Source: CAVQYV01 sp963718295 [NCBI: uncultured Methylomirabilota bacterium] (GTDB lineage Bacteria; Methylomirabilota; Methylomirabilia; CAVQYV01). From it: a stretch of 64,000 bases of DNA. The notes under the pieces were generated by a model that ran no database searches, had not been told where the DNA came from, and was given only the letters and a program-made list of their open reading frames with translations. This document shows positions 1 through 64,000 of the stretch, in pieces (the stretch's first letter is position 1; each line of letters opens with the position of its first letter). The stretch covers positions 1-64,000 of the forward strand of contig CAVQYV010000004.1 in NCBI GenBank assembly GCA_963718295.1, read 5' to 3'. The translations under genes were made by a program, and so were the position numbers.

Positions 1-2
1 AG

Positions 3-1241
3 TTGCTCCGCTGGCAGTTTCCGCACTTCCTGGTCTTCCTCTGGCTGGGTGTGCTGGCCCTGACAGCCCGGTGGATCATCGAGCTCATGGCTCGCCCTCA
101 GGCTGTCCCATCACCCGCAGTAGGCTCACCACAGCGTCCGGACTCACGCACCACGCATCACGTATCACGTATCACGCATCACGCACCACGCACCCCGTCC
201 CTCGACTGGCCCGTGCTCGCCCTTCTTGCCAGCGGCCTGCTCTCGACGATCTTCGCGGAGAACAAAGGCGTGGCGGTGCGGGAATTCTACATGGTTTTCT
301 TGGGCGGCGCGCTGTTCTATTGGCTGATCACACGGATGCGCTGGCCCGGTGGACGCGGCTTCACACCCATGCCGCTGTTGAACGGTTTCCTGGCCGGCAT
401 GGCGGCTGTGAGCCTGATCGCCTTATGGCAGTTCGCCACCGGCGAGGGCCGCATCGACGTGGAGGGGGTCTGGCGCGTGCGTGCGTTCTACGGCTCGCCG
501 AACAACCTGGCGCTGGTCCTGGATCGGGCAATCCCGCTGGCCCTGGCGTTGGCGCTGTTTGGGAGGCCGCGGCCGGTGTGGCAGGCCGTGTGGCATTGGA
601 CTGCGGCGGTCGTCATGACCCTCGCCTGCGTCGCGACCTTCAGCAAAGGTGCGCTGCTCCTGGGTTTGCCGGTGGGACTGGCCGTGGTGCTGATCGGCGG
701 CGCGTGGCGAAGCCGGCGCAGATGGCCGCTGTGGCTGCTCGGCGGAGTAGCGCTGGCCGGTGTTCTGGGTATGCTGGGGCTCTTCCGCACGCAACGTTTC
801 GCCGATCTGCTGAACTTCCGCACCGGCACCAGTTTCGTGCGGCTCAAGCTGTGGCGCGGCGCCTGGCAGATGGCGCTCGATCACCCGCTGCTTGGGGTGG
901 GGCCCGATAACTTCCTCTACGCCTACCGGACGCGCTACGTGCAGCCATCGGCGTGGGAGGAGTTGGGCCTGAGCCATCCGCACAATCTTGTGCTGGATCT
1001 GTGGACGCGGCTGGGCCTGCTCGGCGTGCTGGCCGGCGCCTGGGCGTTGATCGCCGGCTGGCTGCGCGGTTGGCGCCTCTTCAAGACCGGCGCGCCGGAA
1101 GTGTGGCCCATCGCCCTCGGCCTGCTCGCCGCCCTGGCCGCGACCGTGACACATGGGCTGATCGACAACTCGTTGTTCTTGCTGGACCTGATGGGCGTCT
1201 TCATGATGACGCTCGGCCTCTTCAGGAGATTGTCCGAATAA
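3..1241 (+). CDS. O-antigen ligase / Wzy-like membrane protein, 5' partial
   Basis: Integral-membrane protein, at least 412 residues, reading in from the left edge, so the true start is probably outside the window. Hydrophobic segments are spread through the length. The C-terminal half holds a family-type motif, [12 protein letters not shown] (about residues 289-300), followed by [18 protein letters not shown], the His-rich loop and helix typical of O-antigen ligase (Wzy/WaaL) proteins that join or polymerise surface sugars on undecaprenyl carriers. Between an N-terminal helix and the core there is a low-complexity insert of about 35 residues rich in THH/RITHH, encoded by an imperfect repeat at 145-194. 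The next gene makes a nucleotide sugar, which fits a surface-polysaccharide locus. Family level is fairly secure; the precise substrate is unknown. Confidence 0.75.
145..194 (+). repeat. CACGCATCACG-type micro-repeat inside a coding region
   Basis: About 50 bases made of degenerate 8-10 base units (cacgcacc, acgcatc, acgtatc) repeated in tandem. It lies in frame within the O-antigen-ligase-like ORF and encodes a THH/RITHH-type insert. Related units recur at about 1247-1297 and 1309-1348. I know this repeat style from Chloroflexota (Anaerolineae) genomes; that lineage link is recollection, not computed. Confidence 0.6.
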
Positions 1242-1246
1242 GGCAA

Positions 1247-1348
1247 GGCGTATTGCGTATTGCGTAGTCCGTCAGGCGTGTTGCGCGTTGCGCGCAGAGC
1301 GCATGAGTCACGGAATACGAAATACGGAATACGCACCACGCACCACGG
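1247..1348. repeat. Intergenic micro-repeats (GCGTATT and GAATACG/CACCACG units)
   Basis: The gap before the epimerase gene holds gcgtattgcgtattgcg-like units and, just before its ribosome binding site, ggaatacgaaatacggaatacg followed by caccacgcaccacgg. They belong to the same repeat style as 145-194. No gene is seen here; the repeat runs directly into the GGAGGG ribosome binding site at about 1347-1352. Confidence 0.55.
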
Positions 1349-1356
1349 AGGGTACC

Positions 1357-2284
<928 letters not shown>

Positions 2285-2348
2285 TCAGATCCGATATCGC
2301 GGTTGACCTTCATCTGGCTGTCCGTCATCATGCAAAGGAGCATCGCGC

Positions 2349-2468
2349 ATGGCTGACCAACCTTTCCCCTGGCGCAAGACCTTCATCCTCGGCTTCCGTT
2401 TCTTCGGCATCAGCATCATTCAGATCCTGACGCGAGGTCACTGCTGTACTTACGAACGTACCACTTGA
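2349..2468 (+). pseudogene. N-terminal stub of a membrane transporter (MFS-like)
   Basis: An ATG at 2349 sits behind AAAGGAG (about 2336-2342) and encodes only 39 residues. The start, PFPWRKTFILGFRFFGISII, resembles the first helix of major facilitator transporters. After about 25 residues the similarity ends and the frame stops at 2466-2468. I read this as the broken 5' end of a transporter, cut by deletion or by a contig join near 2430. Family assignment from so short a piece is tentative. Confidence 0.4.
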
Positions 2469-2892
2469 CTGGCGGAGCGGGGCGTTGATGATACGGTGCA
2501 GGGGTTTCTGCCCTCAAGGGGGTTCGGTCTGAAGCCGAGTACAACCCGGCCGGGGAGCTGGCAGCGGGCTTGGGCGCTGGCGGCGGCGTGGCGGGAACAG
2601 TTGGGCGAGGGGGAAGCTGGAGCTGGACGCGGGGGCGTGGGCGAGTGGGTCGGGTGGTGAGTGAAGGCGGGGCGTGGGCTGGGATTTATCGCCACTCTGC
2701 ATTTCTGGACAAGATCAAGGATGCGCTCGACGCCGAGTCACGCCTGGCGAGACTGGCAGTGACGCTTTCCTGCAATGAGACGATGGAATCTGTTGATTTT
2801 GCATGGCGAAGGGAAGGCGCTTCCCAGAGCGTCTGTGGCGGGTTAGAAGAAACGAAGCTGATCGTGTATAATCTTGCATAGGAGATGACGCG
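2469..2892. other. 424-base stretch without a convincing gene
   Basis: Very GC-rich (2560-2670 is almost a G/C run with GGCG repeats) with no ORF of recognisable family. A TATAAT box at 2868-2873 lies about 20 bases before the histidine-kinase start at 2893, with GGAG at 2881-2884, so the right end probably holds that gene's promoter and ribosome binding site. I see no good -35 box. Confidence 0.4.
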
Positions 2893-3646
2893 ATGCCCTA
2901 CCAGAATCCTGATCCTGGATACATCCCACGCCTTCACCAAATCCTGGAGACGCTGGAGGCCGAGATTGCCGAACGGGAGGAAGCGACCACGGCGTTGGCA
3001 GCGTCAGAACATCGAAATGTATGGCGAGCTGCGACGGCGGCTGGCCGAGAGTGAAAGCTTCAATCGCGTTCTGGTGAGCTTGCTCCAGAAGACGGTCCTG
3101 GAACAGGTGCTGGACATCGTCTGCACCGAAGCCCAGGGCTTGATCGGGGCCACCGGCAGCGCGGTCTTGCTGCTCACCGACCGGGCCTGGCTGGAGGTCA
3201 AGCACCGCTTGGGCAAGCCATTGGCGGCCGTCGAACCCGTGCCCGTGGACGGCTCGTTAGCAGGCCAGGTCGTGCGCCAGGGTGCGCCAGTGCTGCTGAA
3301 TGACCCAGCCCTCTTCGAACGGGCCCAAGTCTACCAGTGGCCTTCGGATCTCACTGCGCTGCTCGCCGTGCCTCTGCACGTCAACGGCGAGGTCATCGGC
3401 GTGCTGGATGTCGTGAACAAGGCGGGCGGCTTCACGGCGGAAGATGTCCCCATCCTGTCCCTCTTCGCCAACCAGGCCGCCATGGCCATCGAGCATGCCC
3501 GGCTGCAACGACAGGCCGAGCAACTGGCCGTGCTGGCGGAACGGCAGCGCCTGGCCCGCGAGCTGCACGATTCGGTCACTCAATCACTCTACAGCGTGAC
3601 CCTGTACGCCAACGCCTCAGTCCTGTCCTTCTCTTGTTTTCTCTGA
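2893..3646 (+). pseudogene. GAF-domain sensor histidine kinase (NarL-type), frameshifted and 3' truncated
   Basis: The likely start is ATG 2893 (8 bases after GGAG), giving MPYQNPDPGYIPRLHQIL and a coiled coil (ETLEAEIAEREEATTAL). Around 3005-3020 the frame shifts by one, after which coding resumes with MYGELRRRLAESESFN. A GAF domain fills roughly the next 150 residues (AQGLIGATGSAVLL to QAAMAIEHARL). It is followed by a HisKA_3 H-box, RLARELHDSVTQSLYSV, with the phospho-accepting His. The family should continue with a dimerisation helix and an ATPase domain. Here the sequence diverges at about 3617 into unrelated text and stops at 3646. The kinase therefore lacks its catalytic domain and cannot work. 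Confidence 0.7.
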
Positions 3647-4463
3647 TATGGTGCTCCCTTCTGAGGTTCCCGCCAGAAATCCCTTTAATTTGCCAAGACC
3701 TATGCCCCGTACGAAAGCACGGGGAACCTTGTAATGGGAGGTCAGGGGGGGGACAGTACCCCCTCCAAGGGCGGCGTCCAATGCCCTGCCCGCGCAGACC
3801 AAGGTCCCCAAGAAATCAAGGAGTTTGTAGGGTGGTTTCCTGCCCCTTCCTGTCCGTAAATGGACAGGTCCGTCATCGCCCTCCTATGATCGCCGGGCAG
3901 ATTATTTTCCAAGCAATCACGCCGCTGCCATTTCCCGTTGACCTATCCTTTCCGGGAAGCCCCGCTCTACAAAGAGGGGAGCTTCACTCCGGCAGGAATT
4001 ACGGCCTCCTTTCCCCCGTCTGGGAATCGGAAACCAGACGGACTACGTTCTCCCGAGAAGGTGAGCAATAAGACCGTGTCACCGAAGTTATCTTGCCCTT
4101 TCACGTTCTTTGCTCTGTATCCGGCACCGAAGTCGTTCTCTTCAAGGATTGATGAACCGGATAGGGGGCGCAACCGGCAGTAAGGAATACGAGACGCAGG
4201 GCGGCAGCACTCACACGGGAGCCTTCAGGAGGGGGACTCACCTCCCTCAAGCACCATTTCCGTGTCCGCATGCATTCTACTCAAGACATGCAGTCCCGTC
4301 AATCCAATTTTCACCATCCGACAGACGCTTTAGAAGCAATATCATCGGAGTGTGTGGCGGGCGGTTTCGCAGGTCACCTGGCAGATTCTTGGAAGCAGGA
4401 TGCCTGTGAGCTGCCTCAGTCGCAAACTCTGATAGCAGACAAAACCAAGTGCCACTCTTGTCA

Positions 4464-4546
4464 CCTCTGGGCTACTCCTATCAAAAGCCCCTTGTCCATC
4501 CTGAATTTCCTGATATATTCGCCGAGGGCTTTTGGGTTCTTGGGAT
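4464..4546 (-). pseudogene. Possible remnant of an XRE-type HTH regulator
   Basis: On the minus strand one frame reads PKNPKALGEYIRKFRMDKG (complement of about 4490-4546). This resembles the first helices of XRE/Cro helix-turn-helix regulators (compare LGEHIRKRRLDLGL). The frame soon becomes unrecognisable and no start or complete HTH can be built. Treat it as a weak fossil call. Confidence 0.25.
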
Positions 4547-5238
4547 AGGTGGGTCAAGGTCCAGGCGGTTTAGCCGAATGGGGAGGAGATAGGCAGGGGA
4601 AGGGACCTGGAGAGAGTATTCCGGAAAGGGCAGAAGTTTCTATGAAGTGTCCCGCATGGTTGACCTTTGGGCAAGGTAGGAGGGCCTGAAACTCAGACCC
4701 GGAAAGGGGAGGAGAAGGTATTGACACGGGCGAGTCGGAGTGGTAAGAAGCAGACAAGAAGAGCCCACTTTCTAAAGAGTTGCCTTTGACGGTCTAATTT
4801 TCGCGTCAATTATTGCAAGCTTAGGCCTTCATTAGCTCAAGGAGGAAGGTAAATCACTTTTAGGTAAACACCTGGCTGGGGAGTAGGGTCGTGGAAGCGG
4901 GGTGATAAATCAAATAGCTGGAAAGGTCCTGTGTGAGCTTCTTCAGGACTTATGGAGCCCTTTGGGATAAGTTTATGCCCAGAGGGCTTTATTGTTTGGG
5001 GAGATCCAAAGTGTATAGAGGACATCTCGATTTGAGGGAACTGGACTGCCACATGAGCATAGCTATCGCCCCCCATCCTTTCCCTAAATCCAAGAAATAT
5101 CATGGGCGAGGATTGGGGTCTTGCGCGGAAACCATATAAATCCATGGTCATATGTCATTACAGAATACGTAAGGGGCGTTGTGAATCTACAGTCACGAAG
5201 CATCATTGCGGGAATACTTACTGGCATTCAAGAACAGA

Positions 5239-5295
5239 GGGGACGTAGGCGAAATATTTTCCACGGCCAATAGTCAGTATTTCGCTTACGTCCCC
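5239..5295. repeat. Large inverted repeat (REP-like hairpin)
   Basis: The left arm ggggacgtaggcgaaata (5239-5256) and right arm tatttcgcttacgtcccc (5278-5295) are 18 bases each and pair with one mismatch around a 21-base loop. Palindromes with GGGGACGTA ends occur as REP elements moved by IS200-like transposases in many proteobacteria; that comparison is from memory. No transposase is adjacent. Confidence 0.6.
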
Positions 5296-5383
5296 ATACG
5301 TTTACATCGTGACGATTTCCGCAGGGGGCTAATGCTTAAGTTTATAAGAGTATGAAGCAAACAACAGAACAAGGGAGAATACG

Positions 5384-6751
5384 ATGAAACTCAACTCAAT
5401 CTTCGCTTTGGCATGTGCTGTAGCCCTGTTGGCGGCACTCTGCGTATTCGCCGGCGGCTGCGCCCACTGGCCCGCCACACCGCGGCTGGAGCAGGCCGGC
5501 GCGCCCGGCTACCGCCTCGCCGAGGTGACCCGCCCCGGCCAGTCCGACGACCTGCTGGTGGTGCTGGCCATCTCCGGCGGCGGCATGCGGGCCGCGGCGC
5601 TGGGCTACGGCGCCCTGGAGGAGCTGCGCCGCACCGAGGTGACGGTGAACGGCGTGAAGCGCCGTCTCCTCGACGAGGTGGACGTGATCTCAGCGGTGTC
5701 GGGGGGCACGCTGCCCGCCACATACTTTGGCCTGCGCGGCGAGAAGACCTTCGAGGAGTTCGAGGAGAGAGTGCTGTCGCGCAACCTCGAGCGCGAGCTG
5801 GCGCTGCGCATCTTGACCCCGACCAACTGGTTCCGGCTTCCATCCGGGACCTTCGGCAAGTCGGATCTCTTCGCCGAGCTCTACGACGAGACGGTGTTCA
5901 ACCATGCCACCTTCGGCGACCTGCAGCGGGCCAACGGGCCCTTCGTGATCATAAACGGCACCGATGTCACCACCGGCGCCCGGTTCAGCTTCACGCAGGA
6001 CCAGTTCGACGCCATCTGCGGTGATCTCTCGCGGGTGACGCTGGGACGGGCCATTGCCACCTCGACGGCGCTGCCGCCGCTGCTCACGCCCATCACTTTT
6101 GAGAACTGCGGCGGGACCTGCAACAGGAAGGAGCCTGCCTGGCAGGCCGCTGCCGAGGCCGCCATGGGCGAGTCCGAGACGCCGGGCCGCGCACTGCTCC
6201 GCGCCCGCGCGCTCCAGTCCTACGAGGACCCGGCCCGCCCTTACATTCACCTCTTCGATGGCGGGCTCTCCGAGAATCTCGGCCTGGCCGAGGTGCTCAG
6301 GGCCTTCGAAATCCTGAAGGTCGACCCGGACGAGACGGTGCTGCCGGCGCTCAGAAAGGCCCGCAAGGTGGTGGTCATCACCGTGAACGCGCTGCGCTTC
6401 CCCGAGGTGGACTGGGACCGCTCCCCCGAGCCGCCGGGCACCAGCACGCTGGTGGACCAGATGTGGTCGATCCCGGTTGACCGGATATCGCTGGACACGG
6501 TGGAGCAGGTGCGCGATAAGCTGGCCGCCTGGCAGGCTGATGCTCCGGCCGGCGGCGCAGAGCGGCGCGGATATCTGGCGCAGGTCACCTTCGAGAACCT
6601 GAAGGACCCGGCCGAGCGCCTCTATTTCAAGCGGGTGAAAACCAGCCTGACGCTGTCCAAGGAGCAGGTGGACCGGTTGCGCGAGGTTGCCGGCCGGCTC
6701 CTGCGCGAGGCGCCCGCCTTCCAGAGGCTGCTCGCCGACCTGCACGAATAG
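5384..6751 (+). CDS. Patatin-like phospholipase, lipoprotein
   Basis: 455-residue patatin-family acyl hydrolase. An N-terminal hydrophobic segment ending in VFAGGC gives a lipobox with Cys26, so the mature protein is probably lipid-anchored in the periplasm or outer membrane. The oxyanion-hole motif ISGGGMRAAALGYG spans residues 63-76. The nucleophile Ser106 is in SAVSGGT, where the first Gly of GxSxG is Ser, as in many bacterial patatin-like proteins. The catalytic Asp292 is in FDGGLSEN. Start at ATG 5384 with AAGGGAG upstream. The family cleaves acyl esters of phospholipids or other lipids; the substrate here is unknown. It stands alone between non-coding stretches and reads as intact. Confidence 0.85.
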   Translation: MKLNSIFALACAVALLAALCVFAGGCAHWPATPRLEQAGAPGYRLAEVTRPGQSDDLLVVLAISGGGMRAAALGYGALEELRRTEVTVNGVKRRLLDEVDVISAVSGGTLPATYFGLRGEKTFEEFEERVLSRNLERELALRILTPTNWFRLPSGTFGKSDLFAELYDETVFNHATFGDLQRANGPFVIINGTDVTTGARFSFTQDQFDAICGDLSRVTLGRAIATSTALPPLLTPITFENCGGTCNRKEPAWQAAAEAAMGESETPGRALLRARALQSYEDPARPYIHLFDGGLSENLGLAEVLRAFEILKVDPDETVLPALRKARKVVVITVNALRFPEVDWDRSPEPPGTSTLVDQMWSIPVDRISLDTVEQVRDKLAAWQADAPAGGAERRGYLAQVTFENLKDPAERLYFKRVKTSLTLSKEQVDRLREVAGRLLREAPAFQRLLADLHE

Positions 6752-6990
6752 GAATAGGGTCAGACCTACACTCTTGACACACCTCCCTCTTCCTGATACA
6801 CAGATCAAAGGCAGGTTTGCACTCATATTCCTTACCTGAGGTCCATCCATGGCACGACCACTGAGAATCGAATACCCAGGATGATCAATCGCTATTGCCA
6901 CCTCTCTCCCCAGGTGCTCAAGGAATGCAGTCAAGGTGCTGGATGATCGGGAAGACGGTTGACGTTTTGGTCGATGCTTCCTAAATGGCA

Positions 6991-7017
6991 AAGGGGCTGC
7001 GCATCTTGCAACCCCTT
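6991..7017 (-). terminator. Hairpin downstream of the tRNA-Glu 3' half
   Basis: Arms aaggggctgc (6991-7000) and gcaacccctt (7008-7017) pair with one mismatch. In minus-strand orientation it lies just after the tRNA-Glu 3' end, the position of a tRNA terminator, but the following T-run is poor. Confidence 0.4.
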
Positions 7018-7025
7018 GATTTAAT

Positions 7026-7069
7026 TGGCGTCCCCAACGGGATTTGAACCCGTGTTGCCGCCTTGAAAG
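7026..7069 (-). other. tRNA-Glu(UUC) 3' half: attachment-site copy 1
   Basis: On the minus strand these 44 bases read from the anticodon loop CTTTCAA (anticodon TTC) through the anticodon-stem strand GGCGG, the T-arm ACGGG-TTCAAAT-CCCGT, the acceptor strand TGGGGAC, discriminator G and CCA. This matches the 3' half of bacterial tRNA-Glu. The 5' half is absent. Such 3' halves are left when an element integrates at a tRNA anticodon loop. An identical copy is at 12638-12681. Confidence 0.8.
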
Positions 7070-7235
7070 AGCCAATTATCAGTTTTATCTAAGTAGGCCT
7101 TCCACTTGTGTTTTTCGCAAAACTCCTCGATTTTTCTGATTGATTTGCCTTCCGATATTTTACGATATTTTCCATCCTTTACGATCTTTTCCGATAAATT
7201 CGGTTACGTTTTGGTTACGGTCATAGTACCTCCGA
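7070..7235. repeat. Element-end sequence A, related to 12682-12832
   Basis: Directly beside the tRNA 3' half. It shares long stretches with the same position next to the second copy: a segment ending ctcgatttttctga, then repeated cgatattttccatcc-like units, then ggttacg. On the minus strand it can be read as an RKIEEF/KDRK-like peptide. I take it as the conserved end of a mobile element, possibly the tail of an integrase gene. From 7236 to 7491 I see no gene, only the approach to the ribosome binding site (GAGGAG) of the next reading frame. Confidence 0.5.
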
Positions 7236-7491
7236 CAATCTCATCGCCCTTGCCCCCCTGCCAGTCATACAAAAATCAGCCGGACGCCTGATCTGCCTCT
7301 TTGTCTTGCTGAAAGATACCTTGTTCTTCCCCTAGAGTTTTCCGTTGACTACCCTCCTGGGAGAGAGTAAATAATAGACGCGGTCTCCTGTAATGCGAAG
7401 GAGGCCTGGCGTTTTTCTCCCTTGCACCTCTATCAGAGGGGATGTTTTCCTCTGGGATGGCATTTCCACCTGCCTATTGAGGAGAAACGGG

Positions 7492-10400
7492 ATGAAATGT
7501 CCCCAGTGCCAGCCGGAGAATCTGGATTCCAGGAGATTCTGCGGGAAATGCGGAGACGAACTTGTACAGATTTGCCCGCGCTGCACCTCCCAATCCGTGA
7601 AATGAGTTCTGTGGAGAATGCGGCAGCATAAGTTGACCCAACTTCCTCCCCTCGACCCCTCCCGCCCCTCCTCCTACACCCCCAAGCACTTAGCCGACCA
7701 GATCCTCATCTCCCGCTCCGCCCTGGAAGGGGAGCGCAAGAACGTAACGGTCCTTTTCGCCGATGTGGCCAACTACACTTCCATCTCCGAGAAGCTGGAC
7801 CCCGAGGAAGTCCACCAGATCATGGACGGCTGCTTCCAGATCCTCATGACCGAGATCCACCGCTACGAGGGCACCATCAACCAGTTCACCGGGGATGGGG
7901 TCATGGCCCTCTTCGGTGCCCCTCTGGCCCACGAGGATCACGCCCAGAGAGCCTGTCATGCGGCGCTAGCCATCCAGAAAGCGATGGAGCGCTATGAGGA
8001 GCGGATCCAGAAACAATACGGCCTCCCTTTCCGACTCCGCATCGGCCTCAACTCCGGCCCGGTCGTGGTGGGCAAGATCGGCGATGACCTGCGCATGGAC
8101 TACACCGCCGTCGGGGATACCACCAACTTAGCTGCCCGCATCCAGCAGAATGCCAAGGCGGGCGAGGTCTGGATCAGTGAGGAGACCCATCGGATCGTCC
8201 GGGATTACTTCCACGAGGAGTCCGTAGGGCAACTTCCCCTGAAGGGGAAGGAGAAGCCACAGCCCCTGTACCGCCTTCTCTCCGAGCGAGCGGGCATGTA
8301 TACCCGGATGGACGCCAGCCTGGTGCGGGGGATGACCGAACTGGTGGGCCGGGGTCCCGAGATGGAGGCCCTCAAATCCGCCTTCGCCCGAGTCCAGCAA
8401 AAAGAGGCCCAGGTGGTGGACATCGTAGGCGAGGCCGGCGTGGGCAAATCCCGAATGGTCTTCGAGTTTCGCAGAAGCCTCGGCGATCAGGTCACCTTCC
8501 TCTCGGGCTTCTGCGTCCCCTACGGCCGCAACATCAGCTTCCTTCCCGTGATCGATCTGGTCAAAGGGGCCTTGGGGATCGAGGAGGGGATGACCCAGGA
8601 GCAAGTGGGGAAACACATCGAGGAGAAAGCTTCTGCCACCCTGGCCTCCCGTATCCCCTTCTACCGGAATCTCCTCTCCCTCCCGATAGAGGATCCCACG
8701 TTCCAGGCCTTGGATCCGGAGGGCCGCAAGTTTGGCACCTTCGAGGCCGTCAAGGACCTCTTCCTCGCCCAGAGCCAGATCCAACCCTTGGTCCTCTTCC
8801 TGGAGGATGTCCACTGGATGGACAAGATCTCGGAGGAGTTCTTCGCCTTCTTCTCCCGTTGTATTGCCAATCATTCCCTCCTGATGCTGACCGCCTACCG
8901 ACCCGAAGGGACTCCCCCTTGGGCCCAGGGTCCTCAGTTACCAGAGGTTGGGAGCTGGAGACGCTCAACCCCCTCTCCTCGGTCCGCCTGGTACGCAATA
9001 TCCTGGGAGGTCTGGAGCTAGACCCCGACCTGGAGCAGAAGATCGCGGAGAAGGCAGGGGGTAATCCCTTCTTCCTGGAGGAGATCGTGCGAGAGCTGAG
9101 GGACCGAGGCGATCTGGTGCAAGTCGGCGATCGATACCTCTGCCAACGCCCCCTCTCTCAGATCGAGATCCCCAACACCGTCCAGAGCGTCCTGGCCGCG
9201 CGCATGGACCGTCTCAGCGAGGACCTCAAGCGCACCCTGCAGGTGGCCTCGGTTATCGGGAGAGATTTCGCCTTCCGCCTCCTCAAGATCGTCCTGGACT
9301 TAGGAGAAGAACTGAGAGTCCACTTGAAAGATCTGGTGGGACTGGAGATCATCTACGAGAAGGCCCTCTATCCGGAATTGGAATACATCTTCAAGCATGC
9401 CCTGACCCAGGAGGTGGCCTACGAGAGCCTGCTCAAGCAGCATCGAAAGAGATCCATGGCCGAATTGCCCGGACCATCGAGGAGCTCTACGCCGGGCGGC
9501 TGGAGGAGCACTTCGAGATCCTGGCCCAGCATTACGAGCAATCCGGAAATGCCCGAAAGGCCATAGAGTACCTGGCCCAAGCTGGGGAGAAATCGAACAA
9601 ACTTTATGCCGCCCATGCCGCCCAGGAATTCTTTGCCAAGGCCCTGGAGCTGGCCGAAGGAAGATGTGGCCCTCGATGCGGAAACAGAGGTGCGTTTGCA
9701 TTATGGAAGGGCATGGCCTGCCGCTATGGGGGCCATCGATGAGGCCGCGGAGGGGTTTCAAAAAGGCCATCGAACTCTGCCGATCTCATGGCCTCATCGA
9801 ATATGAAAGGTTAAGCCTCTCTGAGTTGTCAATCTCATGAATACTGTCCCGATAAAGAGGAAGCGGAAAGGGCCTACCAAGAGGGAATCGCCCGGGCTCG
9901 GGAGCTGAACGACAAAGGCGCTGGAGGGCGTCATACTTAGTGCAGAGGGATACGGGCGGCCATGGATGGCCAACCCTAGAGGGGCATCAGATGGTGGTCG
10001 AGGGCGGAGCGATTGGCCGTAGAAGCGGGAGACCCGAGATGGATTGCCGTCCTTCGGTCCGTGCGAGCGTTCACTGAGAAATGGCTGGGTCGACCCGCAA
10101 AAGCCATCGAGCTGACGGAAGGCATGGTCGAAGCTCGCGGTCGCTCATTATGGCCTTTCGTGGGATAGTTTTATTCGTGGCATGGCTCTGGCAGAGATCG
10201 GGCGCATCGGCGAGGGGATATCGACGATACAATCCGGGATTGACCTCTGTGAGAAGTTCGGAGCGCTGGTTCGCCTCCCAGCCTTTATAACTGCCTGGGC
10301 TACTGCTACGGCGAGATCCATCAGCCTGGACAGGCCTGGGCCTTCAATCTCAAAGGAGAGCAGATGGCCCGCCAGTTCATGGAAAGATTTCCCTGGGCCG

Positions 10401-10964
10401 TCGCCAATATGCGAGACGGTCGCCCAGAGCAGTGTCAATCTCCTGGAGAACCTCTTCGAACAGGGCCGTCTGGAGGAGGCCTGGGAGCGGATGCAATCCC
10501 TGAAAGAAGAGTCCAAGAGTCAGGAATTCGATATGTTCCGCCACCAGTGGGAATCCCGGATGAACTATCTGGCCGCCCAGATCCTCCTGGCTCGCGGTGA
10601 TCTCCCTCAGGCCGAGCCCTTCATCCGGCAGAACCTGGAAATGGTGCGGCGACTCCACGCGAAAAAGCGGGAGGGAGGTTTCCTGCGGTTGCTGGGCGAG
10701 GTCCAGATGCGGCGGGGTGCCAAAGAGGATGCGCTCCACAGCTTCAATGAAGCGATCACTCTTCTCAAAGAGGTGGGCAATCCGAGACAACTCTGGCAGG
10801 CCCATGCCTCCTTGGCTTCCGCTTACGAGCAACTGGGAAGGGCAAGCGAGGCGAAGGGCCAATGGGGTGCGGGGGCCGAACTCATCCATACGGTGGCCAA
10901 CGGCCTGTCGGATCGTAAGCTGAGGGAAGGTTTTCTCCGGCGGTGCCGACTCAAGCCATACTGA
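7492..10964 (+). pseudogene. Zinc-ribbon / adenylate cyclase / AAA ATPase / TPR protein, multiply frameshifted
   Basis: Remains of one long gene, expected near 1100 residues. ATG 7492 starts a zinc ribbon (CPQC, FCGKCG, CPRC) interrupted by a stop near 7604. From 7618 to about 8940 the frame is open: a class III nucleotide cyclase domain (NVTVLFADVANYTSISEKL, FTGDGVMALFGAP, GLNSGPVVVGKIG) then an AAA-type ATPase with Walker A GEAGVGKS and Walker-B-like LFLEDVHW. At about 8940 it shifts; AAA-lid sequence (KAGGNPFFLEEIVREL) continues to about 9455 in another frame. Further shifts lead into TPR-like helices up to 10964 (ARGDLPQAEPFIRQNLEMV). At least six lesions make it non-functional as a whole. 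The family occurs widely in Deltaproteobacteria and related phyla and is thought to couple signals to cAMP. Confidence 0.75.
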
Positions 10965-11019
10965 CAAGAGCCGCCGAGCCCTGACAAGTGATCTGGATAT
11001 GAAAATAGCAATCATTGGG

Positions 11020-11157
11020 CGGCTATTTCGATTCGATAATCCAGAGGAGGCCCGACCGCTGCCCTCTGAGATCTGCGGCCGGTTCACCAAAGGCTTCGAT
11101 ACCCCGGATCTGCAAGAGGCCAGGGCCTTATTGGATGTGCTGGAGGTATCACTATGA
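11020..11157 (+). pseudogene. C-terminal relic of a second cyclase/TPR protein
   Basis: One frame reads GRFTKGFDTPDLQEARALLDVL before a stop at 11155-11157. That resembles the usual last residues of adenylate cyclase-ATPase-TPR proteins (FTEGFDTADLQEAKALL). Only this tail is left, and its stop overlaps the start of the next fragment (ATGA). A second related gene was probably present and mostly deleted. Confidence 0.45.
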
Positions 11158-11396
11158 CCCCTGAGGGCATCACCCGCAAGCTTATCGCCATCCTCTCTGC
11201 GGACGTCAAGGACTATACCCGCCTGATGAGCCAGGACGATGTGGGGACCATCCGCACCCTGGCCGCCTACAAGGAGGCGATGGAGATTCTGATCCGTCGC
11301 TATCGAGGGCAAGTGGTGGATGCCACCGGGGACAACGTCCTGGCCCGTTTCGAGAGCGTCCTGGATGCGCATCCTTTACAAAGACGTTTAGTATGA
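11154..11396 (+). pseudogene. Adenylate/guanylate cyclase N-terminal fragment
   Basis: 80 residues starting MTPEGITRKLIAILSADVKDY, the common start of class III cyclases with C-terminal TPR or toll-like modules. It includes the first metal-binding Asp (SADVKDYTRLM) and GDNVLARFESV. After LDAHPL the family match ends at about 11370 and the frame runs to a stop at 11394-11396. More than half of the cyclase domain is missing, so the product cannot be active. The break coincides with a fall in GC content into the next gene, suggesting the join of an insertion. Confidence 0.6.
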
Positions 11397-11423
11397 TTCT
11401 CTGTGAACAGAGGAGATTTTAAG

Positions 11424-12026
11424 ATGAAATATTTATTGATTGTATTTTTATGGACAGCATACCTCTCCCTGCACAGTTTCCTGATTAGTACCAGATTCAC
11501 AAAACTGATGACACGCCTATTAAAAGATTACTATGCCTTTTATAGGTTATTCTATGTTGTGCTCTCAATTCTTTTACTTATTCCTCTTATCAAATTTACA
11601 GGCCATGCGGATAATAAAATACTTATAACCTATTCGGTACCTTTGAACGTTGTGAGGTATATATTGATTTCAGGTTCACTGATAACGTTCGCTTGGGCTC
11701 TTTTCTTTATTTATGATCCTTTGTCTTTTTTTGGAATCCGCCAGATTCTAAACTTGGGAAAGACGAATAGTTCATCCCCGGAAATTAAGAAAAATGGTTT
11801 ATTGGGCATTATTCGACACCCGATGTATTCCGCTGTAATAATATATTTTTGGTGCCAAACATTCAAGGTAGCGGATTTACTCGTAAACGCAATACTAACA
11901 ATCTATATTGTGATAGGAACATTTCTGGAAGAAAAGAAACTTGTCCTGGAATTTGGCGACTCATACACTAAATATCAGCAGGAAGTGCCGATGTTGATTC
12001 CATTTAAAAAACCAAGGATTACATAA
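11424..12026 (+). CDS. Isoprenylcysteine carboxyl methyltransferase-like membrane protein
   Basis: 200 residues with about five hydrophobic segments. The C-terminal part has the ICMT/PEMT-type signature RHPMYSAVIIYFW (start about residue 132), then EEKKLVLEFGDSYTKYQQEVP, the Glu-Glu and FGxxYxxY region that binds S-adenosylmethionine in this superfamily. Such enzymes methylate lipids, thiols or prenylated termini; the substrate cannot be told. The ATG at 11424 is chosen because GGAG lies about 10 bases upstream; a GTG at 11403 is in frame but poorer. The gene is strikingly AT-rich and uses AT-ending codons, unlike all its neighbours. It therefore looks recently acquired, and it is intact amid pseudogenes. 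Confidence 0.7.
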   Translation: MKYLLIVFLWTAYLSLHSFLISTRFTKLMTRLLKDYYAFYRLFYVVLSILLLIPLIKFTGHADNKILITYSVPLNVVRYILISGSLITFAWALFFIYDPLSFFGIRQILNLGKTNSSSPEIKKNGLLGIIRHPMYSAVIIYFWCQTFKVADLLVNAILTIYIVIGTFLEEKKLVLEFGDSYTKYQQEVPMLIPFKKPRIT

Positions 12027-12055
12027 AAAACACCCATCCCGGATGGGAATGGGTG
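12025..12055 (-). terminator. Rho-independent terminator of the kelch remnant
   Basis: The hairpin cacccatccc/gggaatgggtg at 12031-12055 has one bulge. On the minus strand it is followed by six T residues (complement of 12025-12030). It sits between convergent genes. Confidence 0.6.
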
Positions 12056-12097
12056 ACATGAAATTCTGAGGTTCTCTTGAGATTTCTTGTCCTTCGC

Positions 12098-12295
12098 TCA
12101 GGGGCTGGGGAACCTCCAGACGTTATTGCTATGGTGGTAATTGGTATCATACCCGCCGAGGGTGAAGATCTTGTCCTGGTATGGCCCGGCGCCGTATAGC
12201 CCCTGGGATTCGAAGATGGTGTTCCTCCACACGTCCGCGATGTAATACTCGCTGTCGGGAAGATAGCCTCCGGTACTGCCGGTGCCTTGGATTCC
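12098..12295 (-). pseudogene. Kelch-repeat protein, C-terminal remnant
   Basis: The minus strand encodes about 65 residues ending in DKIFTLGGYDTNYHHSNNVWRF and a TGA at 12098-12100. The IFTLGGYD and NVWRF pattern is that of a kelch beta-propeller blade. An in-frame stop occurs near 12293 and nothing of the family is visible beyond it, so only the last blade or two remain. A terminator follows at 12025-12055. The function of the parent protein is unknown. 12296-12590 holds no gene I can support. Confidence 0.5.
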
Positions 12296-12590
12296 CTAGA
12301 CCTGGCTGAAACTTTGGGAGAGATGAAGGGTCATCTGAGCGTGCCTTTTGGGTCTTCCTTGAACATCCCAAGGTATTTGCCGTGGCGCAGCAGTTCCATC
12401 ATGCGGACAATCTGACAGCGCGCAGCCGAACTGGCGCATCGCGCCCATGTCTGTTCCAGAAGCGAGAGGCCCGAGAGAAGCGCCAGCTTCTCAACTTTTT
12501 GCTTTCGAACTGCACTTGAAAGAACGGTCACCTGACCGCCACATCACGCCAACCCTTTGATATACTTGCATCTGCGGCCACGGCCCACCA

Positions 12591-12628
12591 AAAAGCAAAG
12601 GCCGCCGGAGGCATTTCCGACGGCCTTT
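12591..12628 (-). terminator. Terminator downstream of the second tRNA-Glu 3' half
   Basis: Arms aaaggccgccgga (12597-12609) and tccgacggccttt (12616-12628) pair with one mismatch. On the minus strand the stem is followed by GCTTTTTGG. It lies just past the tRNA-Glu 3' end, as expected for a tRNA gene terminator. Confidence 0.6.
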
Positions 12629-12637
12629 CTCGACAAT

Positions 12638-12681
12638 TGGCGTCCCCAACGGGATTTGAACCCGTGTTGCCGCCTTGAAAG
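12638..12681 (-). other. tRNA-Glu(UUC) 3' half: attachment-site copy 2
   Basis: Identical over all 44 bases to 7026-7069 and in the same orientation (about 48 bases including flanks). It again begins at the anticodon loop CTTTCAA and ends in CCA, without a 5' half. The two copies are direct repeats enclosing about 5.6 kb. I found no intact tRNA-Glu elsewhere in the window by eye. Confidence 0.8.
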
Positions 12682-12832
12682 ATGTCAATTCGCGGTTTTT
12701 GCTTAAATAAGCCTTCTACCTGCATTTTCCGATAATTCCTTGATTTTTCTGACCGACTGGCCATTCCATCCTTTATGATATTTTCTATCCTTTCCGATAT
12801 TTTCCGATATTTTCGGTGACATTTTCGTGACA
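12682..12832. repeat. Element-end sequence B, related to 7070-7235
   Basis: Same position relative to the tRNA half as element-end A, and clearly similar: cttgatttttctgac, tatgatattttctatcc, ccgatattttccgatattttcgg, gtgaca. The similarity fades after about 12832. From there to the insertion sequence at 13060 there is no recognisable gene. The minus strand has a 97-codon open frame (12703-12996) of unknown nature that may be the tail of an element gene. Confidence 0.5.
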
Positions 12833-13145
12833 GTCCGAGCCCCCTCAAGGGAGTCCTCCCTTGCCTGCTCCTTGGTCTCTGCCCAGACCCCACCGCTAAC
12901 CATCAGCCTTTCAATCGGTATCCCGATCTGCCTCCATGCCCAAGGTGAGGATTCCCTTGTTGAAGCCCAAGTGACATGGGAAAAAACCATTGACAAGGCG
13001 ATTCAGGAGAGATAAAAGGCAGCCAATAGCAAGTAAAAGATAACAGGGATTGAGGCCTTTGGACTGCACCCCATGAGTTGGACAAAATGTGTTAGAGTAC
13101 TGGGCAGGACCCAAGATCCCCGAGAAGGGGAGAAAGGATCTTGCC

Positions 13146-13496
13146 ATGAATAACGCAGAAAGTTCAGCAACGAGTTCAAGCGCCAGGTGGTGGAAGAGTA
13201 CTTGAGCGGGGTCAGTACCGCAGCCCAACTCATGCGTCGCCATGACATCTCGTCAGGGCTTCTCTATCACTGGAAGGACCAGTACGCCAAGGGGCGCTTC
13301 GACAACCCAGCCCAACCAGGAAGCGGCCCTGGAGGAGCGCGTCCGGCAGCTCGAACAGCTCGTCGGGAAGCTCACTTTGGAAAATGAATTTTTAAAAAAA
13401 GCGGTTCAGAGAAGCCTCGCACCACCGAAGAAAAGCGGCAGTTCATCACTTTGCATCGTTTCCTTGTCGAAAGCATCGAAAGGGGGTGCCGACTGA
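13146..13496 (+). pseudogene. IS3-family transposase OrfA (frame-disrupted)
   Basis: Helix-turn-helix protein of the IS3 group. RKFSNEFKRQVVEEYLSG and AAQLMRRHDISSGLLYHWKDQY give the DNA-binding half in one frame. AALEERVRQLEQLVGKLTLENEFLKKA gives the leucine zipper in another. The two frames differ around 13310, and the ATG at 13146 is itself out of frame with the HTH, so at least two indels are present. In intact family members a -1 slip on the A-run (13394-13400) fuses OrfA to OrfB. The run is preserved here and the -1 frame continues as SGSEKPRTTEEKRQF into OrfB. Confidence 0.7.
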
Positions 13497-14311
13497 TGAA
13501 CCTGCCCCGCAGCACGTATTACTACCAGCCAAAGAACGAGCCCGACGATGAACAGAGCCTCATCGATCGCATCGAGAAGATCATCGAGGAGTACCCCGGC
13601 TATGGATACCGCCGGGTGACTCGTGAGCTGCACCGCCGGGGATTCCCGGTCAACCACAAGAAAGTGTTGCGCATCATGAAGCAGCGGGGATTAACCCGCA
13701 AGCTCCGGCACCGTTGGGTCCGCACCACGGACAGCAACCACTCCCATCGGGTGTATCCCAACCTGGTGCCGAACCTGCTCGTCACGGGTCCCAACCAGGT
13801 CTGGGTGGCCGATCTCACCTATATCGGCCTTCAGAGCGGCTTCGTGTATCTGGCAGTGATCCTGGACCTCTTTGCCCGCAGGGCCGTGGGCCATGCCCTC
13901 TCGCGCAACATCGACACGGCCTTGTGCCTGGAGGCCCTTCGGATGGCCATTGCGCTGCGCAACCCCCCGAATGGGATCATCCACCACTCCGACCGGGGCG
14001 TCCAGTATGCCTCCTATGATTACGTGGACCCTCTGCTGCAGCACGGCTTCCGGATCAGCATGTCCCGGAAGGGAAACCCGTACGACAACGCGACCGTTGA
14101 GAGCTTCATCAAAACCCTGAAGACCGAGGAGGTCTATCTCTGGGAATACCGGACTCTGGCGGATTGCCAAAGCCGACTTCCCTATTTCATCGAAGACGTT
14201 TATAATCGCAAGCGGCTGCATTCCTCTCTCGGATACCGGCCGCCTGTGGAGTATGAAGAACTGTTCACCCAGGCCCAATCCTGTCCGGTTACCCTAACCG
14301 CAGCTGTCTAA
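13451..14311 (+). CDS. IS3-family transposase OrfB (DDE integrase domain)
   Basis: 286 residues. It has an HTH_21 domain (RLMNLPRSTYYYQ, YPGYGYRRVTRELHRRG) followed by an rve integrase core. The DDE triad is visible: Asp in VWVADLTYI, Asp in HHSDRGVQYAS and Glu in ATVESFIKTLK. TTG 13451 is only a formal start. Translation most likely comes from orfA by -1 frameshifting at 13394-13400, which would add about 17 residues upstream. The catalytic core appears undamaged, unlike OrfA. Confidence 0.85.
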   Translation: MHRFLVESIERGCRLMNLPRSTYYYQPKNEPDDEQSLIDRIEKIIEEYPGYGYRRVTRELHRRGFPVNHKKVLRIMKQRGLTRKLRHRWVRTTDSNHSHRVYPNLVPNLLVTGPNQVWVADLTYIGLQSGFVYLAVILDLFARRAVGHALSRNIDTALCLEALRMAIALRNPPNGIIHHSDRGVQYASYDYVDPLLQHGFRISMSRKGNPYDNATVESFIKTLKTEEVYLWEYRTLADCQSRLPYFIEDVYNRKRLHSSLGYRPPVEYEELFTQAQSCPVTLTAAV

Positions 14312-14330
14312 CCGGAGGGGTGCACTCCAA

Positions 14331-16295
14331 TTTCATCCGAAACTGAATCTTCTAATCACGGAACAGGGTGGACAGGTCCTGTGCGGAAGCAATAACCTGA
14401 CACGTTCGGGATGTTCGAGTAACCTTGAACTGCTGAACTCTTTCCCCTTCAATCTGAAAGGGGGGAGCGAGGGGGCAATCCGCATCGCCCAAGAAGCGTA
14501 TGCATTCTTCAAGCATGCCTGCAATGATGCCAGGGAGGAAACGGGCCGGATCGCTCGAGGATGGCTGGAAGAGTTACCTGCGGTGGCGCCTTGGCTTGCG
14601 GCTCCCTTGCCACAGAACGACAACCGCAGTGTCAGACTCTTGCACACCTACGGAGGCAGTCTTTGGGATCGTTTGGAGACTATTCTCGACCATTCGCCTC
14701 CCAATAAGTTGTTGGTCATTTCACCCTTCTATGACGTGGACGGTGAGATGGTCAAGAGAGTCTATCAACGTTGGCCAAAATGCCAGATCGAAATCATTGT
14801 GCAGCAGCGGACCACAAATCTTCCGGTCTCGCAGCTGAGGAAACTCCGTAAACGGGTGAGCCTATCCGAGCTTCGTAATTCATCCCGTCGACTTCATGCC
14901 AAGCTCGTGGGGTGGAAATCACCAAATGGGACTGGCTGCCTCGTTGGGAGTGCAAACTTTACGACAGCCGCATACGATGCCAGGAACGTGGAAACGTGCC
15001 TACTGGTGTCTGAGGCCGAGGCCTTCGTTGAGAGCTTGTTCGACAAGCCATTAGGGAAACGGCCGATTGCGTTCGAGGACTTCGATCCAGGCATGGAGCG
15101 GGAACCGGGAACCGTTGAAGAGGAATCGATTAGTCTCCGACTAACATCCGCCCTTCTAACGACAGACGGTCAACTCCGCTTGGACTATCGACATTGCCTG
15201 AAGCCCAAGCCATCGAGCCTGCGTTTGGCGCTTCGCGCACCAGGAGAACGACGACCTCGTGCCTTCATCAACGTTCCTAACAAACAGAGCGGGACGGCCA
15301 CTGTGACACCACCGGAAACGGCGTTGACAGATGTACATGGGACAATATTTGCCTCTCTGGTTGCCGAAGTCGAGGACTATCCTGTGGAAAGCCCCCCGGT
15401 GTGGATAATACAAGAAGGACGACTGACCTACGAGCCAAGCGGTGAAGGAACATCCTCACCCAAGTCGAAAATCGAAGAAACGGGGGAGGGTCTTACCGAG
15501 TTTCTTGAGGAGCTTGGGAAGCGGGATGGTGTTGCTGCTGTCATCGAATATCTCCGTCACTTGAAGATTCGTTTCCACGACGGTGGCGAGGGGCTTCCGG
15601 GCCAAAAAAAGTTTCGACTTCGCATCCGTGACCCCTTCCATCCTGACGTTGCCCCCGAATGGCTTCTCCAGGCCAAAACCGAGACCCAAAATCTTGCAGA
15701 GGCGATTTACGAATTTGTGGATCGTCACGAGAAACAGCGGCTTCGAAGACACGCCAAGAGAGGCAATGTCAATGGCATGGAGAATTTCCTTGACATTTTC
15801 ACTGCACTCGTTCGACTGCTTTATGTCTATTATTCGCGAGAAGTGGTCCACCGACACATGTTCATCGACCGATTGTGCAACTACCTGGAAGTAGCAACGA
15901 GCGCCATTAAGTCGGATGATGACTACACCGAGGGGTACTTATGTACCGTATATGAAAACCTGGGTGGTGATACGGACTACCTCCAAGAGGTCTGCAATGA
16001 TCTCAATTTCCTTGGACATCTGCGGGCTGCTCTATTGATCGTCCAAAAGGTCCGCTTTGTTCCAGGGGAGCAAGCAAAATGGGGATCGTCGCCAAAGTGT
16101 CCAAGCGATTGCCTTCCCAGCACCAGAGATAAGCTGAATGGCACAATAAATAAGTTGGGCTTGGACGAACCATCAAAGACAGAAGTTATGAAGGCAATGG
16201 AGGAGTACAAGATGTTCTCACCTGCGGAACTGGCGGAATTTGAAAACGAGATCATTGCAAAGACACCCGACACGCGGGACATACTCTCTGGATAG
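14331..16295 (+). CDS. Phospholipase D-like protein, 5' end removed by the IS element
   Basis: The frame is open from the IS end to 16295, about 654 residues, and starts inside the first HKD-like motif (FHPKLNLLI, CGSNNLTRSG). A second follows at RLHAKLVGW with VGSANFTTAAYD. These are the paired active-site motifs of PLD-superfamily nucleases or phosphodiesterases. The C-terminal half (DGGEGLPGQKKFRLRIRDPFH, then helical sequence to the end) matches no family I can name. No start lies between the IS and motif 1, so the N-terminus is lost. TTG 14583 or a later start could give a shorter product with only the second motif. Long PLD proteins of this type are often in defence or mobile regions, which fits the context but is inference. 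Confidence 0.6.
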   Translation, partial: FHPKLNLLITEQGGQVLCGSNNLTRSGCSSNLELLNSFPFNLKGGSEGAIRIAQEAYAFFKHACNDAREETGRIARGWLEELPAVAPWLAAPLPQNDNRSVRLLHTYGGSLWDRLETILDHSPPNKLLVISPFYDVDGEMVKRVYQRWPKCQIEIIVQQRTTNLPVSQLRKLRKRVSLSELRNSSRRLHAKLVGWKSPNGTGCLVGSANFTTAAYDARNVETCLLVSEAEAFVESLFDKPLGKRPIAFEDFDPGMEREPGTVEEESISLRLTSALLTTDGQLRLDYRHCLKPKPSSLRLALRAPGERRPRAFINVPNKQSGTATVTPPETALTDVHGTIFASLVAEVEDYPVESPPVWIIQEGRLTYEPSGEGTSSPKSKIEETGEGLTEFLEELGKRDGVAAVIEYLRHLKIRFHDGGEGLPGQKKFRLRIRDPFHPDVAPEWLLQAKTETQNLAEAIYEFVDRHEKQRLRRHAKRGNVNGMENFLDIFTALVRLLYVYYSREVVHRHMFIDRLCNYLEVATSAIKSDDDYTEGYLCTVYENLGGDTDYLQEVCNDLNFLGHLRAALLIVQKVRFVPGEQAKWGSSPKCPSDCLPSTRDKLNGTINKLGLDEPSKTEVMKAMEEYKMFSPAELAEFENEIIAKTPDTRDILSG

Positions 16296-16380
16296 GATGA
16301 TCTTGCTCATCAATGAATTCGGAGAGATATGCTATTCCGAGTTGTCGCCGGGGTCACCCCAGTAGCGGAGGGAAGGAGTC

Positions 16381-16824
16381 ATGGAGAAAAACATCATTCG
16401 GGGAATCATCACCAATTGCGAGACCGGGGAGAGGTGGAGCGTCGAGCACTGCCTATTCGTTACCGGGGCTGAGCTGAGCACGATCGTCCGAATCTTGGAG
16501 GTGGAGAGCTATGAAAACCCGGAGGACGGCTCCATGCAGATATGCCTCGACTGCCAGGCGCTCGACAGCATAGGGAGCGTGCACAAGCTGGACGTGGACT
16601 TCTCTCCCAAGGCGGTGTCGGATAGGGATCAAATACTTCGGGACCTGAAGGTCGATTCCATCGTGCTGATGCATGGGAGTTATCTGTCCGCAGGGGAGGG
16701 CCCCATGAAGCTCGCCAATCCGGAGTATCGGCCGGTGGACCCGGCGATTGCTTCGAAAGATCAAATACGAGAAGTATTCCGGTTGAACAGCAAGACAGAC
16801 GGAAGGGAAGCTGCCGCTCTTTAG
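16381..16824 (+). CDS. Hypothetical protein
   Basis: 147 residues, start ATG 16381 behind GGAAGGAGTC. I do not recognise the family. The sequence has alternating beta-type stretches (IIRGIITNCETGERWSVEH, KVDSIVLMHGSYLSAG) that could form a small OB-like barrel, and no signal peptide or membrane helix. It begins 85 bases after the PLD gene on the same strand, so it may have belonged to the same unit. It looks intact, with normal codon use for the window. Confidence 0.6.
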   Translation: MEKNIIRGIITNCETGERWSVEHCLFVTGAELSTIVRILEVESYENPEDGSMQICLDCQALDSIGSVHKLDVDFSPKAVSDRDQILRDLKVDSIVLMHGSYLSAGEGPMKLANPEYRPVDPAIASKDQIREVFRLNSKTDGREAAAL

Positions 16825-16828
16825 TGAT

Positions 16829-18029
16829 TCAATTGGGCTGCGAGCCCAAGATGTCAATCCTCACAACTGTTGTGGCGCTTCCCTTGTCCTCACGCTCGGC
16901 CACGCCGCCTTTGACCTCCCCCAGCGCCTTCAGTTTGCTCAGCAACGCCTCCAACCGATCGAAGCTCAGCTCTGCAGTCAGGACGGTTTTGTTCTCGACA
17001 GATTCCTTCCCCAGAACCTTTCCTCCCAGCTTGGCAATCGCTCTTCTCGATCTCGGCGGAGGCAGCTCGTCGGTCTTTGACTGCGAGGGTCAGGCGAAGG
17101 CCTGTCTCCTTCTTTTCTGCCATAGCCCTAACTTGGGGGGTGGCAGGAAGGGCCTTGCGATTCCATTCATCCCCTTCCTTGTCCCTGTAACCTTCTTCTT
17201 CGCGGGGTAAAGCGGAGAGGACCTGGCGCCTCGGTTCCTCCTTAGCGCCGGTGCCGGCCTGGGGCTCTGTGGCCGGGGGAGGCCCCTTCAGTTTAGCGGG
17301 TGCCCCGGGAGGGGCGGTGGAAGGGGCCGGAGCCTGAGCGAATTCGGTCGAAGGCGCCTGAGCGGCGTCCTTGGACAGGGCCTCCTGGTCCTGCAGGGTT
17401 GGCGAGGGAGCCTTGAGGCGCTCGCGCTCCCCCTTGACGGCCCCCAGCTCCGCCATGGGCCGGAGCGGCTCCGGTTTGGGAGTGGGGGCCGGGGGAGGAA
17501 CCTCCGCCTCCCCACGAACCGCAGATTGCTCTTCGGGCTTCATGGACTGCTGCTTGGCCTCCCTGTCCCTGGCGATCTCCGGAGCCTCTTTGCGCACCGG
17601 CTCTTGTGGGGTCTCAGGCTTTGGGACCTCGGAGACCACCGGCGGGCGTATTTCCTCCCAAGGCGTTTTACTGAGATGCATCTCCGGCTGAATGGCCTTG
17701 AAGATGAAGATCGTGGTCACTGCTATGGCAATCACCCCTGCAGCCTCCAGGGGGAGCTTGATCGGAATGGGGTGAAAGAGCATCTCTACGATCCGCCGCC
17801 TGGGCGCAGGCTCCGATCTCACTTTTGCCATCACCTTCTGGGTCAGCCAGGCAGGGGGTTCGACCTCGGGAAGTCCCTGCACGACCTCGATGGCCCTCTT
17901 CAGATCCGCCAGGGATTGGCTGCATTTAGGGCAGAGGGCGAGATGTTCCTCGATGATTGTCTTCTCGGCGAAAGAGAGGCTGGCCTCATAATAGGCCGAC
18001 AGCTGTTTTTGGACCTCACCGCATTCCAT
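16829..18029 (-). CDS. Anti-sigma factor with zinc finger (frameshifted near the 3' end)
   Basis: Membrane anti-sigma factor, about 400 residues. The N-terminal zf-HC2 motif is HLALCPKC (about residues 29-36). One membrane helix lies near 95-115 (AAGVIAIAVTTIFIFKAI). A long Pro/Ala/Glu-rich region of about 170 residues follows, probably an extended envelope linker. At about 17043 the frame shifts by one. In the next frame a compact C-terminal domain continues (LGGKVLGKESVENKTVLTAEL, FDRLEALLSKLKALGEVKGG), resembling DUF4349-like lipoprotein domains, to TGA at 16829-16831. Without correction the ORF ends at 16890 with a nonsense tail. The ATG directly follows the sigma-factor stop (TAGATG), so both are co-translated and the protein should hold that sigma factor at the membrane. 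Confidence 0.75.
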
Positions 18030-18641
18030 CTAAAGATCTCCTATGACCTTCTTCAGACAATCCTTGAGGGCGTCCCGCGCCCGGAAAAGCCTCGATTTTA
18101 CCGTACCCTCCGGCAGGTGCAGCATCTGGCCGATCTCCTCGTAGGAAAACCCCTGGATGTCCCTCAGGATGAGCGCTTCTCTAAAAGAGCCCTCCAGTTT
18201 GCTGATGCATCCCTGCACCTTTTCCTGGATGTCCTTCTTCTCCAGGACCTCCAGGGCAGAGGGGTCATTGGAGGCCGGGTCGGCCTGGATCTGTCCGTCA
18301 CCGGTCAGGATCGGATCGTCGAGGGAAAATGACTCATGATGGCGTTGTGCCTGCAACTGCTTCAGGCGATTCCGGCAATGATTGACGATGATCGAATAGA
18401 GCCAGGTAGAGAACCGGGCCTCTCCCTTGAAGTTCCTGATGCCGCGATAGGCGGAGAGAAAGGCATCCTGCACGGTGTTGGCCGCCTCATCCTGATCCCC
18501 CAGCATCCGGTAGGCGATGTTGAACATCCGCTTCTGGTGCCTCCTCACCAATACCTCGAAGGCATCCAGGCCCCCTTTCTGGCAAAGGGATACCAGCTCC
18601 TCATCATTTCCGTCCTTCGCGGTCCGTTCCTTTTCCTTCAT
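18030..18641 (-). CDS. ECF RNA polymerase sigma factor (RpoE/SigW-like)
   Basis: 203 residues. Region 2 reads FEVLVRRHQKRMFNIAYRML and FKGEARFSTWLYSIIVNHCRN; region 4 reads SFREALILRDIQGFSYEEIGQML and EGTVKSRLFRARDALK. This is the standard two-domain group 4 sigma factor that recruits RNA polymerase to stress or envelope promoters. The gene for its probable anti-sigma partner starts immediately after the stop. The start at 18641 is preceded by an intergenic region shared with the divergent aldolase gene; I could not confirm an auto-regulatory GGAAC/TCT promoter there. Confidence 0.9.
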   Translation of the reverse strand: MKEKERTAKDGNDEELVSLCQKGGLDAFEVLVRRHQKRMFNIAYRMLGDQDEAANTVQDAFLSAYRGIRNFKGEARFSTWLYSIIVNHCRNRLKQLQAQRHHESFSLDDPILTGDGQIQADPASNDPSALEVLEKKDIQEKVQGCISKLEGSFREALILRDIQGFSYEEIGQMLHLPEGTVKSRLFRARDALKDCLKKVIGDL

Positions 18642-18909
18642 TCCATTAGACAGTTCGATGTAGGTATTTGTTCCTCAAGCGATGTGGGTTCGAAGCGACT
18701 GCCATGATAGCCGATTATATCCCATCTTGGGCCAAATTCGACAGGATTTTTGGCGAATGATGCCCCGCCAGGAGGAGGATCGCCCCCTCGGAGGAGGCGG
18801 GAAGCCCTCCCTCGGCCTGCCATTGGGTTACCTATTACTGGCTTGAAAAGGGCGCTCTGAATATGCTAACTTGACTTCCGATAAAGCAATGTCTACAGGG
18901 GGTGATGCG

Positions 18910-20370
18910 ATGGGTGATCGGGGATGGACGGATTTGGCCCAGGATTTGATGAAGGCCATTCGAATTGCACCCGAGGGGATGGTGCAAATCCTGGATGGAC
19001 CGAAGATCCGGGAGCAACTGATTGACGAGCTGATCCATTTGGCCGTCTTCGCCGGCGATCCCGCAGATCAAGCGCGGGCCCGCAAGGTCATCTGGGCACT
19101 GGCGGAGGCCTCAGGGATCTTTCCCGCCTCCATTCAGGAGCTCTATGAGGCGATGGGAAAGGAAAAATATGGCGGCTTCACCGTCCCGGCCATCAATATC
19201 CGGGGCCTGACCTACGATGTGGCCCGGGCGGTCTTCCGGGCCGCGTTGAAGAATGAAGCCGGCGCCTTTATCTTTGAGATCGCCCGCTCCGAGATCGGCT
19301 ACACCTCCCAGAGGCCGCCCGAATATGCGACCGCCATCATGGCTGCCGCCCTCCGGGAGGGATTCACGGGTCCCCTCTTCATCCAGGGGGATCATTACCA
19401 GATCAGCGCCAAGCGATACCAGGCGGATGGGGAAGCCGAGCTGAATGCCATCCGGGGCCTGATTGCAGAATCCATCGCGGCAGGCTTCTTCAATATCGAC
19501 ATCGACTCCTCTACCCTGGTGGATCTTTCCCATTCCACCCTAAAAGAGCAGCAGCGCCTGAACTATGAGCTGGTTGCTGATCTCACTGCCTATATCCGCA
19601 GCATCCAGCCGCCAGGGGTTCAGGTTTCGGTGGGCGGGGAGATTGGAGAGGTGGGAAAGAAAAACAGTACGGTCGAGGAGCTCCGGGCTTTTATGGACGG
19701 CCTGCGCCAGGAGTTGGCCGAAAGAGGCCAGGATCTGAAGGGCATTTCCAAGATCAGCATCCAGACCGGGACCACCCACGGCGGGGTTCCTCTTCCCGAT
19801 GGGAAGGTGGCCCAGGTGAGCCTCGATTTCGATACCCTGGAGCGCCTTTCTCGGGTGGCCCGCGAGGAATATGGACTTGCCGGGGCGGTCCAACACGGGG
19901 CTTCCACCCTCCCCTCCGAGGTCTTCCATTTCTTTCCCCAGCGAGGGGCCGCGGAGATCCATCTGGCCACCGAGTTTCAGAACATGATCTATGAAGATCC
20001 CGCATTCCCAGCCGATCTGAGGCAAGAGATCTACGAGCACCTGGAAAAGGACCCCTCCAGCGAGCGCAAGGAGGGGGAGACCAAGGAGCAGTTCATCTAC
20101 AAGAATCGAAAGCGGGCCTTTGGTCCCTTCAAAGCGAAGTTATGGGGCCTTCCGGGAGAGGTCAGGGCCCAGATCAGCTCCCGGCTGGAGGCGAAATTCT
20201 CCTTCCTCTTTGAGAAACTGAATGTGATCCACACCCAAAAGAGGGTGGAGGCCGAGATAAAATCCCGTGCCCCGCGCCAGAGGCTTCCCCAGGATCTCTC
20301 CCCAATGAGCGTGGAACCGGAGACCGCCGGCCAAGTCAAGGATTGGGGGGTGCCGGGGGAGGGAGAGTGA
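18910..20370 (+). CDS. Class II fructose-bisphosphate aldolase-like protein
   Basis: About 486 residues from ATG 18910, chosen because AGGGGGTG lies 7 bases upstream; in-frame starts at 18871 and 18889 lack such a site. Class II aldolase features: GGFTVPAINIRG near the N-terminus, the metal-binding FIQGDHYQ (Asp, His), GGEIGEVG, a His in TGTTHGG and another in AVQHGASTL. It is longer than E. coli FbaA (359 residues) because of extra N- and C-terminal helices. The class cleaves fructose-1,6-bisphosphate or related ketose bisphosphates with a divalent metal. This long subgroup is poorly studied, so the substrate is not certain. Likely same transcript as thyX, 41 bases downstream. Confidence 0.8.
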   Translation: MGDRGWTDLAQDLMKAIRIAPEGMVQILDGPKIREQLIDELIHLAVFAGDPADQARARKVIWALAEASGIFPASIQELYEAMGKEKYGGFTVPAINIRGLTYDVARAVFRAALKNEAGAFIFEIARSEIGYTSQRPPEYATAIMAAALREGFTGPLFIQGDHYQISAKRYQADGEAELNAIRGLIAESIAAGFFNIDIDSSTLVDLSHSTLKEQQRLNYELVADLTAYIRSIQPPGVQVSVGGEIGEVGKKNSTVEELRAFMDGLRQELAERGQDLKGISKISIQTGTTHGGVPLPDGKVAQVSLDFDTLERLSRVAREEYGLAGAVQHGASTLPSEVFHFFPQRGAAEIHLATEFQNMIYEDPAFPADLRQEIYEHLEKDPSSERKEGETKEQFIYKNRKRAFGPFKAKLWGLPGEVRAQISSRLEAKFSFLFEKLNVIHTQKRVEAEIKSRAPRQRLPQDLSPMSVEPETAGQVKDWGVPGEGE

Positions 20371-20411
20371 ACGATGGAGGGTGATCTTTTGAAGGGAGGT
20401 GTGATGGCTTC

Positions 20412-21152
20412 ATGAAGCCCGTCGCCTCGAAAGTGACCTTGGTGGCCTTCACCCCGGACCCGGAGCAGGTCATCGCGGCGGCCGGCAAGCTCTGCTATTC
20501 TGCCGATACCGGGGGAATCTTCCAGCAAGGGCCGGGGGAGGCCCGCAAGTTTGTGAAGCAGCTTCGATCCTGGGGCCATCTGAGTCCCCTGGAGCACGTC
20601 AGCTTCACCTTTTACCTGGAGGGCGTCTCCCGGGCCATGACCCACCAGTTGGTTCGCCATCGCATCGCCAGCTATTCGCAGCGGAGCCAGCGCTACGTGG
20701 AGGAAGGGGACTTCGATTATATCGTCCCGCCCCAGATTCAAGGCAAGTCGGTTTCCATCGATGGGAGGCAGGTGGAGGGCTCCGAGTTTTTCCGGCAGAC
20801 CATGGAGGAGATCGGGGAACGCTACCGGGCTTTAGACCGGGCGTTGGGTGGGGGCGGTGAATCCAGCCATGAAGATGCGAGGTATCTGCTGCCCAATGCC
20901 TGTGAGACCAAGATCTTCGTTACCATGAACGCCCGCCAGCTCCTGCATTTCTTCGGCGAGCGTCTGTGCAATCGGGCCCAGTGGGAGATACGGCAGGTGG
21001 CCGAGCAGATGCTGGCCGTCTTGCGCCCAGCCTATCCGGGGATCTTTGGCGGCGCGGGTCCCAAGTGTATCGATCGGGGTCGGTGTCCGGAGGGGAGGCG
21101 GGGCTGTGGGAAGTTCGAGGAGGTGAAGCAACGGTATAAGGAATCGGAATAG
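20412..21152 (+). CDS. thyX: FAD-dependent thymidylate synthase
   Basis: 246 residues. Makes dTMP from dUMP using methylene-tetrahydrofolate, FAD and NADPH. The diagnostic ThyX motif RHRIASYSQRSQRY starts at residue 82 (RHR 82-84). SPLEHVSFTFYLEG before it and NARQLLHFFGERLCNRAQWEIR near the C-terminus bind FAD and nucleotide. The C-terminal Cys-rich tail (PKCIDRGRCPEGRRGC) is seen in some ThyX proteins. ATG 20412 has GAAGGGAGGTG upstream. The presence of ThyX rather than ThyA is common in anaerobes and uncultivated phyla. Confidence 0.95.
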   Translation: MKPVASKVTLVAFTPDPEQVIAAAGKLCYSADTGGIFQQGPGEARKFVKQLRSWGHLSPLEHVSFTFYLEGVSRAMTHQLVRHRIASYSQRSQRYVEEGDFDYIVPPQIQGKSVSIDGRQVEGSEFFRQTMEEIGERYRALDRALGGGGESSHEDARYLLPNACETKIFVTMNARQLLHFFGERLCNRAQWEIRQVAEQMLAVLRPAYPGIFGGAGPKCIDRGRCPEGRRGCGKFEEVKQRYKESE

Positions 21153-21173
21153 CCCGCTGGAAGAGGCCTCCCT

Positions 21174-22626
21174 CTACTTGCAGTGGTCGGGACTTGCCAG
21201 GAGGCGGGCGGCCTTGTCCCGATGAAGAAAGGGCCGATACTCGGCCAAGACGCACAACCCCTTATCCTCCAATTCCTTCCAATTCTTATCCTCTGCAATC
21301 AGCAAGAAGGATCTCTGCTCCCTCACCATCTTCTTCAATTTCCTCTTGGTTACCATCGGAATCGGCCTTTGATAATAATAGATGAGCCTTTCGTACTTGT
21401 GCCGGTAGGAGAAGACAGGGGTATCTCCCTGGATTTGCTGGATTTTTTGGATCATGGGTTTGATGGCGCTGTAGCGGTGATGTAACAGGGATGGCTCTCC
21501 CACCGAATAGAAAGATACCCACCCCAAAAGAATCGTCCCCACTGCCCAGAATACGATCCGGTTGACCTTCGGTCCGAATCGGCTTTTCAGCCCGGAAAAG
21601 GCACCGGCTGTCCACATTCCCAACAGAGCCGCCACGGCAGGGAAAAGGGGCAAGATGTATTTGGTATGTTTCGTTGCGCAGCTTGCCACAATGATAAGAG
21701 GCACCAAAGACCAACAGCTCCAAAAGGCGGCTTCCCAGCTGCCAGATACGCTCCTTCCAGCGTTCCTTGGTCTTATAGAAGACGAGGAGAATCCAGGGCG
21801 AGAAATTGGTGATGAAATCCAATAGGAAGCGGTAAAGGGGATCCCTTTCCTTGGCCCAATAGGTTTTGCCCATGATGTCATTTTTCAGAAATACTTCCCA
21901 CTGGCCCGCGTCGATTCGGAGGAAACAATAGAGATACCAGGGAAAGGCCACCAGGGCGAAGATGGCCCATCCTTTCAGGGAGAAAAGCCCTTTGAGGAGG
22001 TTACGATCTTTCGAGACCAGCCAGAAAACCAGGAGGGGAGGCAGGAAAAAGGGGAGTGCCGCCGGCCCCTTGGTCAAAAATGCCAATCCCCAGAAAAGGT
22101 AAGAAAGATAAAGCGGCCAGCGGACTTCAGGCTTCTTCAAGAAATCCAGAAAAAGGAACAACGCCACGGTACAGCAGAGGGCCAGGAGCATCTCGATTTC
22201 GGCCCGCCGGGCATAGAGGGTGAACTTGTAGGAGGTAATCAGGATGATCGCGGCGAAGAGGGCAGGCCACCTGCCTGCATATTTCTTGACTCGGGCAAAG
22301 GTGAACCAGGTGATGAACAAGGCGCTGAGCAAAGAGGGAAGCCTCAGGGCCCATTCGGCGGTAGTGCGGAGGAGGAGGGCGAAGATGGCGGCCACCCAAT
22401 AGAAGAGTGGAGGTTTGGTGATATAGATCTCCTCGTTGATGGTGGGGATGAGCCAGTGCTGGCCTGCCAGCATCTCCTTCACCACCAGCATCCTCCGCCC
22501 TTCGTTCAAAGAGACGATGGGAAGCGACCAGGTGCCCCAGAAAAAGATGACGACGGAGGCAACGATCGTCATCGGGAACAAGTACCGATAGAGCTCATCC
22601 TCCTGATCCAACCAGCTATTTTGCAC
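21174..22626 (-). CDS. Glycosyltransferase family 39 (ArnT/PMT-like), frameshifted
   Basis: Polytopic membrane enzyme, about 480 residues across the shift. The first periplasmic loop has SLNEGRRMLVVKEML, equivalent to the catalytic DEGR/DEAR loop; the Asp is replaced by Asn here. YITKPPLFYWVAA and AEWALRLPSLLSA follow, typical of GT39 transferases that use polyprenyl-phosphate sugars (as ArnT does for lipid A). At about 21725, in a run of four A/T bases, the frame shifts by one; the second part has the expected helix region (LVPLIIVASCATKHTKYILPLFPA) and a soluble C-terminus. The stop is at 21174-21176, 21 bases from the thyX stop, convergent. Target lipid or protein unknown. Confidence 0.8.
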
Positions 22627-22963
22627 CAGGTATTCCCCTCACCGTGATCCTCCTTGGACCCTCCTTATACCATCACACGCCGTTTGAATTGAAGGAAAAA
22701 TTTCAGGGGTCTTTCCCAGCTGCCCTCTTCATGAAGGGGGGAGCTATCGGTTCCGTAATGGCCTCGTCCCTCTTTGCGCACGATGACCGATCGGATGCCT
22801 GCCGAGTGACATGAAGCAGGGGATTCGAGTGGATTTCCCCTTCCGGAAAAACTCCTTTTCAGGTAGGGGGAGTTGTGCTATAGTCCCCAAAATTGGGCAG
22901 GTTTTCCTTATCATAACGTGCCATTATGCCGCAAAAAGGTCGCAAGAAAGGAGTTTTCGAAAA
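22627..22963. promoter_or_regulatory. Divergent promoter region between GT39 and the LarA-like gene
   Basis: 337 bases without a gene. For the plus-strand gene I see TTTTCA (22856-22861), a 17-base spacer and TATAGT (22879-22884), a plausible sigma-70 promoter about 70 bases before the start, and AAAGGAG as ribosome binding site (22947-22953). No operator or riboswitch is recognised. Confidence 0.35.
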
Positions 22964-24218
22964 ATGTCCTATCCCAAGATGATGCGAATTCGACAAAAGA
23001 TGGATGCCGCCAAGGTGGCGGATGTGGTGGCCAAGACCCGGGAGGAGCTGGCCAGGATCAACATCTCCTCCTTCATCAAGCCCGGCCAGACGGTGGCCCT
23101 CACTTCCGGCAGCCGGGGCGTGGCCAATGTGGGCAGGATCACCAAGACGGTGGTCGACGAATTGAAGGGAATTGGCGCCAAGCCCTTCATCGTCCCCACC
23201 ATGGGGAGCCATGGAGGCGCCACGGCTGAGGGTCAGAAGGCCGTGCTCACCTACTATGGAATCACCGAGGAGGCCATGGGGTGCCCCCTCAAGGCCTCTA
23301 TGGAGGTAGTCCCTTTGGGGGAGACCGCGGAGGGCATCCCCCTCTATCTGGACAAGTTTGCCTCGGAAGCCGACCATATCGGGGTGATCGCCCGGATCAA
23401 GCCCCATACCGATTTCTCCGGAGAGATCGAGAGCGGCTGGTACAAGATGATGGCAATCGGCCTGGGAAAACACAAGGGAGCCCAGTACTATCATCAGGCT
23501 GCGGTGCAGCACGGCTTCTATAATCTCTTCGTCGCAGTAGGACGGGAGCTATTGAAGCGAACCAAGATCTCCTTCGGGGTGGGCATGGTGGAAAATGGCT
23601 ACGATCAGACCGCCATCATCGAGGCCGTATGCGCTGCGGACATGGAAGCAAGCTGAGAGGCGGCTGCAGAAGAGATCCAAGGAACTGCTGGCCCATTTGC
23701 CCTTTGACCGGCTGGATGTGCTGATTGTCGATGAGATGGGGAAGGATGTAACCGGCGCGGGAATGGATCCCAATGTGATCGGTCGCATTATGAACGTGGT
23801 GACCCCGGAGCCGGATTCCCCCAAGATCATCCGGATTGTGGCCCGGGACCTCACGGAGGCCACGGAAGGAAACGCAGTGGGGATCGGGCTGGCCGATTTC
23901 ATCTCCAAGAGGCTCTTCGACAAGATCGACTACGAAAAGACCAAGATCAATTGCCTGTGCGGCATCAGCCCTGAGAAGGGGCGAGTCCCCATCGTGGGGG
24001 AGTCGGATCAGGACGCGGTCGATATGGCGCTGGGCACCATCGGGAATGTCCCCCCGGAGAAGGCAAAGGTCATCTGGATCAAGAGCACCTTGATCCTGGG
24101 AGAAGTGGAGGTATCGGAGGCCTTCCAGGGAGAAGTGGAAAAGAGGCCTGACCTGGAGCCTCTCACCGGACTTCGGGAGATAAAATTCGATCCTCAGGGG
24201 AACCTGCTGCCCCTGTAG
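22964..24218 (+). CDS. LarA-like protein (DUF2088 / lactate racemase family), frameshifted
   Basis: About 418 residues across a one-base shift at about 23640. The first part has GQTVALTSGSRGVANVGRI, PTMGSHGGATAEGQ and ARIKPHTDFSGEIESGWYKMMAIGLGKHKGA, matching the LarA family (nickel-pincer racemases and relatives). The second part, in the next frame, continues LPFDRLDVLIVDEMGKDVTGAGMDPN to the end. ATG 22964 follows AAAGGAG. LarA itself interconverts D- and L-lactate; related proteins act on other 2-hydroxyacids. It heads a run of catabolic genes and may epimerise a hydroxyacid entering the pathway. The Lys that holds the nickel cofactor cannot be assigned with confidence. No larB/larC/larE maturation genes are in the window. 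Confidence 0.75.
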
Positions 24219-24342
24219 GGCCCATCGCGCGATTCCTCCTCACACACGCCGCTTATCCCAATCGCCTAATGAGCCAAAAGCCTTCCTCCCGGGAATGTTC
24301 CCAGGGTTGAAGACGTCGAAGAGAGAGGAAGGGAAGAAGACC

Positions 24343-24669
24343 ATGCCGTTTTTTTTCGATCTGAGTGACCTGAAGCCGAAGCAAGTCATCCCGGGGATGC
24401 AGATCCGGGTGGCCAGTGGGGAGAAGATCATGCTCTCCTATGTGGATCTGGAGCAGGGATCTGAAGTTAAAGACCATTCCCATCCCCATGAGCAGGCGGG
24501 GATCGTGATCCAAGGGGAGGGAGATTTCCGGATCGGCGATGAAAGGCGACAGGTCAAGCCTGGGGACATGTACCTCATCCCCTCCCAGGTGATCCATCGG
24601 CTGCTGGTGACCAAAGGTCCTATGAAAGTATTAGATATCTTCTCGCCCCCGCGCGAGGAATATCGATAG
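24343..24669 (+). CDS. Cupin-domain protein
   Basis: 108 residues from ATG 24343. A single cupin_2 barrel: motif 1 reads VKDHSHPHEQAGIVIQGEGDF with two His and a Glu-like position for metal binding, and motif 2 reads KPGDMYLIPSQVIHRLLV. Small cupins of this kind act as sugar or sugar-acid isomerases, lyases or binding proteins (KdgF and others). It lies 7 bases before the HpcH/HpaI aldolase gene and is probably co-translated with it, which suggests it handles an intermediate of that pathway. The exact reaction is not decidable from sequence alone. Confidence 0.8.
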   Translation: MPFFFDLSDLKPKQVIPGMQIRVASGEKIMLSYVDLEQGSEVKDHSHPHEQAGIVIQGEGDFRIGDERRQVKPGDMYLIPSQVIHRLLVTKGPMKVLDIFSPPREEYR

Positions 24670-24676
24670 AAAAGAG

Positions 24677-25462
24677 ATGGCGATGCGCGATCTGCGAAAA
24701 GAGCTGAAAGAGGGCAAGACCCTCCTGGGAACCTTCGTCTGGGAGTTCTCCTCGCCGTATGTCTGCCGGATCCTGGCCAGTGCCGGGTGGGATTTCGTCC
24801 TGGTGGACACGGAGCATACCTCGCTCTCGGTGGAAACCGTGGGCAACCTCATTGCAACGGCCCGGGACTGCGATCTGCCCAGCATCGTGCGGGTGCCCGC
24901 CATTGAGAGGCCCTACTTCTCCAGGCCGCTAGATGCTGGGGCGGCGGGCATCATGGTCCCCCGCATCGAGACCCGGGAGGAGGTAGAGCAGGCGGTTTCA
25001 TTCATGAAGTTCCCTCCCCTCGGCACGCGGGGGGTGGGCTTTGGGCTCACCTTGACCCGCTATCAGATGGTAAAGCCGGGGGAATTCGCGGAGTATCTGA
25101 ACCAGACTACCCTGGTGGTGCTGCAGATCGAGACCCGGGCCGCCGTGGAGAGAATGGATGAGGTGCTCTCTCACCAGGCGGTCGATGTCGCCTATGTGGG
25201 CCCCTTCGATCTGTCTCACTCCTTGAAAATCCCGGGCCAGTTCGATCATCCCTTGATGACCTCGACGATGGAGAAAATCATCGCCGGCTGTGAGAAGCAT
25301 GGGGTGGTCCCCGGCGTCTATGCCCATACCTTCGAATCGGGCCGAAAATGGATGGATAAGGGGATGCGCTTCTTCGTCTGCTCAGGGGATGTTTGGCTCC
25401 TCAAGCAGAAGAGCCTGGAGGTGTTGGAGAGTTACCGGAATCATCTGGCCAAGGGGCGGTGA
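24677..25462 (+). CDS. HpcH/HpaI family aldolase
   Basis: 261 residues. Class II pyruvate aldolase of the HpcH/HpaI/GarL family: WEFSSPYVCRILASAGWDFVLVDTEHTSLS at the N-terminus, PLDAGAAGIMVPRIETREEVEQAV with metal-site acids, LQIETRAAVERMDEV, and VDVAYVGPFDLSHS. These enzymes cleave 2-keto-3-deoxy or 4-hydroxy-2-oxo acids to pyruvate and an aldehyde. The gene sits between a cupin and a VOC gene in a catabolic cluster that also holds a decayed sugar-acid dehydratase. A 2-keto-3-deoxy sugar acid is therefore a reasonable substrate, by inference. Confidence 0.88.
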   Translation: MAMRDLRKELKEGKTLLGTFVWEFSSPYVCRILASAGWDFVLVDTEHTSLSVETVGNLIATARDCDLPSIVRVPAIERPYFSRPLDAGAAGIMVPRIETREEVEQAVSFMKFPPLGTRGVGFGLTLTRYQMVKPGEFAEYLNQTTLVVLQIETRAAVERMDEVLSHQAVDVAYVGPFDLSHSLKIPGQFDHPLMTSTMEKIIAGCEKHGVVPGVYAHTFESGRKWMDKGMRFFVCSGDVWLLKQKSLEVLESYRNHLAKGR

Positions 25463-25540
25463 ACCCGGGGGAGAGAGACGGATAGGGATCTTTAATGGCT
25501 ATGGATGTATTGGCAACTTTACCATCGAAAGGAGAGACAG

Positions 25541-25927
25541 ATGTGGTGTGAGCTTCATCATTTACATTTCAAGTGCAGCGACATGGAGGGGTCAGTTCGG
25601 TTTTTCAAGGAGGTATTCGATGGGGAGGAGTTGTCGAGGATCGAATACCAGGGGATGCCGATCGTTCGGATGCGTGTGGGAGGCTCCATCTTTTCCTTTT
25701 CTACCAAGGAAGTCGGAGAGGAAGTGGACCCCAAAACCAAGCCGGCGCGCTATGGGCTCTATCACCTCGGATTGCGGGTGAAGGATTTGGAGCAGGCGCT
25801 GGCGGAGGTGAAGAAAAGGGGCATGACCATCACCAAAGAGCCGAGCGCGGTCACTGAGAAAGTGAAGGTAGCTTTCTTCTTGGGACCGGATGGTTACTCG
25901 ATCGAGCTGTTAGAGGTGAAGGATTGA
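25541..25927 (+). CDS. VOC family (glyoxalase-like) protein
   Basis: 128 residues from ATG 25541, with AAAGGAGAG upstream. A vicinal-oxygen-chelate fold: CELHHLHFKCSDMEGSVRFFKEVF gives the first metal-binding His, YGLYHLGLRVKDLEQALAEVKKRG the repeat, and FFLGPDGYSIELLEV the last Glu. The length is that of glyoxalase I-like or methylmalonyl-CoA epimerase-like proteins. It may detoxify or isomerise an oxo-aldehyde made by the aldolase just upstream. Its stop codon overlaps the leader of the next gene. Confidence 0.85.
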   Translation: MWCELHHLHFKCSDMEGSVRFFKEVFDGEELSRIEYQGMPIVRMRVGGSIFSFSTKEVGEEVDPKTKPARYGLYHLGLRVKDLEQALAEVKKRGMTITKEPSAVTEKVKVAFFLGPDGYSIELLEVKD

Positions 25928-25947
25928 GGACACAAGGAGGAGATGTG

Positions 25948-26949
25948 GTGAGATTCAAGGCGGTTTACACGGACCAGCATATCATTCCTTCAGGGCCGGA
26001 AAGGGAGATCTTGGCGGAGGTGGGAGCCGAGTTCATCGCCGCGGAGTGCCGGAACGAAGAGGAGACCATTCAGGCCGCCGCCGAGGCTCATGCGGTCCTC
26101 AATGCCTCGGCCAAGCTCACTTCCCGGGTAATCGAGACCCTGAAGGATTGCCTGGTGATTGCCCGTTACGGGATTGGGGTCGATAATGTGGACATCCCGG
26201 CGGCGACGGAGCGGGGCATCATCATTTGCAACGTCCCCGATTTCTGCTTTGAGGAAGTCTCGGACACTGCCATGAGCCTCATTCTGGCTGTCAGCAAGAA
26301 GGTTTGCCAGATGAGTCATCTGGTGAAACAGGGGATCTGGAATCGCAATCTGGCCAAACCGATCCACAAATTCTCAAATCAGACCCTGGGGCTGATCGCC
26401 TTCGGCAATATCGCCCGGGCGCTGGCGAAAAAGGCCCGCCCCTTCGGCTTCAAGATCAATGCCTATGATCCCTACGTCTCGCCGGAGTTGGCTCAGGCCC
26501 ACGGGGTGGAGCTGATGGATCTGGATGCTCTTCTGGCGACCTCCGATGTGATTTCCATCCATGCCCCCCTGACCAAGGAGACCTTTCACCTCATCGGGGA
26601 GGCAGAGCTGAAGAAGATGAAACCCTCCGCCTTCCTGGTCAACACCGGCAGAGGTCCCATTGTGGATGGCAAAGCCCTCTATGCAGCGCTGAAGGAGGGG
26701 AGAATCGCCGGAGCCGGACTGGACGTGATGGAGAAGGAACCCCCCGACCCCCAAGATCCACTGCTCACCCTGGACAATGTGGTATTTACCCCCCACTACG
26801 GCTCTTATACGGAAGAGGCCTACTATGAGCTGCGGGTCAAGGCGGCGCAGGGAGCCGCTTCGGTATTGAGGGGCGAATTTCCCAAATATTTCGTCAATCA
26901 GGAGGTGAAAGGGAAAGCACGAATGCTGCAACGGATCAAGGAAGGCTGA
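25948..26949 (+). CDS. D-isomer-specific 2-hydroxyacid dehydrogenase (CtBP-like)
   Basis: About 333 residues. The NAD-binding core contains LGLIAFGNIARALAKKARPFGFKINAYDPY, where the usual GxGxxG is GFGNIA-like with Ala before Phe. The catalytic Arg is in LVNTGRGPIVDGKAL, Glu in AGLDVMEKEP, and the usual His is in FTPHYGSYTEEAYYEL. Enzymes of this family oxidise 2-hydroxyacids or reduce 2-oxoacids. GTG 25948 is preferred because AAGGAGGA lies 6 bases upstream (GTG 25945 is the alternative). It follows the VOC gene closely and probably shares its mRNA. Confidence 0.88.
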   Translation: MRFKAVYTDQHIIPSGPEREILAEVGAEFIAAECRNEEETIQAAAEAHAVLNASAKLTSRVIETLKDCLVIARYGIGVDNVDIPAATERGIIICNVPDFCFEEVSDTAMSLILAVSKKVCQMSHLVKQGIWNRNLAKPIHKFSNQTLGLIAFGNIARALAKKARPFGFKINAYDPYVSPELAQAHGVELMDLDALLATSDVISIHAPLTKETFHLIGEAELKKMKPSAFLVNTGRGPIVDGKALYAALKEGRIAGAGLDVMEKEPPDPQDPLLTLDNVVFTPHYGSYTEEAYYELRVKAAQGAASVLRGEFPKYFVNQEVKGKARMLQRIKEG

Positions 26950-27007
26950 TCATTTGAGGAAAAGGTCCCGCTATTCAATTGAATCATTTCGTTGGGAGGT
27001 TTGAAAA

Positions 27008-27967
27008 ATGAGTCTTGACAACAAGAAGCTCCTCTGGATGTACAAGACCATGGTGACCATCCGTGGGTTCGAGGAAAAGGCCTTTGACCTCTTCAAGAGG
27101 GGCTTGGTTCGAGGATCCATCCATTTCTATATCGGGGAAGAGGCGATGGCCACCGGGGCCTGTGGGGCCATCCAGCCGGAGGATGCCATTACCGCCACCC
27201 ACCGGGGCCATGGCCAGTGTATTGCCAAGGGTGCCAAGGTGGACCTGATGCTGGCCGAGCTGTTGGGCAAGGCCACCGGATATTGTAAGGGCAAAGGCGG
27301 CTCCATGCACATTGCGGATGTGGATTCCGGGATCCTGGGAGCCAATGGCATCGTGGGCGGAGGGATCCCCTTGGCCACCGGTGCTGCCTTGGCCTTCAAA
27401 GTGCAAAAAGCACCCAAGGTGGTCCTCTGCTTCTTCGGGGATGGGGCCTCCAACCAGGGAGGCCTTTTGGAATCTGCCAATCTGGCTTCCATCTGGAAGC
27501 TGCCGGTCGTTTATATATGCGAGAACAATTATTATGGACTCTCCATGTGCGTCCTGGATTCGGTGTCCTGTACCAACATTGCCGATCGGGCAGTTGCCGT
27601 CGGGATGCCGGGGGTGGTGGTGGATGGCAACGATGTGATCGCCGTTCACGAAGCGGTCTCTGCCGCTGTAGCCCGCGCCCGAGCCGGGGAAGGTCCTACC
27701 TTCATAGAGGGGAAAACCTACCGCTGGATGGGGCATTTTTCAGGAGACGCCGAGGTCTACCGCACCAAGGAAGAGAAAGAGGAGTGGATGAAAAAGGATC
27801 CCATCGCACGCTTCGAAAAGATGTTGATTGAGCGCAAAGTGCTGGATCCTGAAAAGGCCAAGGCCTTGCGTGCCGGGGCGGAAAAGGAATTGGAGGACGC
27901 GGAAAAGTTCGCTCTGGAGAGCCCGGAGCCCGCACCTGATACCCTATTGACAGATATCTACGCCTGA
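27008..27967 (+). CDS. Thiamine-dependent dehydrogenase E1 component, alpha subunit (acetoin/pyruvate type)
   Basis: 319 residues. The thiamine pyrophosphate motif runs from FFGDGASNQGGLLESANLA to CENNYYGLS (GDG...NN). The phosphorylation-loop region KTYRWMGHFSGDAEVYRTKEE and GKGGSMHIADVDSGILGANGIVGGGIP are characteristic of AcoA/PdhA. With the next two genes it forms E1alpha-E1beta-E2 of a 2-oxoacid dehydrogenase complex that transfers an acyl group to lipoate and CoA. The short alpha subunit and gene order resemble the acetoin dehydrogenase system, but pyruvate is an equally possible substrate given the aldolase upstream. No E3 gene is present nearby, so E3 is presumably shared. Confidence 0.88.
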   Translation: MSLDNKKLLWMYKTMVTIRGFEEKAFDLFKRGLVRGSIHFYIGEEAMATGACGAIQPEDAITATHRGHGQCIAKGAKVDLMLAELLGKATGYCKGKGGSMHIADVDSGILGANGIVGGGIPLATGAALAFKVQKAPKVVLCFFGDGASNQGGLLESANLASIWKLPVVYICENNYYGLSMCVLDSVSCTNIADRAVAVGMPGVVVDGNDVIAVHEAVSAAVARARAGEGPTFIEGKTYRWMGHFSGDAEVYRTKEEKEEWMKKDPIARFEKMLIERKVLDPEKAKALRAGAEKELEDAEKFALESPEPAPDTLLTDIYA

Positions 27968-28008
27968 TCATGGCTGACGATTGAGATATTAGAGAAAGGA
28001 GTTCGGAA

Positions 28009-28983
28009 TTGGCTATCATTACCTATCGTGAGGCATTAAAAGAGGCCCTGCGGGAAGAGATGAGGCGCGATGAGCGGGTCTTCATGTTGGGGGAGGATAT
28101 CGGGATCTACGGGGGGGCCCTGGGCGTCAGCGCCGGCCTGATCGAGGAGTTTGGGCCGGAGCGAATCCGCAACACTCCTATCTCGGAAGCAGCGATCGCG
28201 GGGGCGGCCGTGGGGGCTGCTGCCATGGGAATGCGACCCATCGCCGAGATCATGTACATCGATTTCGTCACCCTCTCTATGGATCAGTTGGTGAACCAAG
28301 CCGCCAAGATCCGATATATGTTCGGGGGGAAGGCCAAGATCCCCATGGTGTTGAGGACCCAGGGCGGTGCGGGCCGATGCAATGCCGGTCAGCACTCGCA
28401 GTCCCTGGAGGCCTGGTTTGTGCATATTCCCGGCCTCTACGTGATCCAGCCCTCCACCCCCTATGACGCTAAGGGACTATTGAAGTCGGCGATCCGGGAC
28501 GACAACCCGGTGATATTCATTGAGCACAAGATGATCTATGCCACCAAAGGGGAAGTGCCGGAAGGGGAATATCTGGTTCCCATTGGGGTGGCGGATGTCA
28601 AGCGCGAAGGGAAAGATGTGACGATTGTTGCCACCTCCTTGATGGTGCTCACTGCCCTGGAGGCCGCAACAGAGTTGGCCAAGGAGGGCATTGAGGCCGA
28701 GGTGGTGGACCCCCGCACCCTCAATCCTTTGGACATCGATACCATCCTGAATTCGGTGAAGAAGACGAATCATCTGGTGATCCTTCACGAGGCCAATGAG
28801 CGCTGCGGAGTGGGGGCGGAGATTGCTGCTCAGGTGGCGGACAAAGGGTTCGATTATCTGGATGCCCCCATCAAGCGGGTCTGTGCGCCGAATTCCGTGA
28901 TCCCCTACAATCAGCACCTGGAGAAGCTATTCATCCCCTCCAAGGAGCGGGTGGTGGAGGCGGTCAAAGCGATCCTGGGCTAA
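28009..28983 (+). CDS. Thiamine-dependent dehydrogenase E1 component, beta subunit
   Basis: 324 residues starting at TTG 28009, placed 9 bases after AAAGGAG; no ATG lies near. It has the transketolase pyrimidine-binding domain ([44 protein letters not shown]) and C-terminal domain ([53 protein letters not shown]). It pairs with the alpha subunit upstream to form the heterotetramer. The intergenic gap is 41 bases. Confidence 0.9.
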
Positions 28984-29024
28984 TGAGAAGAGCGGGATCG
29001 GATCTATCCCGATAGGAGGAAAGG

Positions 29025-30242
29025 ATGGTTACAAAGGTAATTATGCCCCAGATGGGGCTGACCATGGAAGAGGGTAAGATCGTCGAGTGGCTGAAGAAGG
29101 AGGGCGAACGGGTAGAGAAAGGGGAGGCCCTCTTTCAGATTGAGACGGACAAAGTTACATTGGAGGTGGAGTCCCCCGGGACCGGGATTCTCCGCAGGAT
29201 CCTGGTCAAGGAAGAGGAGACCGTCCCCATTATCACCGTGATCGGCTACATCGCCGAGGCGAATGAGGCGATCCCCGAGGGGGAAGCGGCAGTCCCTCCC
29301 AAGGAGGCGGCCCCGGCCAAGGCGGAGATCAAAACCGAGCCCAAAGGGAGCCCTGTCGCCGTACCTTCGACGCCGGAGGCGGCACCTGGAGAGCGAGTCA
29401 AGTCGTCCCCGGTTGCCAGAAAATTGGCTGAGGAACGGGGGATCGACCTCTCGCGGGTCAGGGGTACGGGGCCCGGAGGGAGAATTACCCGTGAGGATGT
29501 GGAGGCATTCATGATTGGGGCCGCGGTGGTTGCTGAAGCGCCCCTATCCGGCGAGGCGAAGCTCCAGGAGATGTCCTCCATGCAAAAGATCATCGCCGAT
29601 CGCACCGCCAAAAGCAAGGTCTCGGCTCCCCATTTCTATGTGAGCATGGAGGTGGACATGGGCAAGGCCCTTGCCCTGCAAGAGAGCCTGAGGCCTAAGG
29701 TCCAGGCGGAGACCGGGCTGAAGCTCACTCTCACCGAGATCCTGGTCAAGGCGATCGCATTGGCCGTGAAGGAGTATCCTCGAGCCAACGTGACCTTGGA
29801 AGGGGAGAAGATCAAGTTCTTGCCCGAAATTGGCGTGGGGGTGGTGGTGGCTCTGGACGAGGGGCTGTTGATCCCCGTGATTCGGCGGGCCGAAGCCAAG
29901 ACCCTGAGCCAGATCACCAAGGAGAACAAAGACCTGGTCGCCAAGGCCCGGGCAGGGCAATTGAAGCCGGAGGACTACGGAAGAGGGAGCATCTCGATCT
30001 CCAACATGGGGATGTTTGGGATGGATCAATTCGCTGCCATCATCAACCAGCCGGAAGCAGCGATGCTCGCCGTGGGGAGGGTGGTCGAGAAGCCGATCGT
30101 CATCAGCGGGATGATCGCCATTCGTCCCATGATGATCATCACCATGTCCTGCGACCATCGACTCCTCTATGGGGCGCATGCCGCCCAGTATCTGGGGAAG
30201 TTGAAGGAGGTTTTGGAGGGACCGGATCCGCGCCTGGCTTAG
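29025..30242 (+). CDS. Dihydrolipoamide acyltransferase (E2) of the same complex
   Basis: 405 residues. Lipoyl domain at 1-77 with the lipoyl Lys43 in IETDKVTLEV; a Pro/Ala-rich linker; a peripheral-subunit-binding domain (SSPVARKLAEERGIDLSRVRG, GRITREDVEAF); then the catalytic acyltransferase domain to the end. The usual active-site motif is HRxxDG. Here it reads CDHRLLYGA, so His378 is present but the Asp position is Tyr382. Some acyltransferases of this family vary there, and the rest of the domain looks intact. ATG 29025 follows AGGAGGAAAGG. E2 forms the core of the complex and passes the acyl group to CoA. Confidence 0.9.
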   Translation: MVTKVIMPQMGLTMEEGKIVEWLKKEGERVEKGEALFQIETDKVTLEVESPGTGILRRILVKEEETVPIITVIGYIAEANEAIPEGEAAVPPKEAAPAKAEIKTEPKGSPVAVPSTPEAAPGERVKSSPVARKLAEERGIDLSRVRGTGPGGRITREDVEAFMIGAAVVAEAPLSGEAKLQEMSSMQKIIADRTAKSKVSAPHFYVSMEVDMGKALALQESLRPKVQAETGLKLTLTEILVKAIALAVKEYPRANVTLEGEKIKFLPEIGVGVVVALDEGLLIPVIRRAEAKTLSQITKENKDLVAKARAGQLKPEDYGRGSISISNMGMFGMDQFAAIINQPEAAMLAVGRVVEKPIVISGMIAIRPMMIITMSCDHRLLYGAHAAQYLGKLKEVLEGPDPRLA

Positions 30243-30362
30243 GGATGGGGGGATTTCCTCTGGAGTTCCTCTATTCGTATTCGACGGGTTCATGACGATC
30301 CAGGGGAGCTGATTTCACGAATGCCAGGGAAATCCCTGGGCCGGAATGGAGGGGAGGAGGGG

Positions 30363-31451
30363 ATGGAATCATACCGGATTGCGGTAATTGGCGGTGATGG
30401 GATAGGGCCGGAGGTAGTGGAAGAGGGCCTGAAGGTCATGAAGGCCGTTCAGGCACTCTCTCCTTCTGCTCGTGTCCTCGAATTTGAGAAGTTTCCCTGG
30501 GGGACCGAGCATTATCTGCGAACGGGTAGCATGATGCCCAAGGATGCCCTCCAGACCTTCGACACCTTTGACGCCATTTACCTGGGAGCGATAGGCGACC
30601 CCCGGGTGCCCGATGCAATTACCCTCCACGGCCTCATCTTGCCCCTCCGCAAGGCCTTCGACCAATATGCCTGCGTGCGGCCCGCCTGCCTTTATCCGGG
30701 TATCTCCTCTCCCTTAGCGAACAAGGCCCCCGGTTCCATTGACATGATCGTGGTCCGAGAGAACACGGAAGGGGAATACTCCGATGTGGGGGGAAGGGTC
30801 TATCCGGGTAGTGCCCATGAGGTGGCGATCCAGGCAGGCGTATTCACCCGCCACGGGACGGAAAGGATCATTCGCTACGCCTTCGAATTGGCTTTGCAGC
30901 CAGGGAGAAGAAAGAAGGTGACCTCCATCACCAAGTCCAACGCCCAACGGCACGGCATGGTCTTTTGGGATGAGGTCTTCCGAGCAGTGGCGGCTGACTA
31001 TCCCAGTATTCAGGCCGAGTCCCAGCTGGTGGATGCGGCCTGTATGAACTTTGTGAGGAAGCCGGAATCCTTTGACGTGGTGGTTGCCTCCAACCTCTTT
31101 GGGGATATCCTCACCGATCTGGGGGCCATTATTGTGGGAGGGATGGGTCTGGCCCCCAGCGCCAACATCGACCCGAGCAGAAACCATCCGTCGATGTTTG
31201 AGCCCGTACACGGATCTGCTCCGGATATTGCAGGAAAGGGGGTGGCCAATCCGTTGGCCGCGATCCTCTCCGCCGCCATGATGCTGGAATTCCTGGGAGA
31301 GGCCCAATCCGCTTCCATGATTCGGAAAGCAGCGGCAGAGAATCTTGCGGGGGGCCGAGTGCGTACCCCTGATTTGGGAGGGTCTGCCAGCACGGCCCAG
31401 GTGGGAGACGATCTGGTGGCCTTGATCAGGTCTTTGAAAGGAGACGAGTAG
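30363..31451 (+). CDS. Isopropylmalate/tartrate dehydrogenase-like beta-decarboxylating dehydrogenase
   Basis: 362 residues from ATG 30363 (an in-frame ATG at 30321 is further from any ribosome binding site; GGGGAGGAGG precedes 30363). It belongs to the IMDH/ICDH/tartrate dehydrogenase family: GGDGIGPEVVEEG for the N-terminus, VVRENTEGEYSDVGGRVY for the substrate loop, and VVASNLFGDILTDLGAIIVGGMGLAPSANI plus EPVHGSAPDIAGKGVANP near the cofactor site. The pattern RPACLYPG and the loop are closer to tartrate dehydrogenase/decarboxylase than to LeuB by eye. It oxidises a 2-hydroxy-dicarboxylate with NAD(P). In this cluster it would act on a hydroxyacid intermediate. Confidence 0.82.
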   Translation: MESYRIAVIGGDGIGPEVVEEGLKVMKAVQALSPSARVLEFEKFPWGTEHYLRTGSMMPKDALQTFDTFDAIYLGAIGDPRVPDAITLHGLILPLRKAFDQYACVRPACLYPGISSPLANKAPGSIDMIVVRENTEGEYSDVGGRVYPGSAHEVAIQAGVFTRHGTERIIRYAFELALQPGRRKKVTSITKSNAQRHGMVFWDEVFRAVAADYPSIQAESQLVDAACMNFVRKPESFDVVVASNLFGDILTDLGAIIVGGMGLAPSANIDPSRNHPSMFEPVHGSAPDIAGKGVANPLAAILSAAMMLEFLGEAQSASMIRKAAAENLAGGRVRTPDLGGSASTAQVGDDLVALIRSLKGDE

Positions 31452-31452
31452 A

Positions 31453-32525
31453 ATGGCCCAGACGAAATCCATGGTGGTAACGAAGCCCGGCCACATGGAG
31501 ATCCAGGAGTTCGAAATTCCCGCGATTGGCCCATCCGATCTGCTCCTGAAGGTCCAGATGGTCTCCATTTGCGGGAGTGATCCCAATCATTTTATGGGGC
31601 TTCAGGGCGATGAGGCCTTCCCTTTCATTTTAGGCCATGAGCTGGTGGGATTCGTGGAGGAGGTCGGAGCAGAAGCAGCCCAGGAGTACAGAGTGAGAAA
31701 GGGAGATCGGGTGGTGGTCGAGCCGTACATTCCTTGCCACAGATGCCCCTTCTGTATGACGGGCAACTACGCCTTGTGCGATCGCAGAAGGGTCTATGGA
31801 TTCAGCGTGAGCGCCTCCGTCCCTCCCCACCTCTGGGGCGCATATGGGGAATTCATGTTTGTTGCTCCCGGCTCCATGGTCCATCGGATCTCTTCTGCCC
31901 CTCCTCCGGAGGCGGCTTGCCTCGCCTCCGTCATTGGCAATGGCATTCGCTGGGTTCGAACCAAAGGGAAGGTCAAACTGGGAGACAAGGTGGTCATCCT
32001 GGGTCCCGGGCGCAAGGACTGGCGAGTGTGGTCGCAGCCAAAGAATCGGGGGCAAGTCCCATCATCGTTACCGGGATGGGTAAAGATGTTCATAAGTTTG
32101 AACTGGCCAAGGAATTCGGGGCTGACTTTACCCTCAATGTGGAGAAGGAAGATCTGGAGAGGCGGATCAGGGAGCTGACGGGAGGGAGGATGGCCGACCT
32201 GGTGGTCGAATGCACGGGTCAACCGGAGTCGCTGCAATCCGCCTTTGGGCTGGTGCGGGCCATGGGGCGACTGGTAATCGCCGGGACCTTCAAGCAGAAG
32301 GAAGTACCGATCAAGCCGGACTGGATCGTCTTCCGGGAGCTGGAGGTGGTGGGAGGTCTCGGCCAGTCGCTGGATGTGGGGGATGCAGTGCGGATTATTG
32401 AATCCCGGAAGTATCCGATTGAGAAGATCATCACCCATAAGTTCCCGCTCGAGAAGGCATCGGAGGCGATGAAGTTTTTCATGGAGGCCCCACCCGGATC
32501 GATCCGGGTGGCATTGATTCCTTAG
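31453..32525 (+). CDS. Zinc-dependent alcohol dehydrogenase (MDR family), frameshifted
   Basis: About 357 residues across one shift at about 32010. Catalytic zinc ligands are in SICGSDPNHFMG and GHELVGF. The structural zinc site CHRCPFCMTGNYALC has four Cys. The Rossmann fold should read VVILGPGAQGLASVVAAKESG; one G is missing from the run after GGTCCC, breaking the frame inside the GxGxxG loop. The second half (DLVVECTGQPESLQSAFGLV to RVALIP) is intact. Because the lesion is in a G-run, an assembly error is quite possible. It starts one base after the previous stop. Expected to oxidise an alcohol or polyol; threonine/sorbitol dehydrogenase-like. Confidence 0.8.
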
Positions 32526-32544
32526 CGGGGGAGAGGGGCGGGGA

Positions 32545-33672
32545 TATCATCGCGGATTCCATCGAGCTCATAGTGTAAGCCCACCGCTTGGATGCGGTCC
32601 TCATGCTTTCTTCCTGCGATGAGGCCGTTCCCGACCCTATGATGGCTGCTCGAAAGGTTCCAGCGCGCTTGTAGCCCGAAGATGCCCTTGGCTCCTGCCG
32701 GGGAGTTTCACTCATACCATCATCATTGCGGATCATCCCATGTGCCCGGGGTCCTATAAGACGTTCAAGGACACTACTCTGGTGGATATGTGGGAGTTCA
32801 TGGGCCGGGCGAGGTGAGGCGAGGTCAAGCCGGAGGAGTTGGCGAAGATCGAGCGGCATGCCCTCCCCGGAGCAGGCAGCTTTGCCATGTCGGGGACAGC
32901 CAACAGCATGAGCTACCTCGCTGGAGGGCCTGCCCTTTCCCTGCCTGGATGTGGCACGCTCCATGCAGAGGATACGGTAAAGAGAGGATTGTCCACGAGT
33001 GGACCTTTCGGTGCTGACCGTGTCGGGAAAGACCTTGGGGGAGAATCTGGAGAGGGTAAAGGTCCCGGATGGAGAGGTGATTCGCCTCTTGAAAGGTTCG
33101 ATTCACGAGGAAGGCGGCATCGAGGTGCTCAGGGGGAATTTAGCCCCGGTGGTAGCAGTGGTGAAGCAGAGTGGGGTAAAGCGGAAGATGATGGTTCACG
33201 AAGGGCCGGCCCGCGTTTTCCACTGTGTGGAGGATGCGGGCCAATGTCTGATGAAGGGAGAGGTGGAAAAGGAAGATCTCATCGTCCTGCCATATGAGGG
33301 ACCCAAGGGGGGACCCGGGATGCGAAAGATGCATATGATGACCTCTGTCCCGGTGGTCCTGGGTCTGGATGAGTACTGCGGCTTCGTCATCGATGGTGCG
33401 CTTTTCGCGCGCCAGTCGTGGGTCCTGCATTGGCCGTATCTCGCCCGAGGCAATGGAAGGGGGCCCGATTGCTCTGGTGGAGGATAAAGACCTGAACCGG
33501 GTAAACATTCCCCGGTGTGATCTGACCTCCGAGGTGGGAGAGGAAGAGTTGGCAAGGAGAAGGAAGGCCTTCAAGCTACCGAGGAGCAAGGAAGCAGGGG
33601 TCCAAGGCAGGTATCCGCCATGGGCGGGCTCCGCTGCCCAAGGCGCGGTCCTAGGGAGGATCTCCCAAACGT
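32545..33672 (+). pseudogene. Dihydroxy-acid / sugar-acid dehydratase (IlvD/Edd family), decayed
   Basis: Pieces of one IlvD/Edd protein in several frames. Near 32575: PLDAVLMLSSCDEAVPDPMMAA, matching the region around the Fe-S Cys. Near 32790-32960: DMWEFMGRARxGEVKPEELAKIERHALPGAGSFAMSGTANSM and LAGGPALSLPG. Then roughly 200 residues of the family are absent. The C-terminus runs from about 33004: LTVSGKTLGENLERVKV, EGGIEVLRGNLAPVVAVVKQSGV, MMVHEGPARVFHCVEDA, YEGPKGGPGMRKM, and after another shift SPEAMEGGPIALVED. Several in-frame stops (for example TAG near 32671, TGA near 32815) and the internal deletion rule out function. The family dehydrates sugar acids to 2-keto-3-deoxy acids, the expected first step for the aldolase in this cluster. 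Confidence 0.75.
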
Positions 33673-34438
33673 GAGGAGATGTAGCCTAATTCCGTGGGCC
33701 TTGGCCCTAGGTTGCATTTGGTTGTTCCTTTCTTCCTGCGCCAGCTCGGAAAAGAAGGCTGTGCCGAGTGATGCCCAGATGCTTCTCCAGGCAGAGGAGC
33801 TATTGGCGGCAAAGAAGTATGAGAAGGCACAGACGCTGCTGAAAGACTTAATGTCTCAATATCCCGCGAGCGATTGGATACCGAGGGCCCAGCTCGACTT
33901 GGGAAGGGCCTACTATGAGGATAAGAAGTATTTGGAGGCTAAGGCGGAATACCAGAAGTTCTTGGAGCTCCACCCCCAGCACCAGCGTGTGGATGAAGCT
34001 CACTACTACCTGGGGCTCACCCACGATGCCGAGTTTCGCTCTGTGGATCGGGATTCATCTCCAGTTCAGCGGGCATTGATGGAGTTTCAGACGGTCCTGA
34101 AGGAGGCTCCGGACTCCCGATATGCCCCGGAAGCCAAGGAGAAGAGCAATATCTGCCGACAGAGACTGGCGGCACACGAGTTCTTTGTGGGAAGATTTTA
34201 CTTCCGAAAAGGGAAGTATGATGCGGCCCTGGGTCGGTTTAAGTACTTGGTCAGCCATTACCCGGAGTCTGAGGTCGAGGAGGAAACGCTTTACTACCAG
34301 GGAGAATCCCTGTATCGGTTGGAGGATTCGGAGGGGGCGGGCTCTGTCTTTCTCCAATTGGTGGAGAGGTTTCCGAATTCCAAGTATGTGAGCAGGGCCC
34401 GTCGTCGATTGGCGGAATTGAAGGCCCCAGACGATTGA
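33671..34438 (+). CDS. bamD: Outer-membrane assembly lipoprotein, BamD family
   Basis: 255 residues from GTG 33671 (GGGAGGATC upstream; the frame extends further into pseudogene sequence). A signal peptide ends in LFLSSC, a lipobox. TPR-like repeats follow: DAQMLLQAEELLAAKKYEKAQTLLKDLMSQYP, WIPRAQLDLGRAYYEDKKYLEAKAEYQKFLELHP and later KGKYDAALGRFKYLVSHYP. This is the BamD/YfiO pattern; the protein docks on BamA to fold beta-barrel proteins in the outer membrane, and shows the host is a diderm. Its stop overlaps the next start (TGATG). Confidence 0.85.
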   Translation: MRRCSLIPWALALGCIWLFLSSCASSEKKAVPSDAQMLLQAEELLAAKKYEKAQTLLKDLMSQYPASDWIPRAQLDLGRAYYEDKKYLEAKAEYQKFLELHPQHQRVDEAHYYLGLTHDAEFRSVDRDSSPVQRALMEFQTVLKEAPDSRYAPEAKEKSNICRQRLAAHEFFVGRFYFRKGKYDAALGRFKYLVSHYPESEVEEETLYYQGESLYRLEDSEGAGSVFLQLVERFPNSKYVSRARRRLAELKAPDD

Positions 34439-34851
34439 TGCCGCAGAGACGATTCGTATGGTTGTTCCTCCTGCTGGGATGGGGGATTTGGATTGCCTCC
34501 TGTTCTGGGGGAGAGGAGTCGAAGGTAAATCAGGTCTTGGAATCTCGGCGCTTGGGGATGGAGAGGAAGGATGTCATCCTCTATATGTCCTCCATCTCCC
34601 CCCAATACAGAGAAGGGGAGAGGGATGCTGACCTCCTCCGCCGTGAGGCGATGGAAATGATGCGGGGTTGTGATTCGATCGAAATGAAGATCAGGGGCCG
34701 TGAGGTCTCGATTCAGGGCGATCGGGCCGAAGCGATTCAGAGTTATGAGATCCGGATCCATAGGGGAAGCCAGGTGGGATCGGCGCAGGGCAAAGAAAGG
34801 ATTATCTTGGTGAAGGCGGCGGAAGGCTGGAGGATTGTCTCGGGGCTCTGA
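34438..34851 (+). CDS. Putative lipoprotein with an NTF2-like fold
   Basis: 137 residues. The N-terminus FVWLFLLLGWGIWIASCSGG is a lipoprotein signal with a lipobox Cys. The mature part has helices followed by strands (VILYMSSISPQYREGER, AEAIQSYEIRIHRG, KERIILVKAAEGWRIVSGL), reminiscent of small NTF2-like or DUF4440-type domains. It starts on the last base of bamD and is surely co-translated. The family is not firmly known; a role in the envelope is inferred from the signal and neighbour. Confidence 0.7.
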   Translation: MPQRRFVWLFLLLGWGIWIASCSGGEESKVNQVLESRRLGMERKDVILYMSSISPQYREGERDADLLRREAMEMMRGCDSIEMKIRGREVSIQGDRAEAIQSYEIRIHRGSQVGSAQGKERIILVKAAEGWRIVSGL

Positions 34852-34893
34852 GAGAAATTCGGACGCCTTCTGCTGGAGGGAAGGAGGGATAGG

Positions 34894-35628
34894 GTGGATA
34901 TTAGACAGGGCATCAAAAGGGCGACGGAGCTCTATCGGGAGAATCAGTATGAGGAGTCGGAAAAGCTGCTCTTAGCGCTGGTGAAGCAGGCACCAGAGTA
35001 CGCCAACCTTCACAATATGCTCGGCGTCATCCACAGCCAACATAGCCAATTTAGTAAGGCCATTTACCATTTCCGGAAGGCCCTGAGCATAAACCCGAGC
35101 TACACCGAAGCCCAGCTCAATTTGGCCATCATCCTCGCTGACACCGGGGCCTATGAGCAGGCCCAAAGCGAATTCGGTAAGGCCTCGGAGAGAGAAATCG
35201 AATCCGCCTTCGACCTTTCCTCCGGGATGCGGACCAAGTTGGCCAATACCCATATGGAGCAGGGGAAAGCCTACATGGAGTTGGGACTGCACAAGGAGGC
35301 CACCGAAGAATACCAGAAAGCGATCAAACTCTGCCCCAACTTTGCCGATTTCCATAAATGGTTGGGGGTTAGTTATCGAGAGAGGGGGATGTACGATAAG
35401 GCAGAAGCGGCTTTTCGCAAGGCCCTCAGCATCAACCCTCATTACGCAGACGCCTACACCAATATCGGTCTGGTCTTCTTTCACCGGGGGGATCTGAATT
35501 CCGCAGTCCAGAACTGGGAGGAGGCCCTGCGGATCCATCCTCAGAGTAATGTGGCCCAAGTGTACCTGAAACTGGCGAAGGGGGAGAGGGGTTCCGAAAT
35601 CGGGGAAAAGAAGGGGCCACGGGGATAG
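34894..35628 (+). CDS. TPR-repeat protein
   Basis: 244 residues, start GTG 34894 after AAGGAGGG. It has no signal peptide. About five tetratricopeptide repeats are visible: NQYEESEKLLLALVKQAP, SQFSKAIYHFRKALSINP, GAYEQAQSEFGKA, GLHKEATEEYQKAIKLCP, GMYDKAEAAFRKALSINP, GDLNSAVQNWEEALRIHP. TPR proteins are scaffolds, and no catalytic domain is present. It lies between the bamD unit and rsmA on the same strand. The specific partner cannot be inferred. Confidence 0.85.
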   Translation: MDIRQGIKRATELYRENQYEESEKLLLALVKQAPEYANLHNMLGVIHSQHSQFSKAIYHFRKALSINPSYTEAQLNLAIILADTGAYEQAQSEFGKASEREIESAFDLSSGMRTKLANTHMEQGKAYMELGLHKEATEEYQKAIKLCPNFADFHKWLGVSYRERGMYDKAEAAFRKALSINPHYADAYTNIGLVFFHRGDLNSAVQNWEEALRIHPQSNVAQVYLKLAKGERGSEIGEKKGPRG

Positions 35629-35658
35629 CCAAGAGATGGTCTCTTTGCTGGAGGCCTG

Positions 35659-36555
35659 ATGGGAATCTCGCTCTTGCGGCAGGTGCGGGAGATCCTGGAG
35701 CGGAATGAATGTCGCCCGAAGAGGAGACTCGGGCAGAATTTTTTGATTGACCCGGATTTCTTCCGGCTCATCCTCGAGGTGTCCGCGCTTGAAAGCCAGG
35801 AGATGGTGGTCGAAATTGGACCGGGTCTGGGCATACTGACACGGGCACTCTGCGAGGCAGCCAGGACGGTTCTGGCCATCGAGATCGACGTCGGACTCTG
35901 TCGCATCCTGGAAAAAGAGATGGGCGATCTGCCCAACCTATATCTGGTCCGGGGAGATGCCCTGGGCTTCGATTTTGAGGCCTGGTTCAAGGCAAAGGGA
36001 CAACGAGCAGGGGCCAAGGTAGTCGCCAATCTCCCCTATTATATCTCTACTCCTGTGCTCTTTCATCTCCTGGAGTATCGCCGTTTTTTTTCGGTTTGGA
36101 TTTTGATGGTCCAGCGGGAAGTGGGTGAGCGGCTCATTGCAAATCCAGGGACGAAGCAGTACGGATCCCTTACCATTGCCCTTCGGCTCCATGCGGATCT
36201 GGATTGGATAGCCAGCGTACCCAAGGAGGCATTTTATCCTCGGCCTCAGGTCGACTCAGCACTCCTGAGGATCCGGATCCGACCTGAGCCGAGGGTGAAG
36301 ATCGAGGATGAATCTTTATTTGCGAGCCTGGTTCGGTCCGCCTTTTCTCAGAGGAGAAAGATGCTGAGAAACGTCCTGCCGGGGCAGATCTGTCCGGGGC
36401 TGAAGAAGGAGGTTTGGGACAGGGTCTTTACGGATGCTGATATCTGTCCCCAGAGGCGGGGGGAGAGTTTGAGCATCGAGGAATTCGCCAGATTTGCCCA
36501 CCATCTTCACGGGTGGCTCAAGAGGGAAGGATATGTTTCATATTGCCAAGGATGA
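35659..36555 (+). CDS. rsmA: 16S rRNA adenine(1518/1519)-N6,N6-dimethyltransferase
   Basis: 298 residues. Dimethylates the two adjacent adenines in the 3'-terminal hairpin of 16S rRNA using S-adenosylmethionine. Motifs: RRLGQNFLIDP at the N-terminus, SAM motif I VVEIGPGLGILTRALCEA, motif IV NLPYYISTP, and FYPRPQVDSALLRI in the C-terminal part, all diagnostic of KsgA/RsmA. The 3' end overlaps the next gene by 23 bases. Confidence 0.95.
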   Translation: MGISLLRQVREILERNECRPKRRLGQNFLIDPDFFRLILEVSALESQEMVVEIGPGLGILTRALCEAARTVLAIEIDVGLCRILEKEMGDLPNLYLVRGDALGFDFEAWFKAKGQRAGAKVVANLPYYISTPVLFHLLEYRRFFSVWILMVQREVGERLIANPGTKQYGSLTIALRLHADLDWIASVPKEAFYPRPQVDSALLRIRIRPEPRVKIEDESLFASLVRSAFSQRRKMLRNVLPGQICPGLKKEVWDRVFTDADICPQRRGESLSIEEFARFAHHLHGWLKREGYVSYCQG

Positions 36556-37687
36556 AGAGATCAAGTCGGGTAAGGTCACGGATATCTATTTTGCCAGGAC
36601 GGTCCAGATCCTGAAAGCCAAGGGGAGGAATCCCCGGGCCCGGGCGGAGATCATCCTGAAGGGATTTCCCCTGGGTTGGCAATGGGGCATCTTTGCAGGC
36701 CTGGACGAGGCGCTTCATCTATTGGAGGGCCTGCCCATCGATGTGGAAGCCATGGAGGAGGGCACCTGGTTCAATACCATGCAGCCTGTTATGGCGATCG
36801 AGGGGGACTATTTGGACTACGCCATCTATGAGACTGCCCTTTTGGGGATCCTTTGTCAGGCGTCGGGGGTGGCAACCAAGACGGCGCGATGCAAAAAGGC
36901 CGCTGGGGGAAAAGGGATCATCAGTTTTGGGGCCCGCCGTATGCATCCGGCTATTGCCCCCATGATCGACCGTTCTGCCTTTATTGGCGGCTGCGATGCG
37001 GTCTCCGTAATTGCCAGTGCCGAAGCAATTGGGGAGACCCCGATGGGAACCATGCCCCATGCCCTGATCCTGATGATGGGGGATGTGACTTCGGCGGCGA
37101 AAGCCTTCCATGAGGTCATAGATCCAAAGGTACACAGGGTGGTCCTGGTCGATACCTTCTGTGATGAGAAGGCGGAGTCTTTGAAGGTGGCGGAGAGCCT
37201 GGACAAGGACCTGTATGGGGTGCGACTCGATACCCCCTCCTCACGCCGCGGGGATATCTACAAGATCCTGCAAGAGGTGAGGTGGGAACTCGACTACCGG
37301 GGTTATCAGCACGTAAAACTTTTTGTGTCCGGGGGAATCGACGAGGGGGACATCCTAAAGCTGAGAGATATGGTAGATTCATTCGGGGTAGGGACCTCCA
37401 TCAGCAATGCCCCGGTCCTGGATCTCGGGATGGACATCGTGGAGATCGATGGCCATCCAGCGGCGAAGCGGGGCAAGATGTCCGGGCGGAAGCGAGTCTG
37501 GAGGTGTCCGTCCTGTCGCCAGACGATCGTGCTTCCCTTCCATTCGGATCCCTCCCAATGCTCCTGCGGGCGGGAATTTCAGACCCTTCTCAAGCCGATG
37601 CTCCAAAACGGAAGACTGCTGGTCGATTTGCCCTCCCCCCGGCAGATTCGCGACTTGGTTTTGGCAGAGCTTCATTTCCTTACCTGA
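36533..37687 (+). CDS. Nicotinate phosphoribosyltransferase family protein with C-terminal zinc ribbon
   Basis: 384 residues from ATG 36533, inside the end of rsmA (36494 is an earlier in-frame start). It matches the nicotinate phosphoribosyltransferase fold: GWQWGIFAGLDEALHLLEG, FGARRMHPAIAPMID, GGCDAVSVIASAEAIGETPMGTMPHALIL and LFVSGGIDEGDILKLRD. NAPRTase joins nicotinate to PRPP in NAD salvage. After about residue 320 comes a zinc-ribbon-like tail, CPSCRQ and CSCGREF, as in some archaeal-type NAPRTases. It lies between rsmA and thiL on the same strand. Confidence 0.85.
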   Translation: MFHIAKDEEIKSGKVTDIYFARTVQILKAKGRNPRARAEIILKGFPLGWQWGIFAGLDEALHLLEGLPIDVEAMEEGTWFNTMQPVMAIEGDYLDYAIYETALLGILCQASGVATKTARCKKAAGGKGIISFGARRMHPAIAPMIDRSAFIGGCDAVSVIASAEAIGETPMGTMPHALILMMGDVTSAAKAFHEVIDPKVHRVVLVDTFCDEKAESLKVAESLDKDLYGVRLDTPSSRRGDIYKILQEVRWELDYRGYQHVKLFVSGGIDEGDILKLRDMVDSFGVGTSISNAPVLDLGMDIVEIDGHPAAKRGKMSGRKRVWRCPSCRQTIVLPFHSDPSQCSCGREFQTLLKPMLQNGRLLVDLPSPRQIRDLVLAELHFLT

Positions 37688-37713
37688 CGGGCTGGGAGGG
37701 GAAGAGGTGAGCT

Positions 37714-38790
37714 ATGGATCTGTCGGCTCTTGGCGAATTTGGACTCATCCATCGGATACGAGGGACCTCCACTCAGCGGTGGTCGAACATCCTGCTGGGG
37801 ATTGGGGATGATGCGGCCGCGTTTGAGCCCAGCGAAGGATCCGTCATTTTGGCCACTACCGATCTCCTTTTGGAGGATATTCACTTTTTTCGGGAAATCC
37901 CCCCCTTCCATACCTTGGGCAGGAAGGCCCTGGCGGCGAATATCAGCGATATTGCAGCCATGGGAGGGACTCCTCGCCTCGCTTTCGTTTCCTTGGCCCT
38001 TTCTTCTCGGGAGAAAGTGGAATCCATCGATGCCCTCTATGCAGGAATGGAGGAGGAAGCGGAGGAATTCCAAGTTACGGTTGCAGGGGGTGACACCTCG
38101 CTCTCTCCAGGTCCTCTGCTCATAAGTGTCACGCTGCTGGGCGAGGCGAAGCAGCATGCGTGGATCAGACGATCGGGTGCCCAGGTGGGGGACAGTCTCA
38201 TGGTTACAGGGTTTCTGGGAGCCTCGGCCGCCGGACTCGAGGCGATACGGGCAGCCATGGAGATTGATGCTGACAATCCCCGAGGTAAGCCCTCTCGACT
38301 CTGGAAAAGATTTGAGGACCTGAATCCCCTGCTCCAGAAGGCGATGCAGCAAGCAGTGGGCGCTCATTTTTTGCCAGTCCCCCGGGTGAAAGAGGGACAG
38401 CTCTTGGCGCGGGAGCGATGGGCCCATGCTATGATCGATTTGAGCGACGGGTTGGCTTCCGATCTGATGCATCTCTGCGAGGAGAGTGGGGTTGGAGCGA
38501 GGGTGTGGGAAATGGAGATTCCTCTGGCCCCCTGTGCGAGGGAGGCGTCCCGGGAGTTGGGCAAGGATGCCTTGTCCCTTGCCCTGGGAGGAGGCGAGGA
38601 TTACGAGCTGCTTTTTGCCACCCCGAGCCCGGAGGCAGTAAAGAAAGCGTTTCGCCACGCTGGCTTGACTCCACTGACGACGATCGGCGAAATTGTGCCC
38701 AAATCGGAAAGGGTGACTCTCGTTCGGCCGGACGGGAGATCTTGCCCCCTGGCGGGGGGATTCGATCACTTCTTGGCCACGGGGGGATAA
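37714..38790 (+). CDS. thiL: Thiamine-monophosphate kinase
   Basis: 358 residues. Phosphorylates thiamine monophosphate to thiamine pyrophosphate. AIR-synthase-fold features: LGEFGLIHRI start, IGDDAAAF, TTDLLLEDIHFF, AANISDIAAMGGTPRLAFVSLAL, VAGGDTSLSPG, SDGLASDLMHLCEESGVGARV, LGGGEDYELLFA. These are the ordered motifs of ThiL. The cofactor made is needed by the E1 subunits encoded 9 kb upstream, though linkage is not implied. GTGAGCT before ATG 37714 is a weak ribosome binding site. Confidence 0.93.
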   Translation: MDLSALGEFGLIHRIRGTSTQRWSNILLGIGDDAAAFEPSEGSVILATTDLLLEDIHFFREIPPFHTLGRKALAANISDIAAMGGTPRLAFVSLALSSREKVESIDALYAGMEEEAEEFQVTVAGGDTSLSPGPLLISVTLLGEAKQHAWIRRSGAQVGDSLMVTGFLGASAAGLEAIRAAMEIDADNPRGKPSRLWKRFEDLNPLLQKAMQQAVGAHFLPVPRVKEGQLLARERWAHAMIDLSDGLASDLMHLCEESGVGARVWEMEIPLAPCAREASRELGKDALSLALGGGEDYELLFATPSPEAVKKAFRHAGLTPLTTIGEIVPKSERVTLVRPDGRSCPLAGGFDHFLATGG

Positions 38791-38936
38791 TCCTTGGAAC
38801 AAAGCGAGTTGCCCCCGGACGAGGGTTCCCGCAAATGAGGGAGAGATCAGCGTGCTTCGTACACGGCGTTTTTGTACCCAGGCTGGGGCGTGAAGAGGAG
38901 TACGGTCCGGCCAGCCGGAGGATTGGGGTTGCATCC

Positions 38937-38963
38937 TTGACATGCGGGAGGGTTTGAGATAAT
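38937..38963 (+). promoter_or_regulatory. Candidate sigma-70 promoter
   Basis: TTGACA at 38937-38942 and GATAAT at 38958-38963 with a 15-base spacer (AATAAA one turn later gives a longer spacer). It lies about 170 bases before the coiled-coil gene at 39131, in a 340-base stretch (38791-39130) that otherwise has no gene. Confidence 0.35.
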
Positions 38964-39014
38964 AAATTCGTTTCGTTTGTATCAAGGAATGATTCCGGGG
39001 ACAGTTTCACATCG

Positions 39015-39046
39015 TTAGGCAAACCTAGCATTAGGCAAACTTAGCA
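39015..39046. repeat. Two tandem 16-base operator-like repeats
   Basis: ttaggcaaacctagca (39015-39030) and ttaggcaaacttagca (39031-39046) differ at one base. Each unit holds an inverted repeat, TAGG-CAAA-CCTA (imperfect in copy 2). The position, about 55 bases downstream of the candidate promoter, would suit a repressor site. Confidence 0.5.
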
Positions 39047-39130
39047 TTCGATTGGGAGAAATCCTACGCTTTGACCCCCCCCAGGTCGATTGGGGGGGAA
39101 AATCCTCCAGGTCGAAGAAAGGAGGCGCCG

Positions 39131-39589
39131 ATGCGACGACATCCGGATATCAGGTCCGTCGTGCAAGTTACCTTGCAGAGGCTCTCTTTAGGCATGAAGG
39201 GGTTCGTTACCATCATTGCCCTTTCGGAAGCAGGGAAAATGAAGAAAATTACCTTGTCCAAGAGGTTATTCCACTCGATCATCACCCTCTTCGTGCTCCT
39301 ACCCATTCTCTCCTGCTTGGTTTTCTTCAGAAATCTCGATTTCTCATATCGAAATGCCCGATTGGGTTATCTGGAAGAGCAGAACTCCTCTTTGAGCACC
39401 CGATTAGAGGGCCAGATGCAGCAAATTCAGCAATTAAAGAAGGAAATTGCCCAGCTCAAGGATTTCGAGACCAAGCTGCGGGCGATCTCTGGCCTGGAAC
39501 CCTCCACGCAGCCAGTGGTTGGTACCGGGGACGGAGGAGTGAGGGCAGCAAGTATGGCAGCCACATGGAAGAAACCGAAAGAGAAATAG
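39131..39589 (+). CDS. Membrane-anchored coiled-coil protein, possibly a truncated M23 peptidase
   Basis: 152 residues. ATG 39131 is supported by AAAGGAGG 6 bases upstream (ATG 39239 is an alternative inner start). One membrane helix (SIITLFVLLPILSCLVFF) is followed by a coiled coil (EEQNSSLSTRLEGQMQQIQQLKKEIAQLKD) and then FETKLRAISGLEP. This is the layout of the N-terminal third of NlpD/MepM-like M23 endopeptidases. The peptidase domain is missing: the frame ends at KPKEK, and the next 200 bases show no M23 motifs in any frame. It may be a gene remnant or a small scaffold protein. Confidence 0.5.
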   Translation: MRRHPDIRSVVQVTLQRLSLGMKGFVTIIALSEAGKMKKITLSKRLFHSIITLFVLLPILSCLVFFRNLDFSYRNARLGYLEEQNSSLSTRLEGQMQQIQQLKKEIAQLKDFETKLRAISGLEPSTQPVVGTGDGGVRAASMAATWKKPKEK

Positions 39590-39789
39590 TCTGGGAGGCA
39601 CCAGAGGATGGACCCCTTTTCTAAGGCTTTTCTAAGTCGGGTTCGGGCGATACCGGTCATGATCTTTTGCCAATCGCACCCCTGGTGGCAGTTCCGATTT
39701 CAATGGTAGCTTCATACTGGCGAGGATTCTGAGGCCATCAGCCATCGGATCCTTTTGAGAAATCCGTTTCCCGGTGACGCAGGTACCCA

Positions 39790-40854
39790 ATGAGTGAATC
39801 GGGAAAGATGGGGGATGTAACGTTGTCTGATCTTGCTGAGGGTCTCTCTCCGCGCTCCTCCATGAATATCCTGCTGGTGGATGATGAGCCCCATGTACGC
39901 CAGACTCTGGCAGAGGCGCTGTCTCGGGATGGTTATCGGGTGACCTCTGCGGGCAGTGGCTTGGAGGCCCTGAGTCTGCTGCGAGAGAAAAGCTTTCAGA
40001 TGTTGCTCGCGGACATCTCCATGCCCGGAATGAGCGGAATCGAACTCCTGGAGCTCGCCTACAAAATCCATCCGGACATGACCGTCGTGTTGATCACCGG
40101 ATTTGGGGATGTGCAGATCGCCAAGAGTTGCCTACAGAAGGGGGCTTCGGACTTCATCACCAAGCCTGTCAACATCCGGGAGCTCCCGATCATTGTGGAA
40201 AGAAATCTGGAGAGGCGGCGTCTGGAAAGGGAGCGCCTCATGGAGAAGGGGGCTCAAATCCTCTTGGAGGCAATCCAAGCACTGGCGGCGGCGATCGACG
40301 CCAAGGATCCCGATACAGCAGGCCATTCTCACCGGGTTACCGAGCTTTCTCTCCTATTGGGGGATTCGCTCGATCTTTCTCGAGAAGAGCGCTATGCGCT
40401 GCAGTTGGCCGCCGAGATGCATGATGTCGGGAAGATCGGAACGCCAGAAGGGGTCCTCCACAAGCCTTCACAGCTGACAGCGGACGAGTGGGCCTCTATG
40501 CGTGCCCATCCCGTCAAGGGAGCCGAAATCGTCAGTCATATTGAGGAGCTGGGAGAGGTAGCCTCGATCATCCGCCACCATCATGAAAGGGTAGATGGAC
40601 AGGGTTATCCGGACGGCCTGAAGGGAGAGGCCATACCGAGGTTGGCCAGGATTATTACGGTTGCCGATGCCTACGACATCATGACTACGGGACGAATCTA
40701 CTGCCCCAAGAGACCCGAGGAGGAAGCGATTGGGGAGCTTTTAGGGGAAAGGGGAACCCAATTCGACTCGGAGTTGGTAGAGATCTTCATCGGGTCCCTG
40801 GAGATGAGGAGGGAAGTCGGAGACAGCGAAGAAGAAGGAGGGGATGAGAGGTGA
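39790..40854 (+). CDS. Response regulator with HD-GYP domain
   Basis: 354 residues. REC domain at about 25-145 with the acidic pair DDE, phospho-acceptor Asp75 (LLADISMPG) and Lys in TKPVN. The HD-GYP phosphodiesterase domain follows: HSHRVTELSLLLG, HD at 211-212 (EMHDVGKIG), HHE at 264-266 and GYP at 272-274 (GQGYPDGLKGE). It should hydrolyse cyclic di-GMP when phosphorylated. The usual DRPYR segment is degenerate (TGRIYCPKRP). It is first of the chemotaxis-like cluster and overlaps cheR by 4 bases (GTGA), so c-di-GMP turnover and the Che pathway are probably co-expressed. Confidence 0.9.
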   Translation: MSESGKMGDVTLSDLAEGLSPRSSMNILLVDDEPHVRQTLAEALSRDGYRVTSAGSGLEALSLLREKSFQMLLADISMPGMSGIELLELAYKIHPDMTVVLITGFGDVQIAKSCLQKGASDFITKPVNIRELPIIVERNLERRRLERERLMEKGAQILLEAIQALAAAIDAKDPDTAGHSHRVTELSLLLGDSLDLSREERYALQLAAEMHDVGKIGTPEGVLHKPSQLTADEWASMRAHPVKGAEIVSHIEELGEVASIIRHHHERVDGQGYPDGLKGEAIPRLARIITVADAYDIMTTGRIYCPKRPEEEAIGELLGERGTQFDSELVEIFIGSLEMRREVGDSEEEGGDER

Positions 40855-41804
40855 GGGATTCATCCTTCTTCTCTCCCTTCGGGGACAGGCGAGATAGCCT
40901 TCTCGCGGCTCCACGTCCCCCCTTGGGCTCACATTCGACCCCAGCAAGCGAAGATATGGCCATGCAGAGGCTGTGTGATGTAGTGAGGGAGAAGCGAGGG
41001 GTAGACTTAGCCCTATATTCAGATAGCTATTTGAAGCGAAGGCTGGTGCTGCAACTGAAAAGCAAAGGCTGCGCTTCCCTGGAGGAGTTTGCAAAGCTGC
41101 TTTCATCAGATGTCCAGGAGATCGACCTTTTTCTGGAAAGCCTGATTGTGAGAGTGACGGAGTTCTTTCGATCTCCGGCCACCTTCGAGGCGCTGGAAAA
41201 AAGGATTTTTCCCGCCCTTCTGGCCCGAAAGCGGGCGGAATTCTCTCATGTCATTCGGTGTTGGAGCGCAGGTTGTTCCTCAGGGGAGGAGCCCTATTCG
41301 CTGGGCATCCTGATTCGGGAAGCCCTCAAGAAGGAAAAAGAGAGATTCTCCGCCCTGGTGTTCGCCACCGACATGGACCAAAAGAGCCTCACGATGGCCC
41401 GGCGGGGAGTATTCGAACGAAAAAAGTTGATGAGGGTGAGACAGGATTGGAAGGACGCCTATTTTGAAAAGGAAGGTGAGGGCTATAGGGTAAGGGAAGA
41501 GATCCGCAGGATCGTTATCTATCGCACCCACAACTTGCAGGATCCTCCCCCCTTTCGCAATTTGGATCTCATTCTCTTCAGGAATGTTCTTATCTATCTC
41601 AAGCCGGATCTGCAGCGGTCGCTTCTCATCACATTCCTGGAAATCCTGAACCCGGGAGGCTATCTGGTCTTGGGCCGAACGGAAGGGGGAGCTGGGGTCG
41701 TGCCTCCCCAATACGAGGTGATTGAGGCGGCGGAAAGGATCTATCGGCGTCCCCTGAGTGAAAACGAATTTCGTCCCCTGGGCAGTTCGTTTTCGAAGGT
41801 TTGA
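40851..41804 (+). CDS. cheR: Chemoreceptor glutamate methyltransferase CheR
   Basis: 317 residues from GTG 40851; an inner ATG near 40956 would start at the conserved domain. CheR N-terminal helices (RLCDVVREKRGVDLALY, LKRRLVLQLKSKGCASLEEF), VTEFFRSPATFEALEKRIFP, SAM motif RCWSAGCSSGEEPYSLGILI, and ILFRNVLIYLKPDLQRSLLITFLEILNPGGYLVLGRTE. It methylates glutamates on methyl-accepting proteins. No CheB methylesterase is encoded in this window. Confidence 0.93.
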   Translation: MRDSSFFSPFGDRRDSLLAAPRPPLGSHSTPASEDMAMQRLCDVVREKRGVDLALYSDSYLKRRLVLQLKSKGCASLEEFAKLLSSDVQEIDLFLESLIVRVTEFFRSPATFEALEKRIFPALLARKRAEFSHVIRCWSAGCSSGEEPYSLGILIREALKKEKERFSALVFATDMDQKSLTMARRGVFERKKLMRVRQDWKDAYFEKEGEGYRVREEIRRIVIYRTHNLQDPPPFRNLDLILFRNVLIYLKPDLQRSLLITFLEILNPGGYLVLGRTEGGAGVVPPQYEVIEAAERIYRRPLSENEFRPLGSSFSKV

Positions 41805-41968
41805 CCTGGCGAGTGCGGGACGGTGCAACGTGGAGAACGGTATGCCTTGAGGATCAAGTTGGGGAACAGGATGAGGGGTGACAATCATTTCTCCAAGCGT
41901 GTTCATTCTGCAGAGGGACTGCTACGAATGAGATGGAAACATATGATTTCTCTTAGGGAGGGAGGATC

Positions 41969-43243
41969 ATGAAGATTTCGATTGGAAACAAGATCATATT
42001 GGCCTTCTTGGCGGTCATTTTCACCGTAGTCCTGACCAATGGGATCGCCGTGGTGGCGATGAAGAACATCGCCCTCCGGGAATGGGTCAGCACTTCCTTG
42101 AGCGCCTCTTCTGCCTTGCTCATCGGGGCGATCCTCTCTCTTATCATCTCTCGTAGCATTACCCGAGAGCTTCGGAGTTTGCTCGCTGCTGCGAGAAGTA
42201 TGGGGAGTGGGGACTTGACGCAGAACGTTTGGGTGAGGTCCCAGGATGAGATCGGAGAGTTGGCCGAGAGCTTCAATCAAATGCTCCTGAACCTCAGGGA
42301 GATTGTGAGGGAGATGCGCTCGGTGATCTCCACCGTCTCCCGATCTGCAGTGGAGTTGTCGAACTCCGCCCAAGAGATGAATGCGTCGACCGAGGAGATC
42401 GCAGCCACCGTCGAGCAGGTGGCGAAAGGGGCTGAGCAACAAGCCTCTCTGGTCGATCAGGCCTCCAAGCTGATGAGGGATCTGGCCAATTCGAGCAATG
42501 AGATTGCGACTCGGGCGCGGGCCGCAGCGGATGCTGCCTCGGAAGCAGGCTATTCGGCCCAAACTGGGAGTAAGGTGGTCCAGGAGGCCATGGAGAAGTT
42601 GAAAGGGGCCTTTGATGTGATGGACTCCTCGGCCAGAGGGGTGAAGGGCTTCTCCGAAAGAGTGGGCCAGGTAGGGACCATCGTGGATGTCATCACCAAG
42701 ATCGCGCAGCAAACCCATCTTCTGGCTCTGAATGCCACCATTGAGGCGGCGAGGGCCGGGGAGTATGGCAAGGGATTTGCAGTGGTGGCTGAGGAGGTGA
42801 GAAAGCTGGCGGCGGAGGTAGCTGCCTCGGCCGAGAAGATCTCCGAGATCATCAAGGAGATCTGGGGGGAAAGTTCAAAGGTTCTCACCTCGATGGAAGT
42901 GGCCAGCAAGGAGGTGAACTCAGGGAAGGACCTCTTGGCATCCATTGCGAGGGCCCTGGAGGAGATTGTCCTGGTGGTGATCGATGAGGTGAAGAAGGTA
43001 CAAGAGATCTCTCAACTTACTCAGCAGCAGACCAAGGGGGCGGACCAAATGGTGGTCACGATTGATGAGATCGCGAAGGTGGCCATAGACAACGCGGCCT
43101 TCTCTGAACAGACATCAGCGGCTACTATGGAGCAGACGGCGTCCATGGAGCAGATGGCCGATGCAGCCCAAAGGCTCTCCAGCTTGGGCAAGCAGCTCGA
43201 CCAGAATATCGCGAGATTCAGGGTAGATGAACACGGCGCCTGA
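41969..43243 (+). CDS. Methyl-accepting chemotaxis protein without a periplasmic sensor domain
   Basis: 424 residues. Two membrane helices, about 8-30 and 44-62, are separated by only about a dozen residues (NIALREWVSTSL), so there is almost no extracytoplasmic loop. A HAMP domain follows (SRSITRELRSLLAAARSMGSGDL, DEIGELAESFNQML). The long signalling coiled coil has its hairpin tip at THLLALNATIEAARAGEYGKGFAVVAEEVRKLA, the CheA/CheW contact. Signals must come from the membrane, the cytoplasm or another protein. AGGGAGGGAGGATC precedes ATG 41969. Overlaps cheW by 17 bases. Confidence 0.92.
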   Translation: MKISIGNKIILAFLAVIFTVVLTNGIAVVAMKNIALREWVSTSLSASSALLIGAILSLIISRSITRELRSLLAAARSMGSGDLTQNVWVRSQDEIGELAESFNQMLLNLREIVREMRSVISTVSRSAVELSNSAQEMNASTEEIAATVEQVAKGAEQQASLVDQASKLMRDLANSSNEIATRARAAADAASEAGYSAQTGSKVVQEAMEKLKGAFDVMDSSARGVKGFSERVGQVGTIVDVITKIAQQTHLLALNATIEAARAGEYGKGFAVVAEEVRKLAAEVAASAEKISEIIKEIWGESSKVLTSMEVASKEVNSGKDLLASIARALEEIVLVVIDEVKKVQEISQLTQQQTKGADQMVVTIDEIAKVAIDNAAFSEQTSAATMEQTASMEQMADAAQRLSSLGKQLDQNIARFRVDEHGA

Positions 43244-43754
43244 CGAAAAGAGGATCCAGACGGACGGATCGTTAGAGGCGGCAGAAAGGGAGCGATTAGA
43301 ACACCTTATCACCTTCCGGCTGCAAAGGGAGTGGTTCGCCCTCCGGGTGGAGGAGATCCGGGAGGTGGTCCAACGAGCCCCCCTCACCGCAGTACCCAAT
43401 GCCCCGGAGCATATCCTGGGGATTATGAACTTGAGAGGCAAGGTCCTGACGGTCTTCGACCTGGATTCACTCTTGGGCCTGTCCTCCCCGCTGGAAAAAG
43501 AAAGGTCGCAGGTGCTCATCTTATCTCTTCCCGACCCGGAGATCGATCTCGGCTTTCTGGTGGACCAGGTAGCGCAGATCAGGGAGATCTCGCCGGATCA
43601 TCTGCGAGGACTCTCAGCATCCAGCGCCACGGGCGAAAGAAAGGGAGCCTACTATCGAGGGGCCCTCTATTTTGGAGGAGCCGTCATCAATGTCCTCAAT
43701 CCCATCCCTGTTATCTCTTCTCTGGTGCCCGAACTTGAGGAGGTATCCGGATGA
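43227..43754 (+). CDS. cheW: Chemotaxis adaptor CheW
   Basis: 175 residues with one CheW SH3-like domain: ITFRLQREWFALRVEEIREVVQ, TAVPNAPEHILGIMNLRGKVLTVFDLDSLLGL, VLILSLPDPEIDLGFLVDQVAQI, FGGAVINVLNPIPVISSL. It links the receptor to CheA. An N-terminal extension of about 20 residues is charged. The start overlaps the MCP gene and the end overlaps cheY (ATGA), so MCP, cheW and cheY are translationally coupled. Confidence 0.93.
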   Translation: MNTAPDEKRIQTDGSLEAAERERLEHLITFRLQREWFALRVEEIREVVQRAPLTAVPNAPEHILGIMNLRGKVLTVFDLDSLLGLSSPLEKERSQVLILSLPDPEIDLGFLVDQVAQIREISPDHLRGLSASSATGERKGAYYRGALYFGGAVINVLNPIPVISSLVPELEEVSG

Positions 43755-44143
43755 GCATCAAAGTGCTGGTGGTGGATGATGCGATCTTCATGAGGAGCAT
43801 GATTCGGGATATCTTCGCGCGATCCCCATTCGTGATTTCTGGGGAGGCCGAGAACGGCCTCGAGGCGGTGAGGATCTATAAAGAATTGTCGCCGGACATC
43901 ACGACCATGGACATTGTGATGCCGGTGATGGATGGGATTTCTGCCCTGAAGGAGATCATCAAGTTTGATCCCCAGGCCAAGGTGATCATGTGTAGCGCCT
44001 TGGGCCAGGAGTCTCTCATTACCGAATCGATCGAGGCAGGGGCCAAGGATTTCATCGTAAAACCCTTCCAGCCCAATAAGGTGCTTCGGGTGGTGATATC
44101 GGTCCTGGGTCTTGATGAGAACTTCAGACCTCTCATCGGCTAA
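43751..44143 (+). CDS. cheY: Chemotaxis response regulator CheY
   Basis: 130-residue single REC domain. Acid pair Asp9-Asp10 (VVDDAIFMR), phospho-acceptor Asp54 (TTMDIVMPVMDG), Ser82 (MCSALGQ) at the Thr/Ser switch, Lys104 (VKPFQPNK). The MCSALGQ pattern is that of the CheY of CheC/CheD-type systems (as in Bacillus and Thermotoga) rather than enterobacterial CheY. It is the probable phosphorylation target of CheA and substrate of CheC. Confidence 0.92.
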   Translation: MSIKVLVVDDAIFMRSMIRDIFARSPFVISGEAENGLEAVRIYKELSPDITTMDIVMPVMDGISALKEIIKFDPQAKVIMCSALGQESLITESIEAGAKDFIVKPFQPNKVLRVVISVLGLDENFRPLIG

Positions 44144-44213
44144 TCAAGCGAACCCCGTAGGCCCCGCCCTTTGAGCCAGAGGCGGCGATTCCCAGTGCAA
44201 AAGGCATACATGT

Positions 44214-46223
44214 ATGGATATGTCAAAATACTTGAAGCTGTTCATCAGTGAGTCGGAGGAGCATCTCCAGAAGGTTGATAACCTGCTGCTGGAACTGGAG
44301 AGAACCCCTGAGGAGAGATCCAAGGTGGACGAGCTCTTTCGAGAGGCCCACTCCATGAAGGGCATGTCCGCCTCGATGGGCTTCGTGCAGATTTCCACCC
44401 TCTCCCATCGGCTGGAGGATTTTTTAGATAAACTGCGAAAAGGAACCCTCTCGGTAACCAAAGGGACGGTTGATCTTCTCTTTGAGGGCTTTGATCTGCT
44501 GCGCAACTCCATTGAAGAGGTGAAAGAAAAGGGGATTTCCACGGTGGGTGGCTCCGCTTTCACGGAGAAGCTGCAGGGCTATCAGCAGGAAGGTCAGGGA
44601 ACGGAGCGAGCTCCGTCCCCGATCTACGAAACACCGACGCCATCGCAGGCGACTTCGACCCCTCCCCCCCGGGGGGAAGAAGAAGACCAGATCCAACAGA
44701 TCCAGAGATGGGCCAAAGAGAGAGGATTTCGTCTCTATTCCATCACGGTGAGAGTGGCAAGAGATGCAACTATGCCCAACGCCCGAGCTCTGGTGATCTG
44801 CAAGCGGGTCGGGGGCTTGGGAGAAATCCTCCAGATGTCTCCCACTCTGGAGGATCTACAGGGGGGTAATTTCAAGGGTGTTCTCTCCATATTGTTGGCA
44901 TCCATGAGAGGGGCCGCGGAGATCCAGGGCACGATCTTGGCCCAGCCCGAGATAGAGTCGGCCTCGGTGAAGGAGGTCACCGGAGAACAGATGCCCTCGG
45001 GGCGAGAGGAGACGGCCCCATCTGTCTATCAGCAAAAGGCTCCTCCCGCTCCTTCTGCCGTTCCGCTTCAGATGAAAAAGAGCACTATGGTTAGGGTGGA
45101 TACCCGGCTGTTGGACGATTTGATCGATATGGTGGGTGAGCTGGTAACCGTGAAAGGGAGCCTCATGGATTACAGCGCCCAGCTGGCCCCAGTCCGGTTG
45201 CGCGAAGATATCGATGAAGTCGACCACCTGGTGTCAGGCCTTTATCGACTGGCGATCAGGCTGCGCATGATGCCCTTGGATCTGGTGGCAGAGCGATTCC
45301 CGCGGGCGATTCGCGACCTGGCACGCTCCAAGGGGAAAGAGGTGATTTTCGAAATCATCGGGAAGGAGATCGAACTGGATCGAGCCATTCTGGAGGAGCT
45401 TCCGGATCCTCTTCTCCATATCTTCCGAAATTGCATCGATCACGGGATCGAGTTGCCAGAGGAACGAGCTCATAAGGGAAAGCCGCTGGCAGGAAGGCTG
45501 AAAATGGAGGCAACGAGGGAGCGTGAGCGCATCCTGATTCAAATCAGCGACGATGGCCGGGGGATGGATCCCGCCAGGATCAAAAGGGTAGCCCTGGAAA
45601 AGGGCATCATCACTCGCAGCCATTCTGAGACCCTGAACGATGAGGAGGCCTTGTACCTGATCACGGCCCCCGGATTCAGCACAGCGGAGGTGGTATCGGA
45701 GGTATCAGGGCGAGGGGTGGGGATGGATGTGGTAAGGAGTGTCATAGAATCCCTGGGAGGGAGCTTGTTGATCGACTCCCAGAGGGATGTGGGGACTACC
45801 ATCAGCTTGAGGTTGCCCTTGACCTTGGCCATCATTCAGGTCCTGCTGGTAGGGGTAGGAAGAGAGAAGTATGCGATTCCGATCTCCCAGATCCATCGCA
45901 CCCTCAATTTCTCCCCTGCCGACATCCGGACCTCTCAAGCGCAAGAATGGATCACCAGCGAGGAAGGACTCATCCCCCTATTCCGCTTGGGGTCCTTGCT
46001 GGGGATTTCAGACGGGAGAAGGGATCTTCAGGGGCCCATGAGGGGGATCTTGGTGGAGCGGCGAGGTCGCGCGATGGGGATGGTGGTGGACGATTTGCTG
46101 GGATATCGGGAAGCGGTAGTCAAGCCATTACGAGGACCGCTTCGGAAGGCGAAAGGCTATGCCGGTGCGACCATCATGGGGGACGGCTCCTTGGTCTTGA
46201 TCCTGGATCTGAATACCCTCTAA
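44214..46223 (+). CDS. cheA: Chemotaxis histidine kinase CheA
   Basis: 669 residues. P1 Hpt domain with the phospho-accepting His46 (FREAHSMKGMSASMG); a linker with Pro-rich stretch; a P2-like domain (FRLYSITVRVARDATMPNARALVI); P3 dimerisation (RVDTRLLDDLIDMVGELVTVKGSL); P4 ATPase with LLHIFRNCIDHGIELPEERAHKGK, SDDGRGMDPARIKRVALEKG and GVGMDVVRSVIESLGG; P5 CheW-like at the end (ALIQVLLVGVGREKYAIPISQI-type, PLFRLGSLLGIS). It starts 70 bases after cheY. Complete and apparently active. Confidence 0.95.
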   Translation: MDMSKYLKLFISESEEHLQKVDNLLLELERTPEERSKVDELFREAHSMKGMSASMGFVQISTLSHRLEDFLDKLRKGTLSVTKGTVDLLFEGFDLLRNSIEEVKEKGISTVGGSAFTEKLQGYQQEGQGTERAPSPIYETPTPSQATSTPPPRGEEEDQIQQIQRWAKERGFRLYSITVRVARDATMPNARALVICKRVGGLGEILQMSPTLEDLQGGNFKGVLSILLASMRGAAEIQGTILAQPEIESASVKEVTGEQMPSGREETAPSVYQQKAPPAPSAVPLQMKKSTMVRVDTRLLDDLIDMVGELVTVKGSLMDYSAQLAPVRLREDIDEVDHLVSGLYRLAIRLRMMPLDLVAERFPRAIRDLARSKGKEVIFEIIGKEIELDRAILEELPDPLLHIFRNCIDHGIELPEERAHKGKPLAGRLKMEATRERERILIQISDDGRGMDPARIKRVALEKGIITRSHSETLNDEEALYLITAPGFSTAEVVSEVSGRGVGMDVVRSVIESLGGSLLIDSQRDVGTTISLRLPLTLAIIQVLLVGVGREKYAIPISQIHRTLNFSPADIRTSQAQEWITSEEGLIPLFRLGSLLGISDGRRDLQGPMRGILVERRGRAMGMVVDDLLGYREAVVKPLRGPLRKAKGYAGATIMGDGSLVLILDLNTL

Positions 46224-46237
46224 TTTCTCATCCAACT

Positions 46238-46867
46238 ATGAATTCTTCTTTCCGTCCCTCTGCGAAACAGATAGATGCGCTGAAAGAGCTCAGCCATTTG
46301 GGCATGAACCATGCGACTTCTGCCCTCTCTCAGCTGCTGGGTCAACCCCTGACCCTCGCGGTCCCTGAGGTATCGATCTTGCCTCTTCCGGACATATCCC
46401 AGCATATTGGAGGGAAGAAGGAACTGGTGGCGGGCTTGTTCCTTAAAGTCCGGGGGATTGCCAAAGGAAATATCCTCATTCTGCTGCCTCGCAAGAGTGT
46501 CATTTCCATTATCCAGATGTTGACCGGCAGGAAAACTGCCCAAACCATGATCCTCTCCGAGGAAGACGCATCGGCCCTGAAGGAACTGGCCAACATCCTG
46601 GCTTCCGCCTATCTGACCGCCCTTAGCAATCTTTTGGGAATTCCCCTCATCCCATCCATTCCGGAGTTGGCCTTTGACATGGCCGGCGCGGTGGTAGAAT
46701 ACCTGGTCATCGAACTGGGCAAGATGGGTTCGGAGACGATAGCGGTGGAGACCCGGTTCGAGAATCGGGAAAACGAGGTTTCGGGTCGGCTCATTCTCTT
46801 TGTGGATCCGAAATCCACGCCCGCCTTTCTCAACTCCTCTCAATCTCACCTTTTGCGGAATGAATAA
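46238..46867 (+). CDS. cheC: CheY-P phosphatase CheC
   Basis: 209 residues from ATG 46238. CheC proteins carry two D/S-xxx-E-xx-N-x22-P active-site motifs. In the first, residues are Asp13, Glu17 and Pro43, but the Asn position is His20 (ALKELSHLGMN). In the second, Ser112, Glu116, Asn119 and Pro142 are all present (SALKELANILASAYL). Only the second site should therefore be catalytic. It dephosphorylates CheY-P and in other systems also binds CheD; the cheD start lies inside its last codons. AACT before the ATG is a weak ribosome binding site, so translation may be coupled to cheA. Confidence 0.88.
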   Translation: MNSSFRPSAKQIDALKELSHLGMNHATSALSQLLGQPLTLAVPEVSILPLPDISQHIGGKKELVAGLFLKVRGIAKGNILILLPRKSVISIIQMLTGRKTAQTMILSEEDASALKELANILASAYLTALSNLLGIPLIPSIPELAFDMAGAVVEYLVIELGKMGSETIAVETRFENRENEVSGRLILFVDPKSTPAFLNSSQSHLLRNE

Positions 46868-47342
46868 AATCCAAGTTCCTCTGGCAAGCTTCCGGCTGGC
46901 AAAGACCCCTGACATCTTGGCCTGTTATGGAGTTGGCTCCTGTGTGGTGGTGACGCTTTATGATCCAGAGCTCAAGCTGGCCGCGATGGCGCACGTCATG
47001 CTCCCGGGAAAGGGGGATGAAGGGAAGGACTGCCATGGGGCTAAGTATTCTGGTCAAGCCATTGAAGGCATGATCCAAGAGCTCCTACGTGGGGGGAGCT
47101 CACGAGAGCGATGGGTGGCCAAGATGGCAGGAGGTGCCCAGATGTTACGTTGGGTTCCCGCCCCTAAAGGGAGGCCTCCCGGACGGCAGAATGTGGAGGC
47201 CATTAGGAAGAAACTGAATCAGGAGAAAATTCCGGTAGTCGGCCAGGATGTGGGGAAGGACTTCGGGCGGAGTGTCGAGTTTTGCACTGCGTCCGGACAG
47301 ATGCTGATTAGAACGAGTTCTGAGGGGTCCTGGGTGATTTAG
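46860..47342 (+). CDS. cheD: Chemoreceptor glutamine deamidase CheD
   Basis: 160 residues from ATG 46860, overlapping cheC by 8 bases. The catalytic pair is visible: Cys28 in YGVGSCVVVTLYD and His45 in MAHVMLPG. The C-terminal region (GKDFGRSVEFCTASGQMLIR) is typical. CheD deamidates glutamines in receptors to prepare methylation sites and is controlled by CheC/CheY-P. With CheR present and CheB absent here, it is the only other receptor-modifying enzyme in the cluster. Confidence 0.92.
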   Translation: MNKIQVPLASFRLAKTPDILACYGVGSCVVVTLYDPELKLAAMAHVMLPGKGDEGKDCHGAKYSGQAIEGMIQELLRGGSSRERWVAKMAGGAQMLRWVPAPKGRPPGRQNVEAIRKKLNQEKIPVVGQDVGKDFGRSVEFCTASGQMLIRTSSEGSWVI

Positions 47343-47360
47343 AAGTGAAGCTCCCGTCCA

Positions 47361-47401
47361 CCTGCCTGCCATCCTGTCCGCCAAGGGCGGGTGCAGGCAG
47401 G
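47361..47401. terminator. Hairpin between convergent cheD and the DUF1786 gene
   Basis: Perfect 9-base arms cctgcctgc (47361-47369) and gcaggcagg (47393-47401) enclose a second small stem (cgcc/ggcg). It lies between two convergent genes. There is only a short T-run after it, so it may act weakly or simply be a dispersed repeat. Confidence 0.4.
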
Positions 47402-47463
47402 GCCCATTTTACCGTACCGAGCAAGCTCTGTGTAGAATGGAATCGCGGCGGTACCACCTGCCC

Positions 47464-48552
47464 TCAATCGCTTCTGCTGCCGCAGGAGCGTTTTTCTTGT
47501 GCGGCCAAGATCAACCCCGCCGGCCCAGTCATCATCATATCGCCAAATGGAGCTGGATAGAAGTGACTCAGACGGGTACGCCTCATGATATCCCGCTGGG
47601 GGCCTGTTACCGCAATGAGACTCGATTGGGATAGACCTGGAGGGCCCTTCAGATAGAAGGCCCCGTGTCCACCTGCCCGGAAGACATCCTCATCGGTCAG
47701 GTCTCCCTCTGCGAATTTCCTCAGATTCTCCTCTAAGGATTCTGGACTGAGGGCACGAGTGTGATGTTCGAGGAGTCCCAGGACCTCTGCATCCTGAACG
47801 AGTGCAGCCATGGTGTGGCTATTTCCCAGGTTGACACAGAGGATGGGTTGACTAAGGGATCTTGTGATTTCGGGGTCGGCCAGACATCCGCATATGGCGG
47901 CCAAGGAGGTATCCATGAGCAAGGGCTGGGCATGATTCAGTTGCTCCAGAGATGCTTTGGCCGCCGCTTGCATGCGCAGATGAGAGGAAGGGATCTCCTC
48001 AGGCAGGAAGGCAAAGTGGGTGGGTCGGGGATCCCCCTTCAGCTTTTCCTTCATCCCTTGGATCCGAGAATATCGATTGCTCATCCCGGGAGGGGAAACT
48101 CCGTGATCCTGCACTGCGATGGCCGCTATCTCTGTTTGGCCCAGATCGATGTCCCAAGGGGATAGCAGTGCAGCCAGGGTGGTGAAATCGATCTCTTTCA
48201 AGGTGAGGTGCTCTCCCGAAAAGCCGGGGGGGACCTTCTCGACGATTTGGATCCCCATTGCTTTCACCTCCTCCAGGTCATTGCGGAGACTGAGGGCCGC
48301 CTCCCGGGTCATGAAGACCGAGAACCCGGAGCGAATATGGGCCGTGAGGGCAGAGATGAGACCGCCTCCCCCGATGATCGACCCATCGAGAAACATGTCC
48401 CGCTTATAGGCCAGCAGGGGCTTCAGCCTTTCCCGATAAAGGACGGCCGGAGAAGGAAGGACCAGTTTCGGGCAGTTCTCCGGCACTGCCCTGCTATCAT
48501 AGAGCAAGATATCTTGGGTTCCCATTCCAATATCGATGGCTAAGATTCTCAG
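47464..48552 (-). CDS. DUF1786 family protein (actin-like ATPase fold)
   Basis: About 363 residues. The region from the probable start reads LRILAIDIGMGTQDILLYDS, a phosphate-1-type loop of the actin/hexokinase superfamily; CVNLGNSHTMAALVQDAEVLGLLEHH is the second. DUF1786 proteins are annotated as pyruvate-formate-lyase-activating-like, without solid proof. The first ATG (48525) would cut off the LAIDIG strand. The codon at 48552-48550 is CTG, has AGAGGTGAG just upstream, and overlaps the end of the transporter gene, so I propose a CTG start. It is co-transcribed with the AEC transporter. Confidence 0.7.
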   Translation of the reverse strand: MRILAIDIGMGTQDILLYDSRAVPENCPKLVLPSPAVLYRERLKPLLAYKRDMFLDGSIIGGGGLISALTAHIRSGFSVFMTREAALSLRNDLEEVKAMGIQIVEKVPPGFSGEHLTLKEIDFTTLAALLSPWDIDLGQTEIAAIAVQDHGVSPPGMSNRYSRIQGMKEKLKGDPRPTHFAFLPEEIPSSHLRMQAAAKASLEQLNHAQPLLMDTSLAAICGCLADPEITRSLSQPILCVNLGNSHTMAALVQDAEVLGLLEHHTRALSPESLEENLRKFAEGDLTDEDVFRAGGHGAFYLKGPPGLSQSSLIAVTGPQRDIMRRTRLSHFYPAPFGDMMMTGPAGLILAAQEKRSCGSRSD

Positions 48553-48556
48553 TCGC

Positions 48557-49426
48557 TCACCTCTTGGCAGAGAATGCGAGAATGAGAGGAGTGGTGAGGA
48601 GGCTCAAGAGGGTGCTCGCCAGGATGACCGAGGCCACCACCTCGGGATTCCTCTCATACCTCTGGGCCAGGATGAAATTGATGATGGCGGAAGGCATGGA
48701 GGAAGAAAGGAGGATGACGGAGCGGGTCGCCCCTTGAATTGGAAAGAGAGAGACAATGAGGAAAGCGAGCCCAAATCCTATGCCGACCCGTAGGGCCGCG
48801 CCGACCAATGCCAAGAGGGGCGATTGGATCTTTGTATGGTGGAGCCGGTAACCCAGGCTGAGGAGCATGAGAGGAATAGCTGCTCCCCCGAGGATCTCAA
48901 ATGGCTTGATCAGGGCGGGATTCACCGGGACTCGGAAGGCCCCCAAGAGAATTCCCAGGGTGGCCGCATAGATCAGGGGAAGGCGAAAAGCCTCGCTCAG
49001 GTGCCCCCCCTGCGAGACGATCATGACTCCTAAAGAATAGCTGAGAGAGGCGGAGATCACATAGAATAGGACGGCGCGCGTGAGCCCCTCCTGCCCAAAA
49101 GCGAGCAGGGTCAACGGCAGGGCCATGTTCCCCGCGTTCATAAACATGACGGGCAAGTAAAGACCTCGGCACTCCCGGTGGGATACGCGCAGGAAAAGCC
49201 AGACGGCCAGGCCGCATCCCGAGGTGACCGTGAGCACCGATAGGGCGATGGTGATGAAATCGGCCATGATGATCTGGTTCTTGAGGAGGGACGAGAAGAC
49301 GAGGCAGGGAGTTGTAATGTAGAGGATGATCTCGCTCACCTCTCCCAGATTGATCTTCTTGAACTTGGCAAATAGCCAGCCCAAGGCAATGATGAAAAAG
49401 ACCGGGAAAACAGTAGCTATGATCAT
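48557..49426 (-). CDS. AEC family transporter (auxin-efflux-carrier type)
   Basis: 289 residues with about ten membrane helices. Family features: VFPVFFIIALGWLFAKF at the start, YITTPCLVFSSLLKN, MFMNAGNMALPLTLLAFG with the conserved Asn/Gly crossing, and the inverted-repeat half GGAAIPLMLLSLG and SSSMPSAIINFILAQRYERNPE. Bacterial members export malonate, malate or other organic acids. The neighbouring DUF1786 gene gives no clue to the substrate. The stop TGA lies within the ribosome binding region of DUF1786. Confidence 0.88.
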   Translation of the reverse strand: MIIATVFPVFFIIALGWLFAKFKKINLGEVSEIILYITTPCLVFSSLLKNQIIMADFITIALSVLTVTSGCGLAVWLFLRVSHRECRGLYLPVMFMNAGNMALPLTLLAFGQEGLTRAVLFYVISASLSYSLGVMIVSQGGHLSEAFRLPLIYAATLGILLGAFRVPVNPALIKPFEILGGAAIPLMLLSLGYRLHHTKIQSPLLALVGAALRVGIGFGLAFLIVSLFPIQGATRSVILLSSSMPSAIINFILAQRYERNPEVVASVILASTLLSLLTTPLILAFSAKR

Positions 49427-49441
49427 CTCAGAGTGAGTTTC

Positions 49442-50209
49442 CTATTTCTCTAAATCCTGTAGTTGCTTCTTGGCCTCCTCCGCCAAGGGGGACCGAGGAT
49501 CTGATTCGATCAACTTCTTGAGCGCTGCGATGGCTTTTTCCTTATCTCCCTTCTTTGAATAGGCCCCTGCCAGATCCAGGTAAAGGCCGGTCTGCCGCTC
49601 GTTGATCTTCAAGGCCTTCTCCCATTCCTCGATTGCTTTTTCCGTCTGCCCCGACAGCTGATAGGCCCTTCCTAATCCGGCGTGGGCGACCTCGGAATCC
49701 GGCTTCACCGCCAGGGCCCTTTTGTACTCCTCCTTGGCGGAATCAATATTGCCCAGTTGGATATAAGCCTGGGCCAGATTGAGGTGGGCAGAATAAGAGC
49801 GCCGATAGTCCGGATTGGCCAATGCCGCCTTGAATTCCGCAATTGCCTCTGGCCATCGCTCCCCCTTCGCATAGATGTAGCCCAGGTTGTTATGGGCCTC
49901 CGAGTTCTTGGGATCAAAATGGAGAGCCCTTTTCAGCGAATCGATCGCAGGCCCATCCTGGCCATCCAAGGAATACGCTGTTCCCAAGCTGAAATGAAAG
50001 CTGGGATCAGTGGGATCGACATCCAGGGCCTTGCGGAATTGGGAGATAGCTTCTTTATAGTTTTCGTTTTCCAGGTAAAAGATCCCCATTTTGTAATATG
50101 CATCCGCCCGTTGCATTTTCTTCATTTGGGCGTTCTTCTGAGCACAGCCAACCCCAATGGCCAAGACCACCAGAAGCACCAACCATAGCCTATTCCATTG
50201 CCATCGCAT
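49442..50209 (-). CDS. TPR lipoprotein (PilF/PilW-like)
   Basis: 255 residues. A signal peptide with lipobox VLAIGVGC (Cys about 22) is followed by six or so TPR units (ADAYYKMGIFYLENENYKEAISQFRKALDVDP, AHNNLGYIYAKGERWPEAIAEFKAAL, AHAGLGRAYQLSGQTEKAIEEWEKALKIN, LAGAYSKKGDKEKAIAALKKLI). This layout is common to PilF/PilW pilotins and other outer-membrane TPR lipoproteins. No pilus genes are near, so the specific role is open. It lies downstream of mltG on the same strand. Confidence 0.8.
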   Translation of the reverse strand: MRWQWNRLWLVLLVVLAIGVGCAQKNAQMKKMQRADAYYKMGIFYLENENYKEAISQFRKALDVDPTDPSFHFSLGTAYSLDGQDGPAIDSLKRALHFDPKNSEAHNNLGYIYAKGERWPEAIAEFKAALANPDYRRSYSAHLNLAQAYIQLGNIDSAKEEYKRALAVKPDSEVAHAGLGRAYQLSGQTEKAIEEWEKALKINERQTGLYLDLAGAYSKKGDKEKAIAALKKLIESDPRSPLAEEAKKQLQDLEK

Positions 50210-50322
50210 CGTCGATCCTCCTTGTTATGGGGTCCTACAACAGCATGGTGTGGGGGAAGAAGTGGCCGGGGAGAGTTGAAGGAAGGGGATTTCACAGGTC
50301 CTCTCCCTTCTTGGGGCCTCGG

Positions 50323-51360
50323 CTACAGAGATTGATATCTTCGCACCGCCCGACTATGTTCTGCCCAGGTGGACGAAAAATGGTGGCTCCCATTTCCCCT
50401 GGACACAAAATAGAGATAAGGAGAAGCAGCGGGCTCCAAGGCGGCCTCGATGGAGGTGGTTCCCGGGTTGCAAATGGGGCCGGGGGGAAGCCCAGGATGA
50501 ATATAGGTGTTATAGGCGGATCGAAAGGACAGATCCCGCCGGGCCAGTCTCTTCCTTTGGCCGCGTTCCTTCCAGAGGGCATAGATGACGGTAGGATCAC
50601 ATTGCAAGGGCATACGAATCTTCAATCGACGGTGAAAGACGGAAGAGACGAGGAATCGTTCGTCCCCCCGGGGGGTCTCCGCTTCGATGAGGGAAGCCAA
50701 GGTGACTGCCTGATGGCGGCTCATCGCCAACTGCCTAGCCCGCCTTTCCTGCGCGGGGGTAAATGCCTGGAGGAAGCGGAGAACCATCCGATCGAGGATC
50801 TCCTCTTCCTGCATCCCTTTCACCAAAAAATAGGTATCAGGGAACAGGTAGCCCTCCAAGCTGTGGGACTCCATGCCGTATCGCCGCAGGATCTCTTTGT
50901 CATGGCAAAGGCGAAGAAACCTCGCCCGATCTGCCAGGCCTTGTGAATGAAGTTGCTCGGCGACCTCTCGAATCGTGAAGCCCTCGGGAAAGGTGACCTT
51001 GTAGTGAAAGATCTCTCCCCGCTCCATTTTTCCCAAGATCTCCAAAAAGGACATTCCCGGGGTGAAGGCGTATTCCCCCGCCTTCAATTGGGTCGCAGAG
51101 CCGCTCAGAAAGGCGGCGACCACAAAGGGCCAGGGGCTCCGGATGATTCCTTCTTGCTGGAGGATACGGGCAATCTGCATCAGCCCCGAGTGGGGTTCGA
51201 CCTTAACTATCTGGCTTTGCTCCTCGACCCTAGCCCCTTTGCCCCGGGAGGCGGAATAAAGAGAAACTGCCACAGCGCTGAGGACCAATAAAGTCAAGAA
51301 GAAAACCAGCCAGAATCGATTCAGAATCTTCCTCGACCGCTTTTCCAATGCCTTGATCAC
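50323..51360 (-). CDS. mltG: Endolytic murein transglycosylase MltG (YceG-like)
   Basis: 345 residues. One N-terminal membrane helix (FWLVFFLTLLVLSAVAVSLY), a LysM-like region (IVKVEPHSGLMQIARILQQEGII) and the YceG domain: ILGKMERGEIFHYKVTFPEGFTIREVAEQL, LEGYLFPDTYFLVKG, ASLIEAETPRGDERFLVSSVFHRRL with the catalytic Glu, LQCDPTVIYAL, SAYNTYIHPGLPPGPICNPG. It cleaves nascent glycan strands and helps set their length. Its start overlaps the end of ruvX by 4 bases, a pairing found in many bacteria. Confidence 0.93.
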   Translation of the reverse strand: MIKALEKRSRKILNRFWLVFFLTLLVLSAVAVSLYSASRGKGARVEEQSQIVKVEPHSGLMQIARILQQEGIIRSPWPFVVAAFLSGSATQLKAGEYAFTPGMSFLEILGKMERGEIFHYKVTFPEGFTIREVAEQLHSQGLADRARFLRLCHDKEILRRYGMESHSLEGYLFPDTYFLVKGMQEEEILDRMVLRFLQAFTPAQERRARQLAMSRHQAVTLASLIEAETPRGDERFLVSSVFHRRLKIRMPLQCDPTVIYALWKERGQRKRLARRDLSFRSAYNTYIHPGLPPGPICNPGTTSIEAALEPAASPYLYFVSRGNGSHHFSSTWAEHSRAVRRYQSL

Positions 51361-51806
51361 CTCTGGTGGATCGGGTCTTCCCCAGTCCGCCGGGAAAGGC
51401 TGTCCAGGTAGGACTGCAGAATCAGAATGGCCGAAATCCGATCGAGGGAATCCCGGCCCCTCCGGGAACGCTTGACTCCGGATTCGATGAGGGTCCTCTT
51501 GGCGGCAACCGTGGTGAGGCGTTCATCCCACGCCCTTACCGGCAGTCCGAACTGCCTTTTCAGTTCCTGCACAAATGCCAGGGCCTTTTCTGCCTGGGTG
51601 CCCAAACTCCCGTTCATATTCTTGGGCAAACCGACTACGATCTCGTCCACCTCCTGCTGGCGGATGATCTCCCCCAGGACGATCATGCAATTCCGCCGGT
51701 CCTTGCCCTTCATGGTGTCAAGTCCCCGGGCAAGGAGCTTGTGGTCATCGCTAATGGCGAGCCCGATTTGGGCCTCGCCCAGATCCAGTGCTAAGGTCTT
51801 TCCCAT
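51357..51806 (-). CDS. ruvX: Putative pre-16S rRNA nuclease / Holliday junction resolvase RuvX (YqgF)
   Basis: 149 residues from ATG 51806, preceded by AGGAAG; the frame extends upstream to 51935 but without family residues. RNase H-fold: ALDLGEAQIGLAISD with the first Asp, EIVVGLPKNMNGSLGTQAEKALAF, VRAWDERLTTVAAKRTL with Asp/Glu, and SLDRISAILILQSYLDS with the last Asp. Family members process 16S rRNA 5' ends. It is coupled to mltG. Confidence 0.92.
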   Translation of the reverse strand: MGKTLALDLGEAQIGLAISDDHKLLARGLDTMKGKDRRNCMIVLGEIIRQQEVDEIVVGLPKNMNGSLGTQAEKALAFVQELKRQFGLPVRAWDERLTTVAAKRTLIESGVKRSRRGRDSLDRISAILILQSYLDSLSRRTGEDPIHQR

Positions 51807-52099
51807 CTTCTTCCTGTTTACGAAGATCCTTTGCAGCGCTGCTGCAGGTAGCTTCCGCGTTGAGTCGTTTGATAGCATGAATTCAAAGGATCTGTCAAGC
51901 GAAGGAGGCGAAATCGAATACTTGACAGAGGTCACGGACGGGGATGGAAGGGAATTGGATCACCGCCGTGGGACGCAGGTTTGGATCGGCCGCCCAGAAG
52001 TTCTTCGCCGTCCGCACCCAGGGGTTGCAGTTGCGTCATGATCCTAGCACAAGGGTAGAATCCCTACGAGAATGCCCTCTCCTCCTCCAGCGTGGCGGC

Positions 52100-52610
52100 C
52101 CTGATGGGGGGGTGAAGATGCCCCACCGTGGTTCAATCGATATTTCTTCCCCGGCAGTGATGAATGGCATCGTCTACATGGGATCCCAGGACGGAAGGCC
52201 CCATGACTTGGATCCGGTTACCGGGGATTTCAAAGGGAGCTATGCTGCGGGCGCCAATATCTACGCACCACCCGCCGTGGCCCATCCCACGGTCTGTATG
52301 GGATCTGACGACAAGAAACTTTACGCTTTGGATGCCAGCCTTGGCGCCCTCAAATGGATCCACAACGCAGGTACGAGCATTTCTTCTTCCCCTGCGTTGG
52401 TCAAGGGCGCCCTCTATGCAGGGTCGTGAGGCGCCCAACTTCATACCGTCGATGCTCTCTCCGGCGCCGGCTTATGGAGTTTCAACACGCCCAATGAAAT
52501 CAGACCCTCTCCGACTGTGGTCAATGGGGTGGTGCATGTCAGCTCCAGCGATGGATTACATGCCTTCGGCCTTGACCCAGAGGGAATGTTTGGGAGCATC
52601 ATCCCCTGTC
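52100..52610 (+). pseudogene. PQQ-like beta-propeller protein, remnant with in-frame stop
   Basis: Blades of a PQQ/quinoprotein-type propeller: SIDISSPAVMNGIVYMGSQDG, AAGANIYAPPAVAHPTVCMGSDDKKLYALDASLGALKW, SISSSPALVKGALYAGS, then TGA near 52428. The same frame continues as GAQLHTVDALSGAGLWSFNT and SPTVVNGVVHVSSSDGLHAFGLD. The stop thus interrupts an otherwise continuous propeller. No start or signal peptide is seen upstream, and the family match ends near 52600. It is a fragment of a larger secreted protein. Confidence 0.6.
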
Positions 52611-52734
52611 CTGACCCGGCCCGCCTGGTCCCCGGGGTGGGGCCTGAAGCCACGGATCTGGTGGACACTTGTCAGGTGGGCGGGGCGACTGCGAGCAGAC
52701 GCAACCTCCCCCACCCGCAATCTCGAGTTCTCCA

Positions 52735-52767
52735 CCCCAGGCAGGGTCGCACCCCCCCTGCCTGGGG
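52735..52767. repeat. Perfect 12-base inverted repeat
   Basis: ccccaggcaggg (52735-52746) and ccctgcctgggg (52756-52767) with a 9-base loop form a strong hairpin at the end of the PQQ remnant, opposite the amt-glnK terminator. It has no T-run, so its role as a terminator is unsure. Confidence 0.5.
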
Positions 52768-52792
52768 GTAATTCTCTCATCTCATGGGAGAT

Positions 52793-52835
52793 GCCAAAAG
52801 AGAAAGGGCCGGTGTCCTTTGAGGGTCCCCGGCCC
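52793..52835 (-). terminator. Rho-independent terminator of the amt-glnK operon
   Basis: On the minus strand GGGCCGG pairs with CCGGCCC (arms 52829-52835 and 52806-52812), followed by TTTCTCTTTT. It starts 28 bases after the glnK stop. Confidence 0.65.
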
Positions 52836-52863
52836 ACACCAGCTTGAGTTCGACTGCCCTGTG

Positions 52864-53208
<345 letters not shown>

Positions 53209-53247
53209 TCACTCCTCCCTTTCGGGCAGTAAGCAGTAAGAGGGAAA

Positions 53248-54471
53248 TCAGAAGGAATAGCCAGTTTCGCTATGCTGCGAGAGATCCAGGCCGGTTTCCT
53301 CCTCCTCCTCCGGCACCCTGAGTCCCGTAAACAAGGAAATGCCCTTCAAAATGATGAGGGTGAGGATAAAGGAATAGGCCATGGTAACGACGACCGCCAG
53401 GGCCTGGATGCCCAGAAGGGAGGGATTTCCAAAGAAGAGGCCATTGGCACCCAGAGGGTTGATCGCCTTTTGGGCGAAGAGGCCGGTCGCCAATGCTCCC
53501 CAGGTTCCACCCACCCCGTGGATCCCTACCACGTCCAGGGAATCATCATAGCCTAATTTCCATTTTAAGACGATGGCCCAGTAGCATAGAATGCCTGCTC
53601 CGATCCCGATGAGAATGGCAGCAATGGGGCCTACGAAGCCCGACGCGGGCGTGATAGCCACCAGGCCGGCGACACCTCCACTGGCGGACCCGAGAGTGGT
53701 AGGCTTCCCCCGATGCATCCACTCCACAACAGTCCAAACCAGGGATGCGGTCGCCGCTGCGATGTGGGTGACCACGAAGGCGCTGGTTGCCAAAGTCCCG
53801 GCCGTGAGGGCGGATCCGGCATTGAATCCGAACCAGCCAAACCAGAGCATGCCTGCACCCAGGATCGTAAGGGGGAGGTTGTGAGGTACCATCGGCTCCT
53901 CCCCTAACCCCTTCCTCTTGCCCATGACTAGCGCGGCGGCCAATGCGGCAATGCCGGAGCTGATATGTACCACGGTGCCTCCAGCGAAGTCGAGGGCCCC
54001 CAGATTGCGAATCCACCCTCCCACTCCCCACACCCAGTGGGCAATGGGGTTATAGACCAACGTGGTCCACAAGACGATGAATATCAGAAAGGCCTTGAAT
54101 TTCATGCGCTCTGCAATGGCCCCGGTGATCAAGGCGGGGGTGATGATGGCAAACATCGCCTGGTAAATCATGAATGCCAGGTGGGGGATGGTTCCAGCAT
54201 AATCTGCGTTGGGATCCAGACCCACCCCCTTCAGCCCAAACCACTGGAGGCCTCCAATGAGATGGCCGATATCGGGGCCAAAGGAAAGGCTGTATCCGTA
54301 GAGGACCCACAGGAGGGTGACCAGGCCAATAATTACGAAGCTCTGCATGATCGTTCCCAGGACATTCTTGCTTCGCACCATACCCCCATAAAAGAGCGCA
54401 AGCCCGGGAGTCATCAACATGACTAAAGCTGCGGAGACGAGCATAAAGCTGGTATCTCCAGGGTTGATCAT
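53248..54471 (-). CDS. amt: Ammonium transporter Amt
   Basis: 407 residues, about eleven membrane helices. Amt/Mep motifs: GLALFYGGMVRSKNVLGTIMQSF, GAIAERMKFKAFLIFIVLWTTLVYNPIAHWVWG with the pore His/Trp, DFAGGTVVHISSGIAALAAALV, GWFGFNAGSAL, and GIHGVGGTWGALATGLFA with the second pore His. The C-terminal tail GLRVPEEEEETGLDLSQHSE is the regulatory tail that meets GlnK. A candidate sigma-54 promoter is 50 bases upstream. Confidence 0.95.
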   Translation of the reverse strand: MINPGDTSFMLVSAALVMLMTPGLALFYGGMVRSKNVLGTIMQSFVIIGLVTLLWVLYGYSLSFGPDIGHLIGGLQWFGLKGVGLDPNADYAGTIPHLAFMIYQAMFAIITPALITGAIAERMKFKAFLIFIVLWTTLVYNPIAHWVWGVGGWIRNLGALDFAGGTVVHISSGIAALAAALVMGKRKGLGEEPMVPHNLPLTILGAGMLWFGWFGFNAGSALTAGTLATSAFVVTHIAAATASLVWTVVEWMHRGKPTTLGSASGGVAGLVAITPASGFVGPIAAILIGIGAGILCYWAIVLKWKLGYDDSLDVVGIHGVGGTWGALATGLFAQKAINPLGANGLFFGNPSLLGIQALAVVVTMAYSFILTLIILKGISLFTGLRVPEEEEETGLDLSQHSETGYSF

Positions 54472-54520
54472 TTCTCATACCTCCTTGTTCTACTGGAATG
54501 GGGCGATTACTGGGGAGAGG

Positions 54521-54538
54521 AAGCAAGTTGTATTCCAA
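54521..54538 (-). promoter_or_regulatory. Candidate sigma-54 (-24/-12) promoter of amt-glnK
   Basis: The minus strand reads TTGGAATACAACTTGCTT: GG and GC separated by 10 bases, with the TTGC of the -12 element. Only the CAC after GG departs from the TGGCAC-N5-TTGC consensus. A start would fall near 54510, about 40 bases before amt. Nitrogen-controlled amt genes are commonly sigma-54 dependent. Confidence 0.5.
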
Positions 54539-54733
54539 GTGAACGGAGGTAATAAAACTAAATACTTAGGCGATCTGTGCAGGGATGGGTCGCGTTCGAG
54601 CATACAAAAATGTATGGTAATGCAGTCAGTGATCCGATTAAGTTTTACAAGTTTGTAGTATCCGGGCGAGCCTTCCCTCTCGGAGAGAGCAATAGCTCCC
54701 AGGAGGGAAGATCATGGGGGGGGGTGGGGGCAT

Positions 54734-55471
54734 TCAGGAGGACTCTTTGGTAGTTCTCCTGCGCCACCTGCGAAGATCTCGCTTCCAGTCAGGGAGCTTG
54801 TCCTGCCTTCGACGGGGGGGGGGGAGAAAGGGCTGAAGGCCGAGATCCGACAAAGGGAAAGGTGAGGCAGGGATCTGCTGTTTCTCTTCCTTTGTCGGCC
54901 TGTGAATCTTCACTTTGGAGAGGGGAGGGCCCGAGAGATGCCGGGGAAGAAGGGAATCCACCAGAAAAATGAGCTCATTGGCGCGGTAAAAGGGGATGCC
55001 ATCCTGATGGGCCTTGAGGGCGTGGATCTCCAGCAAGACCGGCTCGGGATCCCGTCGCCTCCCGATGCGCAGGGCCAGTTCTTTGGTGGCGGCCAGGTGG
55101 ACATACTGTCGGCCCATGGGTCTGAGTCCTTGTTCCAGGATCACGGGGTAGGTCCTTCTGCGGGTCGCATGATAGAGGATCCTGGGTGGCTCGACTCTCT
55201 CATATTGGATCGAGACGGGAAGGGAGTCGCCGTATGCGGCGCGGATGCGGCTGCCATCGATCTCGAGGCGCGCCCGATCCGAGGTCAGGAGGATCTCCCG
55301 CAGATGATCCTGCCGCACAAACGACCATCCCTCCTCCTCATGGAGGGCCTGGATCAATTCTTTGATGGAGACATACCCCGCTGAATCTAACACCAACCCG
55401 TATTCATCGGGGCGATGCCTCAAGACGTATAACAGGAACTTGCTGAGACGCTCCCGGGCATGTTTGTCCAT
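54734..55471 (-). CDS. kptA: RNA 2'-phosphotransferase, KptA/Tpt1 family
   Basis: 245 residues. N-terminal domain with LSKFLLYVLRHRPDEYGLVLD (catalytic Arg-His) and WSFVRQDHLREIL. ADP-ribosyl-transferase-like domain with ILYHATRRRTYPVILEQGLRPMGRQYVHLAATKELALRIGRRR and FYRANELIFLVDSLLPRHL. Tpt1 removes a 2'-phosphate from spliced tRNA using NAD in eukaryotes; bacterial members keep the activity in vitro but their role is unclear. A basic C-terminal extension of about 65 residues (PPPRRRQDKLPDWKRDLRRWRRR) is longer than usual. It is divergent from the HAD gene. GC-poor 54540-54660 upstream of amt holds no gene. Confidence 0.88.
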   Translation of the reverse strand: MDKHARERLSKFLLYVLRHRPDEYGLVLDSAGYVSIKELIQALHEEEGWSFVRQDHLREILLTSDRARLEIDGSRIRAAYGDSLPVSIQYERVEPPRILYHATRRRTYPVILEQGLRPMGRQYVHLAATKELALRIGRRRDPEPVLLEIHALKAHQDGIPFYRANELIFLVDSLLPRHLSGPPLSKVKIHRPTKEEKQQIPASPFPLSDLGLQPFLPPPRRRQDKLPDWKRDLRRWRRRTTKESS

Positions 55472-55647
55472 AGCTGTCCATTCCCTGCGTCCAGATTAAA
55501 GGCAACGGGGTGAAAAGTCAATCATCGGTGCATACAAGTGCATGCGAGCAAATAGAGATCCATCCCTCACCGGACGATATCTGATTGACTTTCCTCACCT
55601 TCCTACATTATATAGGCGTAACTTCACGAGATGCTACCAACATAGAA

Positions 55648-56355
55648 ATGATAATAGGCCTGGAAAATCCCTTGGAGTTGGAGACGATCATTTTCGATTT
55701 CGACGGCACCCTGGCCCATCTCAATATCGATTTCGGTGAGATGAAGAGACAGGTCCTGCTCCTTTTCCCCGAGTTCGGGCTGGATTCGACCTTGGCGGAA
55801 GGCACTTATGTGCTGGAGGGAATCGGAGCGGCCATGGAGGCCCTGAAGGCTCAGGGAAGGGAGGGGAGAGCTACTGAGTTCAACCGCAGGGCGGAAGAGA
55901 TCCTTTTGTCGATAGAGGCGGAGGCAGCAAAGGAGAGCTTCCTCTTGGATGGGATTCCACAGACCCTGCGCGATTTGAAGGCCCGGGGCCTGCATCTTGG
56001 GATTATCACCCGCAATTCAGGTCAGGCAGTGAGGTACATCCTGACGAGGGACAGCCTGACCTACGATGTGCTGCTCTCTCGCGAAGATGTGGGGCGGGCG
56101 AGGGTGAAGCCCAATCCGGAGCACCTCCAAGAGGCCCTCCATATACTGCAGGGGACGCCCGCCACCTGCCTCATGGTGGGGGATCACCCTCTGGATATCC
56201 AGGTGGCCAAGAGAGTGGGGGCTCATTCGGCCGGGGTCCTCACGGGTCGACACCGGACCCGTGACTTCGAGGAGGCCAAGGCGGACCTGATCTTGGAGAG
56301 CGTGAAGGAGCTGCCTTCCCTTTTCGATCGATCATCGCTGAGGACCAAGGCATGA
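55648..56355 (+). CDS. HAD-superfamily hydrolase, phosphoglycolate-phosphatase-like
   Basis: 235 residues from ATG 55648 (the frame opens at 55585). HAD motif I FDFDGTLAHLNIDF with both Asp; motif II GIITRNSGQAVRY; motif III Lys in VKPNPEHLQEAL; motif IV LMVGDHPLDIQVAKRVG. The cap domain (about residues 20-95) is helical, as in Gph/pyrophosphatase subfamilies. It removes phosphate from a small phospho-ester. It overlaps the next gene by 4 bases (ATGA), so the two act together or at least are co-made. Confidence 0.87.
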   Translation: MIIGLENPLELETIIFDFDGTLAHLNIDFGEMKRQVLLLFPEFGLDSTLAEGTYVLEGIGAAMEALKAQGREGRATEFNRRAEEILLSIEAEAAKESFLLDGIPQTLRDLKARGLHLGIITRNSGQAVRYILTRDSLTYDVLLSREDVGRARVKPNPEHLQEALHILQGTPATCLMVGDHPLDIQVAKRVGAHSAGVLTGRHRTRDFEEAKADLILESVKELPSLFDRSSLRTKA

Positions 56356-57398
56356 CCGACAGAGAACCCGTCTTTCCCGTGGGAAAGCTGCCGAACGAGC
56401 ATTTGCAAAGCCTCCTGGATCGATATATCCTTACCGGTGAGCGTGTGATCATGGGGCCGAAGATCGGGGAGGATGCAGCGGTTGTGGATGGAGGCGATCG
56501 ATACTTGGTCCTGAAGACCGACCCCATCACCTTCGTGGCCGAAGACATCGGCTGGTATGTGATTCAGATCAATGCCAATGACCTGGCCACCCGGGGCGCG
56601 AAGCCCCAATGGTTTCTGGTTACGCTCCTGCTCCCAGAAGGAGGCGCATCCCTTTCATCGGTCGAGGGGGTATTCGCCCAGATCTCTCAGGCCTGTGAAT
56701 CCCTGGGGATTAGCTGGGTGGGAGGCCATACCGAGATCACCCATGGGCTCGAACGGCCCATTGTAGTGGGATTCATGGTGGGCGAGGTGGCCAAAGAGAG
56801 ACTGATCATCACCGCGGGGGCCCGGGCGGGAGACGATGTCATCTTGACCAAAGGCATCGCTATCGAGGCGACTTCCATCATCGCCCGGGAACGGGCAGAT
56901 CTGCTGCGGAGGAAGGGCTATGGGGAGGAATTCCTGATCCGCTGTAGAGACTTTCTGTACCATCCGGGGATCAGTATCGTCAAGGAAGCAGGGATTGCCA
57001 TCGAGGCAGCCTCTATCCACTCCATGCACGATCCCACGGAGGGAGGTCTGGCCAATGGGCTCTACGAGCTGGCATGGGCCGCAAATGTGGGCCTTTGGGT
57101 GGAGCTGGACTCGATCGGGATCTACCCCGAGACCCTCGCCCTGTGCCAGGAATTCTCCCTTGACCCGATGGGCCTCATTGCCTCTGGGGCCTTGTTGTTG
57201 ACCCTGTCCCCTGCCGAGACTTCAGGCCTGTTGCAGGGCCTCGCCCGGGAGGGGATAGGGGCTTCTCTCATTGGGAAGGTTGTCACGCGGGAAGAAGGGA
57301 TCAAGGTGAAGAAAGGGGGAAAGGGAGCGGGGGATCTGCCCTACTTTTCGAGGGACGAGATCACTAAGGTCTTTGCCGGCGAACGAAACTCGCCATGA
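56352..57398 (+). CDS. AIR synthase-fold protein (HypE/PurM-like)
   Basis: 348 residues. The N-terminal ATP-binding half has IGEDAAVVDGGDRYLVLKTDPITFVAEDIGWYVIQINANDLATRGAKPQWFLVTLLLP and VGGHTEITHGLERPIVVGFMVGEV. The C-terminal half has SMHDPTEGGLANGLYELAWAANVGL and DPMGLIASGALLLTL. These match the PurM/HypE/SelD superfamily, closest to HypE by eye. HypE ends with a conserved Cys that carries the cyanate group. This protein ends in AGERNSP with no Cys, and no hyp genes are near, so hydrogenase maturation is unlikely. The role is unassigned; it lies between a HAD phosphatase and a methyltransferase. Confidence 0.78.
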   Translation: MTDREPVFPVGKLPNEHLQSLLDRYILTGERVIMGPKIGEDAAVVDGGDRYLVLKTDPITFVAEDIGWYVIQINANDLATRGAKPQWFLVTLLLPEGGASLSSVEGVFAQISQACESLGISWVGGHTEITHGLERPIVVGFMVGEVAKERLIITAGARAGDDVILTKGIAIEATSIIARERADLLRRKGYGEEFLIRCRDFLYHPGISIVKEAGIAIEAASIHSMHDPTEGGLANGLYELAWAANVGLWVELDSIGIYPETLALCQEFSLDPMGLIASGALLLTLSPAETSGLLQGLAREGIGASLIGKVVTREEGIKVKKGGKGAGDLPYFSRDEITKVFAGERNSP

Positions 57399-57470
57399 CC
57401 CCGGTTGAGAGAGATCCGCGGCCGAAAGGGTCCGGCAGAATTCAGCAAACAACCGTTTAGAGAGGAGAGA

Positions 57471-58352
57471 ATGATGCATCCATTTCTGGAAAGACTTTCT
57501 CGCGGCCCGATGGCCTCCAGTGGAGCTGTGGGCACCATGCTCCAGGCGAAAGGACTACCTCCGGTGACGACTCTGGAGGAATACAACCTCTCTCATCCGG
57601 AGGCGGTGGCCGAGATCCATCGAGCCTATTGGGAGGCCGGGGCAGAGATGGTGGGCACCAACACCTTTGGGGCCAATCCCCTGAAGCTGAAAAAGGCGAA
57701 TCTGGCGGATAGGGCCTATGATCTGAATTTCCAAGGAGCCCGGATCGCCCGCGAGGCGTCTCCCGAGGAGGTCTTTGTCTTTGCCGCCCTGGGTCCCAGC
57801 GGGGAATTCCTGACTCCCTTGGGAGATATCACGCCAGAGCAGATGTACGAGGCCTATAAGAGCGTGATCCTGGCAGTGGCCGAGGGAGGGGTGGATATCC
57901 TATCGCTGAGGACCTTCACCGACCTGGACGAGATGAGGATCGCGATCCGGGCCGCCAAAGAGAATTCCCGACTGCCGATCATCGCCACCATGACCTTCGA
58001 TTTGGGGCAGAAGGGCTTTCGCACCATGATGGGAGTGGATGTGGAGGCCGCCCTGAAGGGCATGATCGGAGCGGGGGCAGATGTGATTGGCTCCAATTGT
58101 GGCCGGGGCATGGAGGAGATGGTGCCCCTCATGAAAGAGATGAGGGCCCATTTCGACGGCCATCTCACCGCCCAACCCAATGCCGGCCTTCCTCAGCTGA
58201 TCGACGGAAAGGCCAGATACACCCAGTTGCCAGAGGAGTTTGCCTCCTGGGTACCGGCTCTGTTAGAGACGGGGGTTGCCATTATCGGGGGCTGTTGCGG
58301 TACCACGCCTGCCCATACCCGGAAGGTGGCCGAGACCCTTCGGAAGCGATAG
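57471..58352 (+). CDS. Homocysteine S-methyltransferase-like protein (MetH N-terminal/BHMT family)
   Basis: 293 residues from ATG 57471 (GAGAGGAGAGA upstream; 57474 is also possible). The TIM-barrel zinc methyltransferase fold is clear: YNLSHPEAVAEIHRAYWEAGAEMVGTNTFGANPLKL near the N-terminus, zinc-ligand Cys in VIGSNCGRGMEEM, and the Cys pair in IIGGCCGTTPAHTRKV. These proteins pass methyl groups to thiols. Standing alone (no B12 domain), it could be a methionine-forming enzyme, or a methyltransferase for methylated amines or betaines with a separate corrinoid protein. Third gene of the HAD-AIRS-methyltransferase row. Confidence 0.88.
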   Translation: MMHPFLERLSRGPMASSGAVGTMLQAKGLPPVTTLEEYNLSHPEAVAEIHRAYWEAGAEMVGTNTFGANPLKLKKANLADRAYDLNFQGARIAREASPEEVFVFAALGPSGEFLTPLGDITPEQMYEAYKSVILAVAEGGVDILSLRTFTDLDEMRIAIRAAKENSRLPIIATMTFDLGQKGFRTMMGVDVEAALKGMIGAGADVIGSNCGRGMEEMVPLMKEMRAHFDGHLTAQPNAGLPQLIDGKARYTQLPEEFASWVPALLETGVAIIGGCCGTTPAHTRKVAETLRKR

Positions 58353-58529
58353 GGATTGGGCCGGCGAGCCCAGGGGCGGCGGTCCGCAGAAATCGGCTCG
58401 GAAGGGAATCCATTTGAGCCCTCCTGCATCAAATCGTAAGGAGATAGGGTTCTCCTTGCAGCTTTCTGGAACACATGACCTAATAGACAATGCTCCGGGT
58501 TTCAAAAAGCCTGAGGAGGGGAGGGTGTG

Positions 58530-59084
58530 ATGAAGAAAATTCGGTTTCTGAGCCTGTTGGCGATCCTGGCTCTGATCGTGCTGCCTGTCAACCCGGGTAA
58601 AGATATGACCGGGACCGATACGGCCTACGCCCAGTCCAGTATCAAATTAGCGGTTTTGGGGAAGGTATCGAAGGAGCAGTCGGCCCGCCGCTTTGAATAT
58701 CTCTTTCCCCAGCTGACCCAGAATTTCGGGGAGGCCTTCTCCCGAGACGGCCGGTTCGATCTGATTCCGGCCGAAGACCTGGATCGAGCGTTGACCCGCT
58801 CTGGAATCACAAGGGAAAAGATCAACCCCGATGATGCTACCCAGATGAGGAAGATCGGCAAGGAAGTTGGCGCGGATCTAATCTTCGTCAGCTACTACTA
58901 TGAGATGGGTGGGCATGGCATGCCCATGCATTCCAACAATGTCCTTATGCTGGTGTGGGTGAACGAAGAGAAGATGGTGAAGATTGACAGGGACTACAGC
59001 CTGATCCTCTCCGACAAGGAGTTGACCTCCAGCGATGAGATGGGGTTCAAGGATCTCATGAAAAAGGCGGAGCCAATACGCTGA
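58530..59084 (+). CDS. Exported CsgG/LpoB-like domain protein
   Basis: 184 residues from ATG 58530, with GAGGGGAGGGTG upstream (GTG 58527 is adjacent). A signal peptide (FLSLLAILALIVLPV) is followed by an AYA-QSS cleavage-like site. The mature part has the CsgG-fold pattern: IKLAVLGKVSKEQSARRFEYLFPQLTQNFGEAF, GRFDLIPAEDLDRALTRSGI, IGKEVGADLIFVSYYYEM. No lipobox is present. Such domains assemble in the periplasm or outer membrane; no curli genes are nearby. It ends before a strong terminator at 59115. Confidence 0.65.
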   Translation: MKKIRFLSLLAILALIVLPVNPGKDMTGTDTAYAQSSIKLAVLGKVSKEQSARRFEYLFPQLTQNFGEAFSRDGRFDLIPAEDLDRALTRSGITREKINPDDATQMRKIGKEVGADLIFVSYYYEMGGHGMPMHSNNVLMLVWVNEEKMVKIDRDYSLILSDKELTSSDEMGFKDLMKKAEPIR

Positions 59085-59114
59085 GGCGGGTGTTCCCTTC
59101 TTTTGATAGACCTC

Positions 59115-59161
59115 GGGCACCGGAACGGAGGGGTCAGGCCATTCCGGTGCCCTTTTCTTTT
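59115..59161 (+). terminator. Rho-independent terminator
   Basis: Perfect 11-base arms gggcaccggaa (59115-59125) and ttccggtgccc (59142-59152), then TTTTCTTTT. It ends the gene at 58530-59084. The stop codon of the convergent methyltransferase lies in its loop. Confidence 0.85.
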
Positions 59162-59817
59162 GCGGCAGGAGGCTGCTTCTGGCCTATCAACAGGAAAATG
59201 AGGGGAACCAGGCGGCGGGTGCAGATGATGTGGAGGGGTGCTTGCAGAAAGAGGCGACTCATGGAATCGAGTGCCTGAACCTCTAATTCTGCGCCCTCCG
59301 CCAGCCTTAAGAGCCAGTTGAGTGGTCGGCGCAGAGACTTGGGAAAGAGGAGGTCTACGAGAAATAAACTGCCGCCCGGCTTAAGCACCCTCTGAATCTC
59401 GGTCAAGGCCCGATCGGGGTGGGGGCAATGGTGGAGGGTGAACGTGCTCATGGCCTGGTCGAAGAAGGAATCTGGCCAGGGGAGTTGCTCAGCATTCCCC
59501 ACTTTTAGGTCCATCCTCGACGAATCGGGGAGTTTCCTTCGAGCCACCTCGATCATCTGGGGAGACAGGTCCAGTCCGGCCACGAATCCGCTCCTCACCC
59601 AGCGGGCCAGATAGCGGATTCCCTCCCCGGTTCCGCAGCCCACATCCAGGACGAAGGCATCCTCCGCGGGCCGCATCGCCCGGACGACTCTCTTCTGTAC
59701 CGCTCGGATATGGCGACTGAGGAAGGATTGATCGTATTCCTCTGCCCAGCGGTCAAAGCAAGCGAGGGCATCACCTTGCATCCGCCTCGCCCGGCTCGGT
59801 TCTTCACCTGCAATCAT
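59134..59817 (-). CDS. Class I SAM-dependent methyltransferase (UbiE-like)
   Basis: About 227 residues from ATG 59817, preceded by AGAGG; the frame stays open to 60027, adding a 70-residue Pro-rich leader that is probably not translated. Methyltransf_11 motifs: CFDRWAEEYDQSF, SAM motif I VLDVGCGTGEGIRYLA, the acidic residue in AGLDLSPQMIEVARRKL, NAEQLPWPDSFFDQAMSTFTLHHCPHPDRALTEIQRVLKPGGSLFLVD. A C-terminal tail of about 60 residues is hydrophobic (PLIFLLIG). The last codons are inside the terminator stem on the other strand. Substrate unknown; quinone, lipid and small-molecule methylation are all possible. Confidence 0.8.
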   Translation of the reverse strand: MIAGEEPSRARRMQGDALACFDRWAEEYDQSFLSRHIRAVQKRVVRAMRPAEDAFVLDVGCGTGEGIRYLARWVRSGFVAGLDLSPQMIEVARRKLPDSSRMDLKVGNAEQLPWPDSFFDQAMSTFTLHHCPHPDRALTEIQRVLKPGGSLFLVDLLFPKSLRRPLNWLLRLAEGAELEVQALDSMSRLFLQAPLHIICTRRLVPLIFLLIGQKQPPAAKEKGTGMA

Positions 59818-60121
59818 GTTAGCCTCTGGACGTCCAGCTCCTTTCGCCGCCATGGAGTCTCGCTCATCAGATTCGTCGACGGGCATCATGGGGGAAGTCA
59901 CTCGAGGAAACTCCCCAGGTTCAACCTGCGATGATGTGATCGAGGGAACTGGGGTTTCTTGCATAAGGAAAAACCCGGGGGCGATGGGTGCTTCAATGGG
60001 TGCCTCATGGAGCATTGCCGACTTCACGGACCCTCAAGGTCCCCTGCACTGGCCAGATGTTATGCCCCCCCCACTTTCCGTATGGAGAAACATCTGCAAG
60101 TGGTCACGGTCGATTCTGGCC

Positions 60122-63112
60122 TTAGGGTTTTTGAGGGTGGGATGGCCCGCGATGGATGCCGTGCCTTTCCAGTATTCGATAAAGGGTCCGGCGGTCGATG
60201 TCCAGGATCTCTGCGGCCCGCGAGGCGTTCTGCCCCACCGCGGCGAGCACTTCGAGGACATATTCCTTCTCCTTCTCGGCCAGGCTCAGGAAGTGGTAGG
60301 AAGCGGCGGCCGGAAGGTTGGGGCTCTTCTGGCCCTGTCGGATCTCATCTGGGAGGTCCTCCGAGGTGAGGATTCCGCTGGAATTCAAGGCGATGGCTCG
60401 CTCGATGGCGTTTTCCAGCTCACGTACATTGCCCGGCCAGTCATAGCGGCTCAGCACCGGGTAGACAGATTCGTGGATGGCGATGGTCTTCGAAGAGGAG
60501 GCGGCATAGTGACGGACAAAGTAATCCATCAGAAGAGGGATGTCTCCCCGCCGCTCGCGGAGCGGGGGAAGGGTGATGGTGACGACCTTGAGGCGGTAGA
60601 ACAGATCCTCGCGAAAGGCACGGGCCCGGACCAGCTCCGCAAGGGGTTGGTTGGTGGCGGCGATGATGCGAACATCCACATGAATGGGCTCGGTCGAACC
60701 CACCCGAAGCACCTCGCGTTCCTCCAGCGCCCGGAGGAGCTTCATCTGAAGGGCAGGCGTGGTGTTGGAGATCTCGTCCAGAAAGCAAGTTCCGCCCTGG
60801 GCGGCCTCGAAGATGCCCATCTTGTTCCCGGCAGCACCCGTAAAAGCACCTTTGACATAGCCGAAAAGCTCACTCTCGAGCAGAGTCTCCGACAAAGCGC
60901 CGCAGTTGATCGCCTTGAAAGGGGCAGCATTGCGAGGACTGATCTTGTGAACCAGGCGCGCCACCATCTCCTTGCCCGTTCCACTCTCCCCTTCGATCAG
61001 CACCGTGGTCGGTAACAGTCCCACCCGGGCGATGAGCTTATAGACCTCCACCATCTCCGGACTACGGCCGATGACTTCGGTCTCGGCATGGCTCTTCTCC
61101 ACCGCCGATCGCAGCTTCCGGTTCTCCCGTTTGAGGGCAACCTGTTCCAAAGCCCTTCTCACTACCAGCCGCACGTGATCGAGCTTGAAGGGCTTACTCA
61201 GATAGTCGTAGGCACCCTTTTGGATAGCGTCGATCGCAGTCTCCATAGATGCGAATGCCGTCATGACGATGACGGGGATCTCTTTTCCCCCGGAGCGGAC
61301 CGCCCCTAAAACCTTCATCCCATCCACCTCGCGCATGCGGAGATCTGTCAGCACGATGTCCAGGTTCTCGGAGGAGATAACCTGAAGGGCCTGTGCGCCG
61401 CCCATCGCCCGCCGAACGATATATCCTTCCCTCTCCAGCACCTCTGATAGGGATTCGAGGGCAGAACGATCGTCATCGACCACTAAGATCCTGGGACGGC
61501 TTTCTTGGATCATTCTGATCCCAGCGCCTCCTTGGCCAGCATTGCTAATGAATTCTGACCCTTTATCCGGCATCTCCGAGATGAGGATCGTGAAGGTGGT
61601 CCCCGTTCCATGCTGGCTGACGACTGAGATACGTCCGCCGTGACGAGTCACGATCTCATCACAGACGGCCAATCCCAGGCCGCTCCCCTTCCCGAATTCC
61701 TTGGTGGTGAAGAAAGGACCAAAGATATGCTGGATCTGATCCGGGGGAATCCCAACTCCCGTGTCGCTCACCTCGACTTGGAGGTGAGGTTGTGGAAGGC
61801 TCTCGTTCGAGGGACGGCGTCGGATTTCCACAGACAACGTGCCGGATTCCCGAATCGCATCCATCGAGTTATTGAAAAGGTTTAGGAAAAGCTGTTGGAG
61901 TTGGTCCGGATCCCCTTCCGTCCAAAAAGGCCCGCCATCCGCGTGCAGGCGGAAGCGGACTTGTCGGGCCTCCATGGTAGGTCCGAGCAGGTGGGCCACC
62001 GTCGAAACGGTGGTCTCCATGTCTACTGGGATGCGTCGGGGCGTCTTGCGCGCACTGGCGAGCAGGTTTTCCACGATTCCAGACACCCGATCGATTTGCT
62101 CGTTGGCGAGGCGGAGGCGACGGCTGACACGCGGATCCAGATGCGGCTCCTCCGATAACATCTGCAGGTGGGTCGAGACTGCGCTCAAAGGCGATCCGAT
62201 CTCGTGGGCGAGGGTCGCCGCCAGCTGACCCACCAGGGCGAGTCGTTCAGCTTGGCCCAGAAGCCTCTGAGTCTTATACAACTGCAGGTTCAATGTGTAA
62301 AGTTCCTGGTTTTGGTTGGCCAATTCTGCGGTGGCTTCCTCGATTTGGTGTTGCAGGTTCTCTTTAGATCTCTGGATTTCTTCCAGCATGGCATTGAAAT
62401 TCCGGGCAAGCTCGCTGAATTCCCCAGCCAGGTTTTCCTCCGCCCGGGCCGCTGCATCGCCCCTCTTGAATTGGCTCATCACATCCACCAGATGGAGCAC
62501 ACTGCGGTATACCGTGGTCCGGAACAGCAAGGTAATCGCGCCCACAAGCAAGGCCATCGTCGCCAGAAGAGAATAGAAGCGGATTCGTGAATGGGCCGCG
62601 AGGATGTCATCTACTGCTTGCAGAGAGCTGACAATCGTTAGAAAACCTGGTCGGCCGTCGCGGAACCGAAGGGGGTGTGCGGAGAAAAGCTGACGGGGGG
62701 GATCTGCATCGGCAATGAAAGTGGCGGGCTCGCTCTGGCGAAAAGCAGCGATCTCCTGTCCTTCGAGTTCCCGATCACCGGAGGTGGAGCTGGATTCCAC
62801 AAGCTTGAGTTCACCACCGAAGTCGGCGTACACATCCACCCGGGTCACATTGGGCTCGAGATCGTGGACCTCGCGCACGTGTCTCTGGAAGCGAGGGGGA
62901 ATGTTATCTACGGAAGAGCGCTGCAATTCTATGGCCAGGCGCCGCGCGGCGCTGCTGGTTTGGGCTCCAATGGCTCTCTCTACCGCCTTCACTGAACTCA
63001 GCCCGCTAAGCCAGTTGGTGGCGGTAAGGACCGAGGCCGAAATGATGATGGTCAGGGTCAGGATCCAAGCCTGCAATGACCATTTAGAACTGCTTTTTTC
63101 TGCTTTCTCCAC
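60122..63112 (-). CDS. Membrane histidine kinase fused to an NtrC-type sigma-54 response regulator
   Basis: 996 residues in one frame. Kinase part: membrane helices about 15-36 and 180-197 enclosing a roughly 140-residue periplasmic domain; HAMP; coiled coil; HisKA with His303 (TLAHEIGSPLSAV); HATPase with DTGVGIPP and GSGLGLAVCDEIV, ending near 515. Regulator part: REC (ILVVDDDRSALESL, Asp in DIVLTDLRMREVDG), AAA+ domain with Walker A GESGTGKEMVARL, the sigma-54 contact loop GAFTGA, Walker B GTCFLDEI, and a Fis-type HTH (NASRAAEILDIDRRTLYRIL). It is normally a pair such as AtoS-AtoC. The linker contains an ATG at 61513 with AAGGAGG 13 bases upstream, so the regulator might also be made alone. 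No target operon is adjacent except the small gene upstream. Confidence 0.92.
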   Translation of the reverse strand: MEKAEKSSSKWSLQAWILTLTIIISASVLTATNWLSGLSSVKAVERAIGAQTSSAARRLAIELQRSSVDNIPPRFQRHVREVHDLEPNVTRVDVYADFGGELKLVESSSTSGDRELEGQEIAAFRQSEPATFIADADPPRQLFSAHPLRFRDGRPGFLTIVSSLQAVDDILAAHSRIRFYSLLATMALLVGAITLLFRTTVYRSVLHLVDVMSQFKRGDAAARAEENLAGEFSELARNFNAMLEEIQRSKENLQHQIEEATAELANQNQELYTLNLQLYKTQRLLGQAERLALVGQLAATLAHEIGSPLSAVSTHLQMLSEEPHLDPRVSRRLRLANEQIDRVSGIVENLLASARKTPRRIPVDMETTVSTVAHLLGPTMEARQVRFRLHADGGPFWTEGDPDQLQQLFLNLFNNSMDAIRESGTLSVEIRRRPSNESLPQPHLQVEVSDTGVGIPPDQIQHIFGPFFTTKEFGKGSGLGLAVCDEIVTRHGGRISVVSQHGTGTTFTILISEMPDKGSEFISNAGQGGAGIRMIQESRPRILVVDDDRSALESLSEVLEREGYIVRRAMGGAQALQVISSENLDIVLTDLRMREVDGMKVLGAVRSGGKEIPVIVMTAFASMETAIDAIQKGAYDYLSKPFKLDHVRLVVRRALEQVALKRENRKLRSAVEKSHAETEVIGRSPEMVEVYKLIARVGLLPTTVLIEGESGTGKEMVARLVHKISPRNAAPFKAINCGALSETLLESELFGYVKGAFTGAAGNKMGIFEAAQGGTCFLDEISNTTPALQMKLLRALEEREVLRVGSTEPIHVDVRIIAATNQPLAELVRARAFREDLFYRLKVVTITLPPLRERRGDIPLLMDYFVRHYAASSSKTIAIHESVYPVLSRYDWPGNVRELENAIERAIALNSSGILTSEDLPDEIRQGQKSPNLPAAASYHFLSLAEKEKEYVLEVLAAVGQNASRAAEILDIDRRTLYRILERHGIHRGPSHPQKP

Positions 63113-63155
63113 CTGGTTCTCGCCTCATCATCTCACCGATAGGGGATATTATGCC

Positions 63156-63188
63156 ACAAAAAAGAAATCCCGGCAACAAAGGCCGGGA
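63156..63188 (-). terminator. Rho-independent terminator
   Basis: tcccggc (63168-63174) pairs with gccggga (63182-63188). On the minus strand the stem is followed by TTTCTTTTTT. It ends the small exported-protein gene (63217-63543), so the kinase-regulator gene needs its own promoter in 63113-63155 or read-through. Confidence 0.75.
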
Positions 63189-63216
63189 CCGCTTTTGAGG
63201 AAGGAAGCAGGGTCTA

Positions 63217-63543
63217 TTATTGTTTGGGGGGCGCCTGGGTCGGGATAATCGTGATCTCGTTAGCCATGTTCTTCCCGTCTTTCTGATGGTATTTCAAGGT
63301 CACATCAGCACCGGCGATTAAGGCCGAAGCCTTGACCTTATGGCCGAACTCCATGATTTTCGTGGTCTTGTGCCAGTTGAAGGTCATTAGGGTGGTGCCC
63401 ACGGTGACAGTGAAGGATTTCGCCTTCGCATCTACAGAGTCGATCTTGCCTTTGGCAATCCTGTCCTGGGCCAGGACTGGGGCAGAAAGGGTGAGGGCAA
63501 ATGCCAAGGCCAGGATGAGGGAGGCGGGCAGTAGCTTTTTCAT
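63217..63543 (-). CDS. Small exported protein (DUF5666-like barrel)
   Basis: 108 residues from ATG 63543, the Met before a clear signal peptide (KKLLPASLILALAFALTLSAPVLAQ); the frame runs further upstream without coding character. The mature part is about 83 residues of beta-strands (IAKGKIDSVDAKAKSFTVTVG, MTFNWHKTTKIMEFGHKVKA, GADVTLKYHQKDGKNMANEITII). This is the pattern of small OB-like metal- or ligand-tuning domains (DUF5666/DUF1344 type). Start is well marked by signal peptide and GAGG. Function unknown. It lies upstream of the kinase-regulator and might be in its regulon. Confidence 0.7.
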   Translation of the reverse strand: MKKLLPASLILALAFALTLSAPVLAQDRIAKGKIDSVDAKAKSFTVTVGTTLMTFNWHKTTKIMEFGHKVKASALIAGADVTLKYHQKDGKNMANEITIIPTQAPPKQ

Positions 63544-63804
63544 GACCTCTTTTCCTTCTTGTCCCATGCGGTTCGAAATAGAGTGTATGGACTGCAACCG
63601 GCATGCCAATCGAACTGGGTCTTTCCCAGCCCGTGAAGTGCCCGAAAGAAGGGGCCTCGGTGGGTAACTTGCCCAGACAGGTTCCGATCGCCAGGTGAGG
63701 CAGATTTGCTCTTTTCTGCAAATGTGCCACAACGAGGAAGGCTCTTCGAAGCGAGGAAAGAAAGTAGGACGGAGTGGAAGAGCAGGCTGAGATGCATTGG
63801 GGGG

Positions 63805-64000
63805 CTACAGCAGCGTGCCCTCGCAGGAAGAGCCAGATCCAGCGGTGCAGCCGAAGCAATGGCAACCGGTGCGGATTCGCCGGGTGGAGAGGGCGTCGTG
63901 GTCGAAATTCCGGATGTGATCCGGGGCACCGTGATTCACGGCTTTTCCCAGGGCCAGATTGAAATCACAGTCGAAGAGCCTTCCATCCCAGGCCACACAG
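63805..64000 (-). CDS. arsS: ArsS-like radical SAM protein, C-terminal end only
   Basis: Partial gene entering from the right edge. The last 64 residues read CVAWDGRLFDCDFNLALGKAV, then NHGAPDHIRNFD, RIRTGCHCFGCTAGSGSSCEG and a stop at 63805-63807. This matches the Cys-rich C-terminus of ArsS (arsenosugar biosynthesis radical SAM protein, also annotated DUF3641). The radical SAM CxxxCxxC part is outside the window, so the call rests on the tail motif only. ArsS makes the arsenic-ribose bond of arsenosugars in cyanobacteria; homologues are widespread with uncertain roles. 63544-63804 holds no gene. Confidence 0.75.
   Translation of the reverse strand, partial: CVAWDGRLFDCDFNLALGKAVNHGAPDHIRNFDHDALSTRRIRTGCHCFGCTAGSGSSCEGTLL

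What the first reader, a model, noticed from the sequence alone, without database searches (positions are those of the whole stretch)
60122..63112. A whole two-component system in one polypeptide, with a vestigial start in the linker
The frame runs without a break from a membrane sensor kinase through HATPase into REC, sigma-54 AAA+ (with GAFTGA) and a Fis HTH. Hybrid kinases with a REC domain are common; kinase joined to a complete NtrC-type activator is not. The output domain would be tethered to the membrane unless internal initiation makes it free. The linker (about residues 515-540) still contains an ATG at 61513 with AAGGAGG 13 bases upstream, consistent with fusion of two adjacent genes by loss of the stop.
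Basis: partly seen in the sequence, partly recalled or inferred. Interest (0 to 1): 0.65.

Follow-up and report, generated by a model that had tools for sequence, protein, structure and literature searches.

The report
Sensor kinase and regulator sharing frame
One long gene that seems to join a membrane sensor to its gene-switching partner is most likely an ordinary pair of overlapping genes made to look like one by a single extra base, so it is probably not a new kind of signalling protein.

Summary
The continuous ORF is really there, on the minus strand: 60122-63112, 996 aa, all domains present. The fusion reading is probably wrong. Read one base later, the linker ends in a TGA overlapping the regulator's ATG as ATGA, a common junction of coupled kinase/regulator genes. 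One extra base within about codons 512-533 would fuse the two. The contig has at least nine other frame breaks, six in the same +1 direction; three are confirmed by one family profile continuing across two frames. Distant relatives are two genes: 0 of 58 adjacent pairs inspected are fused, and 11 of 58 have the 4-nt xTGA overlap (8 ATGA, 3 GTGA). In two genome surveys, all 87 listed alignments spanning both halves contain a stop. Against an artefact: the other nine breaks all lie before 33.5 kb, and ten of ten conserved genes tested at 35.6-58.4 kb show no break; no close relative and no reads could be examined. A recent real frameshift or a true fusion remains possible. New lead: a sigma-54-like site and a palindrome precede the adjacent small gene, a possible target.

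The parts
61514..63112 (-). histidine kinase part (residues 1-533); HAMP 62372-62506, HisKA 62045-62230, HATPase_c 61580-61915
   Evidence: Pfam; coordinates
61514..61579 (-). linker, residues 512-533: where a net +1 frame change would turn a two-gene junction into this ORF
   Evidence: three-frame reading; modest codon-usage support
61527..61533 (-). AAGGAGG, Shine-Dalgarno-like, 13 nt before the regulator's ATG
61510..61513 (-). ATGA: regulator start codon overlapping a TGA stop of the +1 frame
   Evidence: same junction type in 8 of 58 related pairs (plus 3 GTGA)
60122..61513 (-). NtrC/AtoC-type regulator: REC 61166-61489, Sigma54_activat 60575-61075, AAA lid 60317-60559, HTH_8 60170-60283
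   Evidence: Pfam; NCBIfam; coordinates
63593..63608 (-). sigma-54 promoter-like site (-24/-12), one mismatch; lead only
   Evidence: 3 such sites in the window against 1.64 expected, 19 of 100 shuffles reach 3
63696..63731 (.). palindrome, 14-nt arms, 86% complementary, centred about 113 bp upstream of the promoter-like site; possible activator-binding site, lead only
   Evidence: 13 such clusters in the window
63220..63543 (-). small protein, signal-peptide-like N terminus by eye, no Pfam match; possible target gene

Best explanation
In the organism this is most likely an ordinary two-gene two-component system: a transmembrane histidine kinase and an NtrC/AtoC-type sigma-54 activator, translationally coupled through a 4-nt ATGA overlap at 61510-61513. 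The window shows one ORF because of a net extra base somewhere in about codons 512-533, most likely a sequencing or assembly error. Shown: the domains, the ATGA junction in the +1 frame, other frame breaks in the contig, unfused distant relatives. Inferred: that this break is an error; that the kinase phosphorylates the regulator, which then oligomerises and drives sigma-54 polymerase as in the NtrC family; that a target may be the adjacent small gene.
For: ATGA junction with a Shine-Dalgarno-like motif in the +1 frame, unusual for internal ATGs (2 of 192 have all of it). At least nine other frame breaks in the contig, six net +1 (six of the nine judged by eye), three confirmed by profile continuity. 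0 of 58 adjacent kinase/regulator pairs fused; 11 of 58 with xTGA overlap. All 73 spanning rows (of 118 rows transcribed, recount) and all 14 spanning rows (counted by eye) contain at least one stop. Codon usage in codons 516-533 favours the +1 frame (22 of 2659 control windows do as well; window chosen after the fact).
Against: The nine other breaks all lie before 33.5 kb; ten of ten conserved genes chosen at 35.6-58.4 kb show no break. With a free break point the codon test is weak: 230 of 7340 positions, 2 of 51 at in-frame ATGA. The AAA/GGG runs in the linker are short. Spacing of 13 nt is long for a Shine-Dalgarno motif. No reads and no close relative were available; the surveys scored only the 2 or 4 best candidates per genome.
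Confidence: 0.7

Rival explanations
1. Real but recent frameshift in this strain. The DNA is as written, so the kinase carries the whole regulator as a C-terminal extension, while the intact ATG and Shine-Dalgarno-like motif still give free regulator by internal initiation: the cell makes a membrane-bound fusion and a soluble regulator.
For: Same junction evidence as the best explanation; the part of the contig around the gene shows no other certain frame break; both halves keep all their Pfam domains.
Against: The contig demonstrably holds frame breaks in other conserved genes, so an error needs no new event.
Confidence: 0.16
2. True, established fusion: a membrane kinase with its NtrC-type activator in one functional chain, the output domain working while tethered.
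For: Uninterrupted ORF; about 30 residues between HATPase_c and REC is not implausible for a hybrid kinase (recalled); one-chain systems with a DNA-binding output exist in Bacteroides (PMC11253607, passages).
Against: The linker still reads as a coupled junction in the +1 frame, which an old fusion would be expected to lose; 0 of 58 related pairs fused; 0 of 87 spanning alignments free of stops; whether such a pair is one or two proteins is reported to depend on transmembrane and DNA-binding domains (PMC3018481, passages).
Confidence: 0.12

Closest known systems
AtoS/AtoC- and NtrB/NtrC-type two-component pairs
   Same: Second half scores best against AtoC (466 bits) and NtrC (406 bits), first half matches AtoS (196 bits); same order of genes as most related loci.
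   Different: All three scores lie below the curated equivalog cut-offs (714, 559, 646), so it is not AtoC, NtrC or AtoS itself; as given it is one ORF.
Hybrid two-component systems of Bacteroides (HTCS)
   Same: As given: membrane kinase and DNA-binding regulator in one chain (PMC11253607, passages).
   Different: Output here is a sigma-54 AAA+ domain with a Fis-type HTH; HTCS regulators are AraC-type (recalled).
Ordinary hybrid histidine kinases
   Same: Kinase followed in frame by REC, as in L003.
   Different: They end in REC (or HPt, recalled) and have no AAA+ or DNA-binding output.

Membership tests
Two-component pair of kinase and NtrC-type regulator | HisKA and HATPase_c in the kinase | tested here: met
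   43 and 97.7 bits, above cut-offs
Two-component pair of kinase and NtrC-type regulator | REC, Sigma54_activat and Fis-type HTH in the regulator, with GAFTGA | tested here: met
   98.3, 221.1 and 31.2 bits, above cut-offs; GAFTGA in the sequence
Two-component pair of kinase and NtrC-type regulator | Two separate genes | tested here: inconclusive
   one ORF as given, but an ATGA junction in the +1 frame and frame breaks elsewhere in the contig
Two-component pair of kinase and NtrC-type regulator | Phosphotransfer and sigma-54-dependent activation | not testable with these tools
   needs bench work
Hybrid two-component system (HTCS) | Kinase and DNA-binding regulator in one chain | tested here: inconclusive
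   same as above
Hybrid two-component system (HTCS) | AraC-type output domain (recalled) | tested here: not met
   output is Sigma54_activat plus HTH_8; no AraC-type HTH among the Pfam matches

The most novel reading that the evidence does not exclude
A genuine one-chain two-component system in which a transmembrane kinase carries a complete sigma-54 enhancer-binding activator, with a live internal start that also yields free regulator, so that one gene makes a tethered and a soluble form in a ratio set by translation.
Probability: 0.2. Interest if true: 0.5.

Novelty: new member of a known kind. Interest (0 to 1): 0.15.

Why it matters
If the fusion were real it would go against the reported dependence of kinase/regulator fusion on transmembrane and DNA-binding domains (PMC3018481, passages) and raise the question of how a membrane-bound AAA+ activator assembles at an enhancer. 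As it stands, the case is mainly a caution: a fused ORF in a contig with frame breaks, with an ATGA junction one frame away, should be checked against reads before it is called a fusion. The sigma-54-like site and palindrome beside it give a testable target for the pair.

Tried and rejected
Tried without result: the window's own genome (none held). Rfam (gathering thresholds) and tRNA scans of the window were empty. PHROGs gave nine families covering kinase or activator parts, eight of unknown function. The codon-usage frame test gave only modest support once the break point was left free, so I do not lean on the stronger number from the fixed window. The promoter and terminator scan around the gene found about as many sites as shuffles, and the sigma-54 pattern with two mismatches 25 sites against 25.4 expected.

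Considered and rejected: fusion by a lost stop in the kinase's own frame (possible, but it leaves the ATGA of the +1 frame unexplained). L029 and L030 had long open frames without stops in the surveys, but their kinases are separate from the regulator. L012 looked spanning, but its two genes are separated by stops and a gap. L003 is one frame, but with a plain REC and no AAA+ match. A tenth frame break near 10.4 kb was seen in the frame scan and left out of the count of nine. Not run: structure prediction, which would not tell an error from a fusion.

Literature: six searches. None of the listed titles and abstract openings described a kinase fused to a complete NtrC-type activator. I opened five papers and saw only passages found by word search. 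Absence from print is not claimed.

Full report
WHAT IS THERE. The ORF of the finding is real in the given sequence but lies on the minus strand: GTG at 63112 to the stop ending at 60122, 996 aa. Pfam finds HAMP, HisKA, HATPase_c, REC, Sigma54_activat, an AAA lid and HTH_8 in that order, and two hydropathy peaks fit membrane helices. NCBIfam places the second half nearest AtoC (466 bits) and NtrC (406 bits), and the first half matches AtoS (196 bits), all under the equivalog cut-offs. ATG 61513 is codon 534, with AAGGAGG 13 nt upstream.

THE JUNCTION. In the +1 frame the DNA is open from codon 489 and stops at TGA 61512-61510, which overlaps the regulator's ATG as ATGA. In 22 trusted genes of the window, 53 of 192 internal ATGs are ATGA; 7 of the 53 have AGGAG or GGAGG within 25 nt, 21 have a +1 frame open for more than 18 codons, and 2 have both. 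One extra base between the end of HATPase_c and codon 533 would therefore turn a typical coupled gene pair into this ORF. Codon usage over codons 516-533 favours the +1 frame by 3.4 nats, reached by 22 of 2659 windows in trusted genes (the window was chosen after looking). With a free break point, 230 of 7340 positions do as well, and 2 of 51 at in-frame ATGA. This is modest support only.

THE CONTIG. Several neighbouring genes are broken by frame changes. Three are well supported because one family model continues from one frame into another: NPN_iso_grp_22 (profile 2-227, then 226-390), the dehydrogenase model tdh (11-171, then 169-327) and ilvD (324-456, then 456-541). Pfam agrees for the dehydrogenase, and finds the N- and C-terminal dihydroxy-acid dehydratase domains in different frames. 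With six more read by eye (epimerase 2.2 kb; cyclase/ATPase 8.9, 9.45 and 9.66 kb; an anti-sigma-like gene 17.0 kb; a PMT_2 glycosyltransferase 21.7 kb) there are nine, six net +1 and three net -1. The change needed in the linker is net +1. I take these as sequencing errors; decaying genes are not excluded. Against an error in the linker, all nine lie before 33.5 kb, and ten of ten conserved genes that I chose from 35.6-58.4 kb show no break, their main Pfam domains covered about 85-100%. A PQQ-propeller-like gene at 51.9-52.8 kb is damaged, by an in-frame stop.

THE RELATIVES. No close relative could be reached: the single genome scan gave six loci at 23-35% identity. In 398 genomes of the phylum of G003, 94 had a match at 1e-100 or better; in 199 of the phylum of G001, 61 had one at 1e-90 or better. 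Of the 118 rows, 73 begin before query residue 500 and run past 900, so they span both halves, and none of the 73 is free of stops (recount, from rows that I transcribed). In one search, 14 rows begin before residue 500, counted by eye, and each contains a stop. Only the two or four best candidates per genome were scored, so weaker fusions could be missed, and spanning rows can only arise where the two genes share a frame. I then inspected 63 loci, of which 5 show no adjacent kinase upstream. Of the other 58, 0 are fused, 11 have the 4-nt xTGA overlap (8 ATGA, 3 GTGA), 20 another overlap, 24 a gap and 3 an unclear start. Regulators there are 38-47% identical to the window's. The loci are not a random sample: 40 were picked by me from regulator-only hits, the surveys' own picks favour pairs in one phase, and L056/L057 look like near copies. 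In annotated Roseomonas mucosa the two genes overlap by 26 nt.

LITERATURE. A survey of two-component gene organisation reports that 22.6% of same-strand intervals are overlaps, and that whether the pair is one protein or two depends on a transmembrane sensor or a DNA-binding output (PMC3018481, passages). One-chain systems with a DNA-binding output exist in Bacteroides (PMC11253607, passages).

HOW IT MOST LIKELY WORKS. As in NtrB/NtrC-type pairs (established for the family; inferred here), the kinase senses through its region outside the membrane and phosphorylates the regulator, which oligomerises and drives sigma-54 polymerase. A candidate target lies next door: a -24/-12-like site at 63608-63593, about 50 nt before the ATG at 63543 of a small protein with a signal-peptide-like start and no Pfam match, with a palindrome at 63696-63731 centred about 113 bp further upstream. 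Taken alone neither is remarkable: 3 such promoter-like sites in the window against 1.64 expected, reached by 19 of 100 shuffles, and 13 palindrome clusters in 64 kb. Their arrangement was noticed after the fact and is a lead only.

VERDICT. An ordinary kinase/NtrC-type pair, shown as one ORF by a one-base frame change that is most likely an error (0.7). A real recent frameshift (0.16) or an established fusion (0.12) is not excluded. Even if the DNA is right, the regulator's start looks live rather than vestigial.

Noticed in passing
window 2160-33440, several genes: At least nine frame breaks in otherwise conserved genes (epimerase, cyclase/ATPase, anti-sigma-like, glycosyltransferase, nickel-pincer isomerase, dehydrogenase, dihydroxy-acid dehydratase); none certain after 33.5 kb..
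   Followed up: partly
window 63593-63731 and 63220-63543, minus strand: Sigma-54-like promoter and upstream palindrome before a small gene with a signal-peptide-like start, next to the kinase gene..
   Followed up: partly
window 51926-52768, plus strand: PQQ/BamB-like beta-propeller fragments in one frame split by an in-frame stop, without a clear start: a damaged gene between ruvX and the ammonium transporter region..
   Followed up: partly
window 54734-55471, minus strand: Tpt1/KptA RNA 2'-phosphotransferase family gene near the ammonium transporter gene..
   Followed up: no
window 2882-3643, plus strand: GAF-domain histidine kinase cut off just after the start of HisKA_3: truncated or frame-broken gene..
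   Followed up: no
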